DNA of 64,000 nucleotides from Chthonomonadaceae bacterium (GCA_015709495.1 CP054189.1:2046001-2110000); one strand, 5' to 3'. Positions 1-64,000 are shown, numbered from the stretch's first letter. Notes: a model not told the origin generated them from the sequence alone. Numbers and translations: made by a program.

Positions 1-246
1 CGGGGCAGCGGGAGGGTCGCTTGTTTCAGGAGCGGCCTCGTTCGCGGGCGGATCGCCCTCTACGTCGAAGGCGAGCTGCTTTGCGTCAGGGTCTTCATCG
101 GCGGCCTTGCGCCTTCGCCCGCGGGTGGAGGCTTTCGGCGCAGGCTTGCTCTGGCTTTCCGAACTTGCCTCGACGGGGGAAGCGGGCTCGGCGGACGAAT
201 CAGCAGGAGCCTCGGTAATGTCGTCAGACTGTTTTTTTCTTCGCAT
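1..246 (-). CDS. N-terminal part of an unidentified protein, running off the left edge
   Basis: An open frame on the minus strand starts at the ATG at 246 and is still open at base 1 (82 codons seen). It begins MRRKKQSDD and continues as a low-complexity region rich in Ala, Pro, Glu and Ser, with a basic patch (TRGRRRK) near residues 40-47. This looks like a disordered, charged N-terminal extension, as found on some nucleic-acid-binding proteins. The conserved part lies outside the window, so no function can be assigned. A run of seven A follows the start codon closely. No Shine-Dalgarno is visible. Confidence 0.5.
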   Translation of the reverse strand, partial: MRRKKQSDDITEAPADSSAEPASPVEASSESQSKPAPKASTRGRRRKAADEDPDAKQLAFDVEGDPPANEAAPETSDPPAAP

Positions 247-566
247 GTGCGGTTGTTTTTCGGACGCCGGAGATTCGAATCGGCACGGGGTAGGGTGCGG
301 GCTCCAGCGCGATAGGGCAATTGAAATTGGTCTTTGTCGCTTGGGTCTTCATTTCGATGCGTTGGGCGAATTCGGGTGGGTCTCATGACAGGCATCTCGC
401 TCTCCGAACAAGAACCGTCTAACGCAGCTTACGATGGCCTTTCGCGAATCGCAAGTGAGTATGGCAGATACCTACGCTTCGGGACCCAAAGCGCGCGCGT
501 CCCCTAGGATTTTCGCCGGGTGTTACCGAGGATTCAAACGAGGCCCGCAACGGGCCAAGAACGACA
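247..566. other. divergent intergenic region upstream of fliK
   Basis: This 320-bp stretch separates the minus-strand gene at the left edge from the flagellar operon. It contains one short plausible reading frame (385-507) and a perfect 6-bp hairpin, GGCCCG-CAA-CGGGCC, at 542-556 just before the fliK start. I see no convincing sigma-28 or sigma-54 flagellar promoter and no RNA gene. Confidence 0.4.
385..507 (+). CDS. possible 40-residue small protein upstream of fliK
   Basis: An ATG at 385 is preceded by a purine-rich GGTGGG about 6-11 nt upstream and opens 40 codons ending at TAG 505-507. The product begins MTGISLSEQEPSNAAYDG and has an ordinary, protein-like composition with no membrane segment. 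It lies 60 bp before fliK on the same strand, so it could be the first gene of the flagellar operon. I recognise no family, and a chance frame is quite possible in DNA of this composition. Confidence 0.25.
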   Translation: MTGISLSEQEPSNAAYDGLSRIASEYGRYLRFGTQSARVP

Positions 567-2087
567 ATGAACCCAATATCGCTCAACTTAGGTCCTGTCG
601 CGGCGCACCCGAGCGGCGCAGCAGGGCGAATCCAAGCCGAGCCGAACGGGAAGCGTCGAAACGACAAGGCACACCCGCCGCCTGGCGGACTGGGTCCACC
701 TGGCGCGGCATCGCGGACGGGAGGAGAAGCAAGAGACAGAGGGCCGATCGCCCCGTCGAAACAGCCGGACTCCGAACCCCAAAACCCCGCGAAGCCCGCA
801 AACGCCGACGCCGAATCGGTTCCCTCGAAACTCCAAGCGAGCACGGCAGAAGCTGAAGTTCGTCTGGCAGCGCCTTCTTGGGGTGTCCCTGAGAACTTTC
901 AGTCGCTTGTGGTCTCCGTTATGGGAGGCACACAGCCAATCATCGCCGAGCCCGCTGCGGCTCCGATTCCGGATTCGCTTCGCGCGGAAGCAACGGCCGG
1001 AACGGTTCCTTCGGCAGCTCACGCGGAATCCGTTTCGATCCCAGGCTTCGTCCTCGGGGATCGAGCGGGAGATGCCGCTCAACCTGGGGAAGCCCCGGTC
1101 TTTGACCTTCCTGTGGACGAGTCTTTTGCCGCGGAACTCGTGCCGGGCCCGCTCATTCAGGGCTCAAGCGGCTCCGAATCGCAAAGCATTGCGGAGGTTC
1201 CGGAGCCGATCCTCTCACCGATTTTCGATTCAACTCAAGTTGCAGGCGACTCCTCTGAGAAGGCCGCTCAGACCCCGCAGCAGGTTGCCAAGGCCCCGGC
1301 CAAAGCAAGCGAAGTGGCGGAGGTTGCGAGCGCGGCCCCTCTCGTTGAAGGCGAAGGCGCGGCGGCCCAAATCGCCTCTCGAGAAACGGCTCCGGACAGA
1401 CCCAACGACGAAGCGACAGCAGCACCCTCCGATTCGGTGGGAACACAGCCCGAGTCTTTCACAGGCGGCGAAGGCTCGGTCGGCGCGGAAACTCCCAGTG
1501 GCCAAGGCGCCTCTCTCAAGGCAGAACCTGCCTCCGGGGACGCCGCAGGCTCGGAAGGGCCGCCCCTCGACGCTATCAGAGCCGCCAGTGCTCAGACGAC
1601 GCCGCTAACGCGTGTTCGATCTGAGCCCTCCGAACTGACGAGCCTTTCTGCGGACGTTCGCAACCGCGTCGTGGCCCAAGTTGCCGACCATATCGAGTCG
1701 ATCCTTGCCGTCCGACCCCGCAACGGTGTCGTGTTGCGGCTCGAACCCCACGATCTTGGGGTGGTCGAAATCGGCCTGAAGGCAACGGAAGGCGGCGTCG
1801 AAGCGAAGCTCGCTGCGAGTCACGCGAGCGTTCACGCCGCTCTCGAACAAAGTAAGGCGCAACTCGGTGCGGCCATGGAAGCGAAAGGGCTGACTGTGGT
1901 TGCGCTGACAATTGAGTCCCAGTCCGACCTCGGAAACCAAGCTCACCAGCAGGCGCGGCCCGACTCGGGCCAGCCCCAAAACTCCTCACTTCGAGGCCAG
2001 GGTCTGCACCGCACTTCCGAATCGACCAAGCTAACGACCTTCTATGATGCGCGGCGGCAATCAGCCGGCGTCGACATCTGGATCTAA
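567..2087 (+). CDS. fliK: flagellar hook-length control protein FliK
   Basis: 506 residues. Residues 1-360 are low-complexity, Ala/Pro/Glu/Ser-rich linker, as is usual for the ruler part of FliK. The C-terminal 370-470 region matches the Flg_hook domain: VVLRLEPHDLGVVEIGLKA followed by a predicted amphipathic stretch and AAMEAKGLTVVALTIES. FliK is exported by the flagellar type III system, measures the hook and makes FlhB switch substrate specificity. It is followed after 12 bp by flgD and then flgE, the usual order. The start ATG at 567 has no strong Shine-Dalgarno, so the N-terminus is less certain than the rest. Confidence 0.85.
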   Translation: MNPISLNLGPVAAHPSGAAGRIQAEPNGKRRNDKAHPPPGGLGPPGAASRTGGEARDRGPIAPSKQPDSEPQNPAKPANADAESVPSKLQASTAEAEVRLAAPSWGVPENFQSLVVSVMGGTQPIIAEPAAAPIPDSLRAEATAGTVPSAAHAESVSIPGFVLGDRAGDAAQPGEAPVFDLPVDESFAAELVPGPLIQGSSGSESQSIAEVPEPILSPIFDSTQVAGDSSEKAAQTPQQVAKAPAKASEVAEVASAAPLVEGEGAAAQIASRETAPDRPNDEATAAPSDSVGTQPESFTGGEGSVGAETPSGQGASLKAEPASGDAAGSEGPPLDAIRAASAQTTPLTRVRSEPSELTSLSADVRNRVVAQVADHIESILAVRPRNGVVLRLEPHDLGVVEIGLKATEGGVEAKLAASHASVHAALEQSKAQLGAAMEAKGLTVVALTIESQSDLGNQAHQQARPDSGQPQNSSLRGQGLHRTSESTKLTTFYDARRQSAGVDIWI

Positions 2088-2099
2088 CGGAGAACAACG

Positions 2100-2522
2100 A
2101 TGAACCCGATCACACCCTTCAATCCGAACGATTACTACGGGGTTACGCTCCCGAAGCCGAAGTCGGAGTTGAACATGGAGACGTTCCTGCGGCTCTTGAC
2201 CGTTCAACTCTCGCACCAGAACCCTTTGGAGCCGATGAACGACAGGGACTTCTTTGCGCAACTCGCCCAACTCGGGCAGGTCCAAGGAATGTCGCAGATG
2301 CAGGAAGCCGTGAACGCAACGCAGGCCAACTCCCTGCTGGGCAAGCGAGTGTCCGCACTCTACACCGAGCCGGGAAGCGGGCTTACGGACCTCGTCACAG
2401 GCACGGCGACTCGACTGATCGCCAATAACGGCAAGTATGAGGTCGTTATCCGGACCGACAACGGCTTCGAGTTGACGGTGCCGACTTCCTCGATTCAGAC
2501 CGTTGAACTTACCAACCCTTAG
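2100..2522 (+). CDS. flgD: flagellar hook assembly (cap) protein FlgD
   Basis: 140 residues. The N-terminal conserved block is plain: FLRLLTVQLSHQNPLEPM, then FFAQLAQLGQVQGMSQMQEAV, the FlgD signature region. FlgD caps the growing hook in the extracellular space and lets FlgE subunits polymerise. The protein stops soon after this block plus a short beta segment, so it is a short FlgD without the full C-terminal Tudor/Fn3 region seen in the roughly 220-residue enteric protein. Short forms of this kind are known from several phyla. A GGAG precedes the ATG. Position between fliK and flgE supports the call. Confidence 0.9.
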   Translation: MNPITPFNPNDYYGVTLPKPKSELNMETFLRLLTVQLSHQNPLEPMNDRDFFAQLAQLGQVQGMSQMQEAVNATQANSLLGKRVSALYTEPGSGLTDLVTGTATRLIANNGKYEVVIRTDNGFELTVPTSSIQTVELTNP

Positions 2523-2534
2523 GAGACGCAAGAG

Positions 2535-2900
2535 ATGAGCAATCGAATCGACAACGCGCAGGTCGCAGAACTCCTGAGTCGTCAAGTCGCCCCGGTTTCG
2601 CCGCGGCCGACCGAGAAAACGACGGAGTTTCAAGACCTCCTGGGTTCAAGGCTCAAGCTCAGCGGACACGCCCAGACGAGGATGCAAAGCCGGAACATCC
2701 AGCTTGAGGCCTCGCAGTGGGATCGCGTCATGAGCGGAGTCGAACGCGCTGCGGAAAAAGGGGGGCGCGAGTCGCTCCTGATGATCGACGATGTGGCGCT
2801 CATTGTGAGCATCAAGAATCGCACGATCATTACGGCAGTCGACATGGCCCATCTTTCCGAGAGCGTTTTCACGAACATCGACAGCGCGGTCATCGTTTGA
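2535..2900 (+). CDS. flagellar operon protein (TIGR02530 type)
   Basis: 121 residues. The core LKLSGHAQTRMQSRNI, followed by LMIDDVALIVSIKNRTIIT and FTNIDSAVIV at the end, is the signature of the conserved flagellar operon protein found next to flgD and flgE in Firmicutes and other phyla (TIGR02530). Its exact role is not well defined; genes of this family are consistently found beside hook genes. A strong AGGAGA lies 10 nt before the ATG. It is 12 bp after flgD and in the same orientation, so co-transcription is very likely. Confidence 0.85.
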   Translation: MSNRIDNAQVAELLSRQVAPVSPRPTEKTTEFQDLLGSRLKLSGHAQTRMQSRNIQLEASQWDRVMSGVERAAEKGGRESLLMIDDVALIVSIKNRTIITAVDMAHLSESVFTNIDSAVIV

Positions 2901-3048
2901 CCCCACGACCCCACGACACCCAATCGAAACCAACAAACAAAGCTCAGCGCGAAACACCGGACAGGATCGAGGTGAAACACCGAGAATGTCCTCGCGGCAT
3001 CCCGATTGGATGACGCCCCAGCCCTGAGCGAACGGAGGACAACACACA

Positions 3049-4338
3049 ATGCTACAGGCACTACTCGCAGGAGTTGCGAGCATCAAAGCGCAGCAAACGC
3101 GCATCAACGTCATCGGCAACAATCTTGCCAACGTGAACACCGTGGCCTTCAAAGGCTCACGCGTGACCTTCAAGGACATGATCGCCCAAACGATGAGAGG
3201 GGCGAGCGGACCCACCGGAAATCGAGGCGGCCAGAACGCGCTGCAGTTCGGATTGGGAGTTCTCGTAGCCGGCACGGATGTCAACAACGAGCAAGGATCG
3301 CTCAACGCTACGAACCGCCCCACCGACATCGCCGTCCAAGGAAACGGCTATCTCATCGTCGGCAATGGGAGTCGGATGCTCTACACCCGCGATGGAGCTT
3401 TCGACCTCGATGCCAACGGCGACCTCGTCCACCGCTCGACGGGGGAAAAGCTGTTGGGCTGGAGCGCAGACGCCGACGGGGTAATCGATACGAGCGCCCC
3501 GGTAACGGCAGCGTCCTCCATCCGCATCCCGATCGGGCAGCTTTCCGCAGTTCAAGTCACGACGAAGGTCGAATTCGCGGGCAACCTCAACGCGAACGCC
3601 CTTCCGGCCGACGAGTGGCAAACTCAGTTCGCCGTGTACGACACCTTGGGAGGAAAGCACGATCTTCAGATGAGGCTCTTCAACCGCGTGGCTAATCCCA
3701 CCGGGGCTGGAGTGCCCGCGGGCGCGATCAGCGCGTGGTCTTGGGAGGTGACGGAACCCCCTTCGGCTACGGTGATCGGAACTTCGGACGGCGCGACTCC
3801 CACCGGCGAGCCCCTCTACTTCGATGCCAACGGGCGGCTGCTGAACACTTCGGCGGTCCAGGGCGTCACAGTCGCAGCGTCCAACGCACCCGCCTTCACG
3901 TTCAACCTGAACTTCTCAGACGTGAACCAATTGGCCAGCGAGACCCAAGTGCAGGCGAGCAGCCAAAACGGGTACCCGCCTGGATCGCTGCAGGGACTCG
4001 CAATCGGCGCAGATGGCGAGATTTTGGGCCTGTTCACGAACGGCATCACTCGTTCCCTCGGCAGGATTGCTATGGCGGTCTTTTCCAACCCGGCAGGGCT
4101 TCAGATTTCGGGGAGCAACACCTGGAGAATGACCGACAACTCCGGCATTCCGGTCATCGGAACGGCCGCGACGGGCGGGCGAGGAACCCTGAACGCCGGC
4201 TTTCTGGAGCAGTCGAACATCGACATCGGATCGGAGTTCACCGACCTGATCGTCACCCAGCGAGGGTTCCAAGCGAACACCCGCGTGGTGACGACCGTCG
4301 ATGAGATGATGCAGGACCTGCTGAATATGAGGCGGTAG
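3049..4338 (+). CDS. flgE: flagellar hook protein FlgE
   Basis: 429 residues. The N-terminus has the rod/hook signature (INVIGNNLANVNTVAFKGSR), the centre has the FlgE beta domains (QGNGYLIVGNG, VEFAGNLNAN, FAVYDTLGGKHDLQM), and the C-terminus has the heptad D0 helix (EFTDLIVTQRGFQANTRVV ... MMQDLLNMRR). FlgE polymerises into the extracellular hook that joins rod and filament. A GGAGGA Shine-Dalgarno lies upstream of the ATG. It closes the hook operon, being followed by a terminator hairpin and a convergent gene. Confidence 0.95.
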   Translation: MLQALLAGVASIKAQQTRINVIGNNLANVNTVAFKGSRVTFKDMIAQTMRGASGPTGNRGGQNALQFGLGVLVAGTDVNNEQGSLNATNRPTDIAVQGNGYLIVGNGSRMLYTRDGAFDLDANGDLVHRSTGEKLLGWSADADGVIDTSAPVTAASSIRIPIGQLSAVQVTTKVEFAGNLNANALPADEWQTQFAVYDTLGGKHDLQMRLFNRVANPTGAGVPAGAISAWSWEVTEPPSATVIGTSDGATPTGEPLYFDANGRLLNTSAVQGVTVAASNAPAFTFNLNFSDVNQLASETQVQASSQNGYPPGSLQGLAIGADGEILGLFTNGITRSLGRIAMAVFSNPAGLQISGSNTWRMTDNSGIPVIGTAATGGRGTLNAGFLEQSNIDIGSEFTDLIVTQRGFQANTRVVTTVDEMMQDLLNMRR

Positions 4339-4360
4339 GTAAGTTAGGCTAGCGCAGAGC

Positions 4361-4391
4361 AGGGCGGCACGGGGAAACCCGCGGCCGCCCT
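4361..4391 (+). terminator. terminator-like hairpin after flgE
   Basis: An 8-bp perfect stem (AGGGCGGC / GCCGCCCT) encloses a loop that itself contains CGGGG-AAA-CCCG. It is followed by TTCTTG rather than a long T run. It lies between the convergent ends of flgE (4338) and the DUF4097 gene (4418) and could serve both. Confidence 0.55.
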
Positions 4392-4417
4392 TCTTGCTGC
4401 TACCGAGTTGGGATGAG

Positions 4418-5641
4418 CTACTCTTCTTCGGTGGCGGCGTGTTCGCGAAGTCGCAGAGTGATGCCTCCATGAACCGCGCTTACGTCGAGCGAGCCCGCTC
4501 CCGATCCCAACCGACCCGTAATGTGCTGGTCCATTCGAGCCTCGTCTTCGAGGACGATATCGCACAGGACGTCTCCCCGGAGGGTGGACAAGGACACGCG
4601 GCAGTCCGAACCGTCGGAGATCGCGAGTACGGCGTCGCCATCGACCGTGCGAACGCTTACTGTGCCGGAGATCGGTTCTTCGAGGTCGAGGTTGACCGCG
4701 CCGGAAACAGATTCGATGGAGAGGGTGCGACCGGAACATCCTTGCAGTGTCACGTTACCACGAGCCGTTCGGGCGTTGATGTTGCCCTTCACGTCAGACA
4801 AGACGATGTCTCCCGATTTGCTCTCCAGACGGACCGACGGAGATTCGATTCGTTCCAACTTCATGTCGCCCGCCTGCGAGGAGACCTCGACAGGTCCTGA
4901 TAGACCCGAGATCTTCACGTCCCCGCTTTGCACCGACAGGCGACAACCCGGCCCCGTGTCGCGCACGTCCACGTCGCCCGCCTGCGTCTTGACCTCGACC
5001 ACCAAGGGCAGGGCGAGGGTGACTTCGATATCGACCGAAAGGTCCGGAATGTCGGGCTGGCGGATGAGAACTTGGTGATCGCTCTCTTCGACGACGATCG
5101 TGTAGGCGTCCGCGTTCTCCCGTGCCTCGTACTCGTCCGCGCCCCGTACCTTCGCGATCGCTTTCACGACACTCTCGGCCGAACCGCCGACTACGCTCAC
5201 GTCGCCGCAAGGGTTTTCGATCCGCAGGACCTTCGTCTCCGCGACCTTGAGAGGAAGGGTGACCTCCCTCACTTCGTAGGCTCCGAACCAGCCCAGGCGC
5301 AGCTTGCCTTTCTTGACCTTGTCGATCGCGCCTTGCAAGCCCTCATAGCCCTTCTTCGCCCCGGTGCGAACCTGCCGGGCGACGTCTTGCCAATCGACCG
5401 CAGTCGAGACCTCCCGGCCCAAGCCCTCCATGAAGTCGACGAAGGACTTCATCGGGTCGGTGGCCTTTGCCGAACCCTCCTCAGCGGAAGCAGCGTCGGA
5501 TTCGCCTTCAGATTCCTTGGACTCGGTCTCGCCCGCGTCCTGTTCGGGAGCGTTGAACGCGTCGATCAACTCCGCTGCATCCTCGGGGCTGAGCTTGCCC
5601 TCTTGGACGAGCTGCATGATTCTTCGAATCTCTTCCTTCAC
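4418..5641 (-). CDS. DUF4097-type beta-strand repeat protein with N-terminal SHOCT-like segment
   Basis: 407 residues. The N-terminus (KEEIRRIMQLVQEGKLSPEDAAELIDAF, cut here for length as residues 2-29) is the short helical element found at the start of YvlB/LiaX-like proteins. An acidic linker (about 35-70) follows. From about residue 125 onward there is a series of DUF4097 beta-strand repeats (GDVSVVGG, GDVDVRD, GDVKISG, GDMKLERI, GDIVLSDV, GNVTLQG), which form a beta-helix-like adhesin fold. No signal peptide or membrane segment is seen, so a cytoplasmic location is likely. Its ATG overlaps the TGA of the DUF2089 gene by 4 bp, so the two are translationally coupled. In Firmicutes such proteins belong to envelope-stress regulons; here that is only an analogy. 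Confidence 0.75.
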   Translation of the reverse strand: MKEEIRRIMQLVQEGKLSPEDAAELIDAFNAPEQDAGETESKESEGESDAASAEEGSAKATDPMKSFVDFMEGLGREVSTAVDWQDVARQVRTGAKKGYEGLQGAIDKVKKGKLRLGWFGAYEVREVTLPLKVAETKVLRIENPCGDVSVVGGSAESVVKAIAKVRGADEYEARENADAYTIVVEESDHQVLIRQPDIPDLSVDIEVTLALPLVVEVKTQAGDVDVRDTGPGCRLSVQSGDVKISGLSGPVEVSSQAGDMKLERIESPSVRLESKSGDIVLSDVKGNINARTARGNVTLQGCSGRTLSIESVSGAVNLDLEEPISGTVSVRTVDGDAVLAISDGSDCRVSLSTLRGDVLCDIVLEDEARMDQHITGRLGSGAGSLDVSAVHGGITLRLREHAATEEE

Positions 5642-6042
5642 TTTCTGACTCCTTCGCGAATTCGTTTCTTGGCTTCCTCGGGCGTGATCTCGCCGCGTTC
5701 AAGCTGCTCGATGATCTTCTTGGTTCTTTCGGATCGGTCTCGTTTGGGGCTTTCGTCGCGCGCGGGCGGGAGGCCCAGGGCTTCGAGCAATGCGTCGAGC
5801 CGGTTTCGAACGGTTGGATAGCTGATCCCGAGTTCTCGCTCGACGCAACTCAAGACCCCGCGGCACCGAAGAAAAGCCTCCAGAAACGCCGCTTGTTCGG
5901 GCTCGAGCCGGGAGTATTTGGGAATGGCAAACCTCCCTCGAATCACGACCCCACTGTCATCGCAGGTGAGTTCGCTCACGTAGAGGCTCTGGCCCGACAC
6001 CGGGTCCTTATGAGGAATGTCGTGCAGAGGTCGCTCGCTCAT
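5638..6042 (-). CDS. DUF2089 family putative regulator with degenerate zinc ribbon
   Basis: 134 residues. The central helix-turn-helix-like block (LEPEQAAFLEAFLRCRGVL ... ELGISYPTVRNRLDALLEALG, residues about 45-92) is characteristic of DUF2089. The C-terminal part (QLERGEITPEEAKKRIREG) is a SHOCT-like helical pair resembling the N-terminus of the next gene's product. The family usually starts with a four-cysteine zinc ribbon. Here the two knuckles read DPVSG and CDDSG, so three of the four ligands appear lost. It is probably the regulator of the two-gene unit with the DUF4097 protein. A TATGCT box 8 nt before the ATG suggests leaderless transcription. Confidence 0.8.
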   Translation of the reverse strand: MSERPLHDIPHKDPVSGQSLYVSELTCDDSGVVIRGRFAIPKYSRLEPEQAAFLEAFLRCRGVLSCVERELGISYPTVRNRLDALLEALGLPPARDESPKRDRSERTKKIIEQLERGEITPEEAKKRIREGVRK

Positions 6043-6050
6043 GACATAGG

Positions 6051-6056
6051 AGCATA
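6051..6056 (-). promoter_or_regulatory. -10 box of the DUF2089 gene (leaderless type)
   Basis: TATGCT on the minus strand lies 8 nt before the ATG at 6042. No clear -35 is seen. The surrounding 6043-6188 interval is unusually A+T-rich for this window, in keeping with a divergent promoter region. Confidence 0.4.
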
Positions 6057-6176
6057 CTTGAATTATTGAAGTGAGGTTTCACATTTTGGGATGTGTGATT
6101 GCAGAACAATTAGAAAACACAAGTTTTAGGTTTCGGATCGTGATGTTCTGCCGCATCCAATCGTCCGCGAGAAAGG

Positions 6177-6182
6177 TATAGT
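6177..6182 (+). promoter_or_regulatory. -10 box of the carboxypeptidase Taq gene (leaderless type)
   Basis: TATAGT ends 6 nt before the ATG at 6189, so transcription would start at or next to the start codon. Confidence 0.4.
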
Positions 6183-6188
6183 TGGCGC

Positions 6189-7685
6189 ATGACAGCTTCC
6201 TTGGAATCTCTGGAGTCCCGTTTCGCCGACATCAAGGCCCTGCAGGCCGCCATCGCGATGATGGAGTGGGACCAACAGACCTATATGCCGCGGGGTGGGT
6301 CGCCGGCTCGGGCCTCACACTTGGGGTCTCTCAGCCGAATTGCCCACGAGATGTTCGTGTCAGAAGAGATCGGGGCGCTCCTTGGCAGAGCGAAATCGGA
6401 GGTGGACCCCGACTCGGAAGAGGGCGCGCTCGTTCGGGTCGCCCAGAGGGAATACGACCTCGCTACGAAGGTCCCGGCGGAGCTCGTTTCAAGGAAAGTC
6501 CAGCTTGCGGCGGAGGGCCACGAGGTTTGGATGGCGGCCCGGGCCAACAATGATTTCGAACGATTTCGCCCCTACCTCGAGCAGATGTTCGAGATCGCCC
6601 GCCAGGAGGCCACCTATCTTGGGTATCGCGATCACATCTACGACGCCCTATTCGATCAGTACGAGGAAGGGGCGAAAGCGGCGGACGCGACCCGGCTGTT
6701 CGAAACCCTCAAGGCGCCCTTGGTCGACCTTGTTCGCCAGATCGCAGAAAGCCAAAACGACCCCGACGACAGCTTCCTCACGGGCGAGTGGCCGGAAGCC
6801 AAGCAGCGAGAGTTTACGGAGTTCTTGGTCAAGGAGATCGGCTTCGACATGAACCGAGGTCGGCAAGACGTCGCCCCGCATCCGTTTTGCACCGGCTGGT
6901 CGGTGGGCGACATCCGACTGACGACTCGATTCAAGCCGTACCTTGCATCGTCGATCTTCGCCTCGCTCCATGAGGCAGGACATGGGATGTATGAGCAAGG
7001 TTCGCCGGCCGCTTGGGATTTGAAGTTCCCAATGCTGGTCGGAGGCGTGTCACTGGGAGTTCATGAGAGCCAATCCCGTCTGTGGGAGAACATCGTCGGC
7101 CGTTCGCGCCCGTTCTGGAAGAGGCACCTGCCCGAACTGGCCCGCCGCTTCCCTGAGTTCTCCGAAGTCCCGCTCGACACGTTCTATCGGGCCGTGAACA
7201 AGGTCCAGCCTTCGCTCATTCGCGTTGAGGCGGACGAAGTCACCTACAACCTCCATATCCTCGTGCGATTCGAACTCGAATGCGACCTACTTACCGGCGA
7301 CCTGAAGGCCAAGGACCTTCCCGCCGCGTGGAATGCCAAGTACAAGGAGTATTTGGGAATCGAACCGGAAACGGACTCCGACGGGTGCCTCCAGGACGTC
7401 CACTGGTCGAGCGGACTTATCGGCTACTTCCCGACGTACAGCATGGGCAACTTGCTCAGCTACCAGATATGGAACGCCTTGCGGAAGGACCTCGGCGACA
7501 CCAACACCCTCATCGAGCGAGGCGAGTTCCGTCCGATCCTGAGTTGGCTCCAAGAAAACATCTATCGCCACGGAAAGCGCTACCAGCCGCAGGACCTGAT
7601 CGAACGCGCGACCGGCAGGCCGATGGAAGCCAACGACTACCTTACGGGCATCCGCGCCAAGTACACGGAACTTTACGGGCTGTGA
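6189..7685 (+). CDS. carboxypeptidase Taq (M32 metallopeptidase)
   Basis: 498 residues, the usual M32 length. The zinc-binding HEAGH is at residues 261-265 (SLHEAGHGMYEQG), and the downstream M32 motifs GVHESQSRLWEN (Glu third ligand) and IRVEADEVTYNLHILVRFE are complete. The enzyme is a cytoplasmic thermostable-type carboxypeptidase that removes C-terminal residues with broad specificity except proline. It is a single gene: the DUF2089 unit runs away from it and ndh starts 71 bp downstream. The start at 6189 is supported by MTASLESLESRFADIKAL, which matches the family N-terminus, and by the -10 box just upstream. Confidence 0.95.
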   Translation: MTASLESLESRFADIKALQAAIAMMEWDQQTYMPRGGSPARASHLGSLSRIAHEMFVSEEIGALLGRAKSEVDPDSEEGALVRVAQREYDLATKVPAELVSRKVQLAAEGHEVWMAARANNDFERFRPYLEQMFEIARQEATYLGYRDHIYDALFDQYEEGAKAADATRLFETLKAPLVDLVRQIAESQNDPDDSFLTGEWPEAKQREFTEFLVKEIGFDMNRGRQDVAPHPFCTGWSVGDIRLTTRFKPYLASSIFASLHEAGHGMYEQGSPAAWDLKFPMLVGGVSLGVHESQSRLWENIVGRSRPFWKRHLPELARRFPEFSEVPLDTFYRAVNKVQPSLIRVEADEVTYNLHILVRFELECDLLTGDLKAKDLPAAWNAKYKEYLGIEPETDSDGCLQDVHWSSGLIGYFPTYSMGNLLSYQIWNALRKDLGDTNTLIERGEFRPILSWLQENIYRHGKRYQPQDLIERATGRPMEANDYLTGIRAKYTELYGL

Positions 7686-7756
7686 GATCTCTGCATTCGA
7701 CGATTGCAGGTTGAGGTGAGAAAGCGGTAAAGAACGGTCGCGAAGGCGGGCCTCGC

Positions 7757-9052
7757 GTGGTGATCGCCGGGGCGGGTTTTGGGGGGTTGCAGGCTGCCCG
7801 CAGCCTTAGGCGGGTGCCAGTCGAAGTCCTCGTCATCGACCGCCAGAACCACCACCTGTTTCAACCGTTGCTCTACCAAGTGGCGACCGCTGGACTCTCG
7901 CCCGCCGACATCGCGGTTCCGATTCGGAGGCTTCTGCGAGGCCAAGAAAACGCGGAGGTCCTGATGGCGGAGGTTCGGGAGGTCGATGCCCAACAAAGCA
8001 TCGTTCGCCATTCGATGGGCGAGGTCCGTTACGATTATCTCGTTCTAGCGACGGGCGTTCGCCACGCCTATTTCGGGAACGACGCATGGGAAGCCGACGC
8101 GCCGGGACTCAAGACGCTCGATGACGCGGTGGCGATCCGCCGGAAAGTGCTCGTCGCTTTTGAGAGGGCCGAGGCTTCGACCGACCCCTCCGAGCGGGCG
8201 GGATGGCTGACCTTCGTCATCGTAGGCGGAGGCGCAACGGGGGTCGAACTTGCGGGTTCCCTCGCCGAACTCTCGCGCAGGGCGCTGTCATGGGATTTCC
8301 GCAGGATCGATCCGGCAGCAGCGCGAATCGTCCTCATCGAGGCCGGGGACCGGGTTATGGCCTCGTTCGACCCGAAGCTATCCCGCTTTACTTTGGAAGC
8401 ACTTGAGTCGTTGGGGGTGGAGACAAGGCTTGGAGCAAAAGTGACCGACGTTCACCCCGACGGAGTCGAGACCACCGAAGGCCGCATCGAAGCTCGAACG
8501 GTCATTTGGGCCGCAGGCGTCCAAGCCACTCGCGCTACGGGGTGGTTGGACGCGCCGCGGGACCGGGTCGGGCGCATCCGAGTGCTTCCCGATTGCCGGA
8601 TTCCAGGGCTTCCAAACCTCTTCGCCATCGGCGACGCGATGACCCTTAAGGGCTCTGAGGGGGAGCCCCTGCCGGGGATTGCCCAAGTCGCGATGCAGCA
8701 AGGGAAGTTTGTGGCAGGGGTGATCGCGCGCGAGGTTCGCGGACAGCGTCCGGCTGAGGCGTTTCGCTATAAGGACAAGGGCAATATGGCGACGATCGGC
8801 CGCCGCCTAGCCATCGCAGAACTCGGTTCGTTGCGACTCAAGGGCGCTCTTGCGTGGCTGATTTGGGTCTTCGTCCACATTTGGTACCTGATCGACTTTC
8901 AGAACCGCGTTCTGGTCTTCCTGAAGTGGATTTGGGCCTACGCCACCTTTCATCGGGGCGCGCGCCTGATTACGGGGGTGGACGCCGAGAGAGACCCGAA
9001 CCTCAGTAATCCACAGGACGAAGGTAATAGTCGCCGATCGAACTCGAACTGA
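7757..9052 (+). CDS. ndh: type II NADH dehydrogenase (NDH-2)
   Basis: About 431 residues. The N-terminal FAD-binding Rossmann motif is VIAGAGFGGLQAARSL. The family block HHLFQPLLYQVATAGLSP follows, then the NADH-binding motif FVIVGGGATGVELAGSL, and LFAIGDAM near the C-terminus. The last 60 residues contain a hydrophobic stretch (LAWLIWVFVHIWYLIDFQNR) for monotopic membrane attachment. The enzyme moves electrons from NADH to quinone without pumping protons. The only possible starts in frame are the GTG codons at 7757 and 7760, directly at the Rossmann strand, so the annotated N-terminus is unusually short. The 3' end overlaps the convergent nadE by 50 bp. Confidence 0.9.
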   Translation: MVIAGAGFGGLQAARSLRRVPVEVLVIDRQNHHLFQPLLYQVATAGLSPADIAVPIRRLLRGQENAEVLMAEVREVDAQQSIVRHSMGEVRYDYLVLATGVRHAYFGNDAWEADAPGLKTLDDAVAIRRKVLVAFERAEASTDPSERAGWLTFVIVGGGATGVELAGSLAELSRRALSWDFRRIDPAAARIVLIEAGDRVMASFDPKLSRFTLEALESLGVETRLGAKVTDVHPDGVETTEGRIEARTVIWAAGVQATRATGWLDAPRDRVGRIRVLPDCRIPGLPNLFAIGDAMTLKGSEGEPLPGIAQVAMQQGKFVAGVIAREVRGQRPAEAFRYKDKGNMATIGRRLAIAELGSLRLKGALAWLIWVFVHIWYLIDFQNRVLVFLKWIWAYATFHRGARLITGVDAERDPNLSNPQDEGNSRRSNSN

Positions 9053-9860
9053 GCATGGCGACCGTGGGGGGCCTGCGCTTCCAATGCGTCGCGTCGACCC
9101 AACGATCGACTTGAGTGACTTTTCGCTCCTCGAACCCCGCTTCGACGAGCAGCCTGGCGGGAAACCCCTTCATCCGGTAATGGAGGATCCGATCTGCCTC
9201 TTCGTAGGTGATCCCGAGGTCGCCTTCGTCGGTTTGGTCAGGCTCCAGGTCGGCGGTCGGCAGCTTCTTGCGGATGGGCTCGGGAACTTGTAGGTGCTCC
9301 GCCAATTGCCGGACCTGTGTCTTGAAAAGGTCGCCCAGCGGGTTGATTGGGGGCGAATCGTCGGCGTGCCATGTGAAATACCCGAACATCCTCTCGGTCT
9401 TGTTGCCCGTGCCGATGGGGAGCGCTCCCAGCTTGGCGGAGAGGTCGAAAAGCACGATCATCCGGGCTCGCGCGCAGACGTTGCCCAGCCTGCGAGGTGT
9501 CAGCGCTTCCCAATCCGCGTACCCGTCGACCATTCCTGTTATGTCCACGGTGAGCGCCTGCAAGCCCAGATGGTCGATCACGAGTTGCGCGTGGGTTAAG
9601 CTGTCCGGTGAAGAGGTCTTGTACGGCATTCGAACGGCAACGACATTGTCGGGCCCAAACGCCTGAGCGCAAAGGTAAGCTGTTACGGCGCTGTCGATCC
9701 CACCCGAAAGCCCGAGAACCGCTTGGGTGATACCCCGCCTCCTGATACACTCGTCTCGGAGGAACTGCACGAGCCACGTCGAAACGACCTCGGCGTTGAG
9801 GCGCAAAGGCTCGCTGGAGTGAGGGTCGATCTTCGAACTCCAAAAAACGGGCACGGCCAT
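9003..9860 (-). CDS. nadE: NAD+ synthase, ammonia-dependent type
   Basis: 285 residues from the ATG at 9860. The PP-loop LGLSGGIDSAVTAYL binds ATP for adenylation of nicotinate adenine dinucleotide. Further NadE motifs are RMPYKTSSPDSLTHA, IGTGNKTERMFGYFT and ADLEPDQTDEGDLGITYEEAD (split here). There is no N-terminal nitrilase domain, so the enzyme would use ammonia. A longer frame reaches 10037, but its first 59 residues are unlike any NadE. The promoter TTGCAA-17-TACCAT sits 7 nt before 9860 and supports the short form. The gene is convergent with and overlaps ndh, which also concerns NAD metabolism. Confidence 0.95.
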   Translation of the reverse strand: MAVPVFWSSKIDPHSSEPLRLNAEVVSTWLVQFLRDECIRRRGITQAVLGLSGGIDSAVTAYLCAQAFGPDNVVAVRMPYKTSSPDSLTHAQLVIDHLGLQALTVDITGMVDGYADWEALTPRRLGNVCARARMIVLFDLSAKLGALPIGTGNKTERMFGYFTWHADDSPPINPLGDLFKTQVRQLAEHLQVPEPIRKKLPTADLEPDQTDEGDLGITYEEADRILHYRMKGFPARLLVEAGFEERKVTQVDRWVDATHWKRRPPTVAMLSSSSIGDYYLRPVDY

Positions 9861-9867
9861 GAACGAG

Positions 9868-9896
9868 ATGGTACTTCGACCCGTCCGAGTTTGCAA
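9868..9896 (-). promoter_or_regulatory. nadE promoter
   Basis: On the minus strand TTGCAA (-35, 9891-9896) and TACCAT (-10, 9868-9873) are separated by exactly 17 nt. The -10 ends 7 nt before the ATG at 9860, predicting a leaderless nadE mRNA. This is one of the two best -35/-10 pairs in the window. Confidence 0.6.
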
Positions 9897-10048
9897 CTTG
9901 CGGCCAACTGAGCAAACCGCTGGGAGGGCACAAAGTCCCCCCTCTGCAAGACAATCTGAACGGCGGACCAATATGTGCAGTACATTTAGAAAGACCTCTC
10001 GCGGCCCCGTCCCATTCGCCGAAGGCGTCGCGACCAAGGAGAAACCGA

Positions 10049-10240
10049 ATGTCTGGTAGCTTGAAACTCGGTGTAGTCCTCATTCTCGGAGTGATCGGCG
10101 TTGCCCTCGCGATCAGCGTCCTCAAGAGCTTGATAAACCTGATCATGCCCATCGCGATCGTCGCGGGCGTGGGCCTGATCCTGTACGGCCTGATCAATCG
10201 CAAGGCCCTCGGCGGGTCAGGTCGGCGCTACCTGCCTTAG
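10049..10240 (+). CDS. small membrane protein, 63 residues, unknown
   Basis: The product has two hydrophobic stretches (about residues 6-26 and 30-49: VVLILGVIGVALAISVL, IMPIAIVAGVGLILYGL) and a basic C-terminus (NRKALGGSGRRYLP). This suggests a two-helix inner-membrane protein with both ends inside. A good AAGGAG Shine-Dalgarno lies 7-12 nt before the ATG. It starts 188 bp from the divergent nadE and 54 bp before the penicillin acylase gene. I recognise no family. Confidence 0.65.
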   Translation: MSGSLKLGVVLILGVIGVALAISVLKSLINLIMPIAIVAGVGLILYGLINRKALGGSGRRYLP

Positions 10241-10294
10241 CGAATCGCCTTCTAACGTCACTTCACGCCTTGGCCCGAGGGTAAAACTCGGACC

Positions 10295-12571
10295 ATGCTT
10301 GTCTCCCTGATCTCTGCGGCGCTCTCCCTTTCGTGGATCGCGCAAGACGCCACTCCCATCGAGCGCGACACGTACGGAGTCCCCCACATCTATTCGTCCT
10401 CGCTCGAGGAAGCCTTCTTCTATGCAGGTTTTGCTTGCGCGGAAGACCGCCTATGGCAGATGGAAATGAGCCGGAGGCTTGCGAGGGGGAGTCTCGCCGA
10501 AGTATTGGGCGCTTCTCGCGCCGCGGCCGACCAGACGGCGGCTGCCTCGCGGTACACCGACGAAGAGCTCAAAGAGCAATTCGACCAACTCTCTCAACGC
10601 GCTCAGACGATCTTTGAGAGTTACGCCAAGGGGGTCAACGCCTACATTCAGCTCGCCCGCTCGTCGGACACCTTGCCCCCAGACTACGGCGCCAATGGAT
10701 TCGAGCCTGCGCCTTGGACCGTAGAGGATTCTGCCGCCATCGCCATTCGACTCTTTCAGATGTTCGGACGCCGAGACCCGGGTGAGTTGAGGGCGCTGGC
10801 CCTCCTTACGTACCTCAAGACCCAACCCATTAAGGACCAGCTTCCTGACGTGCTTGATGACTTCCTCTGGCAAAACGAACCTACCTCGCCCACCACGGTG
10901 CAGGCCGAGGACGACCCGCTCGCCAAGGACCCTCCGAAGCTGTTCTCCTTCACGCGCAAGGACACCGAAAGGCACCTCGCAGCCTTACCCAACGTGAGCC
11001 TCTTGGAGTTGCTTCCCGCAGTACTCGCCCAAGACGAGCGGGAGCTTCTTGCCGTGGCCCAAGAGCTTGCCGTTCCCTACAAGACGGGCAGTTACGCGGT
11101 CGCAGTTGCCCCGAAGCGGTCGGCGACGCGCTCGCCCCTTCTCCTTTCTGGGCCCCAGATGGGGTTTCAAACCCCCTCCATCGTTCACGAAATGTCGATT
11201 TCCGCGCCCGGCTATATGGCCGCAGGGATGGACGTCCCGGGCGTGCCGGGAATTGCCGTGGGCCATTCTCCTTCGGCTGCGTGGGGTCTAACCACCGGCG
11301 TAGCGGACACGGACGACATCTTCTACTTCGAGTCTCCCCAAACCGGGAAGTACCTATTCGAGGGCGAGGAGAGGACGATCGAGGAGGTTCCGATGGCGAT
11401 CAAGGTGAAGGACCAGCCTGACCTTTCGACCGTCCAGAAGCGCACGATGTGGGGGCCGGTCGTGCTCGAATCCCGCAGCACCAAGACGGTGTTCTGCAGG
11501 AGATCGGCGAGTTGGATGAAGGAGTTGCTTTCCGTCGACGCCATGCTCGCCGCGGCGTCGGCAAAGAAGCCCGAGGACCTCGACTCCCTAGCGGAGTCCG
11601 CAACCGTCAACTTCAACCTGATCGCCGCGTTTGCGACGGGCGATATCTCGTATCGGTACGTGGGGTACGTGCCGGTAAGAAAGCCCGGCTGGGATTCTCG
11701 GTTGCCCCTGCCTGCGAGCCGCGCCACGGATTGGAGCGGCAGGCTTCAAGCGACCCAAATGCCTCGGGTCGACAACCCGGCGTCGGGCTTGATCGTGAAC
11801 TGGAATAACAAACCCATAGCTTGGTGGCCCAACGGCGATACCCCCGCGTGGGGGAGGCTCTTCCGAGTGAGCGCGCTCCAGCGCAGGCTGAGCGCCCCTT
11901 CGTTAAGCGTGTCCGATCTCGAACTTGCGGTCTTCATGATCGCGCGGGAAGACCCCGACTGGACCGAGCTTGCGAAACTCATCCTTCCTGCGCTCCGTGA
12001 GGCGGCGTATCTAGGCACGCTATCTGACGCCGCGAATTATTTGCAGAGCTGGAACGGCTTGACGATCTCCGGTTCGCAAGGCGCGAGCCTCTACTCGGCC
12101 TTGCTCGATGCGCTTCGGCCCGCGATCGTGTCCCCGAAAGCGGGCAGGTTCATGACGCCGGACTTGATGCGACTGGCGGTTCAACCCTCGGTGCTGTTGA
12201 AGGCCCTGGAGCGCTCCACTCGGGTCGACTACCTGGGGGAAAAGTCCGGCAACGAGATTGTGCGGGAGGCTTTTGAGAAGGCGGCGCAGACCCTTTCCAC
12301 CCGACGGGGTTCCGACCCCGGCCTCTGGGGATTTCGGCCGGGAGGCATCGCTCTAAGGACGGAACCCCCGATCCCTTATAGCAACCGAGGGACGTTCCTC
12401 CAGATCGTCGAAGTGCGGAATCGGCCCGTGGGAAGAAGCGTTCTGCCGCCGGGGAACGCCGAGTCGGGCGAACACAGCTCCGATCAAATCCCGCTGGCGA
12501 GAGCGTGGACCTATAAGCCCATGAGAATACGGCCCGCTCAGGCCGGTGGAGGTCCCGCAGGAGGGCGCTGA
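10295..12571 (+). CDS. penicillin acylase family protein (N-terminal-nucleophile amidohydrolase)
   Basis: 758 residues with a short hydrophobic N-terminus (LVSLISAALSLSWIAQ) that may be a signal peptide. The alpha-chain motif IERDTYGVPHIYS ... GFACAEDRLWQMEMSRR is typical. The likely autocatalytic nucleophile is Ser266 in KTGSYAVAV, followed by SPLLLSGPQMG and PGVPGIAVGHSPSAAWGLT, which match the start of the beta chain. Relatives hydrolyse acyl groups from beta-lactams, acyl-homoserine lactones or N-acyl amino acids after self-cleavage in the periplasm; the substrate cannot be told here. The start has TAAAACT 6 nt upstream. It is probably a single gene, followed by tRNA-Glu. Confidence 0.88.
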   Translation: MLVSLISAALSLSWIAQDATPIERDTYGVPHIYSSSLEEAFFYAGFACAEDRLWQMEMSRRLARGSLAEVLGASRAAADQTAAASRYTDEELKEQFDQLSQRAQTIFESYAKGVNAYIQLARSSDTLPPDYGANGFEPAPWTVEDSAAIAIRLFQMFGRRDPGELRALALLTYLKTQPIKDQLPDVLDDFLWQNEPTSPTTVQAEDDPLAKDPPKLFSFTRKDTERHLAALPNVSLLELLPAVLAQDERELLAVAQELAVPYKTGSYAVAVAPKRSATRSPLLLSGPQMGFQTPSIVHEMSISAPGYMAAGMDVPGVPGIAVGHSPSAAWGLTTGVADTDDIFYFESPQTGKYLFEGEERTIEEVPMAIKVKDQPDLSTVQKRTMWGPVVLESRSTKTVFCRRSASWMKELLSVDAMLAAASAKKPEDLDSLAESATVNFNLIAAFATGDISYRYVGYVPVRKPGWDSRLPLPASRATDWSGRLQATQMPRVDNPASGLIVNWNNKPIAWWPNGDTPAWGRLFRVSALQRRLSAPSLSVSDLELAVFMIAREDPDWTELAKLILPALREAAYLGTLSDAANYLQSWNGLTISGSQGASLYSALLDALRPAIVSPKAGRFMTPDLMRLAVQPSVLLKALERSTRVDYLGEKSGNEIVREAFEKAAQTLSTRRGSDPGLWGFRPGGIALRTEPPIPYSNRGTFLQIVEVRNRPVGRSVLPPGNAESGEHSSDQIPLARAWTYKPMRIRPAQAGGGPAGGR

Positions 12572-12616
12572 ATCGCGCGGTTTGGAGTCGATTTGGGTAG
12601 ACTGAACCCTCTGAGC

Positions 12617-12692
12617 GGTCCCGTCGTCTAGCGGTTAGGACATCGCCCTCTCAAGGCGAAGGTCGCGGGTTCGAATCCCGTCGGGACTACCA
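12617..12692 (+). tRNA. tRNA-Glu (CTC)
   Basis: A complete 76-nt cloverleaf with encoded CCA. The acceptor stem GGTCCCG / CGGGACT closes with a G1-U72 wobble. The D arm contains TCTAGCGGTTAGGA, the anticodon stem TCGCC/GGCGA holds the loop CTCTCAA with anticodon CTC (reads GAG), and the T arm is GCGGG-TTCGAAT-CCCGT. It is the only tRNA gene I find in the window. Confidence 0.95.
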
Positions 12693-12706
12693 ATGTTTCA
12701 ACCTAC

Positions 12707-12742
12707 GAAGCCGGCGAGCCCCACAAGGGAGCCGCCGGCTTC
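12707..12742 (+). terminator. hairpin after tRNA-Glu
   Basis: A 10-bp perfect stem, GAAGCCGGCG / CGCCGGCTTC, with a 16-nt loop lies 14 nt after the tRNA. It lacks a clear T tract, so it may be a processing or Rho-assisted terminator. Confidence 0.45.
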
Positions 12743-12769
12743 TGGCATGTCAGTCTTGCGTTTGTCGTT

Positions 12770-12865
12770 CTATCTCAGGTCTGCCGCCGTCGCGTCCTTA
12801 TAAAGGCGCCAAGCGCCTACGGCCGATGCGACAGCCAAGATCAGGGCGATCCAGTGGTACAACAT
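12770..12865 (-). CDS. 31-residue membrane peptide with a very strong ribosome-binding site
   Basis: On the minus strand an ATG at 12865 is preceded by AGGAGGGGG, an almost ideal Shine-Dalgarno at normal spacing. The product begins MLYHWIALILAVASAVGAW and ends RLYKDATAADLR. It has one hydrophobic helix (residues about 4-19) and a short basic/polar tail, a typical single-pass small membrane protein. It occupies the 372-bp gap between tRNA-Glu and rpsT. I know of no family. The rest of the gap (12866-13064) shows no gene. Confidence 0.5.
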   Translation of the reverse strand: MLYHWIALILAVASAVGAWRLYKDATAADLR

Positions 12866-13064
12866 TCCCCCTCCTATCCCACGTCTCGCGTTGTCTTACA
12901 CTCGCTATTTGCCTTGAAAACGGAGGGAGTTCCCTGGCATTCCGAACGGGAGAAGGGAAGTCTGGCACCCTTGCTGTCGGCGAAGTTGCCAGCCAGCAAA
13001 ACAGGGGAGCCAATAGGACCCTGAAATCGAAACCGACGCAATCCGGCAGCGCCGGAGCGGGCCG

Positions 13065-13337
13065 CTACTCGCCGGATGCGGTCTTGTTCACGAGCTTGGC
13101 GATGCGGGACTTGCGCCGCGCCGCCTGGTTCTTGTGGATGATGCCGTGCTCAGAGGCCTTGTCGAGCATCCGAGCAGCGGCCTGTAGCGCCTTCTGCATC
13201 GCTTCGGGGTCGCCACCCTCGGCGGCCTTTCGGACGTTCTTCACATAGGTCTTCAGGGCGCTTTTCGCCGACAGATTCCGGGCTCGGCGCTTGGCCGACC
13301 TCCGAAGGTCCTTTTTCGATGATTTCAGATTAGCCAT
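13065..13337 (-). CDS. rpsT: 30S ribosomal protein bS20
   Basis: 90 residues, very basic and helical. MANLKSSKKDLRRSAKRRAR at the N-terminus and GIIHKNQAARRKSRIAKLVN near the C-terminus are the standard bS20 signatures. The protein binds the 5' domain and h44 of 16S rRNA early in 30S assembly. It lies 36 bp from the start side of the next minus-strand gene's end and is probably transcribed separately. A TATAAC box is 17 nt before the ATG, giving a short leader. Confidence 0.97.
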   Translation of the reverse strand: MANLKSSKKDLRRSAKRRARNLSAKSALKTYVKNVRKAAEGGDPEAMQKALQAAARMLDKASEHGIIHKNQAARRKSRIAKLVNKTASGE

Positions 13338-13373
13338 GGTTGCTGCGAATGCGAGTTATACCCGACGTGGGCC

Positions 13374-15191
13374 TCACTTCTTGATGAACTTCTTCTTCGT
13401 CTTGTCGAACCCGAGATCGACCTTCTTGCCGTCGTAGTGCCAGACCGGCGATCCCGAACGCTGATAGAAGCACTGGTAGCTGCTGAGAAGCGATGCCACC
13501 AATCGACGGGTCGAACGGCGAATCACGTTGACCTCGGCGAGAATCGTCAGGAAGTCCGCGCCCTTGTGCCAGTGCGCCATCACTTCAATGAGCACGTCCT
13601 TGGTACTCATACCGTCGCTCCTCGATTGGATTTCGCGAAGCTGTTCCATTCGCTGCGGGCTGATGAAGAGCAGCGGGTCGGCTTGGTCTTCCCATGCGAA
13701 CTCGAACACGTTGGGGCGATCGGTCTTGGTTATGTTGAACACCGCGCCGCTCTCCACAGGCTGCTCGAACCACCAGTCGATCAAGTTGTAAAGAAGTCGA
13801 GCTTCGAGGTTGGCCCAAGCCTGAAGTTCGCGGCCTTGGGTGTCGATGAAGATCAGCTCTTGAATCTTCGGCTCAGCTCCGAGAAAACCCGTCGGCATCT
13901 GGCACAGGGGGAACGTCCCCAGTTCACGATGAATCGACTTCAGCACGAGCCTAAGCGTGGCGGGCATCGTTTTCGGCGCAGGGAGCGAGTCCTCGTCGAG
14001 AACGTCGGTCGCAAGCGGGTGCGTGAGCAGTTTGCGAAGAGAGGTGCTGAGGCCCTCGTCGGTGAGTTCGACGTCGATCGGCTCGCCTTCCTCATCGACT
14101 GCGCTGCTCACGACGAATCGGAACGGGTCAGGAACCGAGTAAATGAAGTCGGGCGCGGATTCCGGCTTGCGGAATCGATCGCCCCCGACCCACCAGACCT
14201 TTCCGCTCTCGCGCAAGGCGTCGACCACGTTCGCCATATCGTCGGGGAACGTCTTGCTCATCGGTGTGATCTCGTAGGTCTCTTCAAGGAGCTTGGTCAC
14301 CGTAATGGATTCGGGCGCGCCGAGGATCTTCGCGGTCATCTCCTTGATGTCCGCTGCCTTGACTTCAATCGGCGCAGCGTCTTCGAGCTGAACCGACGGG
14401 GCCAACTTCTGGGCCACCTTCGTCGCGGAAGTGATCCAACCCTTGACGTCCGATTCCGCGTGCATGACGCCGTCGCCCCCATAGACGAACCCGGGGGCTG
14501 CGATAAGCCGAGAGAAGAACTCTCGCGCATCGTAGAGCCTGTGGGCTTTCGGGTCTTGAGGGTTGAGAGAAAGCCAAGCGACCGCTCCCAGAATCTTCGC
14601 GCTCATCGGGGCGGCAGCCTTGAGGGCCTGAACGGCGCAGTCCTTGGCGCGCCAATCGACGCCAGACAGCTTCTTAGCGGCCGCCTCCACGTCCTTGGCG
14701 TCAACCTGATTGAGGGCATAGGCCCGTTCGAGCGTCTCACCGCTCGCTTGAAATGCCCACTCCGCCAAAGCGACCTGGTCGTCATCGGTGTACAGGAACA
14801 GCGCGCTTCCCTTGATGATGCGAATCAGCCGCTCGGGCGACCAGTCTTGCGATTCGGGCCGAATCCAAGAAAGCTCTTGCGCTAGGCTCTCGATCGGCAT
14901 CGGGCCGCCAAATCGTTCGAGCGTGACTTGAATTGCGCGAACGAACGGGGCCTCGGCCGACTCGATGCGCGACGTCGGGATCCACTTTCGGTCGTGATAA
15001 GCGAAGCGCTCCGAGTTCGTCGCGAGCAACGATTTCAGCGCATCGAGGCCCAGACCATGAGGGCCCAGCTTCTCGGCAAGCTCACCCAGCCGGACAGCGC
15101 CCTCCATCGTCGTTAGCTCTTGGAGGATCAGCCGATCGGCATACGATCGCGCGCTCAATTCTTCGGGACGTAAGGAAGTCGGATTCGCCAC
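13374..15191 (-). CDS. large protein of unknown function with probable winged-helix segments
   Basis: 605 residues from a GTG at 15191 (an ATG at 15191+24 adds 8 residues but has no ribosome site, while GAGGT lies 7-11 nt before the GTG). Residues about 15-75 (LILQELTTMEGAVRLGEL ... SERFAYHDRKWIPT) and about 80-145 (FGGPMPIESLAQELS ... DDQVALAEWAF) each look like a helix-helix-helix-beta wing, suggesting tandem winged-helix domains. No catalytic motif, signal peptide or membrane segment is seen. The C-terminus is lysine-rich (DKTKKKFIKK). Codon use is like the neighbours, so it is a resident gene. I do not recognise the family. It could be a DNA-binding or RNA-polymerase-associated protein, but that is only a guess. 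Confidence 0.75.
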   Translation of the reverse strand: MANPTSLRPEELSARSYADRLILQELTTMEGAVRLGELAEKLGPHGLGLDALKSLLATNSERFAYHDRKWIPTSRIESAEAPFVRAIQVTLERFGGPMPIESLAQELSWIRPESQDWSPERLIRIIKGSALFLYTDDDQVALAEWAFQASGETLERAYALNQVDAKDVEAAAKKLSGVDWRAKDCAVQALKAAAPMSAKILGAVAWLSLNPQDPKAHRLYDAREFFSRLIAAPGFVYGGDGVMHAESDVKGWITSATKVAQKLAPSVQLEDAAPIEVKAADIKEMTAKILGAPESITVTKLLEETYEITPMSKTFPDDMANVVDALRESGKVWWVGGDRFRKPESAPDFIYSVPDPFRFVVSSAVDEEGEPIDVELTDEGLSTSLRKLLTHPLATDVLDEDSLPAPKTMPATLRLVLKSIHRELGTFPLCQMPTGFLGAEPKIQELIFIDTQGRELQAWANLEARLLYNLIDWWFEQPVESGAVFNITKTDRPNVFEFAWEDQADPLLFISPQRMEQLREIQSRSDGMSTKDVLIEVMAHWHKGADFLTILAEVNVIRRSTRRLVASLLSSYQCFYQRSGSPVWHYDGKKVDLGFDKTKKKFIKK

Positions 15192-15306
15192 GGTGTAACC
15201 TCGCGTCAATACCATAGACGCAAGGCAAAATTATGGCACATTCGCGGTCCTGAACGTCTACAACAAGTTTTGAGGTAGCATCCGGGCTGCAAGGGCGCAC
15301 TGAATC

Positions 15307-15981
15307 ATGAGGCCGCGCGGGTTCACACTGGTCGAGATTCTCGTGGTGATTGGCATTATCGCCATTGTGTCCGCCATCGTGTTTCCCGCGGTGATCCGAG
15401 CCAAGCGTTCTGCGTCGCAAGCCCACTGCATCTCGAACCTCGGGCAGGCGGGCAAGTCCATGATGATGTACATGTCCGACTTCGATGATCAGTTTCCGAA
15501 CGGCGTCGATTGCGTGGATAAGTACCGCCCTGAGATATGGGCGCCCTACCCTCAATGGCAAGCCCTCATCACCGTCCTGCCGCTCATGCATCAACTGCTC
15601 CAGCCTTACGTGAAGAGCTTCGAGATCTTTCGCTGCCCGAACGACCTCGGCACAAAGGTCGTGGACAACCACTATGACCTGGAGTTTCTGAGTTCGCCCT
15701 CTCTGTATGCGACTTATGGGTCCAGCTACTTCTACCGCACCGAACTCACGTTCCGACGTATCCCGCACACCGCCCTCCAAAACCCGGCCGCGATCAACAT
15801 GCTGTTCGACGCGGCGGGCCATTGGCATTCCGGAGAACGAGAGCTGCGCCTCGGCATGAGCATGGAGGACTACCGGTCTACGGTCAACAAATTCCGCTAC
15901 AACATCCTTTTCGCCGACATGCACGTCAAGTCATCGACCTTCGGAGACCTTCAGAGAGCTTGGTCGATCGACGTTCAGTAG
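15307..15981 (+). CDS. prepilin-like protein with N-terminal methylation motif (DUF1559-like)
   Basis: 224 residues. The type IV prepilin-like N-terminus is MRPRG-FTLVEILVVIGIIA: cleavage after Gly5, Glu at mature position 5, then one hydrophobic helix. The following ASQAHCISNLGQAGKSMMMYMSDFDD and the C-terminal ILFADMHVKSS (an H-x9-DG-like end) are as in the abundant DUF1559-type pseudopilins of Planctomycetes and Armatimonadota. These are processed by prepilin peptidase and sit at the cell surface or in a secretion pseudopilus. It starts 115 bp from the divergent unknown gene and is followed after 14 bp by the amidohydrolase gene. Confidence 0.88.
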   Translation: MRPRGFTLVEILVVIGIIAIVSAIVFPAVIRAKRSASQAHCISNLGQAGKSMMMYMSDFDDQFPNGVDCVDKYRPEIWAPYPQWQALITVLPLMHQLLQPYVKSFEIFRCPNDLGTKVVDNHYDLEFLSSPSLYATYGSSYFYRTELTFRRIPHTALQNPAAINMLFDAAGHWHSGERELRLGMSMEDYRSTVNKFRYNILFADMHVKSSTFGDLQRAWSIDVQ

Positions 15982-15995
15982 CGCGGCCGTACGGC

Positions 15996-17135
15996 GTGGT
16001 CATCGGGGGCGAGCTGCACCTTGGTGTTGAGCCTGTATTCGAGAACGGCGTTCTCACCCGCTTGCGCCCCCACACAGGGGTCCCCGAGCCGTTCGTCCTA
16101 TCTGCGCCCTTCGTCAACGCGCACTCCCACTTCGAATACCGCGGGCTGATGGGGCGGGTCGAGGAGCGAGACTTCTTCGGTTGGATTCGCAGGCTCGTCC
16201 AACTCAAGGGCGAGCAAACGGAGGACGAGGTTCGATGCGACACCTGGATCGCCGCCCGCGAGAATCGCTCCTCGGGCATCGCGCTCGTCGGCGAACACTT
16301 CGACCGGCCCCATTCACCTGCCGCCGTTCGCGAGTTTGGCCTGATGGGCCGGCTCTTCGCCGAAGTGATCACGTTTTTGGAGCACGAAACGCCCCAAGAG
16401 AAGCTCGAAACGGTTTCGAGGAAGGCCGCCGAAGCGACCAGGGCCTCCGGGCTTCCCGCCTACGTGAACCCGCACGCCCTCTACACCGTCGACGAGCCCT
16501 CGCTCAGGTGGATCGCGCGGCAAGGAACGCCGCTCAGCTTGCACCTAGCGGAGTCGAGGGAGGAAGCGGACCTCTTTCGCTCAGGTACGGGTCCGTTTGC
16601 TGAATTGATGACTTCGGTCGGTTTCCCGCTTCCCCCAATTGGGATTACGCCTGTAGAGTTCGCCGCTGCCCTTGGGTTGCTTCGCGCGAACGCCCAATTG
16701 GTGCATTGCTGCGAGGTTTCCGAATCCGATATCGCCCAGATCGCAGCTTCCGGGGCCTCAGTGGCGCATTGCCCGCGCTCGAACGAAGCTCTATCGTGTC
16801 CCATCGCCCCGATCCGAAGGATGTTGCGGTCGGGGATCACGGTCGGATTGGGGCTCGATTCAGCCGCCAGTTCGGGGCCGGTGGATATGTTCGCTGAAAT
16901 GAGCGCTGCCATGCGGTTGGCGCACGAAAAAGGAGAACCGATCTCGCCTGAAGAATGCTGGCAGATGGCGACCGAGGGTGGCGCTCGTTCACTGGGCATG
17001 GATTCGTGGGTTTTGGGTGAGGGCTGGAGCGGCCCGCTTCTCGAAATCCATGTTCCTGATGCCCTCGGCGTCGAGGATCTGATCGAGGGAGGTTCGGCGG
17101 ATAAGGTCGTGTGGAGGAACCCCACCGACTTATGA
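15996..17135 (+). CDS. amidohydrolase / chlorohydrolase-type deaminase
   Basis: 379 residues if it starts at the GTG at 15996. The metal-dependent hydrolase motifs are in order: NAHSH (HxH), LHLAES (metal-binding His and catalytic Glu side), VHCCEVS, VAHCPRSNEALSC and VGLGLDSAASSG (final Asp). This is the layout of the ATZ/TRZ, SAH/MTA deaminase and aminodeoxyfutalosine deaminase group. The true substrate cannot be told. Longer reading in this frame overlaps the prepilin gene and does not resemble the family. Its TGA overlaps the ATG of the alkyltransferase-like gene (ATGA), so the two are coupled. Confidence 0.8.
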   Translation: MVIGGELHLGVEPVFENGVLTRLRPHTGVPEPFVLSAPFVNAHSHFEYRGLMGRVEERDFFGWIRRLVQLKGEQTEDEVRCDTWIAARENRSSGIALVGEHFDRPHSPAAVREFGLMGRLFAEVITFLEHETPQEKLETVSRKAAEATRASGLPAYVNPHALYTVDEPSLRWIARQGTPLSLHLAESREEADLFRSGTGPFAELMTSVGFPLPPIGITPVEFAAALGLLRANAQLVHCCEVSESDIAQIAASGASVAHCPRSNEALSCPIAPIRRMLRSGITVGLGLDSAASSGPVDMFAEMSAAMRLAHEKGEPISPEECWQMATEGGARSLGMDSWVLGEGWSGPLLEIHVPDALGVEDLIEGGSADKVVWRNPTDL

Positions 17136-17434
17136 AGGCTCATTCGGGGTTGGACGAGTTGTGGGACCTCGTTCGGGCGATCCCGGCAGGCAAATGCGCC
17201 TCGTACGGCGACCTGGGACGGATGCTCCACAATCCGGCTTCGGGATTCATGGTGGGGCGATGGATGGCGCAGGCGCCGCCCGACCTCCCTTGGTGGCGGG
17301 TCGTCGCGAAAGACGGGCGACTGCCGATCCACAAACGAGACCCTCGCCTGGCCGAAGAGCAGCGCCTGAAGCTGGAGCGCGAGGGGGTCGAGATCGGGGA
17401 ACGGATCGACATGGGACGCTTCGGCTGGCGCTGA
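17132..17434 (+). CDS. atl: alkyltransferase-like protein (ATL), MGMT fold without the acceptor cysteine
   Basis: 100 residues. The DNA-binding MGMT domain is clear: VRAIPAGKCASYGDLGRM, then a GRWM helix. The active-site PCHRV of O6-alkylguanine transferases is replaced by PWWRV, so there is no cysteine to accept an alkyl group. Proteins of this type (ATL, E. coli YbaZ has PWQRV) bind O6-alkylguanine and hand the lesion to nucleotide excision repair. The ATG at 17132 overlaps the preceding stop codon. A start at 17111 is possible but overlaps more. Confidence 0.85.
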   Translation: MKAHSGLDELWDLVRAIPAGKCASYGDLGRMLHNPASGFMVGRWMAQAPPDLPWWRVVAKDGRLPIHKRDPRLAEEQRLKLEREGVEIGERIDMGRFGWR

Positions 17435-17454
17435 ACCCGCCCTTGCCCCTCAGA

Positions 17455-17460
17455 TACAAT
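17455..17460 (+). promoter_or_regulatory. -10 box of leuS (leaderless type)
   Basis: TACAAT ends 7 nt before the ATG at 17468. If used, it makes the nearer ATG at 17459 untranscribed, so it decides the start. Confidence 0.45.
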
Positions 17461-17467
17461 GGGGCTC

Positions 17468-20155
17468 ATGCCCGATCGATACGACCCGACGACGTTTGAG
17501 TCCAAATGGCGCGAGCGCTGGAGGAGCGCCGACCTCTTTCGGACTCGCGAAGACCCCGAGCGGCCCAAGTTCTACGGACTCGACTTCTTTCCGTATCCTT
17601 CGGGCGCGGGCTTGAGCGTCGGCCACTGCCGCAACTACATCCCGACCGATGTCCTTTGCCGCATGAAGTTCATGCAGGGCTACAACGTGCTGCACCCGAT
17701 GGGGTTCGACGCGTTCGGGCTTCCAGCGGAGAACGAGGCGATCGCGAAGAAGACGCACCCTGCTCCGATGGTGAAGAGCTACGGCGAGAATTACCGCAGG
17801 CAAATGGACCTCATCGGGATCAGTTACGACTGGAGCCGCAGCTTCTATTCGAGCGATCCTGAGTACTACCGTTGGACCCAGTGGATCTTCGAGCTTCTCT
17901 ATAGGAAAGGCCTTGCCTACCGGCGGCCCGCAACGGTCAATTGGTGCCCGAAAGACCTCACCGTTCTTGCGGACGAAGAGGTCGAAGGAGGGCTGTGCTG
18001 GCGGTGCGGCTCGAAGGTCGAAAGGAAGCAAATCCCCCAGTGGTTCTTCAAGATCACCGCGTACGCCGACAGGCTCCTGGAGGACCTCGATTCCCTGGAT
18101 TGGCCCGAAGGCATCAAGGAGATGCAGCGGAACTGGATCGGGCGATCCGAAGGCGTTGAGTTCGAGATGAAGGTGGTTCTCCCGGATTCGGGCGCAGCCG
18201 ACGATCCGAACGAGTTCCGGGTGCTCAACCGCGAGCGGCAGCCCACGTTCAGGGTGTTTACCACGCGAATCGACACCGTGTTCGGAATGACGTTTTGCGT
18301 CCTGGCGCCCGAGCACGAGCTTGTCCCTTTCTTCTTGGGCTCGACCGAGCACGCAAGCGATCCTGAGATTGCCGAACGAGCGAGGGAAGTCGCCGATTAC
18401 GTCGAGCGAGCCAGGTCGATGAGCGAAGCCGCGCGCACCGCCGGCGACCGTGAGAAGACGGGGGTGTTTTCGGGGTTTTACGCGCTGAACCCGGCTACGG
18501 GACGCCGCGTGCCGATTTGGATCGCGGATTATGTCGTCGCGAGCTACGGTACTGGGGCGATCATGGCCGTACCCGGACACGACGAGCGCGACTTCGAGTT
18601 CGCCCAGAAGTACGGGATCGAGATCGTCGAAGTCATCCGCCCTCTGGATGAGGGCTCCCCCCACGAGGGCAAAGTGTTTACGGGCAAGGCGGGAGTGCTC
18701 ACCAACTCGGGAGAGTACAACGGCCAAACCGTCGAGGAAGCTCAGAAGAACCTCACACAATGGGTTACGGCACTAGGGATGGGCGAGGCGAAAGTTACTT
18801 ATCGCCTTCGCGATTGGCTCATTTCGCGCCAGAGGTATTGGGGCTGTCCGATCCCCGTCATCCTCGACTCAGAAGGCGGCACGCACTTGGTGTCGGAAGA
18901 CTGCTTGCCCGTGATGCTGCCCGAAGTCGAGCGCTACGAGCCGTCGCCCGACGGCAAGTCGCCGCTCGCCGGCATTCCCGACTTCGTGAACGTGACGGGC
19001 CCCGAAGGCGACCTCGCCCAGCGGGAAACCGACACAATGGGAGGCTTCGCCTGTTCGTCGTGGTACTTCCTGCGGTTTTGCGACCCGTGGAACGACGATC
19101 GGGCTTGGGACCTGGAGAAGGTGCGGCAGTGGATGCCGGTGGACTGCTATGTCGGAGGGGCGGAGCACGCCGTCATGCACCTGCTCTACGCCAGGTTCTG
19201 GACCAAGGTGCTTTACGACGAGGGCCTCGTTCCCGTCGAAGAGCCGTTCCAGAGGCTGATGAATCAGGGACAGGTACTCGCCCTCACGCCATACCGAAAG
19301 CCGCGCGAGGGCGAATCGCTCGACGTGGGCCAGGAGGGGATTCTGGTTTCGTTCGAGGAGGCTCGAAGTCTCCCTGAATCCGAAGCCCTTTGGAGATGGG
19401 CTCGGATGAGCAAGTCGAAAGGCAACGTCGTGACGCCCGATGAGGTCGTGGAGAGCCACGGAGCCGACGCGCTGCGTGTGGGCGAGCTCTTCGTAGCGCC
19501 TTTCGACGCCGACGTGAACTGGTCCGACGACATCGTGGTTGCCGCGGAGAGGTTCTTGAACCGGGTGTTCCGGCTGGCCGCTCGGCTCTCCCCCACGCAC
19601 GACCGAACCTGGAGAAGCGGCATCGCCTCGGAATCTGAAGCCAGTGCCGAAGTGAAGGAAATCCGCCGAGCGACCCACCGCTGCATCGCCAAATCGACCG
19701 AGGACATCGAGCGCTTCGCGTTCAACACCTACATCGCGGCTCTGATGACGTTCGTCAATGAGATCAACGACGCCCTGAAGTCGAACCCGTCCGAATCGGA
19801 CAAGGAACTTGCGTACGCCTACAGCGAAGCGCTCGAATCGCTGATCCTCCTGCTGGCCCCTGCCGCGCCGTTTTCAGGCGACGAACTATGGGAATCGCAC
19901 GGGTATGAGGGGTTTACCTATCAAGCCGGTTGGCCCGTCGCCGACCCTGAACTCCTGAGGGCCGACCTGATGACGATAGCCGTGCAAGTCAATGGGAAGC
20001 TTCGTGACACGTTGGAGATGCCTGCGGGCGCCTCTCAAGGCGAACTGGAGCAGGCGGCTCTCGCCTCGGAGCGGGTCCAAGCCCACCTCGCAGGAAGGAC
20101 CGTTCGCCGGGTCATCGTTGTACCTGGGAGGCTCGTCAACGTGGTCGCGCCATGA
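17468..20155 (+). CDS. leuS: leucyl-tRNA synthetase
   Basis: 895 residues from 17468. The class I signature HIGH appears as SVGHCRNY within PYPSGAGLSVGHCRNYIPTD, and KMSKS appears as RMSKSKGNVV. The editing domain lies between (GVFSGFYALNPATGRRVPIW, and the conserved VVASYGTGAIMAVPGHDERD stretch, split here). The C-terminal anticodon-binding and small terminal domain (VQVNGKLRDTLEMPAG) are complete. The enzyme charges tRNA-Leu in the cytoplasm and hydrolyses mischarged products. It is convergent with rsmG. Confidence 0.97.
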   Translation: MPDRYDPTTFESKWRERWRSADLFRTREDPERPKFYGLDFFPYPSGAGLSVGHCRNYIPTDVLCRMKFMQGYNVLHPMGFDAFGLPAENEAIAKKTHPAPMVKSYGENYRRQMDLIGISYDWSRSFYSSDPEYYRWTQWIFELLYRKGLAYRRPATVNWCPKDLTVLADEEVEGGLCWRCGSKVERKQIPQWFFKITAYADRLLEDLDSLDWPEGIKEMQRNWIGRSEGVEFEMKVVLPDSGAADDPNEFRVLNRERQPTFRVFTTRIDTVFGMTFCVLAPEHELVPFFLGSTEHASDPEIAERAREVADYVERARSMSEAARTAGDREKTGVFSGFYALNPATGRRVPIWIADYVVASYGTGAIMAVPGHDERDFEFAQKYGIEIVEVIRPLDEGSPHEGKVFTGKAGVLTNSGEYNGQTVEEAQKNLTQWVTALGMGEAKVTYRLRDWLISRQRYWGCPIPVILDSEGGTHLVSEDCLPVMLPEVERYEPSPDGKSPLAGIPDFVNVTGPEGDLAQRETDTMGGFACSSWYFLRFCDPWNDDRAWDLEKVRQWMPVDCYVGGAEHAVMHLLYARFWTKVLYDEGLVPVEEPFQRLMNQGQVLALTPYRKPREGESLDVGQEGILVSFEEARSLPESEALWRWARMSKSKGNVVTPDEVVESHGADALRVGELFVAPFDADVNWSDDIVVAAERFLNRVFRLAARLSPTHDRTWRSGIASESEASAEVKEIRRATHRCIAKSTEDIERFAFNTYIAALMTFVNEINDALKSNPSESDKELAYAYSEALESLILLLAPAAPFSGDELWESHGYEGFTYQAGWPVADPELLRADLMTIAVQVNGKLRDTLEMPAGASQGELEQAALASERVQAHLAGRTVRRVIVVPGRLVNVVAP

Positions 20156-20241
20156 ACCGGCTCACCCAAACCGCCCTGCTTGGGCTCTGTGCGCTTGGGT
20201 GATCTGCTGGGCAACTCCAATCACTGCAGAAGAAATCGGCC

Positions 20242-20925
20242 TCAGGTTGAGCTGCCCAGCGGTCTTTTGCGGATTTCTGCCCAAGGCCGCGGGTAGCCGG
20301 TGGGCGTCGTTACGATCTTCCGGTAGACGGGGCAAACCCTCGCCGCTTCCTCGACCGGCAAGGTTCTGCGCTCGATTCGGACAAGCTCCAACCCCAACAC
20401 GCGCGGATCGAACGCCTCGATGGCCGAAACGTCGGACGCAGTCCGCAGAGGCAAAACCCAACCTCCCACGGCGCACGGAGACGCGCTGAGTTCGAGTTGG
20501 ATGGCTAGCGGAGCCAGCGCTCTACCGGTCACAACGTCGAACGACTCAGAGACGCCCAATTCCTCTGCCCTCCCTTGGAGAACTTCGAGGTTGGGAAGAG
20601 CTTGCGACCGCAAGAAAGCGAGCGGTTTGCCCGAGGAGTCGAGAGCCGTCACATGCAGGTCATGGCGAGCCCACGCCAAGGGCCAAGCAGGAAACCCAGG
20701 TCCCGTGCCCAGATCGAGCACCCGCGAACCCGAAGGGATGAGGTCCTGAAACAGCAGCGAATCGACCACATGCCGGACGAAGAACCGCTCACGGGGGACC
20801 CGCGTCAGGTTCACCCGTTGGTTCCACTCGTAGAGTCCAGCTTCGAACCCCGCGAGGAGGTCCCAGTCGACAGAATCCGGATCGATGCCGGTCGAAAGGA
20901 GCAGTTGCGGACGGGTGGGTTCCAT
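20242..20925 (-). CDS. rsmG: 16S rRNA (guanine-527-N7)-methyltransferase
   Basis: 227 residues. The GidB/RsmG pattern is present: LYEWNQRVNLTRV near residue 32, HVVDSLLFQDLIPSG, and the S-adenosylmethionine site VLDLGTGPGFPAWPLAWA. VVTGRALAPL is the later motif IV region. The enzyme methylates G527 in the 530 loop, and its loss gives low-level streptomycin resistance in other bacteria. Usual neighbours gidA and parA/parB are absent here. A TAAGAT box lies 15 nt before the ATG. Confidence 0.93.
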   Translation of the reverse strand: MEPTRPQLLLSTGIDPDSVDWDLLAGFEAGLYEWNQRVNLTRVPRERFFVRHVVDSLLFQDLIPSGSRVLDLGTGPGFPAWPLAWARHDLHVTALDSSGKPLAFLRSQALPNLEVLQGRAEELGVSESFDVVTGRALAPLAIQLELSASPCAVGGWVLPLRTASDVSAIEAFDPRVLGLELVRIERRTLPVEEAARVCPVYRKIVTTPTGYPRPWAEIRKRPLGSST

Positions 20926-20991
20926 CGAGAGCGCTTCGCCATCTTACACGCAAGCGGCGGCCCTCAACTCAGCTACGCCTGGCGAGTGAAG

Positions 20992-20997
20992 TATCCT
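20992..20997 (+). promoter_or_regulatory. -10 box of the pepC-like gene (leaderless type)
   Basis: TATCCT ends 7 nt before the ATG at 21005. Confidence 0.35.
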
Positions 20998-21004
20998 TGC
21001 GCTC

Positions 21005-22369
21005 ATGGCTTTTTCAACAGAACCTGCCCTAGCAAAGGGAGCAATCGACTCGAAGAGGATCGCGAAGTTTCAAGACCAGTTTGAGTCTGACGACCGCTAC
21101 CTGCAATCCATGAACGCCGTCGCCGGGACCCCGGTCAGCAAGGTGGCCTTGAACCGCAGGAAGGCGAGCAAGGTCAGCCATGCGTTCAGCGTCCATCTTC
21201 CCGAGAACAAGGCCACGGCCCAAATGTCCAGCGGGCGGTGCTGGTTGTTCGCGGCTCTGAACGTGTTTCGACCGCGCGCGATCAAAGCGATGAACGTGGG
21301 CGACGATTTCGAGTTCAGCCAAAACTACGTGCTGTTTTGGGACAAGTTCGAAAAGGCCAACTACTTTCTGGAAGCGATCCTCAGCACCCTTGACGAGCCC
21401 GTAGGCAGTCGGCTTCTCGACCACCTCTTGATGGCCCCTGTGCAGGACGGTGGGCAATGGCACATGTTCGTCAACCTCGTGCGGAAGTATGGAGTGATCC
21501 CTAAGTCCGTCATGCCCGAAACGGAGTCCAGTTCGAGTACGGGACAAATGAGCTTCCAAATCACGGGCAAGCTGCGCGAATACGCTTGCCGACTGCGGGA
21601 AAGGGCGGCCTCAGGCGATCCCGAATCCGACCTCCGGGAAGAGAAAGAGAGGTTCCTCGGCGAGATATATCGGATGCTGTGCATTCACCTGGGCGAGCCT
21701 CCGTCGGAGTTCCTTTGGCAATGGAGGGACAAGGACAAGAAGTTCACTCGCGCCGGGCAGCTTACGCCCCAAGAGTTCTATGAAAAGTTCGTCGGGATCG
21801 ACCTCTCGGAGTACGTGTGCCTCATTCACGATCCCCGGCCGAAGCACGAGTTTAACCGAACTTACACGGTGAAGTTCCTCGGCAACGTCGTTGAGGGCGA
21901 GCCGATCGTCTACCTCAACGTCGAAGCCGGTCTTATGAAGCGGGCGGCCATCCACCAACTTCAGAACGAAGAGCCGGTTTGGTTCGGGTGCGATGTCGGG
22001 AAGTACCTCGATCGCGACCTCGGAGTCATGGACCCTGACCTCTTCAACTTCGACCTAGTCTATGGCACCGAGCACCGGCTGAGCAAGGCCGAGCGGCTCA
22101 TGTATGGCCACTCCGCGATGACCCACGCGATGGTCTTCACGGGGGTCGATCTCGACGACTCGGGCGCGCCCCTCAAGTGGAGGGTGGAGAACTCCTGGTC
22201 CGAGAAGCCGGGCGACAAGGGGTTCTTCCAGATGTCGGATCGGTGGTTTGACGAGTTCAATTACGAGGCGGTCGTTCGGAAGGAGTTCGTTCCGGAGGAG
22301 ACCCTTCGCGCACTGGAAGAGCCACCCGTCGAGCTTGATCCTTGGGACCCTATGGGCAGCTTGGCGTAG
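21005..22369 (+). CDS. pepC: aminopeptidase C / bleomycin hydrolase (C1B cysteine peptidase)
   Basis: 454 residues, the family's usual length. The catalytic Cys79 is in QMSSGRCWLFAALNVFR, the catalytic His in GHSAMTHAMVFTGVD and the Asn in WRVENSWSEKPGDKGFF. The papain-like enzyme forms a hexameric barrel that traps peptides and releases N-terminal residues; it acts in the cytoplasm. No signal peptide is present. It stands between the divergent rsmG and a repeat-filled gap. Confidence 0.95.
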   Translation: MAFSTEPALAKGAIDSKRIAKFQDQFESDDRYLQSMNAVAGTPVSKVALNRRKASKVSHAFSVHLPENKATAQMSSGRCWLFAALNVFRPRAIKAMNVGDDFEFSQNYVLFWDKFEKANYFLEAILSTLDEPVGSRLLDHLLMAPVQDGGQWHMFVNLVRKYGVIPKSVMPETESSSSTGQMSFQITGKLREYACRLRERAASGDPESDLREEKERFLGEIYRMLCIHLGEPPSEFLWQWRDKDKKFTRAGQLTPQEFYEKFVGIDLSEYVCLIHDPRPKHEFNRTYTVKFLGNVVEGEPIVYLNVEAGLMKRAAIHQLQNEEPVWFGCDVGKYLDRDLGVMDPDLFNFDLVYGTEHRLSKAERLMYGHSAMTHAMVFTGVDLDDSGAPLKWRVENSWSEKPGDKGFFQMSDRWFDEFNYEAVVRKEFVPEETLRALEEPPVELDPWDPMGSLA

Positions 22370-22406
22370 AGGTCTCTTTACGGGGAGACCCCAAACCTCC
22401 CCTTCG

Positions 22407-22458
22407 CCCCTCCGGGGGAGAAGGGGATCGAGGGGATGAGGGGCTCATCCCAGGGGGC
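22407..22458 (+). repeat. 52-bp dispersed G-rich repeat, copy 1
   Basis: This copy shares 50 of 52 bases with 22661-22712; the two differences are G/A at offsets 8 and 11. It starts CCCCTCC, contains GAAGGGGATCGAGGGG and ends CATCCCAGGGGGC. Both copies point the same way. Confidence 0.8.
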
Positions 22459-22660
22459 TTCGCGACCTTGTGGCCGGGGCCGACCCATAGAGCAGCCACG
22501 AAACAGACCCCGTTCCCTCTAACGAGCAGCACCCCAAAGCAAGTTTGGGGTGGCACCCAAATTGGGTCGTACCGACCCCCGCTTCACTCGGCCGAGTCGT
22601 CCCGGTCTGCTCTGCGAGTCAGACCGAGGCACCCGACAGCGACCGAAAACCACCCCGTCT

Positions 22661-22712
22661 CCCCTCCAGGAGAGAAGGGGATCGAGGGGATGAGGGGCTC
22701 ATCCCAGGGGGC
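22661..22712 (+). repeat. 52-bp dispersed G-rich repeat, copy 2
   Basis: Second direct copy, 254 bp after the first. It ends 4 bp before the stop codon of the DUF4349 gene, so the repeat abuts that gene's 3' end exactly, as often seen for small intergenic mobile repeats. Confidence 0.8.
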
Positions 22713-22716
22713 CGAG

Positions 22717-23592
22717 TCAGAGTCGGAACTGAACTTCAGCCGCTGGCGACGCGCTCTGGAGCCTCTTTCTCCGCACGAGCCAATAGAGTCCGGCGAAAGG
22801 AGGAAGCCACAACGGGCTGTAGACCGCGATCGCGACTGCGCCCGATCCTACCTCGCGAAGAACCGACGAGAGGCCCACGACGCTCGACGCCCACGACTCG
22901 GACAGCCAGTTGGTGTCCTTGGAAGCGAGATACCCCGCTTTCGCGCTTTGCGATAGGTCGATCTGAATCCGCGAGAACGTTACGCTATCCGAAAGAGCCT
23001 TGCGCTGGGCGGCTAGCGCTTCGATCTCTCCGCGTACTTGAGCGAGCTTCTCCCGTATGGCAATTGTTTGGTCGAGGTTGCCAGGTCGGCCGAGAAGGGT
23101 TCGAATGCTCTCCTCGGTGGCTCTAAGAGTAGCCAGACGAGCCTCCATGTCGAAAAGGCTCCCGGTCACGTCCTCGGTGGTGATTTGGAGTCCAAGCAAA
23201 GTGCCGACCTCCCGGATCGCTTCGAGCGCCTTATCGAACTTGGCGGAGGGCACGCGCACCTCCAATCGAGCTTGGGGGTTCTCCGACCCCAAACTTCCGA
23301 GCGTCGAGGCGGAAACGTAGCCTCCCATCGAAGCGACCTTCGAGGAGAGCGCCCTTGAGGCAACCTCGACCTCGTCCACGCGAAGCGACACGTTGGCCTG
23401 CAGCACGATGGAGCGGCTTGGGATCGAGTAGCTCGCGCCGGTCGATGTTGGCGTCGCCGATGCGCCCGAAGGCTCTGCCGAACCGGAGTACGACGAGGGA
23501 GCCGAGTCCATTTCGTCTTTGGCAGAACACCCCGCAACCAACAGACCCAAGCTCACGACGATGACGAACCCAATGTTGCGTTTCAACCACAT
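22717..23592 (-). CDS. DUF4349 lipoprotein
   Basis: 291 residues. A lipoprotein signal peptide ends in LLVAGC (lipobox, Cys22), followed by a Ser/Ala-rich linker. The DUF4349 domain covers about 60-265: VLQANVSLRVDEVEVASRAL, GGYVSASTLGS, ARLEVRVPSAKFDKALEAI, then a coiled-coil pair (LATLRATEESIRTLL ... KLAQVRGEIEALAAQ). A C-terminal hydrophobic segment (AVYSPLWLPPFAGLYWLV) precedes a basic tail, so the protein is anchored twice. Function of the family is unknown. It has an excellent AGGAGGTG Shine-Dalgarno. Confidence 0.85.
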   Translation of the reverse strand: MWLKRNIGFVIVVSLGLLVAGCSAKDEMDSAPSSYSGSAEPSGASATPTSTGASYSIPSRSIVLQANVSLRVDEVEVASRALSSKVASMGGYVSASTLGSLGSENPQARLEVRVPSAKFDKALEAIREVGTLLGLQITTEDVTGSLFDMEARLATLRATEESIRTLLGRPGNLDQTIAIREKLAQVRGEIEALAAQRKALSDSVTFSRIQIDLSQSAKAGYLASKDTNWLSESWASSVVGLSSVLREVGSGAVAIAVYSPLWLPPFAGLYWLVRRKRLQSASPAAEVQFRL

Positions 23593-23701
23593 GGTTCACC
23601 TCCTGTTGCAGCAAGCAACCACTGCGTTCCTTCGGGGCGTTCCTGGGTCCTAGGCGCGTGATTTCTGAACCTCTGAGGTTCCTGGCGGCCGGGCAGATCG
23701 C

Positions 23702-23707
23702 TATACT
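23702..23707 (+). promoter_or_regulatory. -10 box of the serine hydrolase gene (leaderless type)
   Basis: TATACT ends 7 nt before the ATG at 23715 and argues against the earlier in-frame ATG at 23658. Confidence 0.4.
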
Positions 23708-23714
23708 AAACGGG

Positions 23715-24824
23715 ATGGACTCGGGACCTCTCTTGGAGCTTTGCGAACAGGGCGTGCGCGACGGCGTGTTTCCGGGAGCAGCGTTTGCGGTGGGCACGGC
23801 GCAGAAGACGGAGGTCGGCTGTGTGGGTCGACAGCGCTACGAGCCATCCGCGCCGGAAATCACTCCGGCGACCCTCTTCGACATGGCGTCAGTGACCAAG
23901 GTCTTCGCCACAACGACCGCCGCCATGCTCTTGCACGACGACGGCAAGCTCGACATCGCCGCCCCCGTCGCTCGTTACCTACCCCAGTTCGCGGCCGAGG
24001 GCAAGAAGGAGATCACCGTTCGAAACCTGCTCGTCCACGATTCCGGCCTGCCCGCGTACGCGAACTACCAAGGCAAGCTGACGACCTGCGAGGCGGTGCG
24101 CCAGGCTCTGCTCGAAGAGAAGCCCATCAATCCTGTAGGGAAGACCACGGTCTACAGTTGCCTGAACGCCATCAGCCTTCAAAGGGTGATCGAGGCCCTC
24201 GCTGGTGTCCGCTTGGATCGTTTTCTTTCGCAGCGGGTGTTCGGGCCGCTCGGGCTTACTTCGACTCTTTTCTGTCCGCCCGAAGCCGACTGGAGCCTCG
24301 CCGCGCCGACCGAAAAGATGGCCCGTTGGCGGCTCTCCTTCCGAAAGGAACCCCCGACCCAACCCGAAGACATCGAGCGCGCGCTCGGGGCTTGGATTCA
24401 AGGCGAGGTGCATGATCCTTTGGCCTATATGCAGGGCGGGGTCTCGGGCAATGCGGGGCTGTTCTCGACGGTCGGCGACACCGCCAAGTTCCTGCGGATG
24501 ATGCTGGAAAAGGGGAGCGGTTCGGGAAAGCAGATCGTTTGCTCGGGCACGGTGGAGGAGTGGACTCGAAGGCAGGGCAGCGAGAGTTCTCGTTCGCTCG
24601 GATGGGACACCAAGTCGGCGAAGGGCTCGTCGGCGGGTTCGAAGTTCTCGATGCGGAGCTTCGGGCACACGGGGTTCACAGGCACCTGCGTGTGGGTCGA
24701 TCCAGAAAACGAGTTGTTCGCCGTACTCTTGACCAACCGCGTGCATCCGACTTCAGAAAACTCGAAGATCACGCAGTTTCGTCCGAAGTTCCACGATCTC
24801 GTGTTTCGCCTAGCCAAGGGGTAG
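23715..24824 (+). CDS. beta-lactamase-fold serine hydrolase (class C related)
   Basis: 369 residues from the ATG at 23715. The SxxK motif is SVTK in LFDMASVTKVFATT, the YxN-like motif is YSCLNA, and the KTG-equivalent is HTGFTGT. Family homologues are esterases, D-aminopeptidases or PBP-like proteins; few are true beta-lactamases. No signal peptide is seen, so cytoplasmic esterase-like activity is more likely than antibiotic resistance. A further 19 residues would be added by the ATG at 23658 but lie upstream of the -10 box. Downstream genes rsmE and rph follow with their own promoters. Confidence 0.85.
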   Translation: MDSGPLLELCEQGVRDGVFPGAAFAVGTAQKTEVGCVGRQRYEPSAPEITPATLFDMASVTKVFATTTAAMLLHDDGKLDIAAPVARYLPQFAAEGKKEITVRNLLVHDSGLPAYANYQGKLTTCEAVRQALLEEKPINPVGKTTVYSCLNAISLQRVIEALAGVRLDRFLSQRVFGPLGLTSTLFCPPEADWSLAAPTEKMARWRLSFRKEPPTQPEDIERALGAWIQGEVHDPLAYMQGGVSGNAGLFSTVGDTAKFLRMMLEKGSGSGKQIVCSGTVEEWTRRQGSESSRSLGWDTKSAKGSSAGSKFSMRSFGHTGFTGTCVWVDPENELFAVLLTNRVHPTSENSKITQFRPKFHDLVFRLAKG

Positions 24825-24842
24825 AACCGAGGTCGAAACCGA

Positions 24843-24848
24843 TAGAAT
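24843..24848 (+). promoter_or_regulatory. -10 box of rsmE (leaderless type)
   Basis: TAGAAT ends 8 nt before the ATG at 24857. Confidence 0.35.
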
Positions 24849-24856
24849 GGCTGAGG

Positions 24857-25606
24857 ATGAGTCGAACTCAAGCAGGCCGTAAACGCCGCCAATCCGAAGA
24901 CTTTCGGGCTCTGCCTCGCGTCGTCGTCGAGGGCTACTTGCCCGGCGAGCCGGCTGAGCTTCCTCAAGCGGAGTTGGATAAGCTCCGAAAGGTGCTCCGC
25001 CTTTCCACCGGAGACCCCCTGCTGATCGTGCCCGGCGATGGATCCGTGGTGCGTTGCCGGTTGGAGGGACGCCGAGTCGTGCCGATGGAGACCCTCCATC
25101 CCCAAACCGAACCCGCGCTGAAGGTGACGCTCGCTCAAGCCTTGCCGAAAGGGGACCGCATCGAAACGATCGTGCGGACTTGTACCGAAATTGGGGTGGC
25201 GAGGTTCTGGTTTTTCCCGGCGGCCCGAAGCGTCGTGCGGTGGGACCCTGGCAAGCGTGAGCACAAGCTGCGGCGGCTTGCGGTCATCGCCCGCGAGGCC
25301 GTCGAGCAGTGTTTTCGAACCCAGGTCCCGACGATTGAGTTCCTCGAGGGGCTGTCCGATGTGCTGGAGCGCGAACCGGGTGCGGTCGTCCTTTCGGAGT
25401 CGGAGGGCCTGACCACTTGGCTCCGCGAAGCCACCGCCCCCAAGCGGGGAAGCGGCGTTACGTTGGTAGTGGGTCCGGAAGGGGGATGGACGCAGTCCGA
25501 ACTTGCGATGATCGGGCACAGGGGGGTGACTCTGGGCCCTCGCGTACTGCGAACAGACACCGCCGGCCCCGCTGCGGCAGCGATCCTGCTGCTCGGCGGA
25601 GAATGA
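24857..25606 (+). CDS. rsmE: 16S rRNA (uracil-1498-N3)-methyltransferase
   Basis: 249 residues. The N-terminal PUA-like part (KLRKVLRLSTGDPLLIVPGD) is followed by the SPOUT methyltransferase domain with the knot motifs LAQALPKGDRIETIVRTCTE (first half), VVGPEGGWTQSEL and LGPRVLRTDTAGPAAAAILL. The enzyme methylates U1498 in helix 44 of 16S rRNA. An in-frame extension to 24539 overlaps the serine hydrolase and is not family-like. The gene is 32 bp after the hydrolase and 36 bp before rph. Confidence 0.93.
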   Translation: MSRTQAGRKRRQSEDFRALPRVVVEGYLPGEPAELPQAELDKLRKVLRLSTGDPLLIVPGDGSVVRCRLEGRRVVPMETLHPQTEPALKVTLAQALPKGDRIETIVRTCTEIGVARFWFFPAARSVVRWDPGKREHKLRRLAVIAREAVEQCFRTQVPTIEFLEGLSDVLEREPGAVVLSESEGLTTWLREATAPKRGSGVTLVVGPEGGWTQSELAMIGHRGVTLGPRVLRTDTAGPAAAAILLLGGE

Positions 25607-25628
25607 ACTGGAATCAGGCTCGAAAAGG

Positions 25629-25634
25629 TATTCT
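25629..25634 (+). promoter_or_regulatory. -10 box of rph (leaderless type)
   Basis: TATTCT ends 8 nt before the ATG at 25643. Confidence 0.35.
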
Positions 25635-25642
25635 CGCAGCGC

Positions 25643-26380
25643 ATGAGAAATGATTCCCGCAAGCCGGGCGACCTTCGTCCGACCTCGCTACAGAGAGGGT
25701 TTGCCAAGTTCGCCGAAGGTTCTTGCCTCATCAAACAAGGAGACACCCATGTCCTTGTCACGGCGACCGTCGAGGACCGCGTGCCCCCGTTTCTGAAGAA
25801 CTCAGGCAAGGGCTGGGTGACAGCGGAGTATTCGATGCTGCCCCGATCGGGACGGCAGCGCAACCAAAGGGACACGGGACGTCCGAACGGCCGCTCTCTT
25901 GAAATCCAGCGGCTCATCGGGAGGTCGTTGAGGAGCGTAGTGAACCTGGACGGGCTCGGCGAAAGGACCATCACGCTCGATTGCGATGCGATCCAGGCTG
26001 ACGGGGGAACGCGTTGCGCTTCGATCACCGCGGCCTACGTTGCGCTCCACGACGCCATCTCCTGGATGAAGAGGGAGCGGATGGTCCGCAGTGAGCTTCT
26101 CACCACCCCGCTTGCAGCGGTGAGTGTGGGCATCTATCGCAACCAAGAGCTGCTCGACCTGAATTACGAAGAGGACAAGGACGCCGCGACCGACATGAAT
26201 GTGGTGATGACTGGCACGGGCAAGTTCGTCGAGATTCAGGGAACGGCAGAACAGGAGCCGTTTTCGGTCGAAACGATGGGCAGGATGCTCAGCCTTGCGA
26301 AGTCCGGCATCGACAAGTTGATCGAACTCCAGCAAGCGGCGTTAGAGTCGAGCCAGGGGTTCGTCGAATGGCGTCCGTGA
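25643..26380 (+). CDS. rph: ribonuclease PH
   Basis: 245 residues. The RNase PH pattern is complete: LRPTSLQRGFAKFAEGSCLI, GWVTAEYSMLPRSG, QRNQRDTGRPNGRSLEIQRL, LDCDAIQADGGTRCASITAA and EIQGTAEQEPFS. This phosphorolytic 3'-5' exoribonuclease trims tRNA 3' ends as a hexameric ring. It overlaps rdgB by 13 bp; rph-rdgB pairs are common in bacteria, so co-expression is likely. Confidence 0.96.
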   Translation: MRNDSRKPGDLRPTSLQRGFAKFAEGSCLIKQGDTHVLVTATVEDRVPPFLKNSGKGWVTAEYSMLPRSGRQRNQRDTGRPNGRSLEIQRLIGRSLRSVVNLDGLGERTITLDCDAIQADGGTRCASITAAYVALHDAISWMKRERMVRSELLTTPLAAVSVGIYRNQELLDLNYEEDKDAATDMNVVMTGTGKFVEIQGTAEQEPFSVETMGRMLSLAKSGIDKLIELQQAALESSQGFVEWRP

Positions 26381-26991
26381 TCGCAAAGCTGGTCCTTGCG
26401 ACCTTCAATCCTGCGAAGGCGCGAGAGATGCGGCAGATTCTGTCCCGCTGCGCTCCCTCGATCGAGTTTCTCATTCTGGGCGAGTTCCCGGGGGCGATCG
26501 AAGCCGACGAAACCGGTTCGACGTATGCCGAGAACGCTCTGATCAAGGCCCGAGCCGCCGCTGCTTTCACTGGGGAGTGGGCCGTTTCAGACGACGCCGG
26601 GCTCGAAATCGACGCCCTCGAAGGCGCGCCGGGGCTGCACTCCAAGAGATTCGAAGGGGTCGAAACCGATTTCCCGAGCAAAATGCGCAGAATCCTCGAG
26701 TTGATGGAGGGCGTGCCCGAAGACGAGCGAGCCGCGCGCTTCCGCTGCTGCGTTGCCCTTTGTCCTCCGCCCGCGGTTTCCCAAGTGTGCGAGGTTTTCG
26801 AGGCCGTTTGCGAGGGCCGAATCGCAAGGCAAACGAAGGGGGATTATGGATTCGGGTATGACCCGATCTTCTACTTGCCGGAACTGAACGCTCACATGGC
26901 AGAACTTCCTCCCGAAGAGAAACACAAGGTCAGTCATCGAGGCAAAGTGCTCGCGATGCTCTGCGCCCGTCTGAAGCGTCCCAACGAATAG
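26368..26991 (+). CDS. rdgB: dITP/XTP pyrophosphatase (Ham1/RdgB)
   Basis: 207 residues. LVLATFNPAKAREMRQIL at the N-terminus corresponds to the SxNxxK substrate loop. ETGSTYAENALIKARAAA, AVSDDAGLEIDALEGAPGLHS, GDYGFGYDPIFYLPE and KVSHRGKVLAML complete the signature. The enzyme removes deaminated purine nucleoside triphosphates before they enter DNA. Two start codons are close: 26368 overlaps rph by 13 bp, and no later Met fits the N-terminal strand. Confidence 0.96.
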   Translation: MASVIAKLVLATFNPAKAREMRQILSRCAPSIEFLILGEFPGAIEADETGSTYAENALIKARAAAAFTGEWAVSDDAGLEIDALEGAPGLHSKRFEGVETDFPSKMRRILELMEGVPEDERAARFRCCVALCPPPAVSQVCEVFEAVCEGRIARQTKGDYGFGYDPIFYLPELNAHMAELPPEEKHKVSHRGKVLAMLCARLKRPNE

Positions 26992-27076
26992 GCGACCTGC
27001 AAGCGCGAGGTTTCCGGCGATCCGACAGGAATGACAGAGTCGCTGGCGAACTGGCCAGAGGGAGGAGCCCAAAGGG

Positions 27077-27829
27077 ATGAGATCGGCCGACTACGGGATT
27101 GACGCTCCAAACATGCAGCGCGCGCTGTGGATTCTCGGCGCCCTTGGGGTCGCGCTGGCTTTCGGCTATCCGCCGCTGGGTCAGTACACCGTGTACTTCG
27201 GCGCGGCGTTCCTCGCCTCCGCTCTCGTCATGTTTTGGGGCAGTAAGGTCGGCAAACTCAAAGCCGTAGAACGAATGTTGAACGAGTTCCCATGGACCGG
27301 CAACGAACGCGTGCTGGACGTGGGTTGCGGCAGAGGGCTTCCGCTGATCTCGGTGGCCCGTCGGCTCATCAAAGGGCGAGCGACAGGCGTCGACGTTTGG
27401 CGGAATGTGGACCTTGCCAACAACAGGATGGAGCGAACGCTCGAGAACATCTCTATCGAGCGAGTGGGGAACCGAGCGGATGTTCGGGACGGCGATGCCC
27501 GCGAGCTTCCCTTCGAAGACGAGACCTTCGATGCGGTCGTGTCGAGTTGGGCCGTCCATAACATCGCGGTGCGGTCGGGGCGAACACAAGCGATCCGCGA
27601 AATGGTGCGGGTGCTTCGTCCCGGAGGTTGGATCGGCATTCTCGATATCGAAAACACGAAGGATTACGTAAGCGAATTGCGGGCATTGGGGATGCTTTCG
27701 GTGACTCGTAAGGGCCCCAGCTTCTTGTTCTTGATCCCCACCTACCAGGTCACCGCATGGAAACCCGAGCCCGAACGAACTGGGGAGGAAGAAGCGGCGA
27801 AGGAAGAGGACGTACCCGTGATGGCTTAG
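27077..27829 (+). CDS. SAM-dependent methyltransferase with N-terminal membrane hairpin
   Basis: 250 residues. Two hydrophobic stretches (about residues 14-31 ALWILGALGVALAFGYPP and 36-54 TVYFGAAFLASALVMFWGS) precede a class I methyltransferase domain with motif I VLDVGCGRGLPLISVA, motif II GVDVW, and motif IV FDAVVSSWAVHNI, then VRVLRPGGWIGILDIE. The layout suggests a membrane-bound methyltransferase acting on a lipid or quinone-like substrate, which is inference. GGGAGGAG lies 12-19 nt before the ATG. The 3' end overlaps the convergent proline dehydrogenase gene by 4 bp. Confidence 0.8.
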   Translation: MRSADYGIDAPNMQRALWILGALGVALAFGYPPLGQYTVYFGAAFLASALVMFWGSKVGKLKAVERMLNEFPWTGNERVLDVGCGRGLPLISVARRLIKGRATGVDVWRNVDLANNRMERTLENISIERVGNRADVRDGDARELPFEDETFDAVVSSWAVHNIAVRSGRTQAIREMVRVLRPGGWIGILDIENTKDYVSELRALGMLSVTRKGPSFLFLIPTYQVTAWKPEPERTGEEEAAKEEDVPVMA

Positions 27830-28803
27830 CCCTTAAAGAGGGCCTTGACGATGAACAATAGGTTGGCAGGACGTTCAGCGAGTCGCCGCGTGAAGTAGGG
27901 GTACCAACTCTCCCCAAACGGAACGTACACCCGCACGTTGTAGCCTTCGGAGAGCAACTTGGCCTGAAGGTCCCGGCGAATTCCGTAGAGCATTTGAAAC
28001 TCGAAAACGCGCTTGTCGATCCCCTTCTCGGCAATGAACTTGAGGAGCGATTCGATGACCTTCGCATCGTGGGTGGCGATCGCCGGGTACTTGCCCTCGA
28101 GGAGCAGCTTCTTCGATTGTTCTTCGAACGCCCGATCGACTTCAGCCTTGTCGGTGATCGCCACGCTGGCAGGTTCGAGGTAGGCACCCTTGACCAACCG
28201 CAGACGTATTCCTTGCCGGACGCATCGATCGAGGTCCTCGCCGGTTCGGTGAAGGTAGGACTGAAGCACCGTGCCTGTGCAGGGGAACTCGGCGAAGACC
28301 TTTTCAACGAGTTGGAGCGTTCGTTCGGTATAGGCCGAGTGCTCCATATCGACTCGGACAAAGGTCTTCAGTTCGGCTGCGAGCCTTGTGACGCTGCGAT
28401 AGTGTTCGAGCGCGACGTCGTCGCCCAGGTCGAGGCCGCATTGAGTGAGCTTGATGGAGATGTTCCCGCGTTCGACGGGCGACTCTCCTTCGGCGCCGAG
28501 GTAGCAGGCTCGATCTACGGGCGTGGGCCCGCTCGCGCAACTGGCGCTGAGTCTACGGAGCATCGCTTGAAATGTGATTGCCGCAGCTTCAGCTTCTTCC
28601 CGTGAGCGAACGTTCTCCCCCAGATAGTCGAGGGTCACCCAATAGCCCTCGGAAGTGAGTCTCTGGGCGATCTCAATCGCAGATTCGAGGCTTTCGCCCG
28701 CAATGAAGCGGCGCACGAGCGGCCGGAGCAGAAAGGTCTTGCGAACGAGCCACTCCGTGAATCTCCAGGAAGCGATTTTGAGGGTGAGGGAGCGGACGAG
28801 CAT
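27826..28803 (-). CDS. proline dehydrogenase (monofunctional PRODH)
   Basis: 325 residues. The FAD-dependent TIM-barrel PRODH motifs are present: SIKLTQCGLDLG, FVRVDMEHSAYTERTL, TVLQSYLHRTGEDLDRCV, RLRLVKGAYLEP, IATHDAKVIESLL, FEFQMLYGIRRDL and VRVYVPFGESWYPYFTRRLAERP (split here). It oxidises proline to pyrroline-5-carboxylate and passes electrons to quinone; the pyrroline-5-carboxylate dehydrogenase partner is not in the window. It starts 15 bp after the dus gene on the same strand, so both are probably one transcript. Confidence 0.93.
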   Translation of the reverse strand: MLVRSLTLKIASWRFTEWLVRKTFLLRPLVRRFIAGESLESAIEIAQRLTSEGYWVTLDYLGENVRSREEAEAAAITFQAMLRRLSASCASGPTPVDRACYLGAEGESPVERGNISIKLTQCGLDLGDDVALEHYRSVTRLAAELKTFVRVDMEHSAYTERTLQLVEKVFAEFPCTGTVLQSYLHRTGEDLDRCVRQGIRLRLVKGAYLEPASVAITDKAEVDRAFEEQSKKLLLEGKYPAIATHDAKVIESLLKFIAEKGIDKRVFEFQMLYGIRRDLQAKLLSEGYNVRVYVPFGESWYPYFTRRLAERPANLLFIVKALFKG

Positions 28804-28817
28804 GGGGCGGCGAGAGT

Positions 28818-29900
28818 TTACACCGCAGCCTCAATTCCGGGCGACGGATCGGGGCACGCCTTCGCGAAAGTCTCAAGCACATCGCGAAACTCTTCGAGCG
28901 AGCTGCATGAGGTGAGCCTTGCGCGAGCCTGAGATGCGCCAGGGTAGCCCTTGATGTAGAGTGGAATCTGACCCCTCAGTCTCCGACAAGCCCGGCGCTC
29001 CGCGTCTTCGACGATGGGTTGAGGGATGGCTTCGACCTCGTCCCACTCGGCCACTCCCGCCTCAAAGGCGATGAGCCAACGAAGGTGTTGCAGCGCGACT
29101 TCGATGCGCTCTCGCAGACTCGGAGGACGCGGGATTTGGCGACCCTCGACCGCGGCGACGATCTCCGCCAATCGCCACGGGTTGGAAATCGCGGCGCGTC
29201 CCACCATAACCCCGTCACAACCGGTTTCGGCAAACATCCGTAGCGCATCGCTACCCGACCGGATGTCCCCGTTGCCCACCAAGGGGATATGGATCGCCTC
29301 GCGGAGCCGCCGGATCAGGTCCCAGTCGGCCTCGCCCTCGAAACCCTGCTTTGCGAACCTCGCATGGAGCGTCAGCATTCTCGCCCCCGCCGATTCAAAG
29401 CGTCGGGCCAATTCCGGCGCGGCGAACTCGGAGTAGTCCCAGCCCGCCCGAACCTTGACGGTCACCGGAATCCGGATGGCCTTGACGACGGCCCCGACGA
29501 TCCGCTCGGCCGTCGAAGCGTCCTTGAGCAGCGCGGCCCCCGAACCCGTGCGGCAGACTTTGGGCACCCAGCATCCCATGTTGATGTCCACCAGGTCGGC
29601 GCCCGCCTCTTCCACGACCCGTGCCGTCTCCGCCATCACCTCCGGATCGCCGCCGAAAATCTGGACTCCAATGGGCCGCTCGTCGGGATGGACCCTCAGT
29701 TTCTGAAACGACTTCGCCGCGCCATAGTGGAGGGCCATCGCGCTGACGAACTCGGTCACCACCAGCCCGGGCCGACCGATTCTCTTTGCGATGCGGCGAA
29801 ACGGCTGGTTCGTGACCTCTTCCATCGGCGCGAGCACCACGGGCGGATCGATCTCGATCGCGCCCACGCGAATCGGCTGGGGTGATTTGAGTCTACTCAT
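28818..29900 (-). CDS. dus: tRNA-dihydrouridine synthase (DusB-like)
   Basis: 360 residues. FMN-binding TIM-barrel motifs are VVLAPMEEVTNQPFRRIAKR, VQIFGGDPEVMAE, VDINMGCWVPKVCRTGSGAALL with the catalytic Cys in NMGC, VTVKVRAGW, TLHARF, PLVGNGDIRSGSDALRM and GCDGVMVGRAAISNPW. The usual NMGCPV is NMGCWV here, a small departure next to the catalytic Cys. The enzyme reduces specific uridines in tRNA with NADPH. It leads a likely two-gene unit with proline dehydrogenase. Confidence 0.93.
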   Translation of the reverse strand: MSRLKSPQPIRVGAIEIDPPVVLAPMEEVTNQPFRRIAKRIGRPGLVVTEFVSAMALHYGAAKSFQKLRVHPDERPIGVQIFGGDPEVMAETARVVEEAGADLVDINMGCWVPKVCRTGSGAALLKDASTAERIVGAVVKAIRIPVTVKVRAGWDYSEFAAPELARRFESAGARMLTLHARFAKQGFEGEADWDLIRRLREAIHIPLVGNGDIRSGSDALRMFAETGCDGVMVGRAAISNPWRLAEIVAAVEGRQIPRPPSLRERIEVALQHLRWLIAFEAGVAEWDEVEAIPQPIVEDAERRACRRLRGQIPLYIKGYPGASQARARLTSCSSLEEFRDVLETFAKACPDPSPGIEAAV

Positions 29901-29968
29901 GCGTCAAAAGGCCAGTACTTTTGCTAGACCTGTACGATTCGTCGGCCGTACAACGGCCCAGGTTGTCG

Positions 29969-29974
29969 TATCAT
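29969..29974 (+). promoter_or_regulatory. -10 box upstream of the PEP-CTERM protease gene
   Basis: TATCAT ends 7 nt before an ATG at 29982. Transcription would start near 29982. Translation more probably begins at 30045, behind a GAGGAG, leaving a leader of about 60 nt. Confidence 0.35.
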
Positions 29975-30044
29975 AGCCTCAATGATCCCGGAGTTTGCCG
30001 GGCAATTCGGGCGTTTGGTACGCCACTTGCTGAGGAGAAGGGTA

Positions 30045-30917
30045 ATGGTGATGAAGAGAAGTTTCGCCGTGATGGCTATGGTCGCGGCGGTTTCGTCGGT
30101 GTTCGCTGTCTACGGGCGTCTTACGGGCCCCAGCGATTCTGATTCGACTTTCACTTGGGTCGGCCGTGTCGGAAACGCCTCGGGCACGGTCATTGCCCCC
30201 AACTGGGTTCTGACGGCCCGCCACGTTTCGGGCACATTCAACTTGAACGGCACGGACATCGCTCACGACGCGAGGTTCGAGCACCCCACTTCCGACTTGG
30301 CTCTGCTGCGGTTCTCGACTCCGTTCGCGGGGTTCCATCCGCTGTTCAACGGTTCGGCATTGGGCCGGGAAGCGTCGATCGTCGGCTTTGGCAACTCGGG
30401 AACGCCCCGAACGAACCTGACGGGCTATAACTGGGTAACGGCCGCGGGGACCCGTAGAGCCGTTACGAACAACGTCGGTCTGACCCAAACTCTGGCCGTC
30501 AACTACGGCGGCAGCATCGGGGTTCTCAACGTGGCGATGTACCTCGCCGATCTGGATTCGCACGATCCGGGAACTCCCGCGCCGTACGACCGGGATTGGT
30601 TTGGTGACGGCGGGGCAACTTCGAACGAAGGCAACGTCAGCGTGGGCGACTCGGGTGGGAGTTGGCTCGTCGACGATGGGGGAGTCTGGAAAGTGGCCGG
30701 AGTGACTTCGGTACGTTTTTTTGCCGACCCGCTGCCCGCCGGAGCCACAGGCGATCCGGACCCGTTCATGGCGTTTGGAGTCAGCGGCTCGGGAGCGGTC
30801 AACCTCAACGACCCGAACAACTGGAACTGGATTCAGGCAACGATGGTCCCTGAACCCGCCACACTAGTCGCCTTGGGCCTCGGGATCGCCGCGACCCTTC
30901 GCCGACGCCGAAAGTAA
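30045..30917 (+). CDS. secreted trypsin-like serine protease with PEP-CTERM sorting tail
   Basis: 290 residues from 30045, chosen because GAGGAG lies 7-12 nt upstream and the product then begins with a normal signal peptide (MVMKRSFAVMAMVAAVSSVFA). The chymotrypsin-fold triad is visible: His60 in LTARHVSG, Asp84 in SDLALLRF and Ser203 in GDSGGSW. The C-terminus has VPEPATLVALGLGIAATLRR and ends RRRK: a PEP motif, a hydrophobic helix and a basic tail, as recognised by exosortases. It would be exported and anchored or released at the surface. An upstream ATG at 29982 would add 21 residues. A strong intrinsic terminator follows. Confidence 0.88.
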   Translation: MVMKRSFAVMAMVAAVSSVFAVYGRLTGPSDSDSTFTWVGRVGNASGTVIAPNWVLTARHVSGTFNLNGTDIAHDARFEHPTSDLALLRFSTPFAGFHPLFNGSALGREASIVGFGNSGTPRTNLTGYNWVTAAGTRRAVTNNVGLTQTLAVNYGGSIGVLNVAMYLADLDSHDPGTPAPYDRDWFGDGGATSNEGNVSVGDSGGSWLVDDGGVWKVAGVTSVRFFADPLPAGATGDPDPFMAFGVSGSGAVNLNDPNNWNWIQATMVPEPATLVALGLGIAATLRRRRK

Positions 30918-30941
30918 CGCTCGCCTCCCGGCGGGTTCTTG

Positions 30942-30971
30942 CAGGCTCTCGCCCCAGTGGGCGAGGGCCTT
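30942..30971 (+). terminator. intrinsic terminator after the PEP-CTERM protease gene
   Basis: An 11-bp stem with one G-U pair (GGCTCTCGCCC / GGGCGAGGGCC), a 4-nt loop CAGT and a TTTT tail: the clearest Rho-independent terminator in the window. Confidence 0.85.
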
Positions 30972-31031
30972 TTGCTTGACAAGCGGAACGGACCGAACCC
31001 AAAATCCTCAGCAATCGCCGGGGGATCGAAA

Positions 31032-32186
31032 ATGGCAAAGCGAGTACTTAATGTTGGGTTGATCGGCTACCAGTTCATGGGCAAAGCCCACAGCAACATG
31101 TACCGGCAGGTCGGCCGCTACTTCGACCTCGACATCGAAGTGAACATGCACACGCTTTGCGGTCGAACCGCCCACGCGGTAGAGGCAGCAGCCGAGAAGC
31201 TCGGCTGGGCGAACGTGGCCACGGATTGGCGAGCCGTCGTCGAGAATCCTGAGATCGACGTCATCGATGTCTCGACTCCAGGGGACAGCCATTGCGAAAT
31301 CTCCTGCGCCGCCGCCGAAGCGGGCAAGATAGTGTTCTGCGAGAAGCCGATCGGAAACACGCTCAGACAAGCCAAGGACATGCTCGAAGCCGTCCGGCTG
31401 AACGGCGTTCCCAATCTCGTGTTTCACAACTACCGCGCTGCGCCGGCGGTCGCGCTCGCAAAGAGCATGATCGATTCGGGCCGTCTGGGGACGATTTACC
31501 ATATGAGGGCGACCTACCTTCAGGACTGGATCGCGGACCCGCAGTTCCCCCTTGTATGGCGGTTGCAGAAGGAGCGGGCCGGGAGCGGGGCCCTAGGTGA
31601 CATTCATTCCCACATCATCGACCTGGGGCGGTTTCTGTTGGGCGAGTTTGAATCCGTGGTAGGGAAGCTACATACCTTCATCGAAGAGCGGCCCCTTGTG
31701 GCGGCGACGGACGACAAGCTGGGCGCGAAGGCCTCGGAGCAAATGGGGAAGGTGACCGTGGACGACGCCTCGATGTGCCTCGCCAAGTTTCGGTGCGGCG
31801 CGCTCGGCACGTTTGAGGCCTCTCGCTTTGCGGTAGGGCGTAAGAACTACAACCGCTTTGAAATCAACGGCTCGAAGGGCTCGGTGGTATTCAACCTCGA
31901 ACGGATGAACGAACTGGAGTATTACAACGCCGCCGACCCGGACGGAGAGCAGGGATTTCGGCTGATCCAAGCGACCGAAGCGGCGCATCCCTACGCTGGC
32001 CATTACTGGCCTCCGGGCCACATCATCGGCTACGAGCACACCTTCATCAACCTGATGGCCGATGCGCTCTCCGCGATTTCCGAGGGGAAACGGTGCTCGC
32101 CCGACTTCCAGGATGGCTACGAAAACCAGAGGGTCCTCGACGCCATCGAGCGGAGTTCGCTCTCGGGAAGCTGGGTGAATCTCTGA
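31032..32186 (+). CDS. Gfo/Idh/MocA family oxidoreductase
   Basis: 384 residues from the ATG at 31032. The Rossmann motif is VGLIGYQFMGKAHSNMY, then IDVIDVSTPGDSHCEIS, the signature GKIVFCEKPIGNT (EKP motif) and GSGALGDIHSHIIDLGRFLLG, which carries the GD-x-H-x-x-D catalytic pattern. Members oxidise or epimerise sugars or inositols with NAD(P); the substrate is unknown. A longer frame to 30939 runs through the preceding terminator and is rejected. No partner sugar genes are adjacent except the mutarotase-like gene at 35.9 kb. Confidence 0.9.
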   Translation: MAKRVLNVGLIGYQFMGKAHSNMYRQVGRYFDLDIEVNMHTLCGRTAHAVEAAAEKLGWANVATDWRAVVENPEIDVIDVSTPGDSHCEISCAAAEAGKIVFCEKPIGNTLRQAKDMLEAVRLNGVPNLVFHNYRAAPAVALAKSMIDSGRLGTIYHMRATYLQDWIADPQFPLVWRLQKERAGSGALGDIHSHIIDLGRFLLGEFESVVGKLHTFIEERPLVAATDDKLGAKASEQMGKVTVDDASMCLAKFRCGALGTFEASRFAVGRKNYNRFEINGSKGSVVFNLERMNELEYYNAADPDGEQGFRLIQATEAAHPYAGHYWPPGHIIGYEHTFINLMADALSAISEGKRCSPDFQDGYENQRVLDAIERSSLSGSWVNL

Positions 32187-32399
32187 GGATTTCGCAAAAA
32201 GCGCGCTCGTTGCTGTAACTTCTGCGGGGCTGGGGAGTCTTTACAAGCATAGGGGGCGGATTTCCCGTACGGATTCCGGAACGCACGGATGCGACGGCAC
32301 AGTACGAAATACATCGGAAAGCACAAAAAAGGGCACGAAATTCGCGCTCGCGGTATAGCTTCTTCCACCAGTTCGACTAAAATACAGAGTGGAGATCGT

Positions 32400-35300
32400 A
32401 TGTCTCGACGTTGGATTGTATTGGCGATAGGAGCGGTGACAGCGGCCGCTAGCTGGGCTGAAGCCCAGACGCCATTCAACGCCGGTACGGAAGCCACCTC
32501 TACCCCTGCCGAAGCCGCCTCGATCGGTGGCACCCCCACGATCGACATGATCACGCTCGATGGTGCGAGCCTCGGCGTTCCTCTTCGGTTCGCGGGAATC
32601 GTCGCAGGTTCGGAGCGTGTCGAACTCGACGGCCGCAAGCTCGTCCGCGGAGTCGATTACCGGATCGACCATGCCGCCGGTGTGCTTTACCTTGGATTTG
32701 AAGCTCGTGCAGGAAGTCGGCTGATCGCGGCGTACCGCCACGACAAGGCCCTCGCAACGACCGCCCAGAAGGGGCTCGCCGGCGCGGGCGCGTTCAGTTT
32801 CCAGTTGGTGCCCGGTGGGCTGAACATGGTCGTGGGACTTGGCATGACCGAACGCACGGGCGACGGCAACGTGTTGAGTTCCAACATTTTTGGCTGGAAC
32901 AACTCCTTCTCGTTCGGCGCGGGCAAGCTCAGCGGGCTGTTTCTCGTTGGGGATCGTCAACGCGTGCAAGCGCAGTCCCTGTACGAGTACGAGAAGCCTC
33001 AGGACAACGTGGACGTCGGGCGGTCGCAGTTCCTCGTTCAAGAAGCCGCGGCGAACTTGGGCGGCGGCTCGGTTTCGGCCAGCTACCAAGACATCAGCAA
33101 GAATTTCACCGGCTTCAGCGCCGTCGAAGGGGCCGGGTATGACGCTAAGCTCGTGCAGCAGTTCCAGAAGGAGCGCGGCCTCAAGAGGTTCGGGATGGGG
33201 CTTTCCCAGGTCGGACTGGGCGACCTCAAGCTCTCCTCCAGCTTCAAGACCGTCGGCGAAGGCTCGGAATCGATCGATTGGCGCAGCCTGAACGTTGCGG
33301 CGGGCACCTTCAGCGCCGAATACTCGTCGCAACGCGTCGGTTCCGGCTTCACGCGCTTCAAGGACCTGGCCGAGGAAGATCGCGGCCAACTCGCCAAGGA
33401 GCGAGGCATGTCCCGCGAGCGGATGGCGTTCCAATACAAGCCGAAGGGCGTCGAATTGTCGTTCTCGGATAGCCGGATCGGCGACGGCAACGAAAAGTCG
33501 ATCGCGAATCGGGATTTCAGCCTGAAGTCCGGCGCTTTCGCGCTCAGCACTGGGACGCAATCGGTCGATGAAGGATTCTCGCGCATCGGGAGCCTGCTCG
33601 GCCCTGAGCAGCAGCGTCTGGCGCGGGAGGTGGGTGCATCGAGGTCGTGGACGAGCCTGGAGTGGGGTGCCATTCCCGGATTGAAGGAGCCCCTGAAGTA
33701 CACGCGAAAGTCTCTCGTCAAGGGAGAGAACTCCTTCGAGTCGACCGACGTCCGCCTCGCCGGCTCCAACTGGACGTTCGAATCGACGAAGATGGGTTCG
33801 GACGACGGCTTTGTGGGGATGGGCGTGATGCAAGATGCCGAACGCGCCGAGTACGTGAAATCCGCCGCTGGACTCTACGCTCCGAACCTTCAGTACAAGC
33901 CCGACGACGTGCAGAGGTTCCTGCAAGGCGCAGGGATCGATCGATCTGGGACGCGGTTGAGCCTGACCCCTTCGAAGAGCACGAGCCTCTCGCTTTCTGA
34001 GACTCGCGTGGGATCGAGCACGGGTGGGGCGAAGCTTCAACAGGCGAGCCTCTCAGTCGGGGCGCTGGGGCTGTCGTTCCGAAAGCAAACGATGGACGAC
34101 GGGTTCAGTGATCTGTCCCGTCTGATGCATTTCGAGCGGATGCAGTGGGGAACCCTCCAGGGCCTCGACCGCACCGACTGGGCAGCAGGTGGCAAGTTCG
34201 GTGGGTCTCAGTTCTCGTTCACCAGTCTGACGGCGTCCGCGCCTTCGGGCGACGCCTCGCATCAGGCGCTCAAGGTTTCGAGCGGGCCCTTTGAACTCGA
34301 AGCGCATCAACGCGATGTCGATGCCTCGTTCTCGGACGTTCGCCAACTCCTCGACCCGGACAAGGACAACCTATTCGCCCTTCGAGGCTATAAGGAGAGG
34401 GACGTACGCGCCAGTTGGGCGATCCTTCCTAACCTCAAGCTGAACGCGTTTCTGCAGGACGGCAAGGCGATCGATTCGGACGAAGAGAAGTACCTGAGAG
34501 ACTTCCGCCTGTCTTGGACCCCTGACGCCAACAGCCAAGTCGGGTTCAACGATTTTTCGCAACGAGACGACGATCCGCTGAGGCTGCTTTTTGGCAATAA
34601 CACGCAGCTTCTCACGCTTACGCGGAAGTTCGGGAGCCTGGGCACCTTCCGCTATGCGCGGGAGACCAAGGATTACGATGGCGAACTGACCGACCTGCCC
34701 GATTCGAAGCGCGAGTATGTGGCCGTCGAGACCAAGCTCGACCCCAAGACGACGCTCCTTTCCGAGCAGACCAACACGACCTTCGAGAACGGCGGGAAGG
34801 AGAGCGTCAGCACGAACACCGTCAGCACTGAGATCTCGAAGCGCGTCGGAGTCAGCATCAGCGACGTTCAGGTCGAGCGAAACGGCGAGCAGCCCGACGA
34901 GACCAAGCGGAACTACGGCATGTGGCTCGACTTTGGCCGAGGCATCCGCCTGAGTTACGGCTACATTCGCAACCTTGCCGACGAGCAGGCCGGAACCCAA
35001 CAACAGCAACTCCAGATCACGCCGGGAACCGTTGGCGGCATTACGGTCGGCCAAGGCCAATACGTGGAGCAGCGATGGGACGGTTTGCGAACCAAGTCGC
35101 AGGGCGGAGTCCAAGTGTCCGCATCCAAGCCCTTTAGCTTGGGGCCGCTTGCGATCAACACGATGAAATTCGGCTTCGACAGCGCTGCGGATCGAGGAAC
35201 GTGGCTCAAGGAAGACAAGAGTTTCCAACTCCAAGGGAACCTCTTCAAGAACACGTTTGGCGTCGAGTATCGCGGCCGGATGCACCCGAGCGGCATCCGC

Positions 35301-35882
35301 GCGATCGACCGCTTGTTCACGTTCGCCACCGATCAGAGCGAAACGCAGAAGGTTCGAGCCACCCTCGCCTACAAGGTCAGGACTCTGCCGGACGATGAGG
35401 ACATCATGATCCGGAACTTCAACATCGTCGCCAAGCCGTTCAAAGACTTCGAGGTGAGCCACCAACTCCTCACCAATCCCGAAGTCGCCAAGGGCGACGC
35501 GCTGCTGGGGACGATCACGCAGGCCTCGCAAGTGAGCGCGTGGAAGCTGGACTACAAGCGCAGCAAGGATTTCACGATCGGAGCCGAGTGGAAGGAGATC
35601 ATGGACCCCAAGCGGCCCCTCCTCCGGACCGCCGGCATCAATCTCGGGCTGTTCGGTTCGAGCGGTTCACCGCTGTACCTCTACTATGGCCTCGAACAAG
35701 CCGACCTGAACGCGGACACCCGCCGAACGACCCACAGGTATCACCTGCGGTTCGATCAGAAGCCTGGACCGAACCAGATGTTCAGCTTCTTCATCGGAAA
35801 CGTCAGCTACCAGCACAGCATCATCGACGGCCAGCCGCGATCCAACTGGACGCTTCGCCTCGATTACCAACTCCGATTCTAA
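32400..35882 (+). CDS. large outer-membrane beta-barrel-type protein with internal GF-x-x-L repeats
   Basis: 1160 residues from the ATG at 32400 (GGAG upstream; MSRRWIVLAIGAVTAAAS begins a signal peptide ending near AEAQ). Residues about 45-110 form an N-terminal beta domain (LGVPLRFAGIVAGSERVELD ... AYRHDK). From about 225 to 680 a unit of 75-100 residues recurs five or six times: a D/S-x-GF-x-x-h-x-x-L element, a short E-rich helix with LA-x-x-x-G-x-x-R, then amphipathic beta-strands. The last part is beta-rich and ends SNWTLRLDYQLRF, with the terminal Phe recognised by the Bam complex. I do not recognise the family. A large barrel or surface protein is the best inference. The 213-bp upstream gap shows a TAAAAT box at 32378. 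Confidence 0.8.
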   Translation: MSRRWIVLAIGAVTAAASWAEAQTPFNAGTEATSTPAEAASIGGTPTIDMITLDGASLGVPLRFAGIVAGSERVELDGRKLVRGVDYRIDHAAGVLYLGFEARAGSRLIAAYRHDKALATTAQKGLAGAGAFSFQLVPGGLNMVVGLGMTERTGDGNVLSSNIFGWNNSFSFGAGKLSGLFLVGDRQRVQAQSLYEYEKPQDNVDVGRSQFLVQEAAANLGGGSVSASYQDISKNFTGFSAVEGAGYDAKLVQQFQKERGLKRFGMGLSQVGLGDLKLSSSFKTVGEGSESIDWRSLNVAAGTFSAEYSSQRVGSGFTRFKDLAEEDRGQLAKERGMSRERMAFQYKPKGVELSFSDSRIGDGNEKSIANRDFSLKSGAFALSTGTQSVDEGFSRIGSLLGPEQQRLAREVGASRSWTSLEWGAIPGLKEPLKYTRKSLVKGENSFESTDVRLAGSNWTFESTKMGSDDGFVGMGVMQDAERAEYVKSAAGLYAPNLQYKPDDVQRFLQGAGIDRSGTRLSLTPSKSTSLSLSETRVGSSTGGAKLQQASLSVGALGLSFRKQTMDDGFSDLSRLMHFERMQWGTLQGLDRTDWAAGGKFGGSQFSFTSLTASAPSGDASHQALKVSSGPFELEAHQRDVDASFSDVRQLLDPDKDNLFALRGYKERDVRASWAILPNLKLNAFLQDGKAIDSDEEKYLRDFRLSWTPDANSQVGFNDFSQRDDDPLRLLFGNNTQLLTLTRKFGSLGTFRYARETKDYDGELTDLPDSKREYVAVETKLDPKTTLLSEQTNTTFENGGKESVSTNTVSTEISKRVGVSISDVQVERNGEQPDETKRNYGMWLDFGRGIRLSYGYIRNLADEQAGTQQQQLQITPGTVGGITVGQGQYVEQRWDGLRTKSQGGVQVSASKPFSLGPLAINTMKFGFDSAADRGTWLKEDKSFQLQGNLFKNTFGVEYRGRMHPSGIRAIDRLFTFATDQSETQKVRATLAYKVRTLPDDEDIMIRNFNIVAKPFKDFEVSHQLLTNPEVAKGDALLGTITQASQVSAWKLDYKRSKDFTIGAEWKEIMDPKRPLLRTAGINLGLFGSSGSPLYLYYGLEQADLNADTRRTTHRYHLRFDQKPGPNQMFSFFIGNVSYQHSIIDGQPRSNWTLRLDYQLRF

Positions 35883-35928
35883 CGGCGCCAAGGCCATAAT
35901 CCTGAATCGGTTCGGCAACGGTTTCGGC

Positions 35929-36852
35929 ATGGTTTTCCGCGAGTACGGTTCGTTTGGCAAGTGTTGGGTCGTCGATCTTGGCGAGGCAGAGGCGCTCGTC
36001 ACGCTCGAATTCGGCCCGAGGGTCATTCGATTGGGTCCCAAGGGCGGCCCCAACCTCTTCAAGGAGTTTGCGGGCGGAGATTCGGTGGGCGACCTCGGCT
36101 TCCGACTCTACGGCGGGCACCGTCTCTGGTCAGGCCCCGAGGTTCCTACGACTTGCTATTTGCCCGACAACGAGCCTGTAACCGCAGTTCAGGTCCCTGA
36201 TGGTGTCCGATTCACTTCGCCCGCCAATGCGGCCGGGATAGAGAAGTCGCTCGATTTGAGGGGCATCGGAGATCGCTCCGTGACCCTCACGCATCGGCTC
36301 ACCAATCGCTCGGATGCTCCGCTCGAGCTTTTCCCTTGGGCGCTTTCAGCGATGGCGCCTGGGGGCGTCTGCTACGTCCCGCTGCCCGAGTTCCGCGCGC
36401 ACACCGAGGACCTTCTGCCTGCGACTCCCCTCGTGGCGTGGCGGTATACGGACTTTTCGGACCCTCGGTGGCGATTCACCCCAGGGTCGCTCTCGTTGAG
36501 CCAGACGGAAAGCCCATCGCCGCAGAAAGCCGGCCTTTGGGTCGAGCAGGGCCTCGCAGCTTACGTCCTTGAAGGCTGGGTATTTCTCAAGCGGTTTGAG
36601 CCGCATCGACCCGAAGACTGCCCGGACTTCGGGTGCAATTTCGAGATGTTCACGAACGGGGAGATGCTGGAAATCGAGTCCGTCGGCCCGATTCGGTCGC
36701 TCCAGTCTGGCGAATCGCTCGATCACTTCGAGACTTGGTACGTTCGCCAAACGTCAGAGTTTCACGCTCTCCGATCAGGCAGTCGGGAGTGGCTGAACGA
36801 AGCGGCTGCAACCTGCCCCCTCAGGGCCGTGGAGCCTCGCGTGAGCGGATAG
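35929..36852 (+). CDS. galactose-mutarotase-like fold protein (DUF4380-like)
   Basis: 307 residues without signal peptide. The N-terminal WVVDLGEAEALVTLEFGPRV is a beta-sandwich opening. FRLYGGHRLWSGPEVPTTCY is the GGHRLW-x-x-PE block of DUF4380-type mutarotase-like proteins, and LTHRLTNRSDAPLELFPWAL follows the family pattern. Such proteins bind sugars, sometimes as epimerases. Catalytic His residues of true aldose 1-epimerases are not obvious. It begins 46 bp after the outer-membrane protein gene on the same strand, with no clear Shine-Dalgarno. Confidence 0.65.
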   Translation: MVFREYGSFGKCWVVDLGEAEALVTLEFGPRVIRLGPKGGPNLFKEFAGGDSVGDLGFRLYGGHRLWSGPEVPTTCYLPDNEPVTAVQVPDGVRFTSPANAAGIEKSLDLRGIGDRSVTLTHRLTNRSDAPLELFPWALSAMAPGGVCYVPLPEFRAHTEDLLPATPLVAWRYTDFSDPRWRFTPGSLSLSQTESPSPQKAGLWVEQGLAAYVLEGWVFLKRFEPHRPEDCPDFGCNFEMFTNGEMLEIESVGPIRSLQSGESLDHFETWYVRQTSEFHALRSGSREWLNEAAATCPLRAVEPRVSG

Positions 36853-36922
36853 CGAGGGAAAACGGCGTTACAATGAAGGGAGAACGGAGCCGGGGCAAAG
36901 TTTCGTAGGGAGAATAGAACCC

Positions 36923-37897
36923 ATGCTGAATGCACTCCTATTGTCGATATCTCTCGCGCCGCAAGGGCCAAGCTACACGGACCTGAACCGCGTTTTCGCC
37001 AAGGGCGAGAAGTCGGAGTATGAGGTTCGCGCGAGTCTCACGACCGAGCGGCGGGTGATTGGACTTGAGACTTGGATGCCGGAGGACCTCGACATTCGCT
37101 ACAAGTTCAAGTATGAAGTCGTTGAGATGAAGGCGGACGGGATCTGCGACCTGAAGTACCTGCGCCCCTCGATGACGATCACCGAGGGAGAAACCTACGA
37201 CTCGCCGCCCAAGGAGACCGTCGAAAAGGTCGATCTGAACTTCCTGCTCACGATGTCGCCCGTCAACGACCTCATCGGGATGAAGGACCTCAACCCTCCC
37301 AAGCCCGAGAAGCCCCCTGGGGCGAAGTTACGTTCCATGAGTCCCTGGGCTGGGGTCCTACAGGAGACGACCCTCCAGGCCTTCGTCGGGCAGTTTGCGG
37401 GTGAAATCTACCGGCTTGCTTTGTTCGCGGGTTCGATGGATGCGAGCTTGGACTTCGCGCCGAAACTGCCTTACGACGAAGTCAAGGTGGGGGACAAATG
37501 GAAGCGGACCGTGGGCTATTCCCCCCAGAAGCTCGCCGGGAAGGGCGGAAAGCTCGCCGTTCAGCGACTGGACTACACCTTCGAATACGTCGGCATGGCT
37601 AAGACCGCCGGAAAACCGTACCACAGGGTAACCGCGAGCTTAGAGCTCAAGACCGACCTCGCGGAGTTCATCCATCAGTCGTTCAACGTCAAGCCCTCGG
37701 AGACGGGCCTCAAAGAGATTCCGCTTCAACTGAAGGCGTCGGTCGAGTTCGACCTCGACCCCGCAACCCGCAAGACGATTGCGGCGAGGGCCCAGTCCGA
37801 GGGTGGGTTCAGCATCGTGATCACGAGATTCCCCGATCGCCCCATTCAAGAGGAACGGTTCAAAGGCCGGGCCACCCTAAAGTTGCTCTCCGGATAA
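36923..37897 (+). CDS. secreted or periplasmic protein of unknown function
   Basis: 324 residues. A short hydrophobic start (MLNALLLSISLAPQG) may be a minimal signal peptide. The rest is beta-rich with alternating hydrophobic strands (IRYKFKYEVVEMKADGICDL, FEYVGMAKTAGKPYHRVTAS) and a repeated K-x-G-x-K-W style as in DUF6263-like periplasmic proteins, but I cannot assign a family with confidence. TACAAT at about 36868 and AGGGAG before the ATG give a conventional promoter and ribosome site. The next gene starts 36 bp downstream with its own -10 box. Confidence 0.65.
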   Translation: MLNALLLSISLAPQGPSYTDLNRVFAKGEKSEYEVRASLTTERRVIGLETWMPEDLDIRYKFKYEVVEMKADGICDLKYLRPSMTITEGETYDSPPKETVEKVDLNFLLTMSPVNDLIGMKDLNPPKPEKPPGAKLRSMSPWAGVLQETTLQAFVGQFAGEIYRLALFAGSMDASLDFAPKLPYDEVKVGDKWKRTVGYSPQKLAGKGGKLAVQRLDYTFEYVGMAKTAGKPYHRVTASLELKTDLAEFIHQSFNVKPSETGLKEIPLQLKASVEFDLDPATRKTIAARAQSEGGFSIVITRFPDRPIQEERFKGRATLKLLSG

Positions 37898-37920
37898 ACC
37901 CCGCGTTCGCATGGCGTAGG

Positions 37921-37926
37921 TAAGAT
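37921..37926 (+). promoter_or_regulatory. -10 box of the HD-GYP gene (leaderless type)
   Basis: TAAGAT ends 7 nt before the GTG at 37934. Confidence 0.4.
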
Positions 37927-37933
37927 TGCCGCT

Positions 37934-39163
37934 GTGCGGGCATTGGCGCGGCACCGACAGACGTTGCTGGCAGCAGTTCTCGTCGCCCTCGGTGCGGCAG
38001 CGGCCGCCTACGCCCCAACCGAGCGGCTCCTCAACTACGACAACGCCGACTTTCTGGTGTTCTGGCTTTGCGCGCTGGTATGCAAGGGCCTCGGGGGCAA
38101 ATCCGGCGGGCATGCTTATGAAGGCGCGTTTGTAGCTGGAATGATCGTAAGCGGTGGGCCGATTACCGCGCTGTGCGGGGACGTATTGGCTGCGCTCCTA
38201 GTAGCGGCAACTTCGCCTTCCAACGGGGGCAGACGGTTCCGCGCTTCGGTTGCGGCCGCGTCGGGCGCGACGGGACTTGCGAGCTTGGCTTTGCTCGCGC
38301 CGCTGACTTCCGAACTCTGGCACATCCCGCCCATGGCGCTCTTTTACGCCGCTTTCGCGCTGGCGATCCGGGAGGCGTTCCGCAGAATCGGCGCAGGGAA
38401 GACCCCCCATTTTCAGCGTCGCGACCTTGGGGTTGAATTCGCTCTCGGCCTATCTGTGGCCCTCGCGCTCTCGCTTTGCTTGGCCCTGATTTGGGGCCCT
38501 TCTGAGGTGTTCCTGTCGCCCATACTTCTGCTTCCCGTTGCCCTACTGACGAAAACCACAAGGCTCCACGACGAGTTGATTCAGCACGATCACTCCGTCA
38601 TTGCCGCCCTCACGCTCATGCTGCAACGGGTCCACCCGTATTCGGCGGGGCACTTGGAGCGGGTGGCGAGTATTGCCGAAGAAGTTGGCTTGGCGTTGGG
38701 GCTGCCGCCCCGCCGAGCGCGGATGCTGCACCTTGCCGCGCTCTTGCACGATGTGGGCAAGATCGCGATCGACGAAGAGCTATTGGACCGTCCAGGACCC
38801 CTCAGCGACGAGGAGATGGCCGAGGTCCGCAAGCACGCGCAATACGGCGCGGAGATCCTCGGGAGGGTCCGAAGGTTCGAGCAAATCATCCCTTGGGTTC
38901 GCTCGCATCACGAAAGGCCAGACTCGAAGGGTTACCCGGAAGGGCTCTCAGGCGGCCAGATTCCTCTTGAGTCGAAGATCATCTCGGTCGTCGACGCCTT
39001 CGACGCGATGACTGGCGAAGCGCTCAGCGGCGAGGCGAGAAAGTACCGGAAGCCTATGAGCATCCCGGAGGCTTTCGCCGAACTCAGCGGCCACGCCGGT
39101 TCGCAGTTCGATGCGACGGTGGTCGAGGCGTTCTGCAAGATCGCTCAGGAGAGATGGGCTTGA
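37934..39163 (+). CDS. membrane-bound HD-GYP phosphodiesterase
   Basis: 409 residues from a GTG. Residues about 10-205 hold six to eight hydrophobic helices, an integral-membrane sensor region. The HD-GYP domain follows (about 215-405): HPYSAGHLERVASIAEEVG, LHDVGKI (the HD pair), HHERPDSKGYPEGL (HHE and GYP) and SVVDAFDAMTGEALSG. It should hydrolyse cyclic di-GMP (or a related dinucleotide) in response to a membrane signal. It overlaps the next gene by 10 bp, which encodes a degenerate relative. Confidence 0.9.
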   Translation: MRALARHRQTLLAAVLVALGAAAAAYAPTERLLNYDNADFLVFWLCALVCKGLGGKSGGHAYEGAFVAGMIVSGGPITALCGDVLAALLVAATSPSNGGRRFRASVAAASGATGLASLALLAPLTSELWHIPPMALFYAAFALAIREAFRRIGAGKTPHFQRRDLGVEFALGLSVALALSLCLALIWGPSEVFLSPILLLPVALLTKTTRLHDELIQHDHSVIAALTLMLQRVHPYSAGHLERVASIAEEVGLALGLPPRRARMLHLAALLHDVGKIAIDEELLDRPGPLSDEEMAEVRKHAQYGAEILGRVRRFEQIIPWVRSHHERPDSKGYPEGLSGGQIPLESKIISVVDAFDAMTGEALSGEARKYRKPMSIPEAFAELSGHAGSQFDATVVEAFCKIAQERWA

Positions 39164-39828
39164 TCTCCAGCTACTCCCTCGTGGCGCTCTTGATCGCAGC
39201 GGCGGTGAGCGGCGTGGCGTGGCTCGCGCTCAAGGTGATTCTCCCCTCGCAGTTCGAGGCCAGAATCACAGAGGCCTGCCGAGCTTTTGCCACAGCGATC
39301 GAATTGAGGTTTCCCAGCCATTCCGGGCTGACCTCGCGGGCGGCCTCTCTTTGCGTCTTGGTCGCTGACCGGCTGGGATTCTCGAAGGAGCAGATTCGGG
39401 ACATCGAGCGCGCCTGCCTTCTGCGCGACATCGGGCACTGCGCCACGCCCTATGCGCTTGTCAATCGCAAAGCGTTCGACGACTGGAGCGCCGAGGAAAG
39501 ACGGACGTACTTGAAACACGCGGGGGCGAGCGGCGCGATGCTCGAACTCGTGCCCTCGCTCAGGTCCCTTGCGGGCGCCGTCCGTTTTCACCATCGCCCA
39601 TGGCAGGGCAAAGATGCTCAAGGCAGCGCGGACATGCCGCAGGCGGCTCGCATTCTCAAGGCGGTCGTCGACTTCGTTTGGAAGGAGCGCTTCGAGGGTT
39701 ACGAGGTCGCGCTAAAGTCGATTGAGGTGGGAGCCGGCGACGAGTACGAGTTAGAAGCTGCCAAGGCGCTGTTGGCCGTGCTAACATCCATTCGTGACGG
39801 AAGCTCCGGAGGACCGCCGAATCCCTAG
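39154..39828 (+). CDS. degenerate HD-domain protein with N-terminal membrane anchor
   Basis: 224 residues. One N-terminal helix (LVALLIAAAVSGVAWLALKVIL) is followed by an HD-GYP-like fold: SHSGLTSRAASLCVLVADRLG parallels the HD-GYP start, but the metal-binding HD reads RD (LLRDIGHCATP) and the GYP loop is shortened to VRFHHRPWQGKD. It is thus a probable catalytically dead copy of the gene before it, overlapping it by 10 bp. A role as partner or regulator of the active HD-GYP protein is inference. Confidence 0.7.
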   Translation: MGLISSYSLVALLIAAAVSGVAWLALKVILPSQFEARITEACRAFATAIELRFPSHSGLTSRAASLCVLVADRLGFSKEQIRDIERACLLRDIGHCATPYALVNRKAFDDWSAEERRTYLKHAGASGAMLELVPSLRSLAGAVRFHHRPWQGKDAQGSADMPQAARILKAVVDFVWKERFEGYEVALKSIEVGAGDEYELEAAKALLAVLTSIRDGSSGGPPNP

Positions 39829-41497
39829 CGCCTTCGTGGCTCGCGTCTCGTGGATCGTCTTCTCGTTCGCCCTTTTCCTTCGGCTGATCGGCATCGGTTG
39901 GGGCCTGCCCGACGACCTCCACCATTTCTCATACCACCCAGACGAGACCGTCAACGTTCTGGTCGCTCAGCAGATCGAGCCCGCCAAGTTGGATTTCGAT
40001 CCTGATTTCTACAACTACGGCACGGTGTACCTCACAGTGCTCAGCGTGGGCAGTTCGCTGGCCGGGGCGCTCATGGGAAGCGGGACCGAGGACCCTACTG
40101 CGGTTTACGGATTCTTGGGGAAGTCGATCTTGATGGGTCGGCTGGCTTCGAGCCTTGCGGGCGCGGGTTCGGTCGTCGTGGTGTTCCTTCTGTTGCGGCG
40201 ATGGGTCCGGATTCGTTTTGCGTTTGCGGGCGCGCTGTTGCTTGCCGTTGCTCCAGCGCACGTCGTGCATTCCAGGTTCGCCACAGTCGACATCTTGGCC
40301 GCGTTGTTCGTCGCCTTGTGCCTTCATTTTTCGCTGAAGCTGCTTCGCGCTCCCTCCGAACCCGAAAGGGACGAAGTTTTCAACCGGAAACAGGTTCTGC
40401 TGGCCGCATTGTTCGCGGGGTTGGCTGCAGGGACGAAGTACAACGCGGGTTTGGTTGTGCTGGCGATCCTCGCGGCAATCTGGCTCGCCAAACGTAAACG
40501 CCCGGCCATGCTGACGGCCCAGGTGATAGGGGTCGCCGCGGTGGCTTTCGCGCTGAGCACGCCCGGAGTTTTCACGAATTCCGAAGCCTTCTGGCGCGAC
40601 TTCAGTTACGAACTGTCCCACGCCCGCGAGGGCCATGGACTTGTATTTGTAGGTAGGGGACCGGGCTTCCTTTACCACCTACTCAACCTCGCCGTGGGAT
40701 TTGGGCTGATCGCCTCGCTTTTCGGCGCGGTGGGGCTTGTCACGCCGCGCCCCGAATACCGCAGGGTGGCCTGGATCGTGCTGGCGTTTGCGGCGCCCTA
40801 TTACCTTCTCATGGGCGGCACGAACGTGTTGTTCCTTCGATATACGTTTCCGCTGATGGCCGTCTTGTCGGTGGGCGCAGGGCTACTGCTCGACCGCTGG
40901 AAGGACGCTCCTCGCGCGAACGCGGCGGCCGTTGCGATTTGGTTCTTGGCGTTTGCGGGGATCGACGGCACTGGATTGATGCAGGCGGCGCGAACGAGCG
41001 TTTGGATGAGTGGCCCCGACCCAAGAGACACTACCGCACGGCTTCTGATCGAGCACATGAAAAAGGAGCCCGGCACGACGGTAGGGCTGGCCTCCGACCC
41101 GTGGTACTACACCCCACCTCTGGAGCCCTCGGTGGGGATGCCTCGCCCAGCGTTTTTGCGAAGCGGCGTGGAGTACATGGCGGGCTTGGCGCAGCAAGGG
41201 ATTTTCCGCTACGCGCCAGCGGACTTCTCTCAGCGGATCGACTTCGATGACCGATTGCTTTCCGAAATGAACCCGACCTATGTCGTTTTCTCGAGTTTTG
41301 AGGCCTCCGACCTCGACAGGCTGAGCCGTCAACGCGAGTTGCCCGAGAAGTTCCGAGGCCAGGTCGAGCAGTACCGTCGCTTCATGGACCAGTTGAAGGA
41401 GGGTTATGAGCCTTTCGTCGCGGTGGGTGGAGGAGTGCCACAGGTGCACGACCTCGAGTACATCCGTCCTACGATATGGGTCTGGAAGCGAAAGTGA
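39794..41497 (+). CDS. GT39-type glycosyltransferase, integral membrane
   Basis: 567 residues from a GTG at 39794. LIGIGWGLPDDLHHFSYHPDE carries the acidic loop-1 motif of protein mannosyltransferase/ArnT-like enzymes. Many hydrophobic helices fill the first 360 residues, including RFATVDILAALFVALCLHFSL, the conserved post-TM block with Asp. A soluble tail follows to the C-terminus. The enzyme should move a sugar from a polyprenyl-phosphate donor to an acceptor outside the cytoplasmic membrane; donor and acceptor are unknown. It overlaps both neighbours, so genes 37.9-42.4 kb may be one operon. Confidence 0.85.
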   Translation: MTEAPEDRRIPSAFVARVSWIVFSFALFLRLIGIGWGLPDDLHHFSYHPDETVNVLVAQQIEPAKLDFDPDFYNYGTVYLTVLSVGSSLAGALMGSGTEDPTAVYGFLGKSILMGRLASSLAGAGSVVVVFLLLRRWVRIRFAFAGALLLAVAPAHVVHSRFATVDILAALFVALCLHFSLKLLRAPSEPERDEVFNRKQVLLAALFAGLAAGTKYNAGLVVLAILAAIWLAKRKRPAMLTAQVIGVAAVAFALSTPGVFTNSEAFWRDFSYELSHAREGHGLVFVGRGPGFLYHLLNLAVGFGLIASLFGAVGLVTPRPEYRRVAWIVLAFAAPYYLLMGGTNVLFLRYTFPLMAVLSVGAGLLLDRWKDAPRANAAAVAIWFLAFAGIDGTGLMQAARTSVWMSGPDPRDTTARLLIEHMKKEPGTTVGLASDPWYYTPPLEPSVGMPRPAFLRSGVEYMAGLAQQGIFRYAPADFSQRIDFDDRLLSEMNPTYVVFSSFEASDLDRLSRQRELPEKFRGQVEQYRRFMDQLKEGYEPFVAVGGGVPQVHDLEYIRPTIWVWKRK

Positions 41498-42381
41498 ACG
41501 GGTTTACTGAAGAAATCGAGTCGTTCTTAGACTATCTGAGCGTGCAGCGTGGAGCGAGCCCCCATACCGTGGCGGCGTACCGCAACGATCTGACCCGGGC
41601 CCGCGGCCACTTCTTGGAGCTCGGGTTGGACTCGGCGCGGATGCTGGACCGTGTATCGGTGGCGAAGTACTCGACAGCGCTCGCCAAGGAGTTCTCGCCT
41701 TCCACATGCCAGCGCAATCTAAGCTCCCTGCGATCGTTCCTGAAGTACCTCAAACGCACCTCCGCAGGACCGGAGATCGAACTCCCCAGCACCGGGGGGT
41801 TCCGAAAGCCGAAACTCCTTCCCAAGGCGCTGACTTTCGAGACGGTTTCGAGGCTTCTCGAAGCCCCAGACACTTCGTCTCCCCTCGGACTTCGCGACCG
41901 CGCGCTGCTCGAACTGCTTTACGGCGCGGGACTCCGAATCAGCGAAGCCATCGAACTCGAACTCCACGGACTCGATCTGGAGCGCGGCATGTTGTCCGTT
42001 ACGGGCAAGCGGGGAAAGACCCGTTGGGTGCCTCTGCCGAAGGAAACGGTGGAATGGCTGGCTAAGTACCTCGAGTTCGGACGGCCTCACCTTCTCAGGC
42101 GGCCGACCCGGCGCGTGTTCGTCTCCGCCCGGGGCCTTCATTGGAGGCGGACAAGCGCGGCCAAGAGGATTCAGGACTATTGCCGACAGGCTGGGATCGC
42201 CGAAATCAGCCCCCACGCCTTGCGGCACTCTTACGCAGTCCACCTGCTGAAAGGCGGAGCGGACTTGCGGGCGGTACAAGAACTCCTGGGCCATGAATCG
42301 ATCGCGACGACTCAGGTGTACACTCAACTCGACATCGACGAGTTGCGCAGAAGGTTCCTTGCAGCCCATCCAAGGCGGTAA
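41494..42381 (+). CDS. xerD: XerC/XerD-type tyrosine recombinase
   Basis: 295 residues from the GTG at 41494, whose GTGA overlaps the previous stop; an ATG at 41476 would add six residues. The N-terminal SAM-like domain (FLDYLSVQRGASPHTVAAYRNDL) is followed by the catalytic domain with Arg in LYGAGLRISEAIEL, Lys in TGKRGKTRWVPL, HALRHSYAVHLL (H-x-x-R), LGHESIATTQVYTQL (His and the Tyr nucleophile). Length and order match XerC/D, which resolve chromosome dimers at dif. No dif site or phage genes are nearby, so a housekeeping role is likely; XerC cannot be excluded. Confidence 0.9.
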   Translation: MNGFTEEIESFLDYLSVQRGASPHTVAAYRNDLTRARGHFLELGLDSARMLDRVSVAKYSTALAKEFSPSTCQRNLSSLRSFLKYLKRTSAGPEIELPSTGGFRKPKLLPKALTFETVSRLLEAPDTSSPLGLRDRALLELLYGAGLRISEAIELELHGLDLERGMLSVTGKRGKTRWVPLPKETVEWLAKYLEFGRPHLLRRPTRRVFVSARGLHWRRTSAAKRIQDYCRQAGIAEISPHALRHSYAVHLLKGGADLRAVQELLGHESIATTQVYTQLDIDELRRRFLAAHPRR

Positions 42382-42384
42382 GGC

Positions 42385-43422
42385 TCAGGACTCAACCGGG
42401 CCGGGAAGGGGCGCGGTGGACTCAGGCTCGGCCTCCCAGCCGCTGCGCTGCCCGGCGGCCAATCGCCACGAGCCCGCGAGCGCGATCATGGCCGCGTTAT
42501 CCGTGCAGTACTCCGCGCTGGGTGTGCGGAACCTCCAGCCTCTGCGCTCGCACTCCTTAGCAAGGGACTGGCGAAGGCGCTCGTTCGCGGCCACGCCACC
42601 CGCCAGCGTGAGACAATCGACGCCCTCTCGCTCGGTGGCCTGCATGCCTCTCAGGACCAGAGCGCGCGCGATCGCGTGTTGGATCGAAGCGGCGGCATCT
42701 GGCTTGTCCAGCGATGCTCCCTCCGACTCCACCAACCGAAGAACCGCTGTCTTCAGGCCGCTAAAGCTCAAATCGAGCGTCTCCTCCTTCTCCAAGGCGA
42801 CGGGCAACGGGTAGCGCTCGGGGTTCGCCCCCTGGGCAAGCTCCTGAATCGCCGCACCTCCCGGATAACCCAACCCAAGAAGCCGCGCGGTCTTGTCGAA
42901 CGCCTCACCCGCCGCGTCGTCGCGGGTCTGCGCCAATAGCCGGTAGGCCCCCAGGCCTTCGAGTCGCACGATCTCTGTATGCCCGCCCGAGACCAGAAGG
43001 CAGACGTGCGGAAATCGGAGGTCGGGATCGTCAAGAAGCGGGCTCAAGAGGTGGCCCTCGAGGTGGTGGATCGCAACGAACGGAACCTCCAGCGCATACG
43101 CCAGCCCCTTCGCGGCGGTGAGCCCCACGTTGAGCGCGCCGACGAGACCCGGCCGGTTCGTAACCGAGATCGCCGTGATGCCGCTCAGGTTCATGCCCGA
43201 CTCCGAAAGGGCTTGCTCCATCGCCGGGAGGAACGCCTCTACGTGCGCCCTCGACGCCGCTTCGGGAACGATCCCGCCCCATTGCTCGTGCAACTTGGCC
43301 TGACTCGAAACCACGTTGGCGCGAACCGAGAGTCCCTCGAGTACGGCCAGGCTGGTTTCGTCGCAACTCGTCTCGATCCCGAGCACGGGCCCATCCCAAA
43401 GCCGCAGAGCTTCCGGGTTCAC
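42385..43422 (-). CDS. tsaD: tRNA N6-adenosine threonylcarbamoyltransferase
   Basis: 345 residues from the GTG at 43422. VLGIETSCDETSLAVLEG, VSSQAKLHEQWGGIVPEAASR, VTNRPGLVGALNVGLTAAKGLA, IHHLEGHLLSPLL (metal-binding HxxxH) and LLVSGGHTEIV are the TsaD/Kae1 signature, with LAGGVAANERLR near the end. It completes t6A37 on ANN-decoding tRNAs. AAGGAA precedes the GTG, and the GTG overlaps the rimI stop as GTGA. The longer frame to 43482 lies inside rimI and is not needed. Confidence 0.95.
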   Translation of the reverse strand: MNPEALRLWDGPVLGIETSCDETSLAVLEGLSVRANVVSSQAKLHEQWGGIVPEAASRAHVEAFLPAMEQALSESGMNLSGITAISVTNRPGLVGALNVGLTAAKGLAYALEVPFVAIHHLEGHLLSPLLDDPDLRFPHVCLLVSGGHTEIVRLEGLGAYRLLAQTRDDAAGEAFDKTARLLGLGYPGGAAIQELAQGANPERYPLPVALEKEETLDLSFSGLKTAVLRLVESEGASLDKPDAAASIQHAIARALVLRGMQATEREGVDCLTLAGGVAANERLRQSLAKECERRGWRFRTPSAEYCTDNAAMIALAGSWRLAAGQRSGWEAEPESTAPLPGPVES

Positions 43423-43904
43423 GCTCGTTTCCTTTTCCCGCTCGTCGGCTCGACCTGCGGGATGTCGAGGTCTTCGAGCCACATGACGGTCGCGTCGTCG
43501 TTGTTGGGGTAGTAACGCTTGCGCGTGGCGGTCTGCCGATATCCAAGGCTCTCATAGAGTTCGATAGCGGGTTCGTTTTGGCTGCGGACCTCGAGGGTCG
43601 AGCATGTCATCCCGGCTTGCTTTGCCCTAGAAAGCAGCTCGTTCATCAGGAGCCTCCCGACGCCGGATCGCCGGTAGTCGGGGTGAACAGCAAGGGTCGT
43701 GACGTGGGCCTCGTCCACCACGAGCCAGATCCCCCCAAAGCCGACCGCTTCCGAACCCGAGAGCGCGACAAGGAACACGCTTTGGGGGTTTGCGAGTTCG
43801 GATCGGAAGCTCTCAACCGACCAAGGCGAAGGGTTGCTGAGCCGCTCAATAGCCATAACGGCGTCGATGTGTTCCGGCGCGAACGGGGCAACGCGAACCT
43901 TCAT
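43419..43904 (-). CDS. rimI: ribosomal protein S18 alanine N-acetyltransferase
   Basis: 161 residues from the ATG at 43904. GNAT fold: VRVAPFAPEHIDAVMAIERL, the RimI-type NPSPWSVESFRSEL, GIWLVVDEAHVTTLAVHPDYRRSGVGRLL with the acetyl-CoA loop RRSGVG, then LEVRSQNEPAIELYESLGY. It acetylates the N-terminus of bS18, and its gene is often beside tsaD and tsaB, as here with tsaD. A 4-bp gap separates it from livF. The longer frame to 44126 lies inside livF. Confidence 0.9.
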   Translation of the reverse strand: MKVRVAPFAPEHIDAVMAIERLSNPSPWSVESFRSELANPQSVFLVALSGSEAVGFGGIWLVVDEAHVTTLAVHPDYRRSGVGRLLMNELLSRAKQAGMTCSTLEVRSQNEPAIELYESLGYRQTATRKRYYPNNDDATVMWLEDLDIPQVEPTSGKRKRA

Positions 43905-43908
43905 GCGC

Positions 43909-44610
43909 CTACCCTCCGAGATAGGCTTCCTTGACTTTCGGGTTGGCGAGCAGGTTTTTGCCCGTGTCCGCCAACACGATCGAACCCGTTTCGAGAACGT
44001 AGGCCCGGTGGGCGATGTCGAGCGCCCGGTGCGCATTTTGTTCGACCAGCAGCACCGTCGTGCCTTCGCCGTTGATCGTGGTGACGATATCGAAAATCTC
44101 GCTGACCAAATTGGGGGCAAGCCCAAGGCTGGGCTCGTCCAGAAGGAGCAGCTTCGGACGCGACATCAGCGCCCTGCCGATCGCCAGCATCTGTTGCTCC
44201 CCTCCGCTGAGCGTCCCCGCGCTTTGAGAGATTCGTTCCTTGAGGCGAGGGAAGCGCTTCATCACGCCTTCGAGGTCCGCGCCCACCCCAGAATCCTTGC
44301 GCGTGAATGCGCCCAGCAACAGGTTCTCCATCACCGTCATATTCGTGAAGATGCGTCGGCCCTCTGGCGCCTGGCTGATCCCGCGCTTGACGATCTCGTG
44401 GGCGGGCATCGCCTCGATGTTCTCGCCCTGAAACACGATTGTGCCCTGGCGGGCGCGGTTCAGGCCGCTGATGGCGCGGAGCAACGTGCTCTTTCCCGCG
44501 CCGTTCGACCCAATAATGGCGACGATTTCTCGCTCTTCCACGCGGATGCCGACGTTCTTCAGCGCGTGGATCGCGCCGTAGTACACATCGAGTCCGGAGA
44601 TTTCGAGCAT
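43909..44610 (-). CDS. livF: ABC transporter ATP-binding protein, LivF type
   Basis: 233 residues. Walker A is GSNGAGKST, the LivF-specific GISQAPEGRRIFTNMTVMENL follows, the signature is LSGGEQQMLAIGRAL, Walker B LLLLDEPSLGLAPNLV, and the H-loop region VLLVEQNAHRALDIAHRAYVLETG. In branched-chain amino acid transporters LivF pairs with LivG and the permeases LivH and LivM. None of these is in the window, so this copy is separated from its partners and heads a unit with rimI and tsaD. TAGAACT lies 7 nt before the ATG. Confidence 0.9.
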   Translation of the reverse strand: MLEISGLDVYYGAIHALKNVGIRVEEREIVAIIGSNGAGKSTLLRAISGLNRARQGTIVFQGENIEAMPAHEIVKRGISQAPEGRRIFTNMTVMENLLLGAFTRKDSGVGADLEGVMKRFPRLKERISQSAGTLSGGEQQMLAIGRALMSRPKLLLLDEPSLGLAPNLVSEIFDIVTTINGEGTTVLLVEQNAHRALDIAHRAYVLETGSIVLADTGKNLLANPKVKEAYLGG

Positions 44611-44767
44611 GGCGCTCAGTTCTACCCCAAAAATAGCGCCGATCTCGTCCTGGGAAGCGATAGGAAGGCGCGATGATAGGGGCCGAGGAAGGTTCGGACG
44701 AATTTCGGCCCTAAACCAGGGAGATGAGGGAGTTCGCCGATCTCATCTGATAACATGAACTCGCGTC

Positions 44768-45478
44768 ATGTCGCGTTTGCCTGGGTTCGTTCAACCTCGG
44801 AATCGATGTTCCGTCTGCAAGTGGAGATCAAGACCGCGCTCCACTGCGGAAAGAGCACGAACTAGGACCCGAGCGGCGACCGTCAAGGAGTTGCTCATTG
44901 TTTCGGCCGTCATTGCCCTCCTTGTGGCAACGACCACAGTCGTGTACTTTGGGTTGACTCGCAAGGCCCGCGCCGCGACGTGCGTCGACAATCTCCGCCA
45001 AATCGGGAGCGCGCTGCATCTCTACGCAGCGGACCATGACGACTGTATCCCTCCCTATTTCACCTTCGACCCTCTCCCGACGGGCGAGCCGACAGCCTTG
45101 CAACTCGGGGAGCTTCATCCTGCCCGTCGCTGGAAAGAGAGCTTGATCCCCTATGCTCGGAACGATGGAGTCTTCTTTTGCCCCGACGACCGGTTCGCAA
45201 GGACCACCAGCGGGCCCCCCGTCCCCAACGGGCTGATCCGACTACACACGAGTTACGAGCACGCACTTCAAGTAAAAGGGGCCTTTCGGGACGCTCAAGG
45301 GGGAAGACACTGGGCGATCGGGACGGTCGCCGATCCCGCGTCGGCCCCCTACTGTCACGATTCCCCCATCGGAGAAGTTCGGAACCAACAGGGCCTCTAC
45401 GAGCCGGTGTCCCCTCACGGAGCCGTTGCGAACCTTCTGTACCTCGATGGCCACGTTTCAGCAAGACCCGTGAATTGA
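44768..45478 (+). CDS. degenerate prepilin-like protein (DUF1559-like)
   Basis: 236 residues. After a basic N-terminal region of about 36 residues, the sequence TVKELLIVSAVIALLVATTT resembles the prepilin helix with Glu, and AATCVDNLRQIGSALHLYAAD and the C-terminal HGAVANLLYLDGHVSARPVN match the DUF1559-like body. The Gly-Phe cleavage site is replaced (RAATVKE), so processing by prepilin peptidase is doubtful, and the long leader is abnormal. The start is uncertain; TAACAT lies 11 nt before this ATG. It may be a surface protein anchored by the uncleaved helix. Confidence 0.65.
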   Translation: MSRLPGFVQPRNRCSVCKWRSRPRSTAERARTRTRAATVKELLIVSAVIALLVATTTVVYFGLTRKARAATCVDNLRQIGSALHLYAADHDDCIPPYFTFDPLPTGEPTALQLGELHPARRWKESLIPYARNDGVFFCPDDRFARTTSGPPVPNGLIRLHTSYEHALQVKGAFRDAQGGRHWAIGTVADPASAPYCHDSPIGEVRNQQGLYEPVSPHGAVANLLYLDGHVSARPVN

Positions 45479-45623
45479 CCGCTCAAGGTCGCCATTCCTG
45501 AAGCAACGAGAATTCTGAGGATGAGCCTTGGGCGCTCGTCCGACAATGCGGAAGGGTCGACTTACGTCAGAAGTGAGCGAACGGACGCTAGCCCTGGGTA
45601 TTTTCTTGGGGTTGTCCGACAAC

Positions 45624-45629
45624 TATCAT
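45624..45629 (+). promoter_or_regulatory. -10 box of the glucan phosphorylase gene (leaderless type)
   Basis: TATCAT ends 6 nt before the ATG at 45636 and favours that start over an in-frame start at 45528. Confidence 0.4.
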
Positions 45630-45635
45630 GCGGCC

Positions 45636-48206
45636 ATGAAGCATCCCAAGTACTCGCATTCGTTCGAAGTGACGTCGGAACTGCCGGAGGAGCTTCACCC
45701 TCTCAAGCGGCTTGCGTTCAACCTTCGCTGGACCTGGCACGAACCCACTCAGGAGCTTTTCCGGCAGGTCGACCGGCAGTTGTGGGAGGAGGTTGAGCAC
45801 AACCCGGTGCAACTGCTCAACGGCCTGCCCGCCAAGCGAATCCAGGCTCTCTGCAACGATGCCGCCTTTCTCGCGAGCCTCAAGGTGTGCGCCGACGACC
45901 TCGATCAGTACCTCGAAGGGAAGACCTGGTTTGGCGAGACCTTCCCCGAACAGGTGGGCCGGACCCTGGTCGCGTATTTCTGCGCTGAGTTCGGGATCTC
46001 CGAAACGCTTCCGATCTATAGCGGAGGGCTCGGCGTTCTTGCGGGCGACCACCTTAAGGCCGCGAGCGATCTGGGCGTGCCGCTGGTCGGCGTTGGGCTC
46101 CTTTATTCCCGAGGATACTTCCGCCAAATCCTCACCTCTGACGGCTGGCAACAGGAGCACTATCCGAAGTACGACTTCTATCAATATCCGCTCCAACTCA
46201 TGCGCGGAGAGGACCAGCAGCCGTTGCGGGTGGAAGTCGAACTCCCCGACCGCACCATCATCTGCCAGGTCTGGAAGTGCGACGTCGGACGAATTCAGTT
46301 GGTTCTGCTGGACAGCAACGTCCTTGAAAACGCGCCTGTCGATCAGGAGATCACCGACACGCTTTATGGCGGCGACCAGGAGATGCGGATTCGCCAGGAG
46401 CTGATCTTGGGCGTGGGGGGCATGCGAGCGCTCGATTCGTTGGGGATTCGCCCCACGGTCTGCCACATGAACGAGGGCCATTCGGCGTTCCTTTCGCTCG
46501 AACGCATTCGGCAGTTTGTCAGGCAGCGCGGCTGCGACTTTCGATTGGCGCGGAAGGTGGTCGTGGCCGGGAACGTGTTTACGACGCACACGCCGGTCCC
46601 AGCCGGGTTCGACCTTTTTCCTCCAGACGTGCTCGAGCGTTATGCGTCGAGCCTAGCGCAAGAGATCGGGCTCAAGATGGACGACCTGATCCGACTCGGG
46701 CGCATCGACCCCGAAAACGACGGAGAGCCGTTCAACATGGCCGTGTTCGCGATGGAAAACTCGAACTACGTGAACGGAGTCTCAGAACTTCACGCCCGCG
46801 TGACGAGGCAGATGTTTCACGCTCGATGGCCCGACTACCCCGAAGACGAAGTGCCTGTGTCGGCGATTACGAACGGCGTCCACACGTTGAGTTGGACGAG
46901 CCCTCGAATGGCTAAACTGTTCGACACCTATCTGGGTTCGGAGTGGCGCGAACGCCCCGACGACCCCGAAACGTGGGCTCAGGTGCATGCGATCCCCGAT
47001 CGCGAGCTTTGGGAGGTTCGGGAGAACATGCGCGGCGACTTCGTTCGCTTCGTCCGCAAGCGAGTTCAGCGCGACCTCGTGCGCCGAGGGCACACCCGTT
47101 CCGACGCAAGCCAAGCGGAGACGATCTTGGACCCGCGGATATTGACGATCGGCTTCGCCCGGCGGTTCGCCACCTACAAACGCGCCACGCTCCTGCTTTC
47201 TGATCCCGAGCGGTTGCGCTCGCTGCTCTTCCATTCCGATCGCCCGATTCAAATCGTCATCGCCGGAAAGAGCCATCCCAAGGACGACGAAGGCAAGCGG
47301 CTGATCCAGCAAATCGTCACTTTTGTGGAGTCGGAATCGGCGATGCAGAGGATCGTGTTTCTCGAGGACTACGACATCAGCGTTGCGAAGATGATGGTCC
47401 AGGGCATCGATCTCTGGCTCAATAACCCCCGAAGGCCGATGGAGGCGAGCGGAACGAGCGGCATGAAGGTGGTGCCGAACGGGGGCCTGAATTGCTCCGC
47501 GCTGGACGGCTGGTGGGATGAAGGCTTCGACCCGGGCGTGGGCTGGGCGATCGGAAGCCGGAACGACTATGCCGATACCGGGTTCCAGGACTGGGTCGAC
47601 AGCCGGTCGCTGTACGTAGCGCTCGAAGGAGAGGTGTCGAACAAGTTCTACACACGCTCCAACGGCGATCCTCCGACCGGATGGGTCGAGATGATCAAGC
47701 AAAGCATGGCGAAGCTTGCGCCCCGGTTTTCGACGGCGCGAATGGTTCGCGATTATGCGGAGAAGTTCTATCTGCCTGCTTCGGTGTCGTTCCAAGCGAT
47801 GGAATCGAACGGCTTGGGCCGCGCGAAAGAGGCGCTCGCATGGCGCGATAAGGTGCGGGCGGCTTGGCCCAAAGTGCGAGTCGATTCGGTTTCCGATACG
47901 CTGCAGAGCCGGAATCTCGTGGGATCGACGTTCTCGATCCGCGTGACAGCCGATCTCGACGGTTTGAACCCAGAAGAGGCCCGCGTTCAGGCCGTCGTCG
48001 GACGAGTCGGCTCCAATCGAGAGCTTCAAGACGTTTGGCACGTGGACCTCACGCACGTTGGCTCCGAGAACGGGATGCACTCGTTTGAAGGAGAAGTGCC
48101 TTGCCGACAGGCCGGGCACCTCGGCTATACCGTGCGAATTGTGCCATCGAGCCCCGACGTCGTGATCCCCAGCGAACTCAACCTAGTGCGTTGGGAAAAG
48201 GACTAA
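45636..48206 (+). CDS. glgP: alpha-glucan (glycogen/maltodextrin) phosphorylase, DUF3417 type
   Basis: 856 residues. The N-terminal DUF3417 (FEVTSELPEELHPLKRLAFNLRWTW, shown in part) identifies the short bacterial/archaeal GT35 branch. SGGLGVLAGDHLKAASDLG, FTTHTPVPAGFDLFP and the pyridoxal-phosphate site RRPMEASGTSGMKVVPNGG with its Lys are all present. The last 110 residues form an extra beta-rich domain (GSTFSIRVTADLDGLNPEEA). It releases glucose-1-phosphate from alpha-1,4-glucans in the cytoplasm. The start at 45636 is set by family alignment and the -10 box. It is convergent with the next gene by 4 bp. Confidence 0.95.
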   Translation: MKHPKYSHSFEVTSELPEELHPLKRLAFNLRWTWHEPTQELFRQVDRQLWEEVEHNPVQLLNGLPAKRIQALCNDAAFLASLKVCADDLDQYLEGKTWFGETFPEQVGRTLVAYFCAEFGISETLPIYSGGLGVLAGDHLKAASDLGVPLVGVGLLYSRGYFRQILTSDGWQQEHYPKYDFYQYPLQLMRGEDQQPLRVEVELPDRTIICQVWKCDVGRIQLVLLDSNVLENAPVDQEITDTLYGGDQEMRIRQELILGVGGMRALDSLGIRPTVCHMNEGHSAFLSLERIRQFVRQRGCDFRLARKVVVAGNVFTTHTPVPAGFDLFPPDVLERYASSLAQEIGLKMDDLIRLGRIDPENDGEPFNMAVFAMENSNYVNGVSELHARVTRQMFHARWPDYPEDEVPVSAITNGVHTLSWTSPRMAKLFDTYLGSEWRERPDDPETWAQVHAIPDRELWEVRENMRGDFVRFVRKRVQRDLVRRGHTRSDASQAETILDPRILTIGFARRFATYKRATLLLSDPERLRSLLFHSDRPIQIVIAGKSHPKDDEGKRLIQQIVTFVESESAMQRIVFLEDYDISVAKMMVQGIDLWLNNPRRPMEASGTSGMKVVPNGGLNCSALDGWWDEGFDPGVGWAIGSRNDYADTGFQDWVDSRSLYVALEGEVSNKFYTRSNGDPPTGWVEMIKQSMAKLAPRFSTARMVRDYAEKFYLPASVSFQAMESNGLGRAKEALAWRDKVRAAWPKVRVDSVSDTLQSRNLVGSTFSIRVTADLDGLNPEEARVQAVVGRVGSNRELQDVWHVDLTHVGSENGMHSFEGEVPCRQAGHLGYTVRIVPSSPDVVIPSELNLVRWEKD

Positions 48207-48568
48207 AACTCGCTGCGGTCCGTCCTTCGCCGAATAGCGAATTCGGAGAGAAGGCCGATCAGAATCAGCGAAACGGGCAGCCAGAACCCCGCCCAGTGCG
48301 CGATCATGATCTTCTGACCGCGTCCCCGCAGCAGGTCCTTGTAGGCAATCGCCTCGAAGCTGCCGCCCACCACGTTATAGAAAGGGCCAAACCCGGCGTA
48401 GGCGCCCAGGATCAGGATGAGGAGGCCAACGTACTTCCAATACGGTTTGCCGCCCTGCAGTTGAGTTCGTAATCCCAAGATGAACGCGAGCGCTCCAAAC
48501 AAACACGCGAGTCCAGGTAGCAAAAGTACATCGACCCATGAGGCAGGTGGAAGCATGGCGAGCAACAT
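48203..48568 (-). CDS. small integral membrane protein, unknown
   Basis: 121 residues from the ATG at 48568 (GAGAGGG upstream). Three or four hydrophobic helices: VDVLLLPGLACLFGALAFIL, YVGLLILILGAYAGFGPFY and AGFWLPVSLILIGLLSEFAI, with a basic C-terminal tail (RRRTDRSEF). No family is recognised. Its stop overlaps that of the phosphorylase gene by 4 bp. Confidence 0.6.
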   Translation of the reverse strand: MLLAMLPPASWVDVLLLPGLACLFGALAFILGLRTQLQGGKPYWKYVGLLILILGAYAGFGPFYNVVGGSFEAIAYKDLLRGRGQKIMIAHWAGFWLPVSLILIGLLSEFAIRRRTDRSEF

Positions 48569-48829
48569 CGATAACCCTCTCTTTTCGGGACGTGGGAGCA
48601 ACTATTGTGCCACATTGGGGAGTCGAATGAAAAGCACCCGCTCCGCGCGGGGAGAATCCGGTGGAATCCGAGGCGGCCTGCGGCCACGCCCCTTGCCTTC
48701 AGCTGGGATGCATCGCGTCAGCATCGGAGACGGTGGGCGACAATGAGCGCTTCTACTCGCAGTGGGACTCCGAAGGTTCCGTCCGGCGGCGCGAGAGAAC
48801 CCTTTGAAAGGTCGACGGTTTGCTTGCGC

Positions 48830-48985
48830 CTACTCGAACTCGGGATGTTGGAGCGCCGTAGAATGCGGAAGGCCCCTCAGCTTCCCGATCACCGCGCCGG
48901 CCCAAAGTTCGCCCGTATCGGCGCGAAGATCGACATGGTCGAATACCCCCGATCCTAGCAGGGGTTCGTCAGCAAGTTCTTTGGC
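48830..48985 (-). pseudogene. C-terminal remnant of a paralogue of the PepSY/YcdB-like protein at 54.0 kb
   Basis: A minus-strand frame of 51 codons, bounded upstream by TGA and ending at TAG (48830-48832), has no start codon. It contains GVFDHVDLRADTGELWAGAV followed by IGKLRG. The intact gene at 54010-54960 has GFFDHVSIRADTGQVWGGYV followed by SGTKLE at its C-terminus. Thus only the last part of a relative survives. At the DNA level the two are well diverged, so this is an old fragment. The match is by eye. Confidence 0.6.
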
Positions 48986-49147
48986 TCACCTCGACTTGGT
49001 TGGACACAATTGAGAACTGCAGATGGTGTTCTCCGTCAAGACCAACAAAGCGCGAACTTTCCGAAGCATGTAAGTTGCCCAGTGGGTCCCCAAGGCTGGC
49101 CTGTCTCACCTCTCTCCGAAGATTTTCCGCCTATTCTCGCTTTTCTG

Positions 49148-49156
49148 TGATACAAT
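49148..49156 (+). promoter_or_regulatory. extended -10 promoter of the C39/VKOR peptide operon
   Basis: TG-A-TACAAT, an extended -10 element with five of six consensus bases. No good -35 is present at 16-18 nt. It lies about 70 nt before the first possible start codons, the only promoter-like site before the operon. Confidence 0.45.
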
Positions 49157-49238
49157 GCCAATTAGGCTCATAGAGGGGTACTGGGGACGAAGTACTTTAG
49201 TAATTCCTTTGTGAGCGAGGGCAGGTCTTGACGGGACT

Positions 49239-50471
49239 TTGGCTGGCATTGGGCATTGGGCATTGGGCATTGGGCCCAGTTTGGATGCCTGCGTTTTCGG
49301 TGCCCGAGGATGGGAAGCCCGATTTGATCGAGTCTATATAGACGCCTGCACTATTAATCGCGGTCGTGGCGAAGTCACCAAGTTCCGATACCGAGACTGG
49401 CCTGGTCGTTACGATTTGCAATCCGAAGCCGGAGACGGTTGGTCTCGGGTTTCAATTGTTGGTGGCAGCGTTTTGACCCTAAGCGGCCGAGGACAACGAA
49501 GCACAGGAATTGCCACCGTCTATGGTACGGAGTTGGTGGACGTTGCAGAGACACTTCGTGCGGACGCTAGGATACTCCTCTTCACCCTCGGAGTTCTGGT
49601 GTACGGCGATGTTACGCTCTCTCAGGCATTGACCCGTGGCAAGGATCGATCGCTGAATGCCGTCGGCAAGGAACTGGTCGACATTCGATTCACATTGAAT
49701 GAGGGTTCGACGGTTAATGGGCGGATCCACATCCTGTTCAATTGGGTTAGGGGATTTCCCGTGCAAATAACAATGCTGGGTCCTTCCGAGCCAATTCTTC
49801 GTAGGAGTTTCTCGCCGGCATCCTGTGACCCCTCGACTTGGACTCCCATGGTGGTGAAGACTCAGGTGTGGGAGACTGGCAAAGGCTGGACACAAGGGAC
49901 GTCTGTTCGCTTCAACAGAGTTTTGCCATTAACGTCACCCCCAGTTGCCCTATCCCTTCCAGCAGGCGCAACGATTGACGATCAGGCCACCGGCTTGAAG
50001 CGTCTGATCGGTGCCCCGAAACCTCTGACAGAAAGAGACGCGGCAATCACGCTGAGGTACGCCAGCAGAGCGCAAGGGCGAGAGCGAAAAGGTGATCCCT
50101 CAGGCCCAACCTGCGGTCCAGAGTCCCTTTACTATCTTTCCCGTCTATCGGGAGTAACCACAACTCCCTCCGCCGTCTTGGGAGCTTTCAGAAAAGTCGA
50201 GGATGGTGTCAGCATGCTGGACATCAAGTCAGTTGGTGCACAACTTGGAATGAGGCTGGAAGCAACCAAGTCACCCAACCTCAACTTGCAGAGCATCCGC
50301 TTTCCCAGCATCTTGTCGACGCGTGAAAGTCACTTTGTTGTCGTTGTGCGCAAGCGCAGTTCAGACTGGGTAGTGATTGACCCTCCGTACGGCGTCAAGG
50401 TTTATACAGATGCAGCGCTTCGAACACGATGGACAGGATATGCGCTTTCTCCTGAAGGAGCAAGCCAATGA
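49239..50471 (+). CDS. C39-like cysteine protease with N-terminal LolA-like domain; 5' end uncertain
   Basis: Up to 410 residues. The C-terminal third is a C39/papain-like domain: Cys codon at 50112 (GPTCGPESLYYLSRLSG), His at 50331 (ESHFVVVV) and Asp at 50379 (WVVIDPPYG). The Gln expected six residues before the Cys in bacteriocin-processing C39 enzymes is not there. The N-terminal two-thirds (FRYRDWPGRYDLQSEAG ... FPVQITMLGP) is beta-rich and LolA/lipoprotein-sorting-like. This frame offers only TTG starts. The neighbouring frame from TTG 49228 reads MTGLWLALGIGHWALGPVW (first codon as Met), a good signal peptide, then VPEDGKPDLIESI before a stop at 49339. A frameshift near 49335 would join them. 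GC is low. The gene overlaps the next by 4 bp. Confidence 0.65.
   Translation: MAGIGHWALGIGPSLDACVFGARGWEARFDRVYIDACTINRGRGEVTKFRYRDWPGRYDLQSEAGDGWSRVSIVGGSVLTLSGRGQRSTGIATVYGTELVDVAETLRADARILLFTLGVLVYGDVTLSQALTRGKDRSLNAVGKELVDIRFTLNEGSTVNGRIHILFNWVRGFPVQITMLGPSEPILRRSFSPASCDPSTWTPMVVKTQVWETGKGWTQGTSVRFNRVLPLTSPPVALSLPAGATIDDQATGLKRLIGAPKPLTERDAAITLRYASRAQGRERKGDPSGPTCGPESLYYLSRLSGVTTTPSAVLGAFRKVEDGVSMLDIKSVGAQLGMRLEATKSPNLNLQSIRFPSILSTRESHFVVVVRKRSSDWVVIDPPYGVKVYTDAALRTRWTGYALSPEGASQ
49245..49271 (+). repeat. heptanucleotide tandem repeat (GGGCATT)x4
   Basis: Four adjacent copies of GGGCATT, the first with T in place of the first G, followed by GGGCCC. It lies inside the 5' coding region of the C39-like gene, within the putative signal-peptide codons. 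Since 7 is not a multiple of 3, each gain or loss of a unit shifts the reading frame. Confidence 0.9.
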
Positions 50472-51397
50472 AGTGGCGGTTGTCTGCGTTTCTGCTAATC
50501 GGCATTGCGCTATTCGTTGTTTTCCAAATGACGCGATCACAGGCCAGCTTTTCAGGCGAAACAACTTGGGACTTTGGAAATGTGCGGCCAAGCGAACAAT
50601 TGGAAGTGCGTTTTGCAGTGACCAACCGCGAGAACGCTCTGGCTGTTTATGGTGGATTCGAGCAGGCGTGTGGCGTAAGGCCAGCGTTTTCGAATAATGG
50701 AGTCCTGCAAGGGAATGAAAGCGGCGTGCTTACGCTGATCTCTCGAGCGACTAGAAGGCGGGGTCCGGGCGGAGCTTCATTCGTCCTTACTGAGACGATT
50801 CGAGGAATGGTCAGGGAGAGAACATATCGTCTGACGTGGAACGTTGTTGGCGGACCCTGGCTCGATGTGTCTGAACTCTGGATCGATCCCACAACCGATC
50901 TACCATCGGTCCGTGTCAGGAACGCCAGTTCAGGGGTGGCCATTTCTGTTGTTGAAGCACCGCGTGGACTACTTGCGAAGGTCACCAAGGATACAATCAC
51001 CCTCGAATTTGCGAGTCAGCCCATGTTACTCGAAGGCAAAGAATCGCTGGTCTTGGCGGTGACAGATCGAGGGAAGCGATATAGTTTTCGGATTCCCGTC
51101 TATGCTTGTGACAGGGGTGGCCCACGTATTTACCCCTCATTGTCAACCGTGACAAGTGATGGTCTCCGGAACGACATTCCTGTGGGCCGCGTTGTTGGAG
51201 GGGTTCCGGAGGGATGGAGCGTAAGCTGCGATAAGGAGATGGGTCGCGTACACTTGAAACCTGATGGCCAAATTGTTTTTCTTCCGGATGGCGCTGGGGT
51301 GGCACTCAAGGCGGGCCTGATCCGAGTTCACTTGCTTAACTCGATCGGCAAAGTTCAATCTACCGCTTTGATCAACTTTTCGGTGACGTCTTCATGA
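50468..51397 (+). CDS. exported DUF1573-like protein
   Basis: 309 residues. An N-terminal hydrophobic helix (LSAFLLIGIALFVVFQM) anchors or exports it. TWDFGNVRPSEQLEVRFAVT is the opening of a DUF1573/ASPM-SPD-2-Hydin-like Ig domain (DFG-x-V ... F-x-x-x-N), followed by a Cys (EQACGV) and two or three more beta-sandwich domains. Such domains are usually scaffolds at the outer face of the membrane. GAAGGAG precedes the ATG. It overlaps the genes on both sides by 4 bp (ATGA), so the operon is translationally coupled. No catalytic residue is visible. Confidence 0.75.
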   Translation: MKWRLSAFLLIGIALFVVFQMTRSQASFSGETTWDFGNVRPSEQLEVRFAVTNRENALAVYGGFEQACGVRPAFSNNGVLQGNESGVLTLISRATRRRGPGGASFVLTETIRGMVRERTYRLTWNVVGGPWLDVSELWIDPTTDLPSVRVRNASSGVAISVVEAPRGLLAKVTKDTITLEFASQPMLLEGKESLVLAVTDRGKRYSFRIPVYACDRGGPRIYPSLSTVTSDGLRNDIPVGRVVGGVPEGWSVSCDKEMGRVHLKPDGQIVFLPDGAGVALKAGLIRVHLLNSIGKVQSTALINFSVTSS

Positions 51398-52344
51398 GGT
51401 GGATCCGAATTGCGTTGACGCTCTGTGCCGGGACGATTTCCTTGTTGCTCGTTTGCCAGCACTTTGAGCTTATAACCATGCCTTGCAACAGATACTGTGG
51501 GGCCATCAGAGACTGGCCCCTTAGCAAGCTCGTGGCGGTTCTCGCCCTCGCGGGAGTTGTTGCTCTCGGGAAGGCCGCCTGGCTCAATCAGGACGCTGTT
51601 TTTCGGCGCTGGTCCATCTTAGGCGCAGTTGTCGCAATCTGCATGCAGGGCGTTGCTCTGGCGCTAAATGGAGCCTGTCAGAGTTGTATTGCCCTCGCTT
51701 TTCTCCTCGTCGGCCTCGGGTTGACGAACATCAAGAAGCTCGGTCTGGGATATTTGGGACTCTTAGTCGGAACAGTCGGAGTTTACGTGCTTCTCGCTGA
51801 TAAGATTGCCATGGCCCAAGCGCCGGGACCAACTCCGTTGCTGTTGCGTCCGTATGAACGGCCCATAGATCCGAGGGCCCACATCTACGTCGTAGTTGCC
51901 GATCTTGAGTGCCCTGCTTGCCGCCAACTGTCTCGGATTGAGGCTCAAAACAAGAGGTTCGACGTTGTAATCGTCTTTCGGTGGTATTTGCAACCAGCTA
52001 GCTCTGCACGTACTCGACGTGCAGCTCTCGTCATCGAAGGGATTTCAGAGCAAGACTGGGCTAAGGGCGCAACCCTTAGGCGCTCCTTGTTTGCCTCTCA
52101 GGAGCCCCTCACTGACCAAACTATTCTGCGGGTCGCGGATTCCTTGGGAATGCGTGGCGAAGCTGAATCACTCCTCCAAATAGCGCCTGACCGACTCCTG
52201 TACTGGATTGCCGAGGACGGCAAGACGTTCACGTCCCTTGGTGTAAGCGAGGTGCCGTACGTGTTTGACACGGCTGGCAAGCGTCGGATTCTCGGACATT
52301 CAAGTACGCAAGTGATCGAGTCTTTCGCGCAACCAACAAGTTAG
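51394..52344 (+). CDS. VKOR-like / DsbA-like fusion, disulfide-forming membrane protein
   Basis: 316 residues. Residues 1-140 have four or more hydrophobic helices with a loop pair Cys31/Cys35 (PCNRYCG) and a CxxC at 95-98 (GACQSCIAL) at a helix start, as in vitamin K epoxide reductase-type quinone-linked oxidases. From about 160 there is a thioredoxin-fold domain with active site CPAC at 173-176 (VVVADLECPACRQL) and the cis-Pro loop SEVPYVFDT near residue 290. Fused VKOR-thioredoxin proteins oxidise cysteines of exported proteins and pass electrons to quinone. It sits directly before the gene for an eight-cysteine secreted peptide, its likely substrate. Confidence 0.8.
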   Translation: MRWIRIALTLCAGTISLLLVCQHFELITMPCNRYCGAIRDWPLSKLVAVLALAGVVALGKAAWLNQDAVFRRWSILGAVVAICMQGVALALNGACQSCIALAFLLVGLGLTNIKKLGLGYLGLLVGTVGVYVLLADKIAMAQAPGPTPLLLRPYERPIDPRAHIYVVVADLECPACRQLSRIEAQNKRFDVVIVFRWYLQPASSARTRRAALVIEGISEQDWAKGATLRRSLFASQEPLTDQTILRVADSLGMRGEAESLLQIAPDRLLYWIAEDGKTFTSLGVSEVPYVFDTAGKRRILGHSSTQVIESFAQPTS

Positions 52345-52365
52345 GAAACGATAGGAGAATTCACC

Positions 52366-52761
52366 ATGAAGAAAAGAAAGTGGATGAAATGGCTACTGAT
52401 TCCGTTTGCGGTAATCTCAGCAGGGGTGGCCTTCCCTCGGCCTGCAACTGCAGTGGCGCCGACCAATGCGGAGCTTGACCTGGTCGTTGGAGGGATCTTT
52501 ACTGAGTGCGATGGCGACACCCCTTGCAACGTAGGATGCTGGGTCAACGGATCCGGCAGCAAGTTCATCTATAACAACGGTGCAAAGACATGTGGGTCAC
52601 CTGCCTTAGCAAACTGCTCCAATGGGACGCCGACAACCTGCTACGTTAGGTACCATACGTATTCTGGCTGTAACAGCCCCTACGGGGATGGTTCCTATAC
52701 GGCCAATGCGTGTTCGGGTGGCACTATTGGGCCGCCACCGCCACTTCCATCGGAGCAGTAA
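52366..52761 (+). CDS. secreted cysteine-rich peptide precursor with double-glycine leader
   Basis: 131 residues, strong AGGAGA before the ATG. Residues 1-29 form a Sec-type signal peptide (KKRKWMKWLL ... PATA). Residues 30-43 end in ELDLVVGG, a close match to the double-glycine leader consensus cut by C39 peptidases. The part after Gly43 has all eight cysteines (48, 54, 58, 76, 84, 92, 102, 116), many Gly, Asn, Ser and Thr, and a proline-rich end (GPPPPLPSEQ). The leader has no Cys. This predicts a secreted peptide of about 88 residues with four disulfides. It may be a bacteriocin, toxin or signalling peptide. No homologue is known to me. Confidence 0.75.
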   Translation: MKKRKWMKWLLIPFAVISAGVAFPRPATAVAPTNAELDLVVGGIFTECDGDTPCNVGCWVNGSGSKFIYNNGAKTCGSPALANCSNGTPTTCYVRYHTYSGCNSPYGDGSYTANACSGGTIGPPPPLPSEQ

Positions 52762-52763
52762 TC

Positions 52764-53483
52764 ATGAATCAGGCGCGCCGTAGGTGTCCGGTCGGAGCAT
52801 TCACGCTCATCGAGACCACCGTTACAATTGCAGCTGTTTGTGCTCTGACTAGTATCGTGTTGCCCGTGCTCGCAAAGGCACGTGCGCGGGCGATCGAGAG
52901 TTCGAGCGCAAGCAACCTTCGCCAACTCGGCGGGGCGATTCATCTCTACGCCATAGACAACGATGGCGCGCCACCTCCCTATACGAATGCCGAATCACTC
53001 TTGTACTTTTACGAGAATCCAGTGGGCTTGTTGGGAGACCTTCCTACGAACTCAGAAATGCCTCGAATGTTGCGAGACAGCCTTGAACCCTATGTTCGTT
53101 CGCAAGATGTGTGGTTTAGTCCCGCAGATCCTGTAAAGGGCCAGGACCGGTACTATCTGGGGATTCGACATAGGTACTTGAGTTACGCTTACGGGGGCGT
53201 CTACGAGGGAGGTACTGCGGTTTGGCGATATGTTACGGAGAACCTGACTCCGCCTCCTTCACTACCGCTTGACGTCTTGCCTCAGAAGCAGCCGATCATG
53301 TGCGAACCCGCTTCTGGTGGAGATGAGGCGTTCAATGAACCCAGCCTAACGTGGTCAGGAAACAGCACGCGAGGATATCATTCAAGCGGGATGGGCTATT
53401 ACTTGTTTCCTGACCTACATGTGAAGGCGTATCCTGTGGGGCGCAAGTTTAGAGTCGGAGATCCTCCAGAGTCATACTGGTGA
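52764..53483 (+). CDS. prepilin-like protein in the peptide operon
   Basis: 239 residues from the ATG at 52764, two bases after the precursor's stop codon. The prepilin-like N-terminus is CPVGA-FTLIETTVTIAAVCA with Glu at position 5 after the cleavage site; the residue before Phe is Ala instead of Gly. SSASNLRQLGGAIHLYAIDND and the C-terminal GYYLFPDLHVKAY follow the DUF1559-like pattern, as in the protein at 15.3 kb. It may form a pseudopilus for release of the peptide or may be an unrelated surface protein. GC is low like the rest of the operon. Confidence 0.8.
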   Translation: MNQARRRCPVGAFTLIETTVTIAAVCALTSIVLPVLAKARARAIESSSASNLRQLGGAIHLYAIDNDGAPPPYTNAESLLYFYENPVGLLGDLPTNSEMPRMLRDSLEPYVRSQDVWFSPADPVKGQDRYYLGIRHRYLSYAYGGVYEGGTAVWRYVTENLTPPPSLPLDVLPQKQPIMCEPASGGDEAFNEPSLTWSGNSTRGYHSSGMGYYLFPDLHVKAYPVGRKFRVGDPPESYW

Positions 53484-53528
53484 GCCTGAGCCAAGGAAAG
53501 TGTGGCGAATGTCTCCATTCTGTGTTGC

Positions 53529-53565
53529 GTCTCGGAACAGCCCAGTAGTAGCTGAGCCGCGAGAC
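53529..53565 (+). terminator. hairpin downstream of the peptide operon
   Basis: A 6-bp stem GTCTCG / CGAGAC closes a 25-nt loop that has further internal pairing (AGC / GCT). No T tract follows. It is a candidate end of the operon transcript. Confidence 0.3.
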
Positions 53566-53669
53566 GGTGAGGTCGGTCTTGCCAAGCTGTCGTGTGGACA
53601 TGGTGCCAAGGGGATTCTATCCTCTCGTGGAGCGGCGGCCTTTCGGAGTGCTTCGGCATGGCCGCCGCC

Positions 53670-53855
53670 TTAAGTCGCTGCATTCTCCAAAAATCGTCTT
53701 GCTGGAGACCATTGTGTGTGCTTGCGCTCGAAAGAACGGCCTCGAAGCTCACTTCTCGACGACGTTACTGCTACTGAGTCATCGAGGAGCGCGTTGAGTG
53801 ACCACGTTCCCGCAGCGACCGCCAGCGATGCGACGACTGTATAGAGTGGGCGCAT
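53670..53855 (-). CDS. possible 61-residue exported peptide
   Basis: A minus-strand frame from ATG 53855 begins MRPLYTVVASLAVAAGTW, like a signal peptide or single membrane helix, and ends in a polar, basic region. No good Shine-Dalgarno is present; GAGAAG lies about 17 nt upstream with a TATTAT between. It could be a chance frame or the broken 5' end of an old gene. Confidence 0.25.
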   Translation of the reverse strand: MRPLYTVVASLAVAAGTWSLNALLDDSVAVTSSRSELRGRSFERKHTQWSPARRFLENAAT

Positions 53856-54009
53856 AATGCTGATAATAACACTTCTCGGAGCGCGCGGAATGACGCAAGG
53901 AAAGTGCCGGTAATGTTACCAGGTGACGATAGGACACAGGAACTCCACAAGACTCCCATTGGCGACGCGCACAGTCCTAGCCGCCCGGTTGGTCCCGCGT
54001 GATCGTCGT

Positions 54010-54960
54010 TCAGCCTACTTGCTCAAAAGCAGACCCGAGGGTCGAGGTTGCCCCTTCCTCAAGCTTCGTTCCGCTCACATAACCTCCCCACACTTGTCCC
54101 GTGTCAGCGCGGATGCTGACGTGGTCAAAGAATCCAGGCATGGTGGCTGGTCCAAACCGAACGCGATAGACCAAGCGTGCTTGATACGGCGCGCGCTGAA
54201 AACCTGATGGGGAGCCATTCCAGCCATTCGGAACCGCATAACCCAGCCCAACTACATCCGCCTCATCTTTGGTGGCTCTCAAAGGTCGTCCCTTGTCCGA
54301 ACAGTAGGAGCTGTACGCACGCCAAGCAAGATCTTTCGCCTGAGCCTCAGTAACCCGAATCTCCGTAGGTGTCACTTCGTATTCACGATCCTGTTCGATC
54401 TCGACGATGCGGCCCGTCTCCGAATCCAAACCGATGACCAATTGAGGACCCAACGAATAGAATTGGTAGGGACCCAAGTCCGGCTTGAAGTTGGCGAAGT
54501 AGTAACCCCAGAGGGACTTCGTCGGGTCGTCCGGATGAAATGCATATCGCATTTTCGCGTTCGGCCATACCCCGAGCTTGTTCGCAATCGAGCGCAGTTC
54601 CATTTTGGCGTCTTCGTCCGACGCGAAATGCCGAAGGCCGGTGCGACGGGAGTCCGTGCGGACGCTATGGGAGCCGTCGGTCAAGCTCAATCGCACCAAG
54701 TCCCCAGTCCGAGAATCCAACAACAACTCATAGTTGTCGGTTCCGAAGACCCATTGCCGCCTCTCTCCTCGGTACGTCATCATAAACTTGGAACGCCACT
54801 CAGAGAATCCGAGGTTCAGGTCCCTTGCAAGCAGGTTGGCTTTCTGCTGGATGCGCTCGAAAGGCAGGTCGCCGGGTTGCGGGGTCGCTTCCTCGCCCTG
54901 TGGAGCGTGCATCGAGAAGCCCACCGAAAGGGCAGCGATCATCGTTGAAACGGTTATCAT
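54010..54960 (-). CDS. secreted PepSY/YcdB-like protein
   Basis: 316 residues from the ATG at 54960, chosen for its GGAGGG Shine-Dalgarno and the clean signal peptide ITVSTMIAALSVGFSMHAPQ. The body has repeated alternation of RTGDLVRLSL, ETGRIVEIEQ and DTGQVWGGYV turns (x-TG-x-V/I), characteristic of PepSY/YcdB-like repeats, with helices such as TEAQAKDLAWRAYSSY between. PepSY domains are thought to inhibit proteases or modulate secreted enzymes. It is the intact relative of the remnant at 48.8 kb. A promoter lies directly upstream. Confidence 0.7.
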   Translation of the reverse strand: MITVSTMIAALSVGFSMHAPQGEEATPQPGDLPFERIQQKANLLARDLNLGFSEWRSKFMMTYRGERRQWVFGTDNYELLLDSRTGDLVRLSLTDGSHSVRTDSRRTGLRHFASDEDAKMELRSIANKLGVWPNAKMRYAFHPDDPTKSLWGYYFANFKPDLGPYQFYSLGPQLVIGLDSETGRIVEIEQDREYEVTPTEIRVTEAQAKDLAWRAYSSYCSDKGRPLRATKDEADVVGLGYAVPNGWNGSPSGFQRAPYQARLVYRVRFGPATMPGFFDHVSIRADTGQVWGGYVSGTKLEEGATSTLGSAFEQVG

Positions 54961-54976
54961 TGGATCACCCTCCGCC

Positions 54977-55005
54977 ATTGTAACCCAATGAGCCAAGCGT
55001 TACAA
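54977..55005 (-). promoter_or_regulatory. promoter of the PepSY/YcdB-like gene
   Basis: On the minus strand TTGTAA (55000-55005) and TACAAT (54977-54982) are 17 nt apart. The -10 ends 16 nt before the ATG, so the mRNA would begin just before the Shine-Dalgarno. Confidence 0.65.
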
Positions 55006-55087
55006 GACGTTGTCGGGTTCTGTCGCCCATTCAGTAAGTTGCGTCTTGGCTGGAGTCAAACCCGGCGCAGAGTCGGTGCCCGGGTGC

Positions 55088-55122
55088 CCCGGACAGGCGG
55101 CTGACCGTGCCGTTTGTCCGGG
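55088..55122 (+). repeat. long stem-loop, element A
   Basis: Fourteen consecutive base pairs with two G-T wobbles enclose the loop TGACCGT (arms CCCGGACAGGCGGC and GCCGTTTGTCCGGG). Confidence 0.75.
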
Positions 55123-55238
55123 AGGATTGGGAGACCCCCTGCCCGGAGAACAGGAAAGGACGTACCCGCAAGAATAAGCCTGGGTGCCCTCACCCTGGCC
55201 ACTTGATCGACCCAGATGAATTCTCGCCTTCAGCCCAT

Positions 55239-55276
55239 CCCTGACAAACGGCACAATCCCTCCCCGCCTGTCAGGG
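55239..55276 (-). repeat. related stem-loop, element B (inverted)
   Basis: Eight base pairs (CCCTGACA / TGTCAGGG), a small bulge and three more pairs. Its first arm, CCCTGACAAACGGCAC, resembles the reverse complement of element A (CCCGGACAAACGGCAC), so the two form an inverted repeat about 150 bp apart centre to centre. Confidence 0.6.
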
Positions 55277-55337
55277 CCACCCGCTGGCGAGAGAGGGCCT
55301 ACTGTACAGAAGCTGCGCGCTGCACAGGGCCCAGAAG

Positions 55338-55739
55338 TTACAGGTCGTACCGCTTGGGGCCGTCGTCTTTGGTGCCTTCGGAGATTCTCTTAACGAATGC
55401 GATCAGCTCGGCTGGGTTGAATGGCTTGGTCAGATACATGTCCGCGCCGAAGTGGTAGCCTTCGAACACGTCCTTGTCCTGCGCCTTTGCCGTCAGCATG
55501 ATGACGGGCAGGTTTTCGGTTTCCGGGTCGCGGCGGATGGCTTTGAGGACTTCGAACCCGTCCATATACGGCATCATCACGTCCAGAACGACCATGCTCG
55601 GCTTCTCGGATTTGATCTTCTCGAGGCCTTCCTTGCCGTCGAAAGCCGTCACGACCTGGTAGCCGTGTCGCTCCAGATTCACCTGAATCAAACGGACGAT
55701 GTTTCTCTCGTCGTCACAAACCAAAATCTTGGATGGCAT
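55338..55739 (-). CDS. stand-alone response regulator (CheY-like receiver)
   Basis: 133 residues, receiver domain only. KILVCDDERNIVRLIQVNLE has the acidic pair, VVLDVMMPYMDGFEVL the phospho-acceptor Asp (about residue 53), VIMLTAKAQ the conserved Thr and GADMYLTKPFNPAEL the Lys. It has no output domain, so it acts by protein contact. No kinase gene adjoins it; the nearest are the GAF kinase at 58 kb and the hybrid kinase at 61-64 kb. Upstream AGGAG is 14 nt from the ATG. Confidence 0.9.
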   Translation of the reverse strand: MPSKILVCDDERNIVRLIQVNLERHGYQVVTAFDGKEGLEKIKSEKPSMVVLDVMMPYMDGFEVLKAIRRDPETENLPVIMLTAKAQDKDVFEGYHFGADMYLTKPFNPAELIAFVKRISEGTKDDGPKRYDL

Positions 55740-55907
55740 TCGCTTCGAATATCTCCTGGACTGTCTGTTCGATGCTACCTGAAGCGTTCCCGCGATTCAA
55801 CGCGCATCAGTAGGGCGATGCGTATTGTACCGGACGTTCGAAACTTCGCCGGACGGGTGACGGGGCGCCCCGGTGTTCGGATGGCATTGTACCCAGGCTC
55901 AGGCGGG

Positions 55908-55913
55908 TAATCT
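55908..55913 (+). promoter_or_regulatory. -10 box of the FAH-like gene (leaderless type)
   Basis: TAATCT ends 6 nt before the GTG at 55920. Confidence 0.35.
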
Positions 55914-55919
55914 CTTGGG

Positions 55920-56714
55920 GTGAAGCTCGTCCGCTTCCATCTGCTTTCCGACCCCGAGAGTATTCGTGCCGGATTCGTGCATCAAGGCAGGGTCTATGAG
56001 ACCGACGGCACGAGCCCGATCGCGGTCCACGATTGGGCCGACACCCAACTCCTTGCGCCGATCGGCAAGCCCAATTCGGTGCGGTTCGTCCCGAGTGGCT
56101 ACGGCGTGGGCGGTGGGCAGGCAGGATTCGACAGCGAGGAATCCGGCCCGCAGTTTGTCTATCTTAACCCCGGATCGGTCGTGGGCTCCCATTCAAACTT
56201 GCTGCTCGACGACGACTTTGGAGGGGTCTCACTGAAGTGTTGCCTCGCCCTCGCTGTGGCCGAGGCCGGCATGAACCTCGACCCCGGACAGGCGCTCGGT
56301 TGCGCGATCGGGTTCGCAATGGCCTTGGTAGCATATTCGCCGGAACTCGAACGGAGCGAGTTGGCATCGGGTCTTGGCCTCAGCCGAAGCCACGACTTCG
56401 CCATTCCTGTAGGGCCCGCCCTCACCTCGCCCGAAGAGATGAGCGACGATCTTGGACCTGAGGGCGACTTCGTCGCTCCGTTCGCCTGTACTTTGAGCCT
56501 GAACGGAGCGGACGTCGCGGTGTTCGATAGCACGGATGGACCCGTTTCGTTGCCGTCGATCGTGTCGTTTGCCAGCCAAACCGCCCCCATCCGCGCCGGA
56601 GACTTGTTCCTTGTCGAACTGGGACCCACTCGGCAGGGCCTGAGGATCGAACCCGGTGACGAAATCAGGTGGACCAGCGATCGCTTGGGGTCCCTCGCCC
56701 TGCGCCGAATCTGA
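55920..56714 (+). CDS. divergent fumarylacetoacetate-hydrolase-like protein
   Basis: 264 residues from a GTG. The start (MKLVRFHLLSDPESIRAGFVHQGRVYE, in part) and LLAPIGKPNSVRFV resemble the N-terminal segment of FAH family members, and GDLFLVELGPTRQGLRIEPGDEIRW (in part) resembles their C-terminal end (GD ... L-x-x-GD-x-I). The metal-binding E-x-E and following Asp of active enzymes are not obvious, so it may be inactive or mis-assigned. The stop is 25 bp before the M16 protease gene. Confidence 0.5.
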   Translation: MKLVRFHLLSDPESIRAGFVHQGRVYETDGTSPIAVHDWADTQLLAPIGKPNSVRFVPSGYGVGGGQAGFDSEESGPQFVYLNPGSVVGSHSNLLLDDDFGGVSLKCCLALAVAEAGMNLDPGQALGCAIGFAMALVAYSPELERSELASGLGLSRSHDFAIPVGPALTSPEEMSDDLGPEGDFVAPFACTLSLNGADVAVFDSTDGPVSLPSIVSFASQTAPIRAGDLFLVELGPTRQGLRIEPGDEIRWTSDRLGSLALRRI

Positions 56715-56725
56715 TGCTTGCCCCA

Positions 56726-56731
56726 TACTGT
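56726..56731 (+). promoter_or_regulatory. -10 box of the M16 protease gene (leaderless type)
   Basis: TACTGT ends 8 nt before the ATG at 56740, which also fits the family N-terminus. Confidence 0.35.
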
Positions 56732-56739
56732 CCACTTCC

Positions 56740-57966
56740 ATGAGCGAATTCACAAAGGCGGTTCTTCCTAACGGAGTTCGAGTCCTCATCGAGCCCGTAC
56801 CCTACGTTCAGTCGGTCGCGATCGGGCTGTGGTGCGCTACGGGGAGTCGGCACGAATTCGACGACGAAGCCGGAATCACGCACCTGATCGAGCACATGCT
56901 CTTTAAGGGCACCGAAAAGCGAACCGCCAAAGAGATCGCGCAAGACATCGAGGGGCTTGGGGGGCACCTGAACGCCTTTACCGACAAGGAGTCCACGTGC
57001 TACTACTGCCGGATGCTCGCCGCGGACGCCCAGGTGGGGCTCGACGTGCTCACCGACATGCTGCTCCATTCCCGAATCGACCCCGAAGAATTGGCGCGGG
57101 AACAAGGCGTCGTGCTCGAAGAGATCAAGCGCAACGAAGACGAGCCTTCGGATCACGTGCATGAGCTTCACTTGCAAGCCCGATGGGGGCAGCATCCCCT
57201 GGGGAAGCCAGTCATCGGCACCCGGGAATCCGTCAGCGGCTTCGCGCGCGAGCACCTGCTGAGGTACATGGAGCGGCAATACCGGGGCGCCAACGTCCTT
57301 GTGTCCATTGCCGGGAACGTCGAGGGGGCAAAGGCGCAGGAGTTCGTCGAACAGCTTCTCGGTGGCGTGCCCTCGGGCGGCGAGGCTGTGGCGTGCGAGC
57401 GGCCGTACGGATCGGCGGTCAACACGTACGTGGGGCGGGACGTTGAGCAGGTCCATTTCTGCATCGGCACGGACGGCGCATCCGTCCACGACGACGACGT
57501 GTACGTTCTTAGCGTTCTGGATTCGGCGTTGGGCGGGTCGATGAGCAGCCGGTTGTTTCAAGAGATTCGAGAAAAGCGCGGCCTTGCCTACGCGATCGGC
57601 AGCTATTCGCTCGCCTATTCGGCTGGAGGAGCGTACACGGTTTATGGGGGCACGAGCCCTGAGCAGTGGCCGTTGGTGCAGGAGTTGGTCGCCGAGGAGT
57701 TCGCGCGCGTATCGCGGTCGGGTCTCGAAGACGAGGAACTGGCCCGCACCAAGAGGAGCTTTGCGGGCCAGTTGGCGATCTCGCTCGAAGGCATGGGCGC
57801 GCGGATGATGAGAAACGCGCGAAACGAGATTTACTTCGGGCGGCGAGTGCCTGTCACCGAAACGCTGGCCAAGATCGACGCCGTGACTCACGAAAGAATC
57901 GTCGACCTTGCGGAGCGCATGTTCGCCGAAGGGAAGGTGAGCACGACCGCGATCGGTCCTGAGTAG
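56740..57966 (+). CDS. M16 zinc peptidase (processing-peptidase type)
   Basis: 408 residues. TKAVLPNGVRVLIEPVPYVQ opens the fold. The inverted zinc motif HxxEH is HLIEHMLFKGT, with the third ligand Glu about 75 residues later in VVLEEIKRNEDEPSDH. The C-terminal half holds the R/Y pair region (SSRLFQEIREKRGLAYAIGSYS, in part). It resembles YmxG/mitochondrial processing peptidase beta. Both halves are present, so it can form the clamshell. It has no signal peptide. The next gene begins one base after its stop. Confidence 0.93.
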   Translation: MSEFTKAVLPNGVRVLIEPVPYVQSVAIGLWCATGSRHEFDDEAGITHLIEHMLFKGTEKRTAKEIAQDIEGLGGHLNAFTDKESTCYYCRMLAADAQVGLDVLTDMLLHSRIDPEELAREQGVVLEEIKRNEDEPSDHVHELHLQARWGQHPLGKPVIGTRESVSGFAREHLLRYMERQYRGANVLVSIAGNVEGAKAQEFVEQLLGGVPSGGEAVACERPYGSAVNTYVGRDVEQVHFCIGTDGASVHDDDVYVLSVLDSALGGSMSSRLFQEIREKRGLAYAIGSYSLAYSAGGAYTVYGGTSPEQWPLVQELVAEEFARVSRSGLEDEELARTKRSFAGQLAISLEGMGARMMRNARNEIYFGRRVPVTETLAKIDAVTHERIVDLAERMFAEGKVSTTAIGPE

Positions 57967-57967
57967 G

Positions 57968-59590
57968 ATGCTGCAGGTCCATTCATCGCAACCGAAGACC
58001 TTGTTGGCGCTGCGCGACATGGTGGGCGCGATGTCGGCGGCGACGTCCGAAGACGGCCTTCTGGCCGAGCTTGCTCAGATACTGCTGACGGCTTCCGACG
58101 CCGACGGTTGCGACATCTTGCTTTCTGACGACGGCCAGAGCCTCATCTTGAGGGCCAGTACCTATGCGCCCGACTACACGCATCGGTGCCGGCTCGGAAA
58201 GGGAATTGGGCTTTCCGGAATCGTTCATCAGACCGGGAATCCGGTTTTTGTTCGCCGCAATGCGATGAAGCACCCCAGGTACGTGAGCTATCCGGGGCTG
58301 GATGAAAGGCACTGCGAAGGCGTGGCCGTGATTCCGTTTTGGGGCGCGTCCCGCACTCTCGGCGCTTGCTTCCTCCACCGTGAACGAGTTTGGCCGCTCT
58401 CCCAGCGGCAGAAGCAGCGGATTCTCGAACACGTGTGCGATGCGGCGCGAGTGTGGGAAGGCTTTGAAAACGCGCTCCAGCGAGGCGCATCCTCCAACCG
58501 GATGGGCGCGTTGACCGAGGTCTCGCGGACCCTCTCAACGAGTCCCTACGTCGAGGAGATTCTTCAGTTGCTCGTCAACATCACCGCGCAACAGTTCAAC
58601 TACAAGGTCTGTACGGTTCGACTTTTGGATGAAGCGCGTGGCGAGTTGGTGTTGCGCGCTACGCAGGCTCCCGCGAGGGCGTACCGCAAGAAGCGAGCGA
58701 TCAAGCTGGGCGAGTCGATCGCAGGCAGGGCCATCTCCGAACGCAGGGCGGTAACCGTACGGGATGTCCGCATCGAGCCGGACTACATCGGCCACGAGCT
58801 TGCCGTAGAGCAGGGCCTTTGTTCGATGATTTGCGTGCCGCTCTTGCTGCAAGACCGCACCGTAGGGGTCTTGAGTTGCTATACCGATCGCGTGAGGGAC
58901 TTTCCCTCCGACGAAATCGCCGCTCTGGAGACCATCGCCAAACAAGCTGCGGTCAGCATCGAACACGCGAGGCTTCAAGTTAGGAGCACGCTGCTCCAGG
59001 AGGTTCACCACAGGGTCAAGAACAACCTGCAGCAGATCGCTTCGCTTCTTCGACTGCAGATTCGCCACGGCACCCACAAGACCCTCGACGAGGCGCTGGG
59101 CGACAGCCTTTCGCGCATCCTTGCGATCGCGTCGGTCCATGAACTCTTGAGCCGGGAGGACCTAGACCACGTTGGACTGAGATCCCTTGCCGAAGACCTC
59201 ATCCACCATCAAAGGGAGTCGCTGATGCTGCCCGACCGCTCGATTGAGTTCGAAGTGCGGGGCGAAGACGTCCACTTGCACACCACGCAAGCGACTCAAG
59301 TCGCGCTCGTCCTCAACGAGTTGATTCAGAACGCCGTCGAACACGGGTTTAGGGACTCTCTCAGCGGCAACGTTCACATCACCATCGAAGAGCGAGACGG
59401 CGAGATCGGGCTTTGGGTGTCGAATGACGGCGACCGGCTTCCGACGAACTTCGAACTTGGGGCGAACAGTCGGCTGGGCCTCCAGATCGCCCAGAACTTG
59501 GCCCGCAGTCTGGGAGGGAGGTTTGTGCTGGAAGAGAAGCTGGGATGGGCCGTCGCCGAACTTAAATTTAGCCGAACATCGAGCGAGTGA
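57968..59590 (+). CDS. GAF-GAF sensor histidine kinase, HisKA_2 type
   Basis: 540 residues, no membrane helix, so cytoplasmic. Two GAF domains (about 15-165 and 190-335; the second contains LGESIAGRAISERRAVTVRD and MICVPLLLQDRTVGVLSCY). The kinase begins with the HisKA_2 box VHHRVKNNLQQIASLLRLQ, with phospho-accepting His at 348 (His347 adjacent), followed by HATPase with N-box LVLNELIQNAVEHGF and G-boxes LWVSNDG and RLGLQIAQNLA. Such kinases usually signal to stand-alone receivers, so the regulator at 55.3 kb is a candidate partner. The start is one base after the M16 stop. Confidence 0.92.
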   Translation: MLQVHSSQPKTLLALRDMVGAMSAATSEDGLLAELAQILLTASDADGCDILLSDDGQSLILRASTYAPDYTHRCRLGKGIGLSGIVHQTGNPVFVRRNAMKHPRYVSYPGLDERHCEGVAVIPFWGASRTLGACFLHRERVWPLSQRQKQRILEHVCDAARVWEGFENALQRGASSNRMGALTEVSRTLSTSPYVEEILQLLVNITAQQFNYKVCTVRLLDEARGELVLRATQAPARAYRKKRAIKLGESIAGRAISERRAVTVRDVRIEPDYIGHELAVEQGLCSMICVPLLLQDRTVGVLSCYTDRVRDFPSDEIAALETIAKQAAVSIEHARLQVRSTLLQEVHHRVKNNLQQIASLLRLQIRHGTHKTLDEALGDSLSRILAIASVHELLSREDLDHVGLRSLAEDLIHHQRESLMLPDRSIEFEVRGEDVHLHTTQATQVALVLNELIQNAVEHGFRDSLSGNVHITIEERDGEIGLWVSNDGDRLPTNFELGANSRLGLQIAQNLARSLGGRFVLEEKLGWAVAELKFSRTSSE

Positions 59591-59674
59591 GCGCGGACCC
59601 AGAGAAGGCTCCCGCGAGAAGTCGCATCGCTAATCTGCAATGATTCGTCCTCAAAGTAACGGAGGAATGCGACA

Positions 59675-60361
59675 ATGAACGTTCGAGCAGCGTTTGCGGA
59701 ACTCGTCGGCGTGTTTGGATTCGTCTTCATCGGGGTGTCGAGCGTGGTCGTAGCTGCGATGCCCAATTCCACCTTGGGCCTGTTCGGGGTGGCGGTGGCT
59801 CACGGATTGGGCATCGCGGTTATGGCCAGCGCGGTCGCGCCCGTGAGCGGAGGACACTTGAACCCGGCCGTCTCGATCGGGGCATGGATGGCCAATAAGC
59901 TCAGCCTGGTAGATACGGTCGGCTACCTCGTCGGCCAGGTTGCTGGAGCCGTTTTGGCGGTAGCCACGGTCGGGTACGCGTATGGCAACGCCGCGCTTTC
60001 CGATGTAATGTTCGGCACGCCCGAAATTGCGGCAAGCCTCACGACGACCCAAGCGGTGGTCGTCGAAGGCGTATTGGCCATGTTCCTCGTGCTGAGCGTT
60101 TTCGGCACGTGCATCGACTCGAAGGCCCCCAAGACCGGCGCGCTGTTCGTCGGACTCTCTGTGCTCATGGGAGTGCTGGCTGGGGGAACCTTAACAGGCG
60201 CAAGCATGAACCCCGCGCGGTATTTGGGTCCCGCGATCTATGGCGGAGCCTTGGGCGATTGGGTGGTCTACGTATCGGGTCCCATTCTCGGGGCCGCGGT
60301 GGCGGTAGCGATCTATCTCTACATCCGCAGACCCGACGCCGGAGAGCAACCAGCCGACTGA
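59675..60361 (+). CDS. MIP family aquaporin
   Basis: 228 residues with six hydrophobic helices. The two NPA boxes are GGHLNPAVSIGAW and TGASMNPARYLGPA. Length and the compact loop E favour a water channel (AqpZ-like) over a glycerol facilitator; ASMNPARYLGPA is typical of aquaporins with Arg after NPA in the selectivity filter. It has a good GGAGG before the ATG and stands alone, convergent with the REC-HD-GYP gene. Confidence 0.92.
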   Translation: MNVRAAFAELVGVFGFVFIGVSSVVVAAMPNSTLGLFGVAVAHGLGIAVMASAVAPVSGGHLNPAVSIGAWMANKLSLVDTVGYLVGQVAGAVLAVATVGYAYGNAALSDVMFGTPEIAASLTTTQAVVVEGVLAMFLVLSVFGTCIDSKAPKTGALFVGLSVLMGVLAGGTLTGASMNPARYLGPAIYGGALGDWVVYVSGPILGAAVAVAIYLYIRRPDAGEQPAD

Positions 60362-60377
60362 TCGCCGAATGCTGCGG

Positions 60378-61448
60378 CTAGGCGGCGGTGCCGAGTTTTT
60401 TGCACGATGCGTCGACTTGCTGCATAGCCGAGAGGAACGCTTCGACAACGTTAGGATCGAATGCCTTCCCGCTTTCGGAGCGAACGACGGAGATCGCCTC
60501 GTCGCGCCCAACGGCTTCTTTGTAGGTTCGCTTGCTCGTCAAGGCATCGAAGACGTCCGCAACGCTTACGATTCGCCCCAACAGCGGAATCTCCTCGCCC
60601 TGCAGACCGTTCGGGTAGCCCTTGCCGTCCCACCGCTCGTGATGCGTTCGCGCGATGGTCTCTGCGGCCTGCAAGAACGCTGATTGGCTTCCAGAAAGGA
60701 CCTTCGAACCGATTGTGGTGTGGGTTCGAATGACCTCGATTTCGTCGGGGGTAAGGATTCCCGGCTTCAGCAGAATCGTGTCGGGGATCCCAACTTTACC
60801 GATGTCGTGCAGCAGCGCAGAAGTTCGGACGACTTCAACCTCTTCGGGCGGCATGCCGAGTTGTTCGGCGATCATCCCCGCGACGAGCCCCACGCGCCGA
60901 GCGTGATGGCCCGTGTCATCGTCGCGATATTCTGCCACCAGAGCCAGACGCTCGACGAGTTCGGTATGAAGTTCCTGAAGTTCTAAGCTGGCCTTGGAGA
61001 CGTCTTCGTGGAGTTCTGAGTTCGCGGCTCGAAGAGCCTTGTACAGGAGCCTCATGCGAAGGAAATTGCAAACGCGCAGCTTGATCTCGAAAACGTCTCC
61101 TGGCTTCGTGAGAAAGTCGCTTGCGCCCGCGCTGAGGGCTCGACGCCGAGTTTCGGACGCCACGTCGGCGGTGAAGACCAGCACAGGAACGAAGTCGAAG
61201 TGGGACGTCACGTCGCGAAGCTGTTCGAGAACCTCAAAGCCGTCCATGCCCGGCATGTGCAGGTCCAAAATCAAGAGGTCAGGGTGGTACTCGGCGAACA
61301 CGCCCGGAGTTTCCGGCCCTTCCGAGAGTGTCCGCACGTTCCGAAACCCAGAGACATCGAGGACCTGCTCCAGAAAAGCCAGGTTCGCTTGGTTGTCGTC
61401 GACCACCAAGATTCGACAGTCCTGCAATTCGGAATCGTTATGCAGCAT
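60378..61448 (-). CDS. response regulator with HD-GYP output (RpfG-like)
   Basis: 356 residues. Receiver domain (1-125): ILVVDDNQANLAFLEQVL, LLILDLHMPGMDGFEVL with the phospho-Asp, and FLTKPGDVFE. A coiled-coil linker (KASLELQELHTELVERL) leads to HD-GYP (about 165-350): GHHARRVGLVAGMIAEQLG, LLHDIGKVGIPD, HHERWDGKGYPNGL and SVADVFDALTSKRTYKEAV. It is a phosphorylation-controlled cyclic di-GMP phosphodiesterase. Its start overlaps the end of the hybrid kinase gene by 11 bp, so the pair is a matched two-component unit. Confidence 0.95.
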   Translation of the reverse strand: MLHNDSELQDCRILVVDDNQANLAFLEQVLDVSGFRNVRTLSEGPETPGVFAEYHPDLLILDLHMPGMDGFEVLEQLRDVTSHFDFVPVLVFTADVASETRRRALSAGASDFLTKPGDVFEIKLRVCNFLRMRLLYKALRAANSELHEDVSKASLELQELHTELVERLALVAEYRDDDTGHHARRVGLVAGMIAEQLGMPPEEVEVVRTSALLHDIGKVGIPDTILLKPGILTPDEIEVIRTHTTIGSKVLSGSQSAFLQAAETIARTHHERWDGKGYPNGLQGEEIPLLGRIVSVADVFDALTSKRTYKEAVGRDEAISVVRSESGKAFDPNVVEAFLSAMQQVDASCKKLGTAA

Positions 61449-63768
61449 GGTTTCGCTCCGATTTCAACAGGCTATTCAGCGCATCCTGAAACTGCTCGAT
61501 GTCCAGCGGTTTCGGAAGATTCGCCACTACTCCGTATTTATGGAAAGTTGCGAGCGAATCTTTATCGTTGGAGGCAGAAATCACGATGACCGGGGTGCGT
61601 TGCAGCGCAGAATCGGCACGGATTTCCTTGAGGACTTCTGCTCCGGTGATGTCCGGCAGGTTCGAATCGAGCAGGATCAGGTCGGGATTGTGTTTCTTGG
61701 CCATCTCGACTCCCAAGGAACCCTGCATCGAAACGAGCATCGAAATGTCGCCCCGCGCGTTGAGGATCGACTCGATCAGCTTGATGTTGGCCTGGTTGTC
61801 TTCGACAAGCAGGACGGTATATCGTGTGCCGCTGGCGACCCTGCTGGACGCCGATTCTTCCAGACTCATCGATCGGCCGGTCGGGAGAGTGAGCAAGAAG
61901 CGCGCGCCTCCCTCATACGAGCTATCGAACTCGAGCGTCGCTCCCATCGCCTCCGCCAACCTTCTCGAATGCGCCAACCCCAGCCCTGTTCCTTCGACCT
62001 TGGATTGTTCCGCGCCCAGGCGGTCAAACGGAGTGAAGAGCCGAGAGGCCCTATCCGTTGGGACGCCCGGACCCGTGTCCTCGATCATCAGGCGAACGTT
62101 CTCGCTGTCTACGTTCTCAATTCGGATTCGAGCGACCCCGTTGGGGGAGTTGTACTTGATCGCGTTCGACATCAAGTTGATGAGGATTTGGATGGTGCTT
62201 TGCTTGTCGCCCAAGAACCACTGCGACGCCTGTTCCTTGTCGGGCGCCTCGACGGAAATGCCCGATTGTTCGGCCATCGGCTTGATGAGCCCGAGCACCT
62301 CCTCGATCACGGGTTCAAACGCAAGGCTTTCGAGGGAAACCGAGATCGCGCCTGACTCGATCCTTGAGATGTTCAAGACTTCGTTGATGAGGTTGAGAAG
62401 GTGCCTGCCGCCCCGCAAAATGTGGCGCACGTTGTTGCGCTGACGCTCCGAAAGCTCCTCCATCTCCAGCAGTTGCGCGAACCCGAGAATGGAGTTCATC
62501 GGGGTTCGAAGTTCGTGGCTCATACGAGAGAGGAACTCGTTCTTGGCCTGGTTCCGACGCTCGGCTTCTTCCCGCTCGCGTTCGGCCTCTTCGGCGGCCT
62601 TGATCTCCGTAACGTCCCTCATGAAGCAACGGAAGTGCGTGACGCTGCCTCCCGAGCGCATGGCATTCGCGCTGATCTCGACGGTACGGATTTCGCCGGA
62701 AGACGAAATCACGAGCGCGTCTTCCGACTCGACGGTCGCGCCGGAAAGGAGCAGTCCGAGAATGCGGTCGGCTTCGCCAGGATCGACAAAGTACATCCGG
62801 AACTTGTTGCCCAAGTAGGACTCGCGGTCGAGTTTGACGATGTTCAGCTCGGCCAAATTGGCGTCTTGAATCGTTCCGTCGGGACCGAGCCACTTGATCC
62901 CAACCGGAGCGTTGTCGATGAAGTCTTGGAGCCTTGCGGTGCTTTGCCTCAACTCCTCTTGCATCCGCTCGCGCTCGACGATCTCGCGTTCCAACTCGAC
63001 CGTGCGCTGCCGGACTCGGGATTCGAGCGACTGCTTGTCTCGGTAAAGCTCGGCGTCCCGCCTCTCGACTTCCTGAATGGTACGGTTGAACTGGTGGATG
63101 AGCTGGCCCAGCTCGTCGTTGTTCTTGGACTCCAGTCGCACGGAGTAGTCGCCGGACTCACCCACCGATTTCAGGGTGGTGAGCAACTTGACGATGGGTC
63201 GGGAGATCAGCCGCTGGACCACGCTTCCGATCAACACGGAGCCCGCTATCGTAAGCAGGACGACCGTCATGATCATGCGCAAGAAGTCGTTCTGTTGTTT
63301 GAGGAACGGCTCCATGCTGCCGTAACTGACCACATGGCCCAGCACCTCGCCCTGGACCTTCACCTCGGCGACCGCTTGAATGCGATCGTGTTTGATGAAG
63401 GCGCCCACCTGGGGTGTTGCGGCCAGCGACGGCTCCACCGTGGACCTTCGAGTCATCCAAGCGCTCAAGAGCTGCCCGTCGCTATCGTAAACGGCGGCGC
63501 TTTCGAAGTCGTTGGTCGTCGACAAGGAGGACAGAATCCGGTAAGCCGCTTCTTTGTCACCGAACGCGACTGCCGCGGAGATGTTTTGGGCGATCACTCC
63601 CGATAGCGCGGCGGATTGGTCCAGCAGTTGGCTCTTTTGCTTGTTCGAGATGATCGTGAAGATCGCCGCGCTTGCGCCGACTAGTGCGAGGCAGCTCAAC
63701 CCAGCAAAGAAGGCCGTCAGCTTCACTCGGATCGAGGTGCTGCGTACCCGCTCGAGAACCTTCCTCAC
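61438..63768 (-). CDS. CHASE8-HAMP-PAS hybrid sensor histidine kinase with receiver
   Basis: 776 residues. A membrane helix (about 17-40), a periplasmic CHASE8 domain (about 41-160, with NISAAVAFGDKEAAYRILSS and AAVYDSDGQLLSAW), a second helix (165-187), HAMP (RLISRPIVKLLTTLKSVGES), coiled coil, PAS (DNAPVGIKWLGPDGTIQDAN), HisKA (MSHELRTPMNSILGFAQLLE), HATPase (NLMSNAIKYNSPNG, DTGPGVP, GTGLGLAHSRRLAEAMGA) and a receiver (LLVEDNQANIKLI, LILLDSNLPDITG, PKPLD). CHASE8 is the sensor of YfiN, which is controlled by YfiR; a YfiR-like gene overlaps this gene's start by 4 bp. Confidence 0.95.
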   Translation of the reverse strand: MRKVLERVRSTSIRVKLTAFFAGLSCLALVGASAAIFTIISNKQKSQLLDQSAALSGVIAQNISAAVAFGDKEAAYRILSSLSTTNDFESAAVYDSDGQLLSAWMTRRSTVEPSLAATPQVGAFIKHDRIQAVAEVKVQGEVLGHVVSYGSMEPFLKQQNDFLRMIMTVVLLTIAGSVLIGSVVQRLISRPIVKLLTTLKSVGESGDYSVRLESKNNDELGQLIHQFNRTIQEVERRDAELYRDKQSLESRVRQRTVELEREIVERERMQEELRQSTARLQDFIDNAPVGIKWLGPDGTIQDANLAELNIVKLDRESYLGNKFRMYFVDPGEADRILGLLLSGATVESEDALVISSSGEIRTVEISANAMRSGGSVTHFRCFMRDVTEIKAAEEAEREREEAERRNQAKNEFLSRMSHELRTPMNSILGFAQLLEMEELSERQRNNVRHILRGGRHLLNLINEVLNISRIESGAISVSLESLAFEPVIEEVLGLIKPMAEQSGISVEAPDKEQASQWFLGDKQSTIQILINLMSNAIKYNSPNGVARIRIENVDSENVRLMIEDTGPGVPTDRASRLFTPFDRLGAEQSKVEGTGLGLAHSRRLAEAMGATLEFDSSYEGGARFLLTLPTGRSMSLEESASSRVASGTRYTVLLVEDNQANIKLIESILNARGDISMLVSMQGSLGVEMAKKHNPDLILLDSNLPDITGAEVLKEIRADSALQRTPVIVISASNDKDSLATFHKYGVVANLPKPLDIEQFQDALNSLLKSERNHAA

Positions 63769-64000
63769 GGCTGGATCACCTTGGCGATCTGCAACAACTG
63801 GGAGCTAACCACGAGGTTGGAGCGCTTCGCCACCGCATTATTGATCTCAAAACGGACCCTGCCCTCGGCGACGAAGAAGTTGAACATGCCGTACTTATTG
63901 GCAAATCCAGGGCTCTCGCCCACCACTAGAACCGGCTTCTGAGCCAGAGTAGAAAGCTGGGCATACTTCGCCGACTCGGTTGAGGGCACAAACACCATGG
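63765..64000 (-). CDS. YfiR family (DUF4154) periplasmic protein, C-terminal part
   Basis: The last 78 codons, running off the right edge of the window. LVVGESPGFANKYGMFNFFV and EGRVRFEINNAVAKRSNLVV, then SSQLLQIAKVI, are the C-terminal signature of YfiR/DUF4154 proteins. YfiR is a periplasmic, redox-sensitive repressor that acts on the CHASE8 sensor of the diguanylate cyclase YfiN. Here the next gene is a CHASE8 histidine kinase, overlapping by 4 bp. Confidence 0.8.
   Translation of the reverse strand, partial: MVFVPSTESAKYAQLSTLAQKPVLVVGESPGFANKYGMFNFFVAEGRVRFEINNAVAKRSNLVVSSQLLQIAKVIQP

What the first reader, a model, noticed from the sequence alone, without database searches (positions are those of the whole stretch)
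49228..53483. Candidate new system: exported double-glycine, disulfide-rich peptide with its own C39-like protease and VKOR-DsbA oxidase
Five genes, with 4-bp overlaps or gaps of 2-21 bp, encode a C39-like protease, a DUF1573-like exported protein, a VKOR/DsbA fusion, an eight-cysteine peptide with both a signal peptide and ELDLVVGG, and a prepilin-like protein. C39 proteases normally sit on an ABC exporter and cut double-glycine leaders in the cytoplasm as the peptide leaves. Here there is no ABC transporter, the precursor has a Sec signal, and an oxidase is encoded next door. This suggests export by Sec, oxidation, then Gly-Gly cleavage on the outside: a logic I have not seen described as one system.
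Basis: partly seen in the sequence, partly recalled or inferred. Interest (0 to 1): 0.9.

Follow-up and report, generated by a model that had tools for sequence, protein, structure and literature searches.

The report
Outside-the-cell double-glycine peptide maturation
A small gene cluster that recurs in Armatimonadota and Poribacteria appears to send a cysteine-rich peptide out through the general (Sec) export route and then trim it outside the cytoplasm with a protease type that normally works inside on a dedicated pump, which would be a new way for bacteria to finish secreted peptides.

Summary
The five-gene operon is real, and its central oddity holds across genomes. The window peptide belongs to an undescribed family: a Sec-type signal, then a canonical double-glycine leader (L[S/T]xxE[M/L]xx[V/I/A]xGG), then a cysteine-rich core. 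An HMM built without it still finds it (9.4e-7). I found 47 members at 40 loci in Armatimonadota and Poribacteria; 38, at 35 loci, lie within 4 kb and on the same strand as a C39 protease gene. Of 73 such proteases, 67 have an export-like N-terminal hydrophobic segment. The modelled window protease matches the solved double-glycine protease-leader complex 6MPZ (Z 16.2). The order C39, DUF1573-like, VKOR-DsbA, peptide recurs in two more genomes of the family. The operon sits on a 5.1-kb low-GC stretch absent from a same-species genome. The best precedent is periplasmic FapD of Pseudomonas, whose substrate was undetermined in the papers I could read.

The weak point is local: the window protease has no clear signal peptide, and a 4.4-copy heptanucleotide repeat at its start puts the best hydrophobic start out of frame. 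It may be phase-variable or decaying. Cleavage, oxidation and biological role are inferred. Second lead: export-type C39 genes beside large RHS-repeat proteins with similar leaders.

The parts
48939..54053 (.). 5.1-kb stretch holding the operon; a 60-bp stretch is in its place in a same-species genome (G085)
   Evidence: blastn of window vs L061: matches stop at 48938 and resume at 54054; GC 54.7% vs 60.6% for the window
49245..49275 (+). heptanucleotide repeat (GGCATTG)x4.4 at the 5' end of the C39 gene; possible phase-variation tract
   Evidence: TRF, 100% match; only place in the genome with this pattern; frames by copy number
49239..50471 (+). C39 (double-glycine type) cysteine peptidase with about 280 residues of N-terminal region of unresolved fold; Cys292, His365, Asp381
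   Evidence: PF03412 2.6e-14; HMM without window 2.3e-20; PDB 6MPZ Z 16.2
50468..51397 (+). DUF1573-like protein with one N-terminal hydrophobic segment; probable envelope anchor or scaffold
   Evidence: PF07610 0.0043, sub-threshold; aligned homologues in L107 and L149; 3 of 85 family genomes, all with the operon
51394..52344 (+). VKOR-DsbA fusion, predicted disulfide-forming oxidase
   Evidence: Thioredoxin_4 0.0019; four VKOR cysteines and DsbA CxxC invariant in four homologues; DsbA-like PDB matches 2.4e-7
52366..52761 (+). precursor peptide: Sec-type signal (about residues 1-29), GG leader PTNAELDLVVGG (32-43), 88-aa core with 8 Cys starting Ile44
   Evidence: family HMM built without it: 9.4e-7; alignment A3; mature properties
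52764..53483 (+). prepilin-like protein (pseudopilin N-terminus)
   Evidence: TIGR01710 1.6e-4; syntenic in L107, absent in L149

Best explanation
The operon encodes Sec-dependent, extracytoplasmic double-glycine maturation of a disulfide-rich secreted peptide. The precursor crosses the inner membrane by Sec and signal peptidase removes the signal (inferred). The membrane VKOR-DsbA forms disulfides among the eight core cysteines (inferred from domains and conserved redox cysteines). An exported C39 peptidase, with the DUF1573-like protein as a likely envelope partner, recognises the helical leader through hydrophobic positions equivalent to -12, -7 and -4 and cuts after Gly43, releasing an 88-residue peptide of about 9 kDa (specificity inferred from leader, fold and genetic linkage). 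Shown here: the peptide family, its leader, its shared cysteine framework, and its linkage to export-type C39 genes in Armatimonadota and Poribacteria. The role of the mature peptide is not shown; my leading guess, at about 40%, is a secreted bacteriocin-like or cell-contact effector, because cores diversify, some genomes carry several, and the operon is patchy and sits on a gained or lost stretch. In this genome the protease may be off or translated from a weak start.
For: Family: A3 leader and cysteine framework, with C48, C54, C92, C102 invariant and C58 nearly so; HMM without the window finds the window peptide at 9.4e-7. Linkage: 38 of 47 members within 4 kb of a same-strand C39 gene, at 28 Armatimonadota and 7 Poribacteria loci. 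Less biased sample: ten new loci found by the peptide profile alone in 251 genomes (leaving out one doubtful hit inside a long frame); 7 have C39 on the same contig and two of the other three are on contigs under 5 kb. Leader PSSM trained without the window: 21 distinct ORFs near C39 that were not used for training score >=8 bits, including Poribacteria peptides. One leader scores 8e-4 with NCBIfam TIGR04149, below its cut-off. Protease: fold match to 6MPZ; catalytic Cys in 59 of 62 and His in 64 of 66 family domains. Export: 67 of 73 C39 proteins with an N-terminal hydrophobic segment. Four-gene order conserved in L107 and L149, the only other family genomes with the DUF1573-like subunit. LahT structure paper: leader residues -4, -7 and -12 sit in hydrophobic pockets (PMC6363468). 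FapD is a Sec-exported C39 whose catalytic Cys is needed for secretion (PMC5557850).
Against: The window C39 ORF has no clear signal peptide. The window leader is divergent (6.4 bits; Pro at -12) and ranks second among window ORFs behind an unrelated one. The syntenic L107 C39 carries an in-frame TAA and has Ser at the Asp position. Some homologous loci lack a detectable peptide (L043) or a nearby C39 (L103), and L105's peptide has no clear GG motif. VKOR-DsbA was seen only in the three family operons. No experimental data. The peptide model failed (pLDDT 45).
Confidence: 0.72

Rival explanations
1. In this genome the operon is switched off or decaying: the C39 gene has lost its signal-peptide start through the heptanucleotide tract, although the system works elsewhere. 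This concerns the local state and is compatible with the main explanation for the family.
For: 4.4-copy 7-bp repeat at the 5' end; with 2 or 5 copies TTG 49228 reads into the C39 frame with a hydrophobic start, with 4 it stops after 37 codons; no hydrophobic N-terminus from TTG 49239; in-frame stop in the L107 orthologue.
Against: The frame is otherwise open for 410 codons with Cys, His and Asp intact; downstream genes overlap by 4 bp and are intact; the alternative start has no positively charged n-region.
Confidence: 0.3
2. The C39 protein is a non-proteolytic substrate receptor or chaperone, like the C39-like domains of type I systems, and the leader is only a docking sequence.
For: C39-like domains without Cys act this way (PMC6363468); three Poribacteria homologues have lost the Cys.
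Against: Cys in 59 of 62 and His in 64 of 66 domains, Asp in 52 of 66; fold match to active proteases.
Confidence: 0.1
3. The C39 cuts the precursor in the cytoplasm before export, so the order of events is reversed.
For: The window C39 ORF lacks a signal; classical C39 acts in the cytoplasm.
Against: Cutting after GG first would remove the Sec signal; 67 of 73 homologues have export-like N-termini; no C39-ABC exporter in the genome.
Confidence: 0.07
4. The leader resemblance is fortuitous and the peptide is an ordinary Sec-secreted cysteine-rich protein; the C39 acts on something else, such as the prepilin-like protein.
For: The window leader itself is weak (6.4 bits).
Against: Leader conserved in dozens of family members in two phyla while cores diverge; prepilin-like gene absent from L149.
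Confidence: 0.06

Closest known systems
FapD of the Pseudomonas Fap amyloid system (NCBIfam NF058616)
   Same: Sec-exported C39 peptidase without ABC transporter; best NCBIfam hit of the window C39 (3.7e-7, but 29.7 bits against a 330-bit cut-off)
   Different: Fap proteins were reported to lack canonical C39 sequences and the substrate was undetermined (PMC5557850, PMC6173800); I did not search for a FapF-like pore; here most loci offer a GG-leader substrate
Peptidase-containing ABC transporters (PCAT/AMS: LahT, ComA, PCAT1)
   Same: C39 fold and leader logic, hydrophobic -12, -7, -4 and GG
   Different: No transporter domains; substrate carries its own Sec-type signal; processing predicted outside the cytoplasm
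Double-glycine bacteriocins and TIGR04149 peptides
   Same: Leader motif; L058 peptide scores 8e-4 with TIGR04149, below cut-off
   Different: A Sec-type signal precedes the leader; cysteine-rich core with a shared framework
Tox-PL-C39 domains of polymorphic toxins (PMC3482391)
   Same: C39-related peptidases associated with RHS toxin systems
   Different: Those are predicted toxin domains; here C39 is a separate export-type gene beside RHS proteins with signal plus GG-type leaders (side observation)

Membership tests
Peptidase C39 (PF03412) | Profile above curated cut-off | tested here: met
   53.6 bits vs 22
Peptidase C39 (PF03412) | C39 fold | tested here: met
   6MPZ Z 16.2, rmsd 2.3 over 121 residues
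Peptidase C39 (PF03412) | Cys-His-Asp residues | tested here: met
   C292, H365, D381 present in sequence; geometry not measured
Peptidase C39 (PF03412) | Cleavage after GG | not testable with these tools
   needs biochemistry
PCAT/AMS exporter | C39 fused to ABC transporter domains | tested here: not met
   410-aa ORF, only C39 recognised; no other C39 above cut-off in the genome
FapD equivalog (NF058616) | Score above curated cut-off | tested here: not met
   29.7 vs 330 bits
FapD equivalog (NF058616) | FapF pore and amyloid subunits in the operon | not tested
   no dedicated search was made
Double-glycine leader peptide | L(-12), E(-8), L/M(-7), V/I(-4), GG | tested here: met
   Met in the family; window peptide has E-8, L-7, V-4, GG but Pro at -12
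Double-glycine leader peptide | Curated leader models (TIGR01847, TIGR04149) | tested here: not met
   No window hit; relatives below cut-off
VKOR-DsbA fusion | Two VKOR cysteine pairs plus CxxC in DsbA domain | tested here: met
   Invariant in four homologues
VKOR-DsbA fusion | PF07884 above cut-off | tested here: not met
   Not for the window protein; met by an aligned homologue in L149, 4.2e-13
DUF1573 (PF07610) | Score above cut-off | tested here: not met
   17.5 vs 26.1 bits
Type IV prepilin-like | N-terminal methylation motif | tested here: inconclusive
   TIGR01710 1.6e-4, below cut-off; L107 homologue passes PF07963 at 1.3e-7

The most novel reading that the evidence does not exclude
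Two phyla use a previously undescribed two-step envelope pathway, Sec export plus signal peptidase followed by an exported C39 peptidase cutting a double-glycine leader, for a diverse family of cysteine-rich peptides and, separately, for large RHS-repeat proteins.
Probability: 0.6. Interest if true: 0.85.

Novelty: new variant of a known kind. Interest (0 to 1): 0.78.

Why it matters
If right, it separates double-glycine processing from ABC transport and supplies plausible natural substrates for export-type C39 peptidases, a class that the FapD authors called uncharacterised (PMC5557850). It also exposes an unannotated family of secreted cysteine-rich peptides in two little-studied phyla, with proteases whose specificity can be tested directly.

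Tried and rejected
Peptide fold: model pLDDT 45, not searched. N-terminal region of the window C39 as LolA-like: hhalign against LolA-like homologues gave probability 0.8, E 0.073, so not shown. First C39 alignment A1 had no stretch conserved enough for the search for related loci; A2 worked. 'NVEALA', recalled as a possible parallel, found no paper. Paper searches combining C39 with DUF1573, with Armatimonadetes, or with Sec export plus double-glycine listed no paper that I recognised as describing such a system, but I read only a few of them and the library lacks most subscription journals. A search for FapD papers from 2019 on gave nothing further in the list returned.

Full report
Observation. 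The five ORFs, spacings and peptide features are as described. Only the C39 gene scores above a Pfam cut-off; the DUF1573-like, VKOR-DsbA and prepilin assignments rest on sub-threshold hits plus relatives. TTG 49228 is out of frame with the C39 ORF; TTG 49239 is the first in-frame start.

A peptide family. Starting from C39 matches in the phylum, loci repeatedly showed a small ORF with a hydrophobic signal, a GG-type leader and a cysteine-rich core. Nineteen were aligned (A3). Cys 48, 54, 92 and 102 (window numbering) are invariant and 58 nearly so. A profile without the window peptide finds it at 9.4e-7, and a C39 profile without the window finds its C39 at 2.3e-20. The window peptide, ten relatives scanned in NCBIfam and five in Pfam give nothing above a curated cut-off. 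A PSSM made from 18 leaders gives >=8 bits for 41 of 233 ORFs near C39 and 11 of 226 elsewhere. That set holds the training peptides and some contigs twice; what remains is 21 distinct near ORFs not used for training, and most of the 11 'elsewhere' are further family members. The final count, with known duplicate contigs removed, is 47 members at 40 loci, 38 of them within 4 kb of a same-strand C39 gene, at 28 Armatimonadota and 7 Poribacteria loci. Much of this set was found through C39, so linkage is partly by selection; the less biased sample is the peptide-only search of 251 genomes. Ten of its loci were new (one doubtful hit inside a long frame left out): seven have C39 on the same contig, and two of the other three lie on contigs under 5 kb. 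Exceptions exist: L103 and L043.

The operon. A search of 85 family genomes with the DUF1573-like subunit finds it in three, all with C39, DUF1573-like, VKOR-DsbA, peptide in that order: window, L107, L149. The prepilin-like gene is shared with L107 only. In the same-species genome G085 the stretch 48939-54053 is replaced by 60 bp, and the stretch is GC-poor. I read this as gain or loss of the operon as a unit; the direction was not established.

Protease. The C39 domain model is confident and its best match is the LahT protease-leader complex 6MPZ. Across 66 distinct domains Cys is kept in 59 of the 62 with a residue there, His in 64, Asp in 52. Of 73 C39 proteins (some contigs counted twice), 67 have an N-terminal hydrophobic segment (a hydropathy test, not a signal-peptide predictor). 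The window copy does not. At its start is a 7-bp repeat of four-plus copies, found nowhere else in the genome. With two or five copies TTG 49228 would read into the C39 frame behind a hydrophobic stretch; with the present four it ends after 37 codons. This may be phase variation, decay, or a misread start.

Literature. FapD is a Sec-exported C39 needed for Fap secretion; its authors wrote that Fap proteins lack canonical C39 sequences, that the target was unclear and that this class was uncharacterised (PMC5557850, PMC6173800). The leader positions here match the pockets seen in LahT (PMC6363468).

Inference. The most economical reading is Sec export, oxidation, then C39 cleavage outside the cytoplasm. 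The passage of the mature peptide across the outer membrane, the roles of the DUF1573-like and prepilin-like proteins, and the peptide's target are open.

Noticed in passing
L160:5605-9288, L157:6195-10028, L151:3-2543, L152:1221-3416, L154:2-2563, L158:1483-5409, L163:1245-5498, L049:831-4955, L057:3141-7334: Large ORFs beside C39 genes carry GG-type leader motifs near their N-termini (e.g. LSPTEMNAILGG in L160); RHS repeats confirmed by Pfam in L160, L151 and L049 only.
   Followed up: partly
49245-49275: Heptanucleotide repeat at the C39 5' end; candidate phase-variation tract.
   Followed up: partly
L107:5888-5890: In-frame TAA inside the C39 gene of the syntenic operon.
   Followed up: no
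L200, L201, L202: Poribacteria C39 homologues with Ser or no aligned residue at the catalytic Cys position.
   Followed up: no
L044:8879-10357: ORF with glutaredoxin/thioredoxin-like, DsbD-like and sigma-70 region matches near a peptide locus; only sigma-70 region 4 (PF08281) passes its cut-off.
   Followed up: no
L149:7284-8387: Second VKOR-DsbA fusion upstream of the operon.
   Followed up: no
L102: Three family peptides on one contig, each followed by an exported-looking protein of about 400 aa.
   Followed up: no
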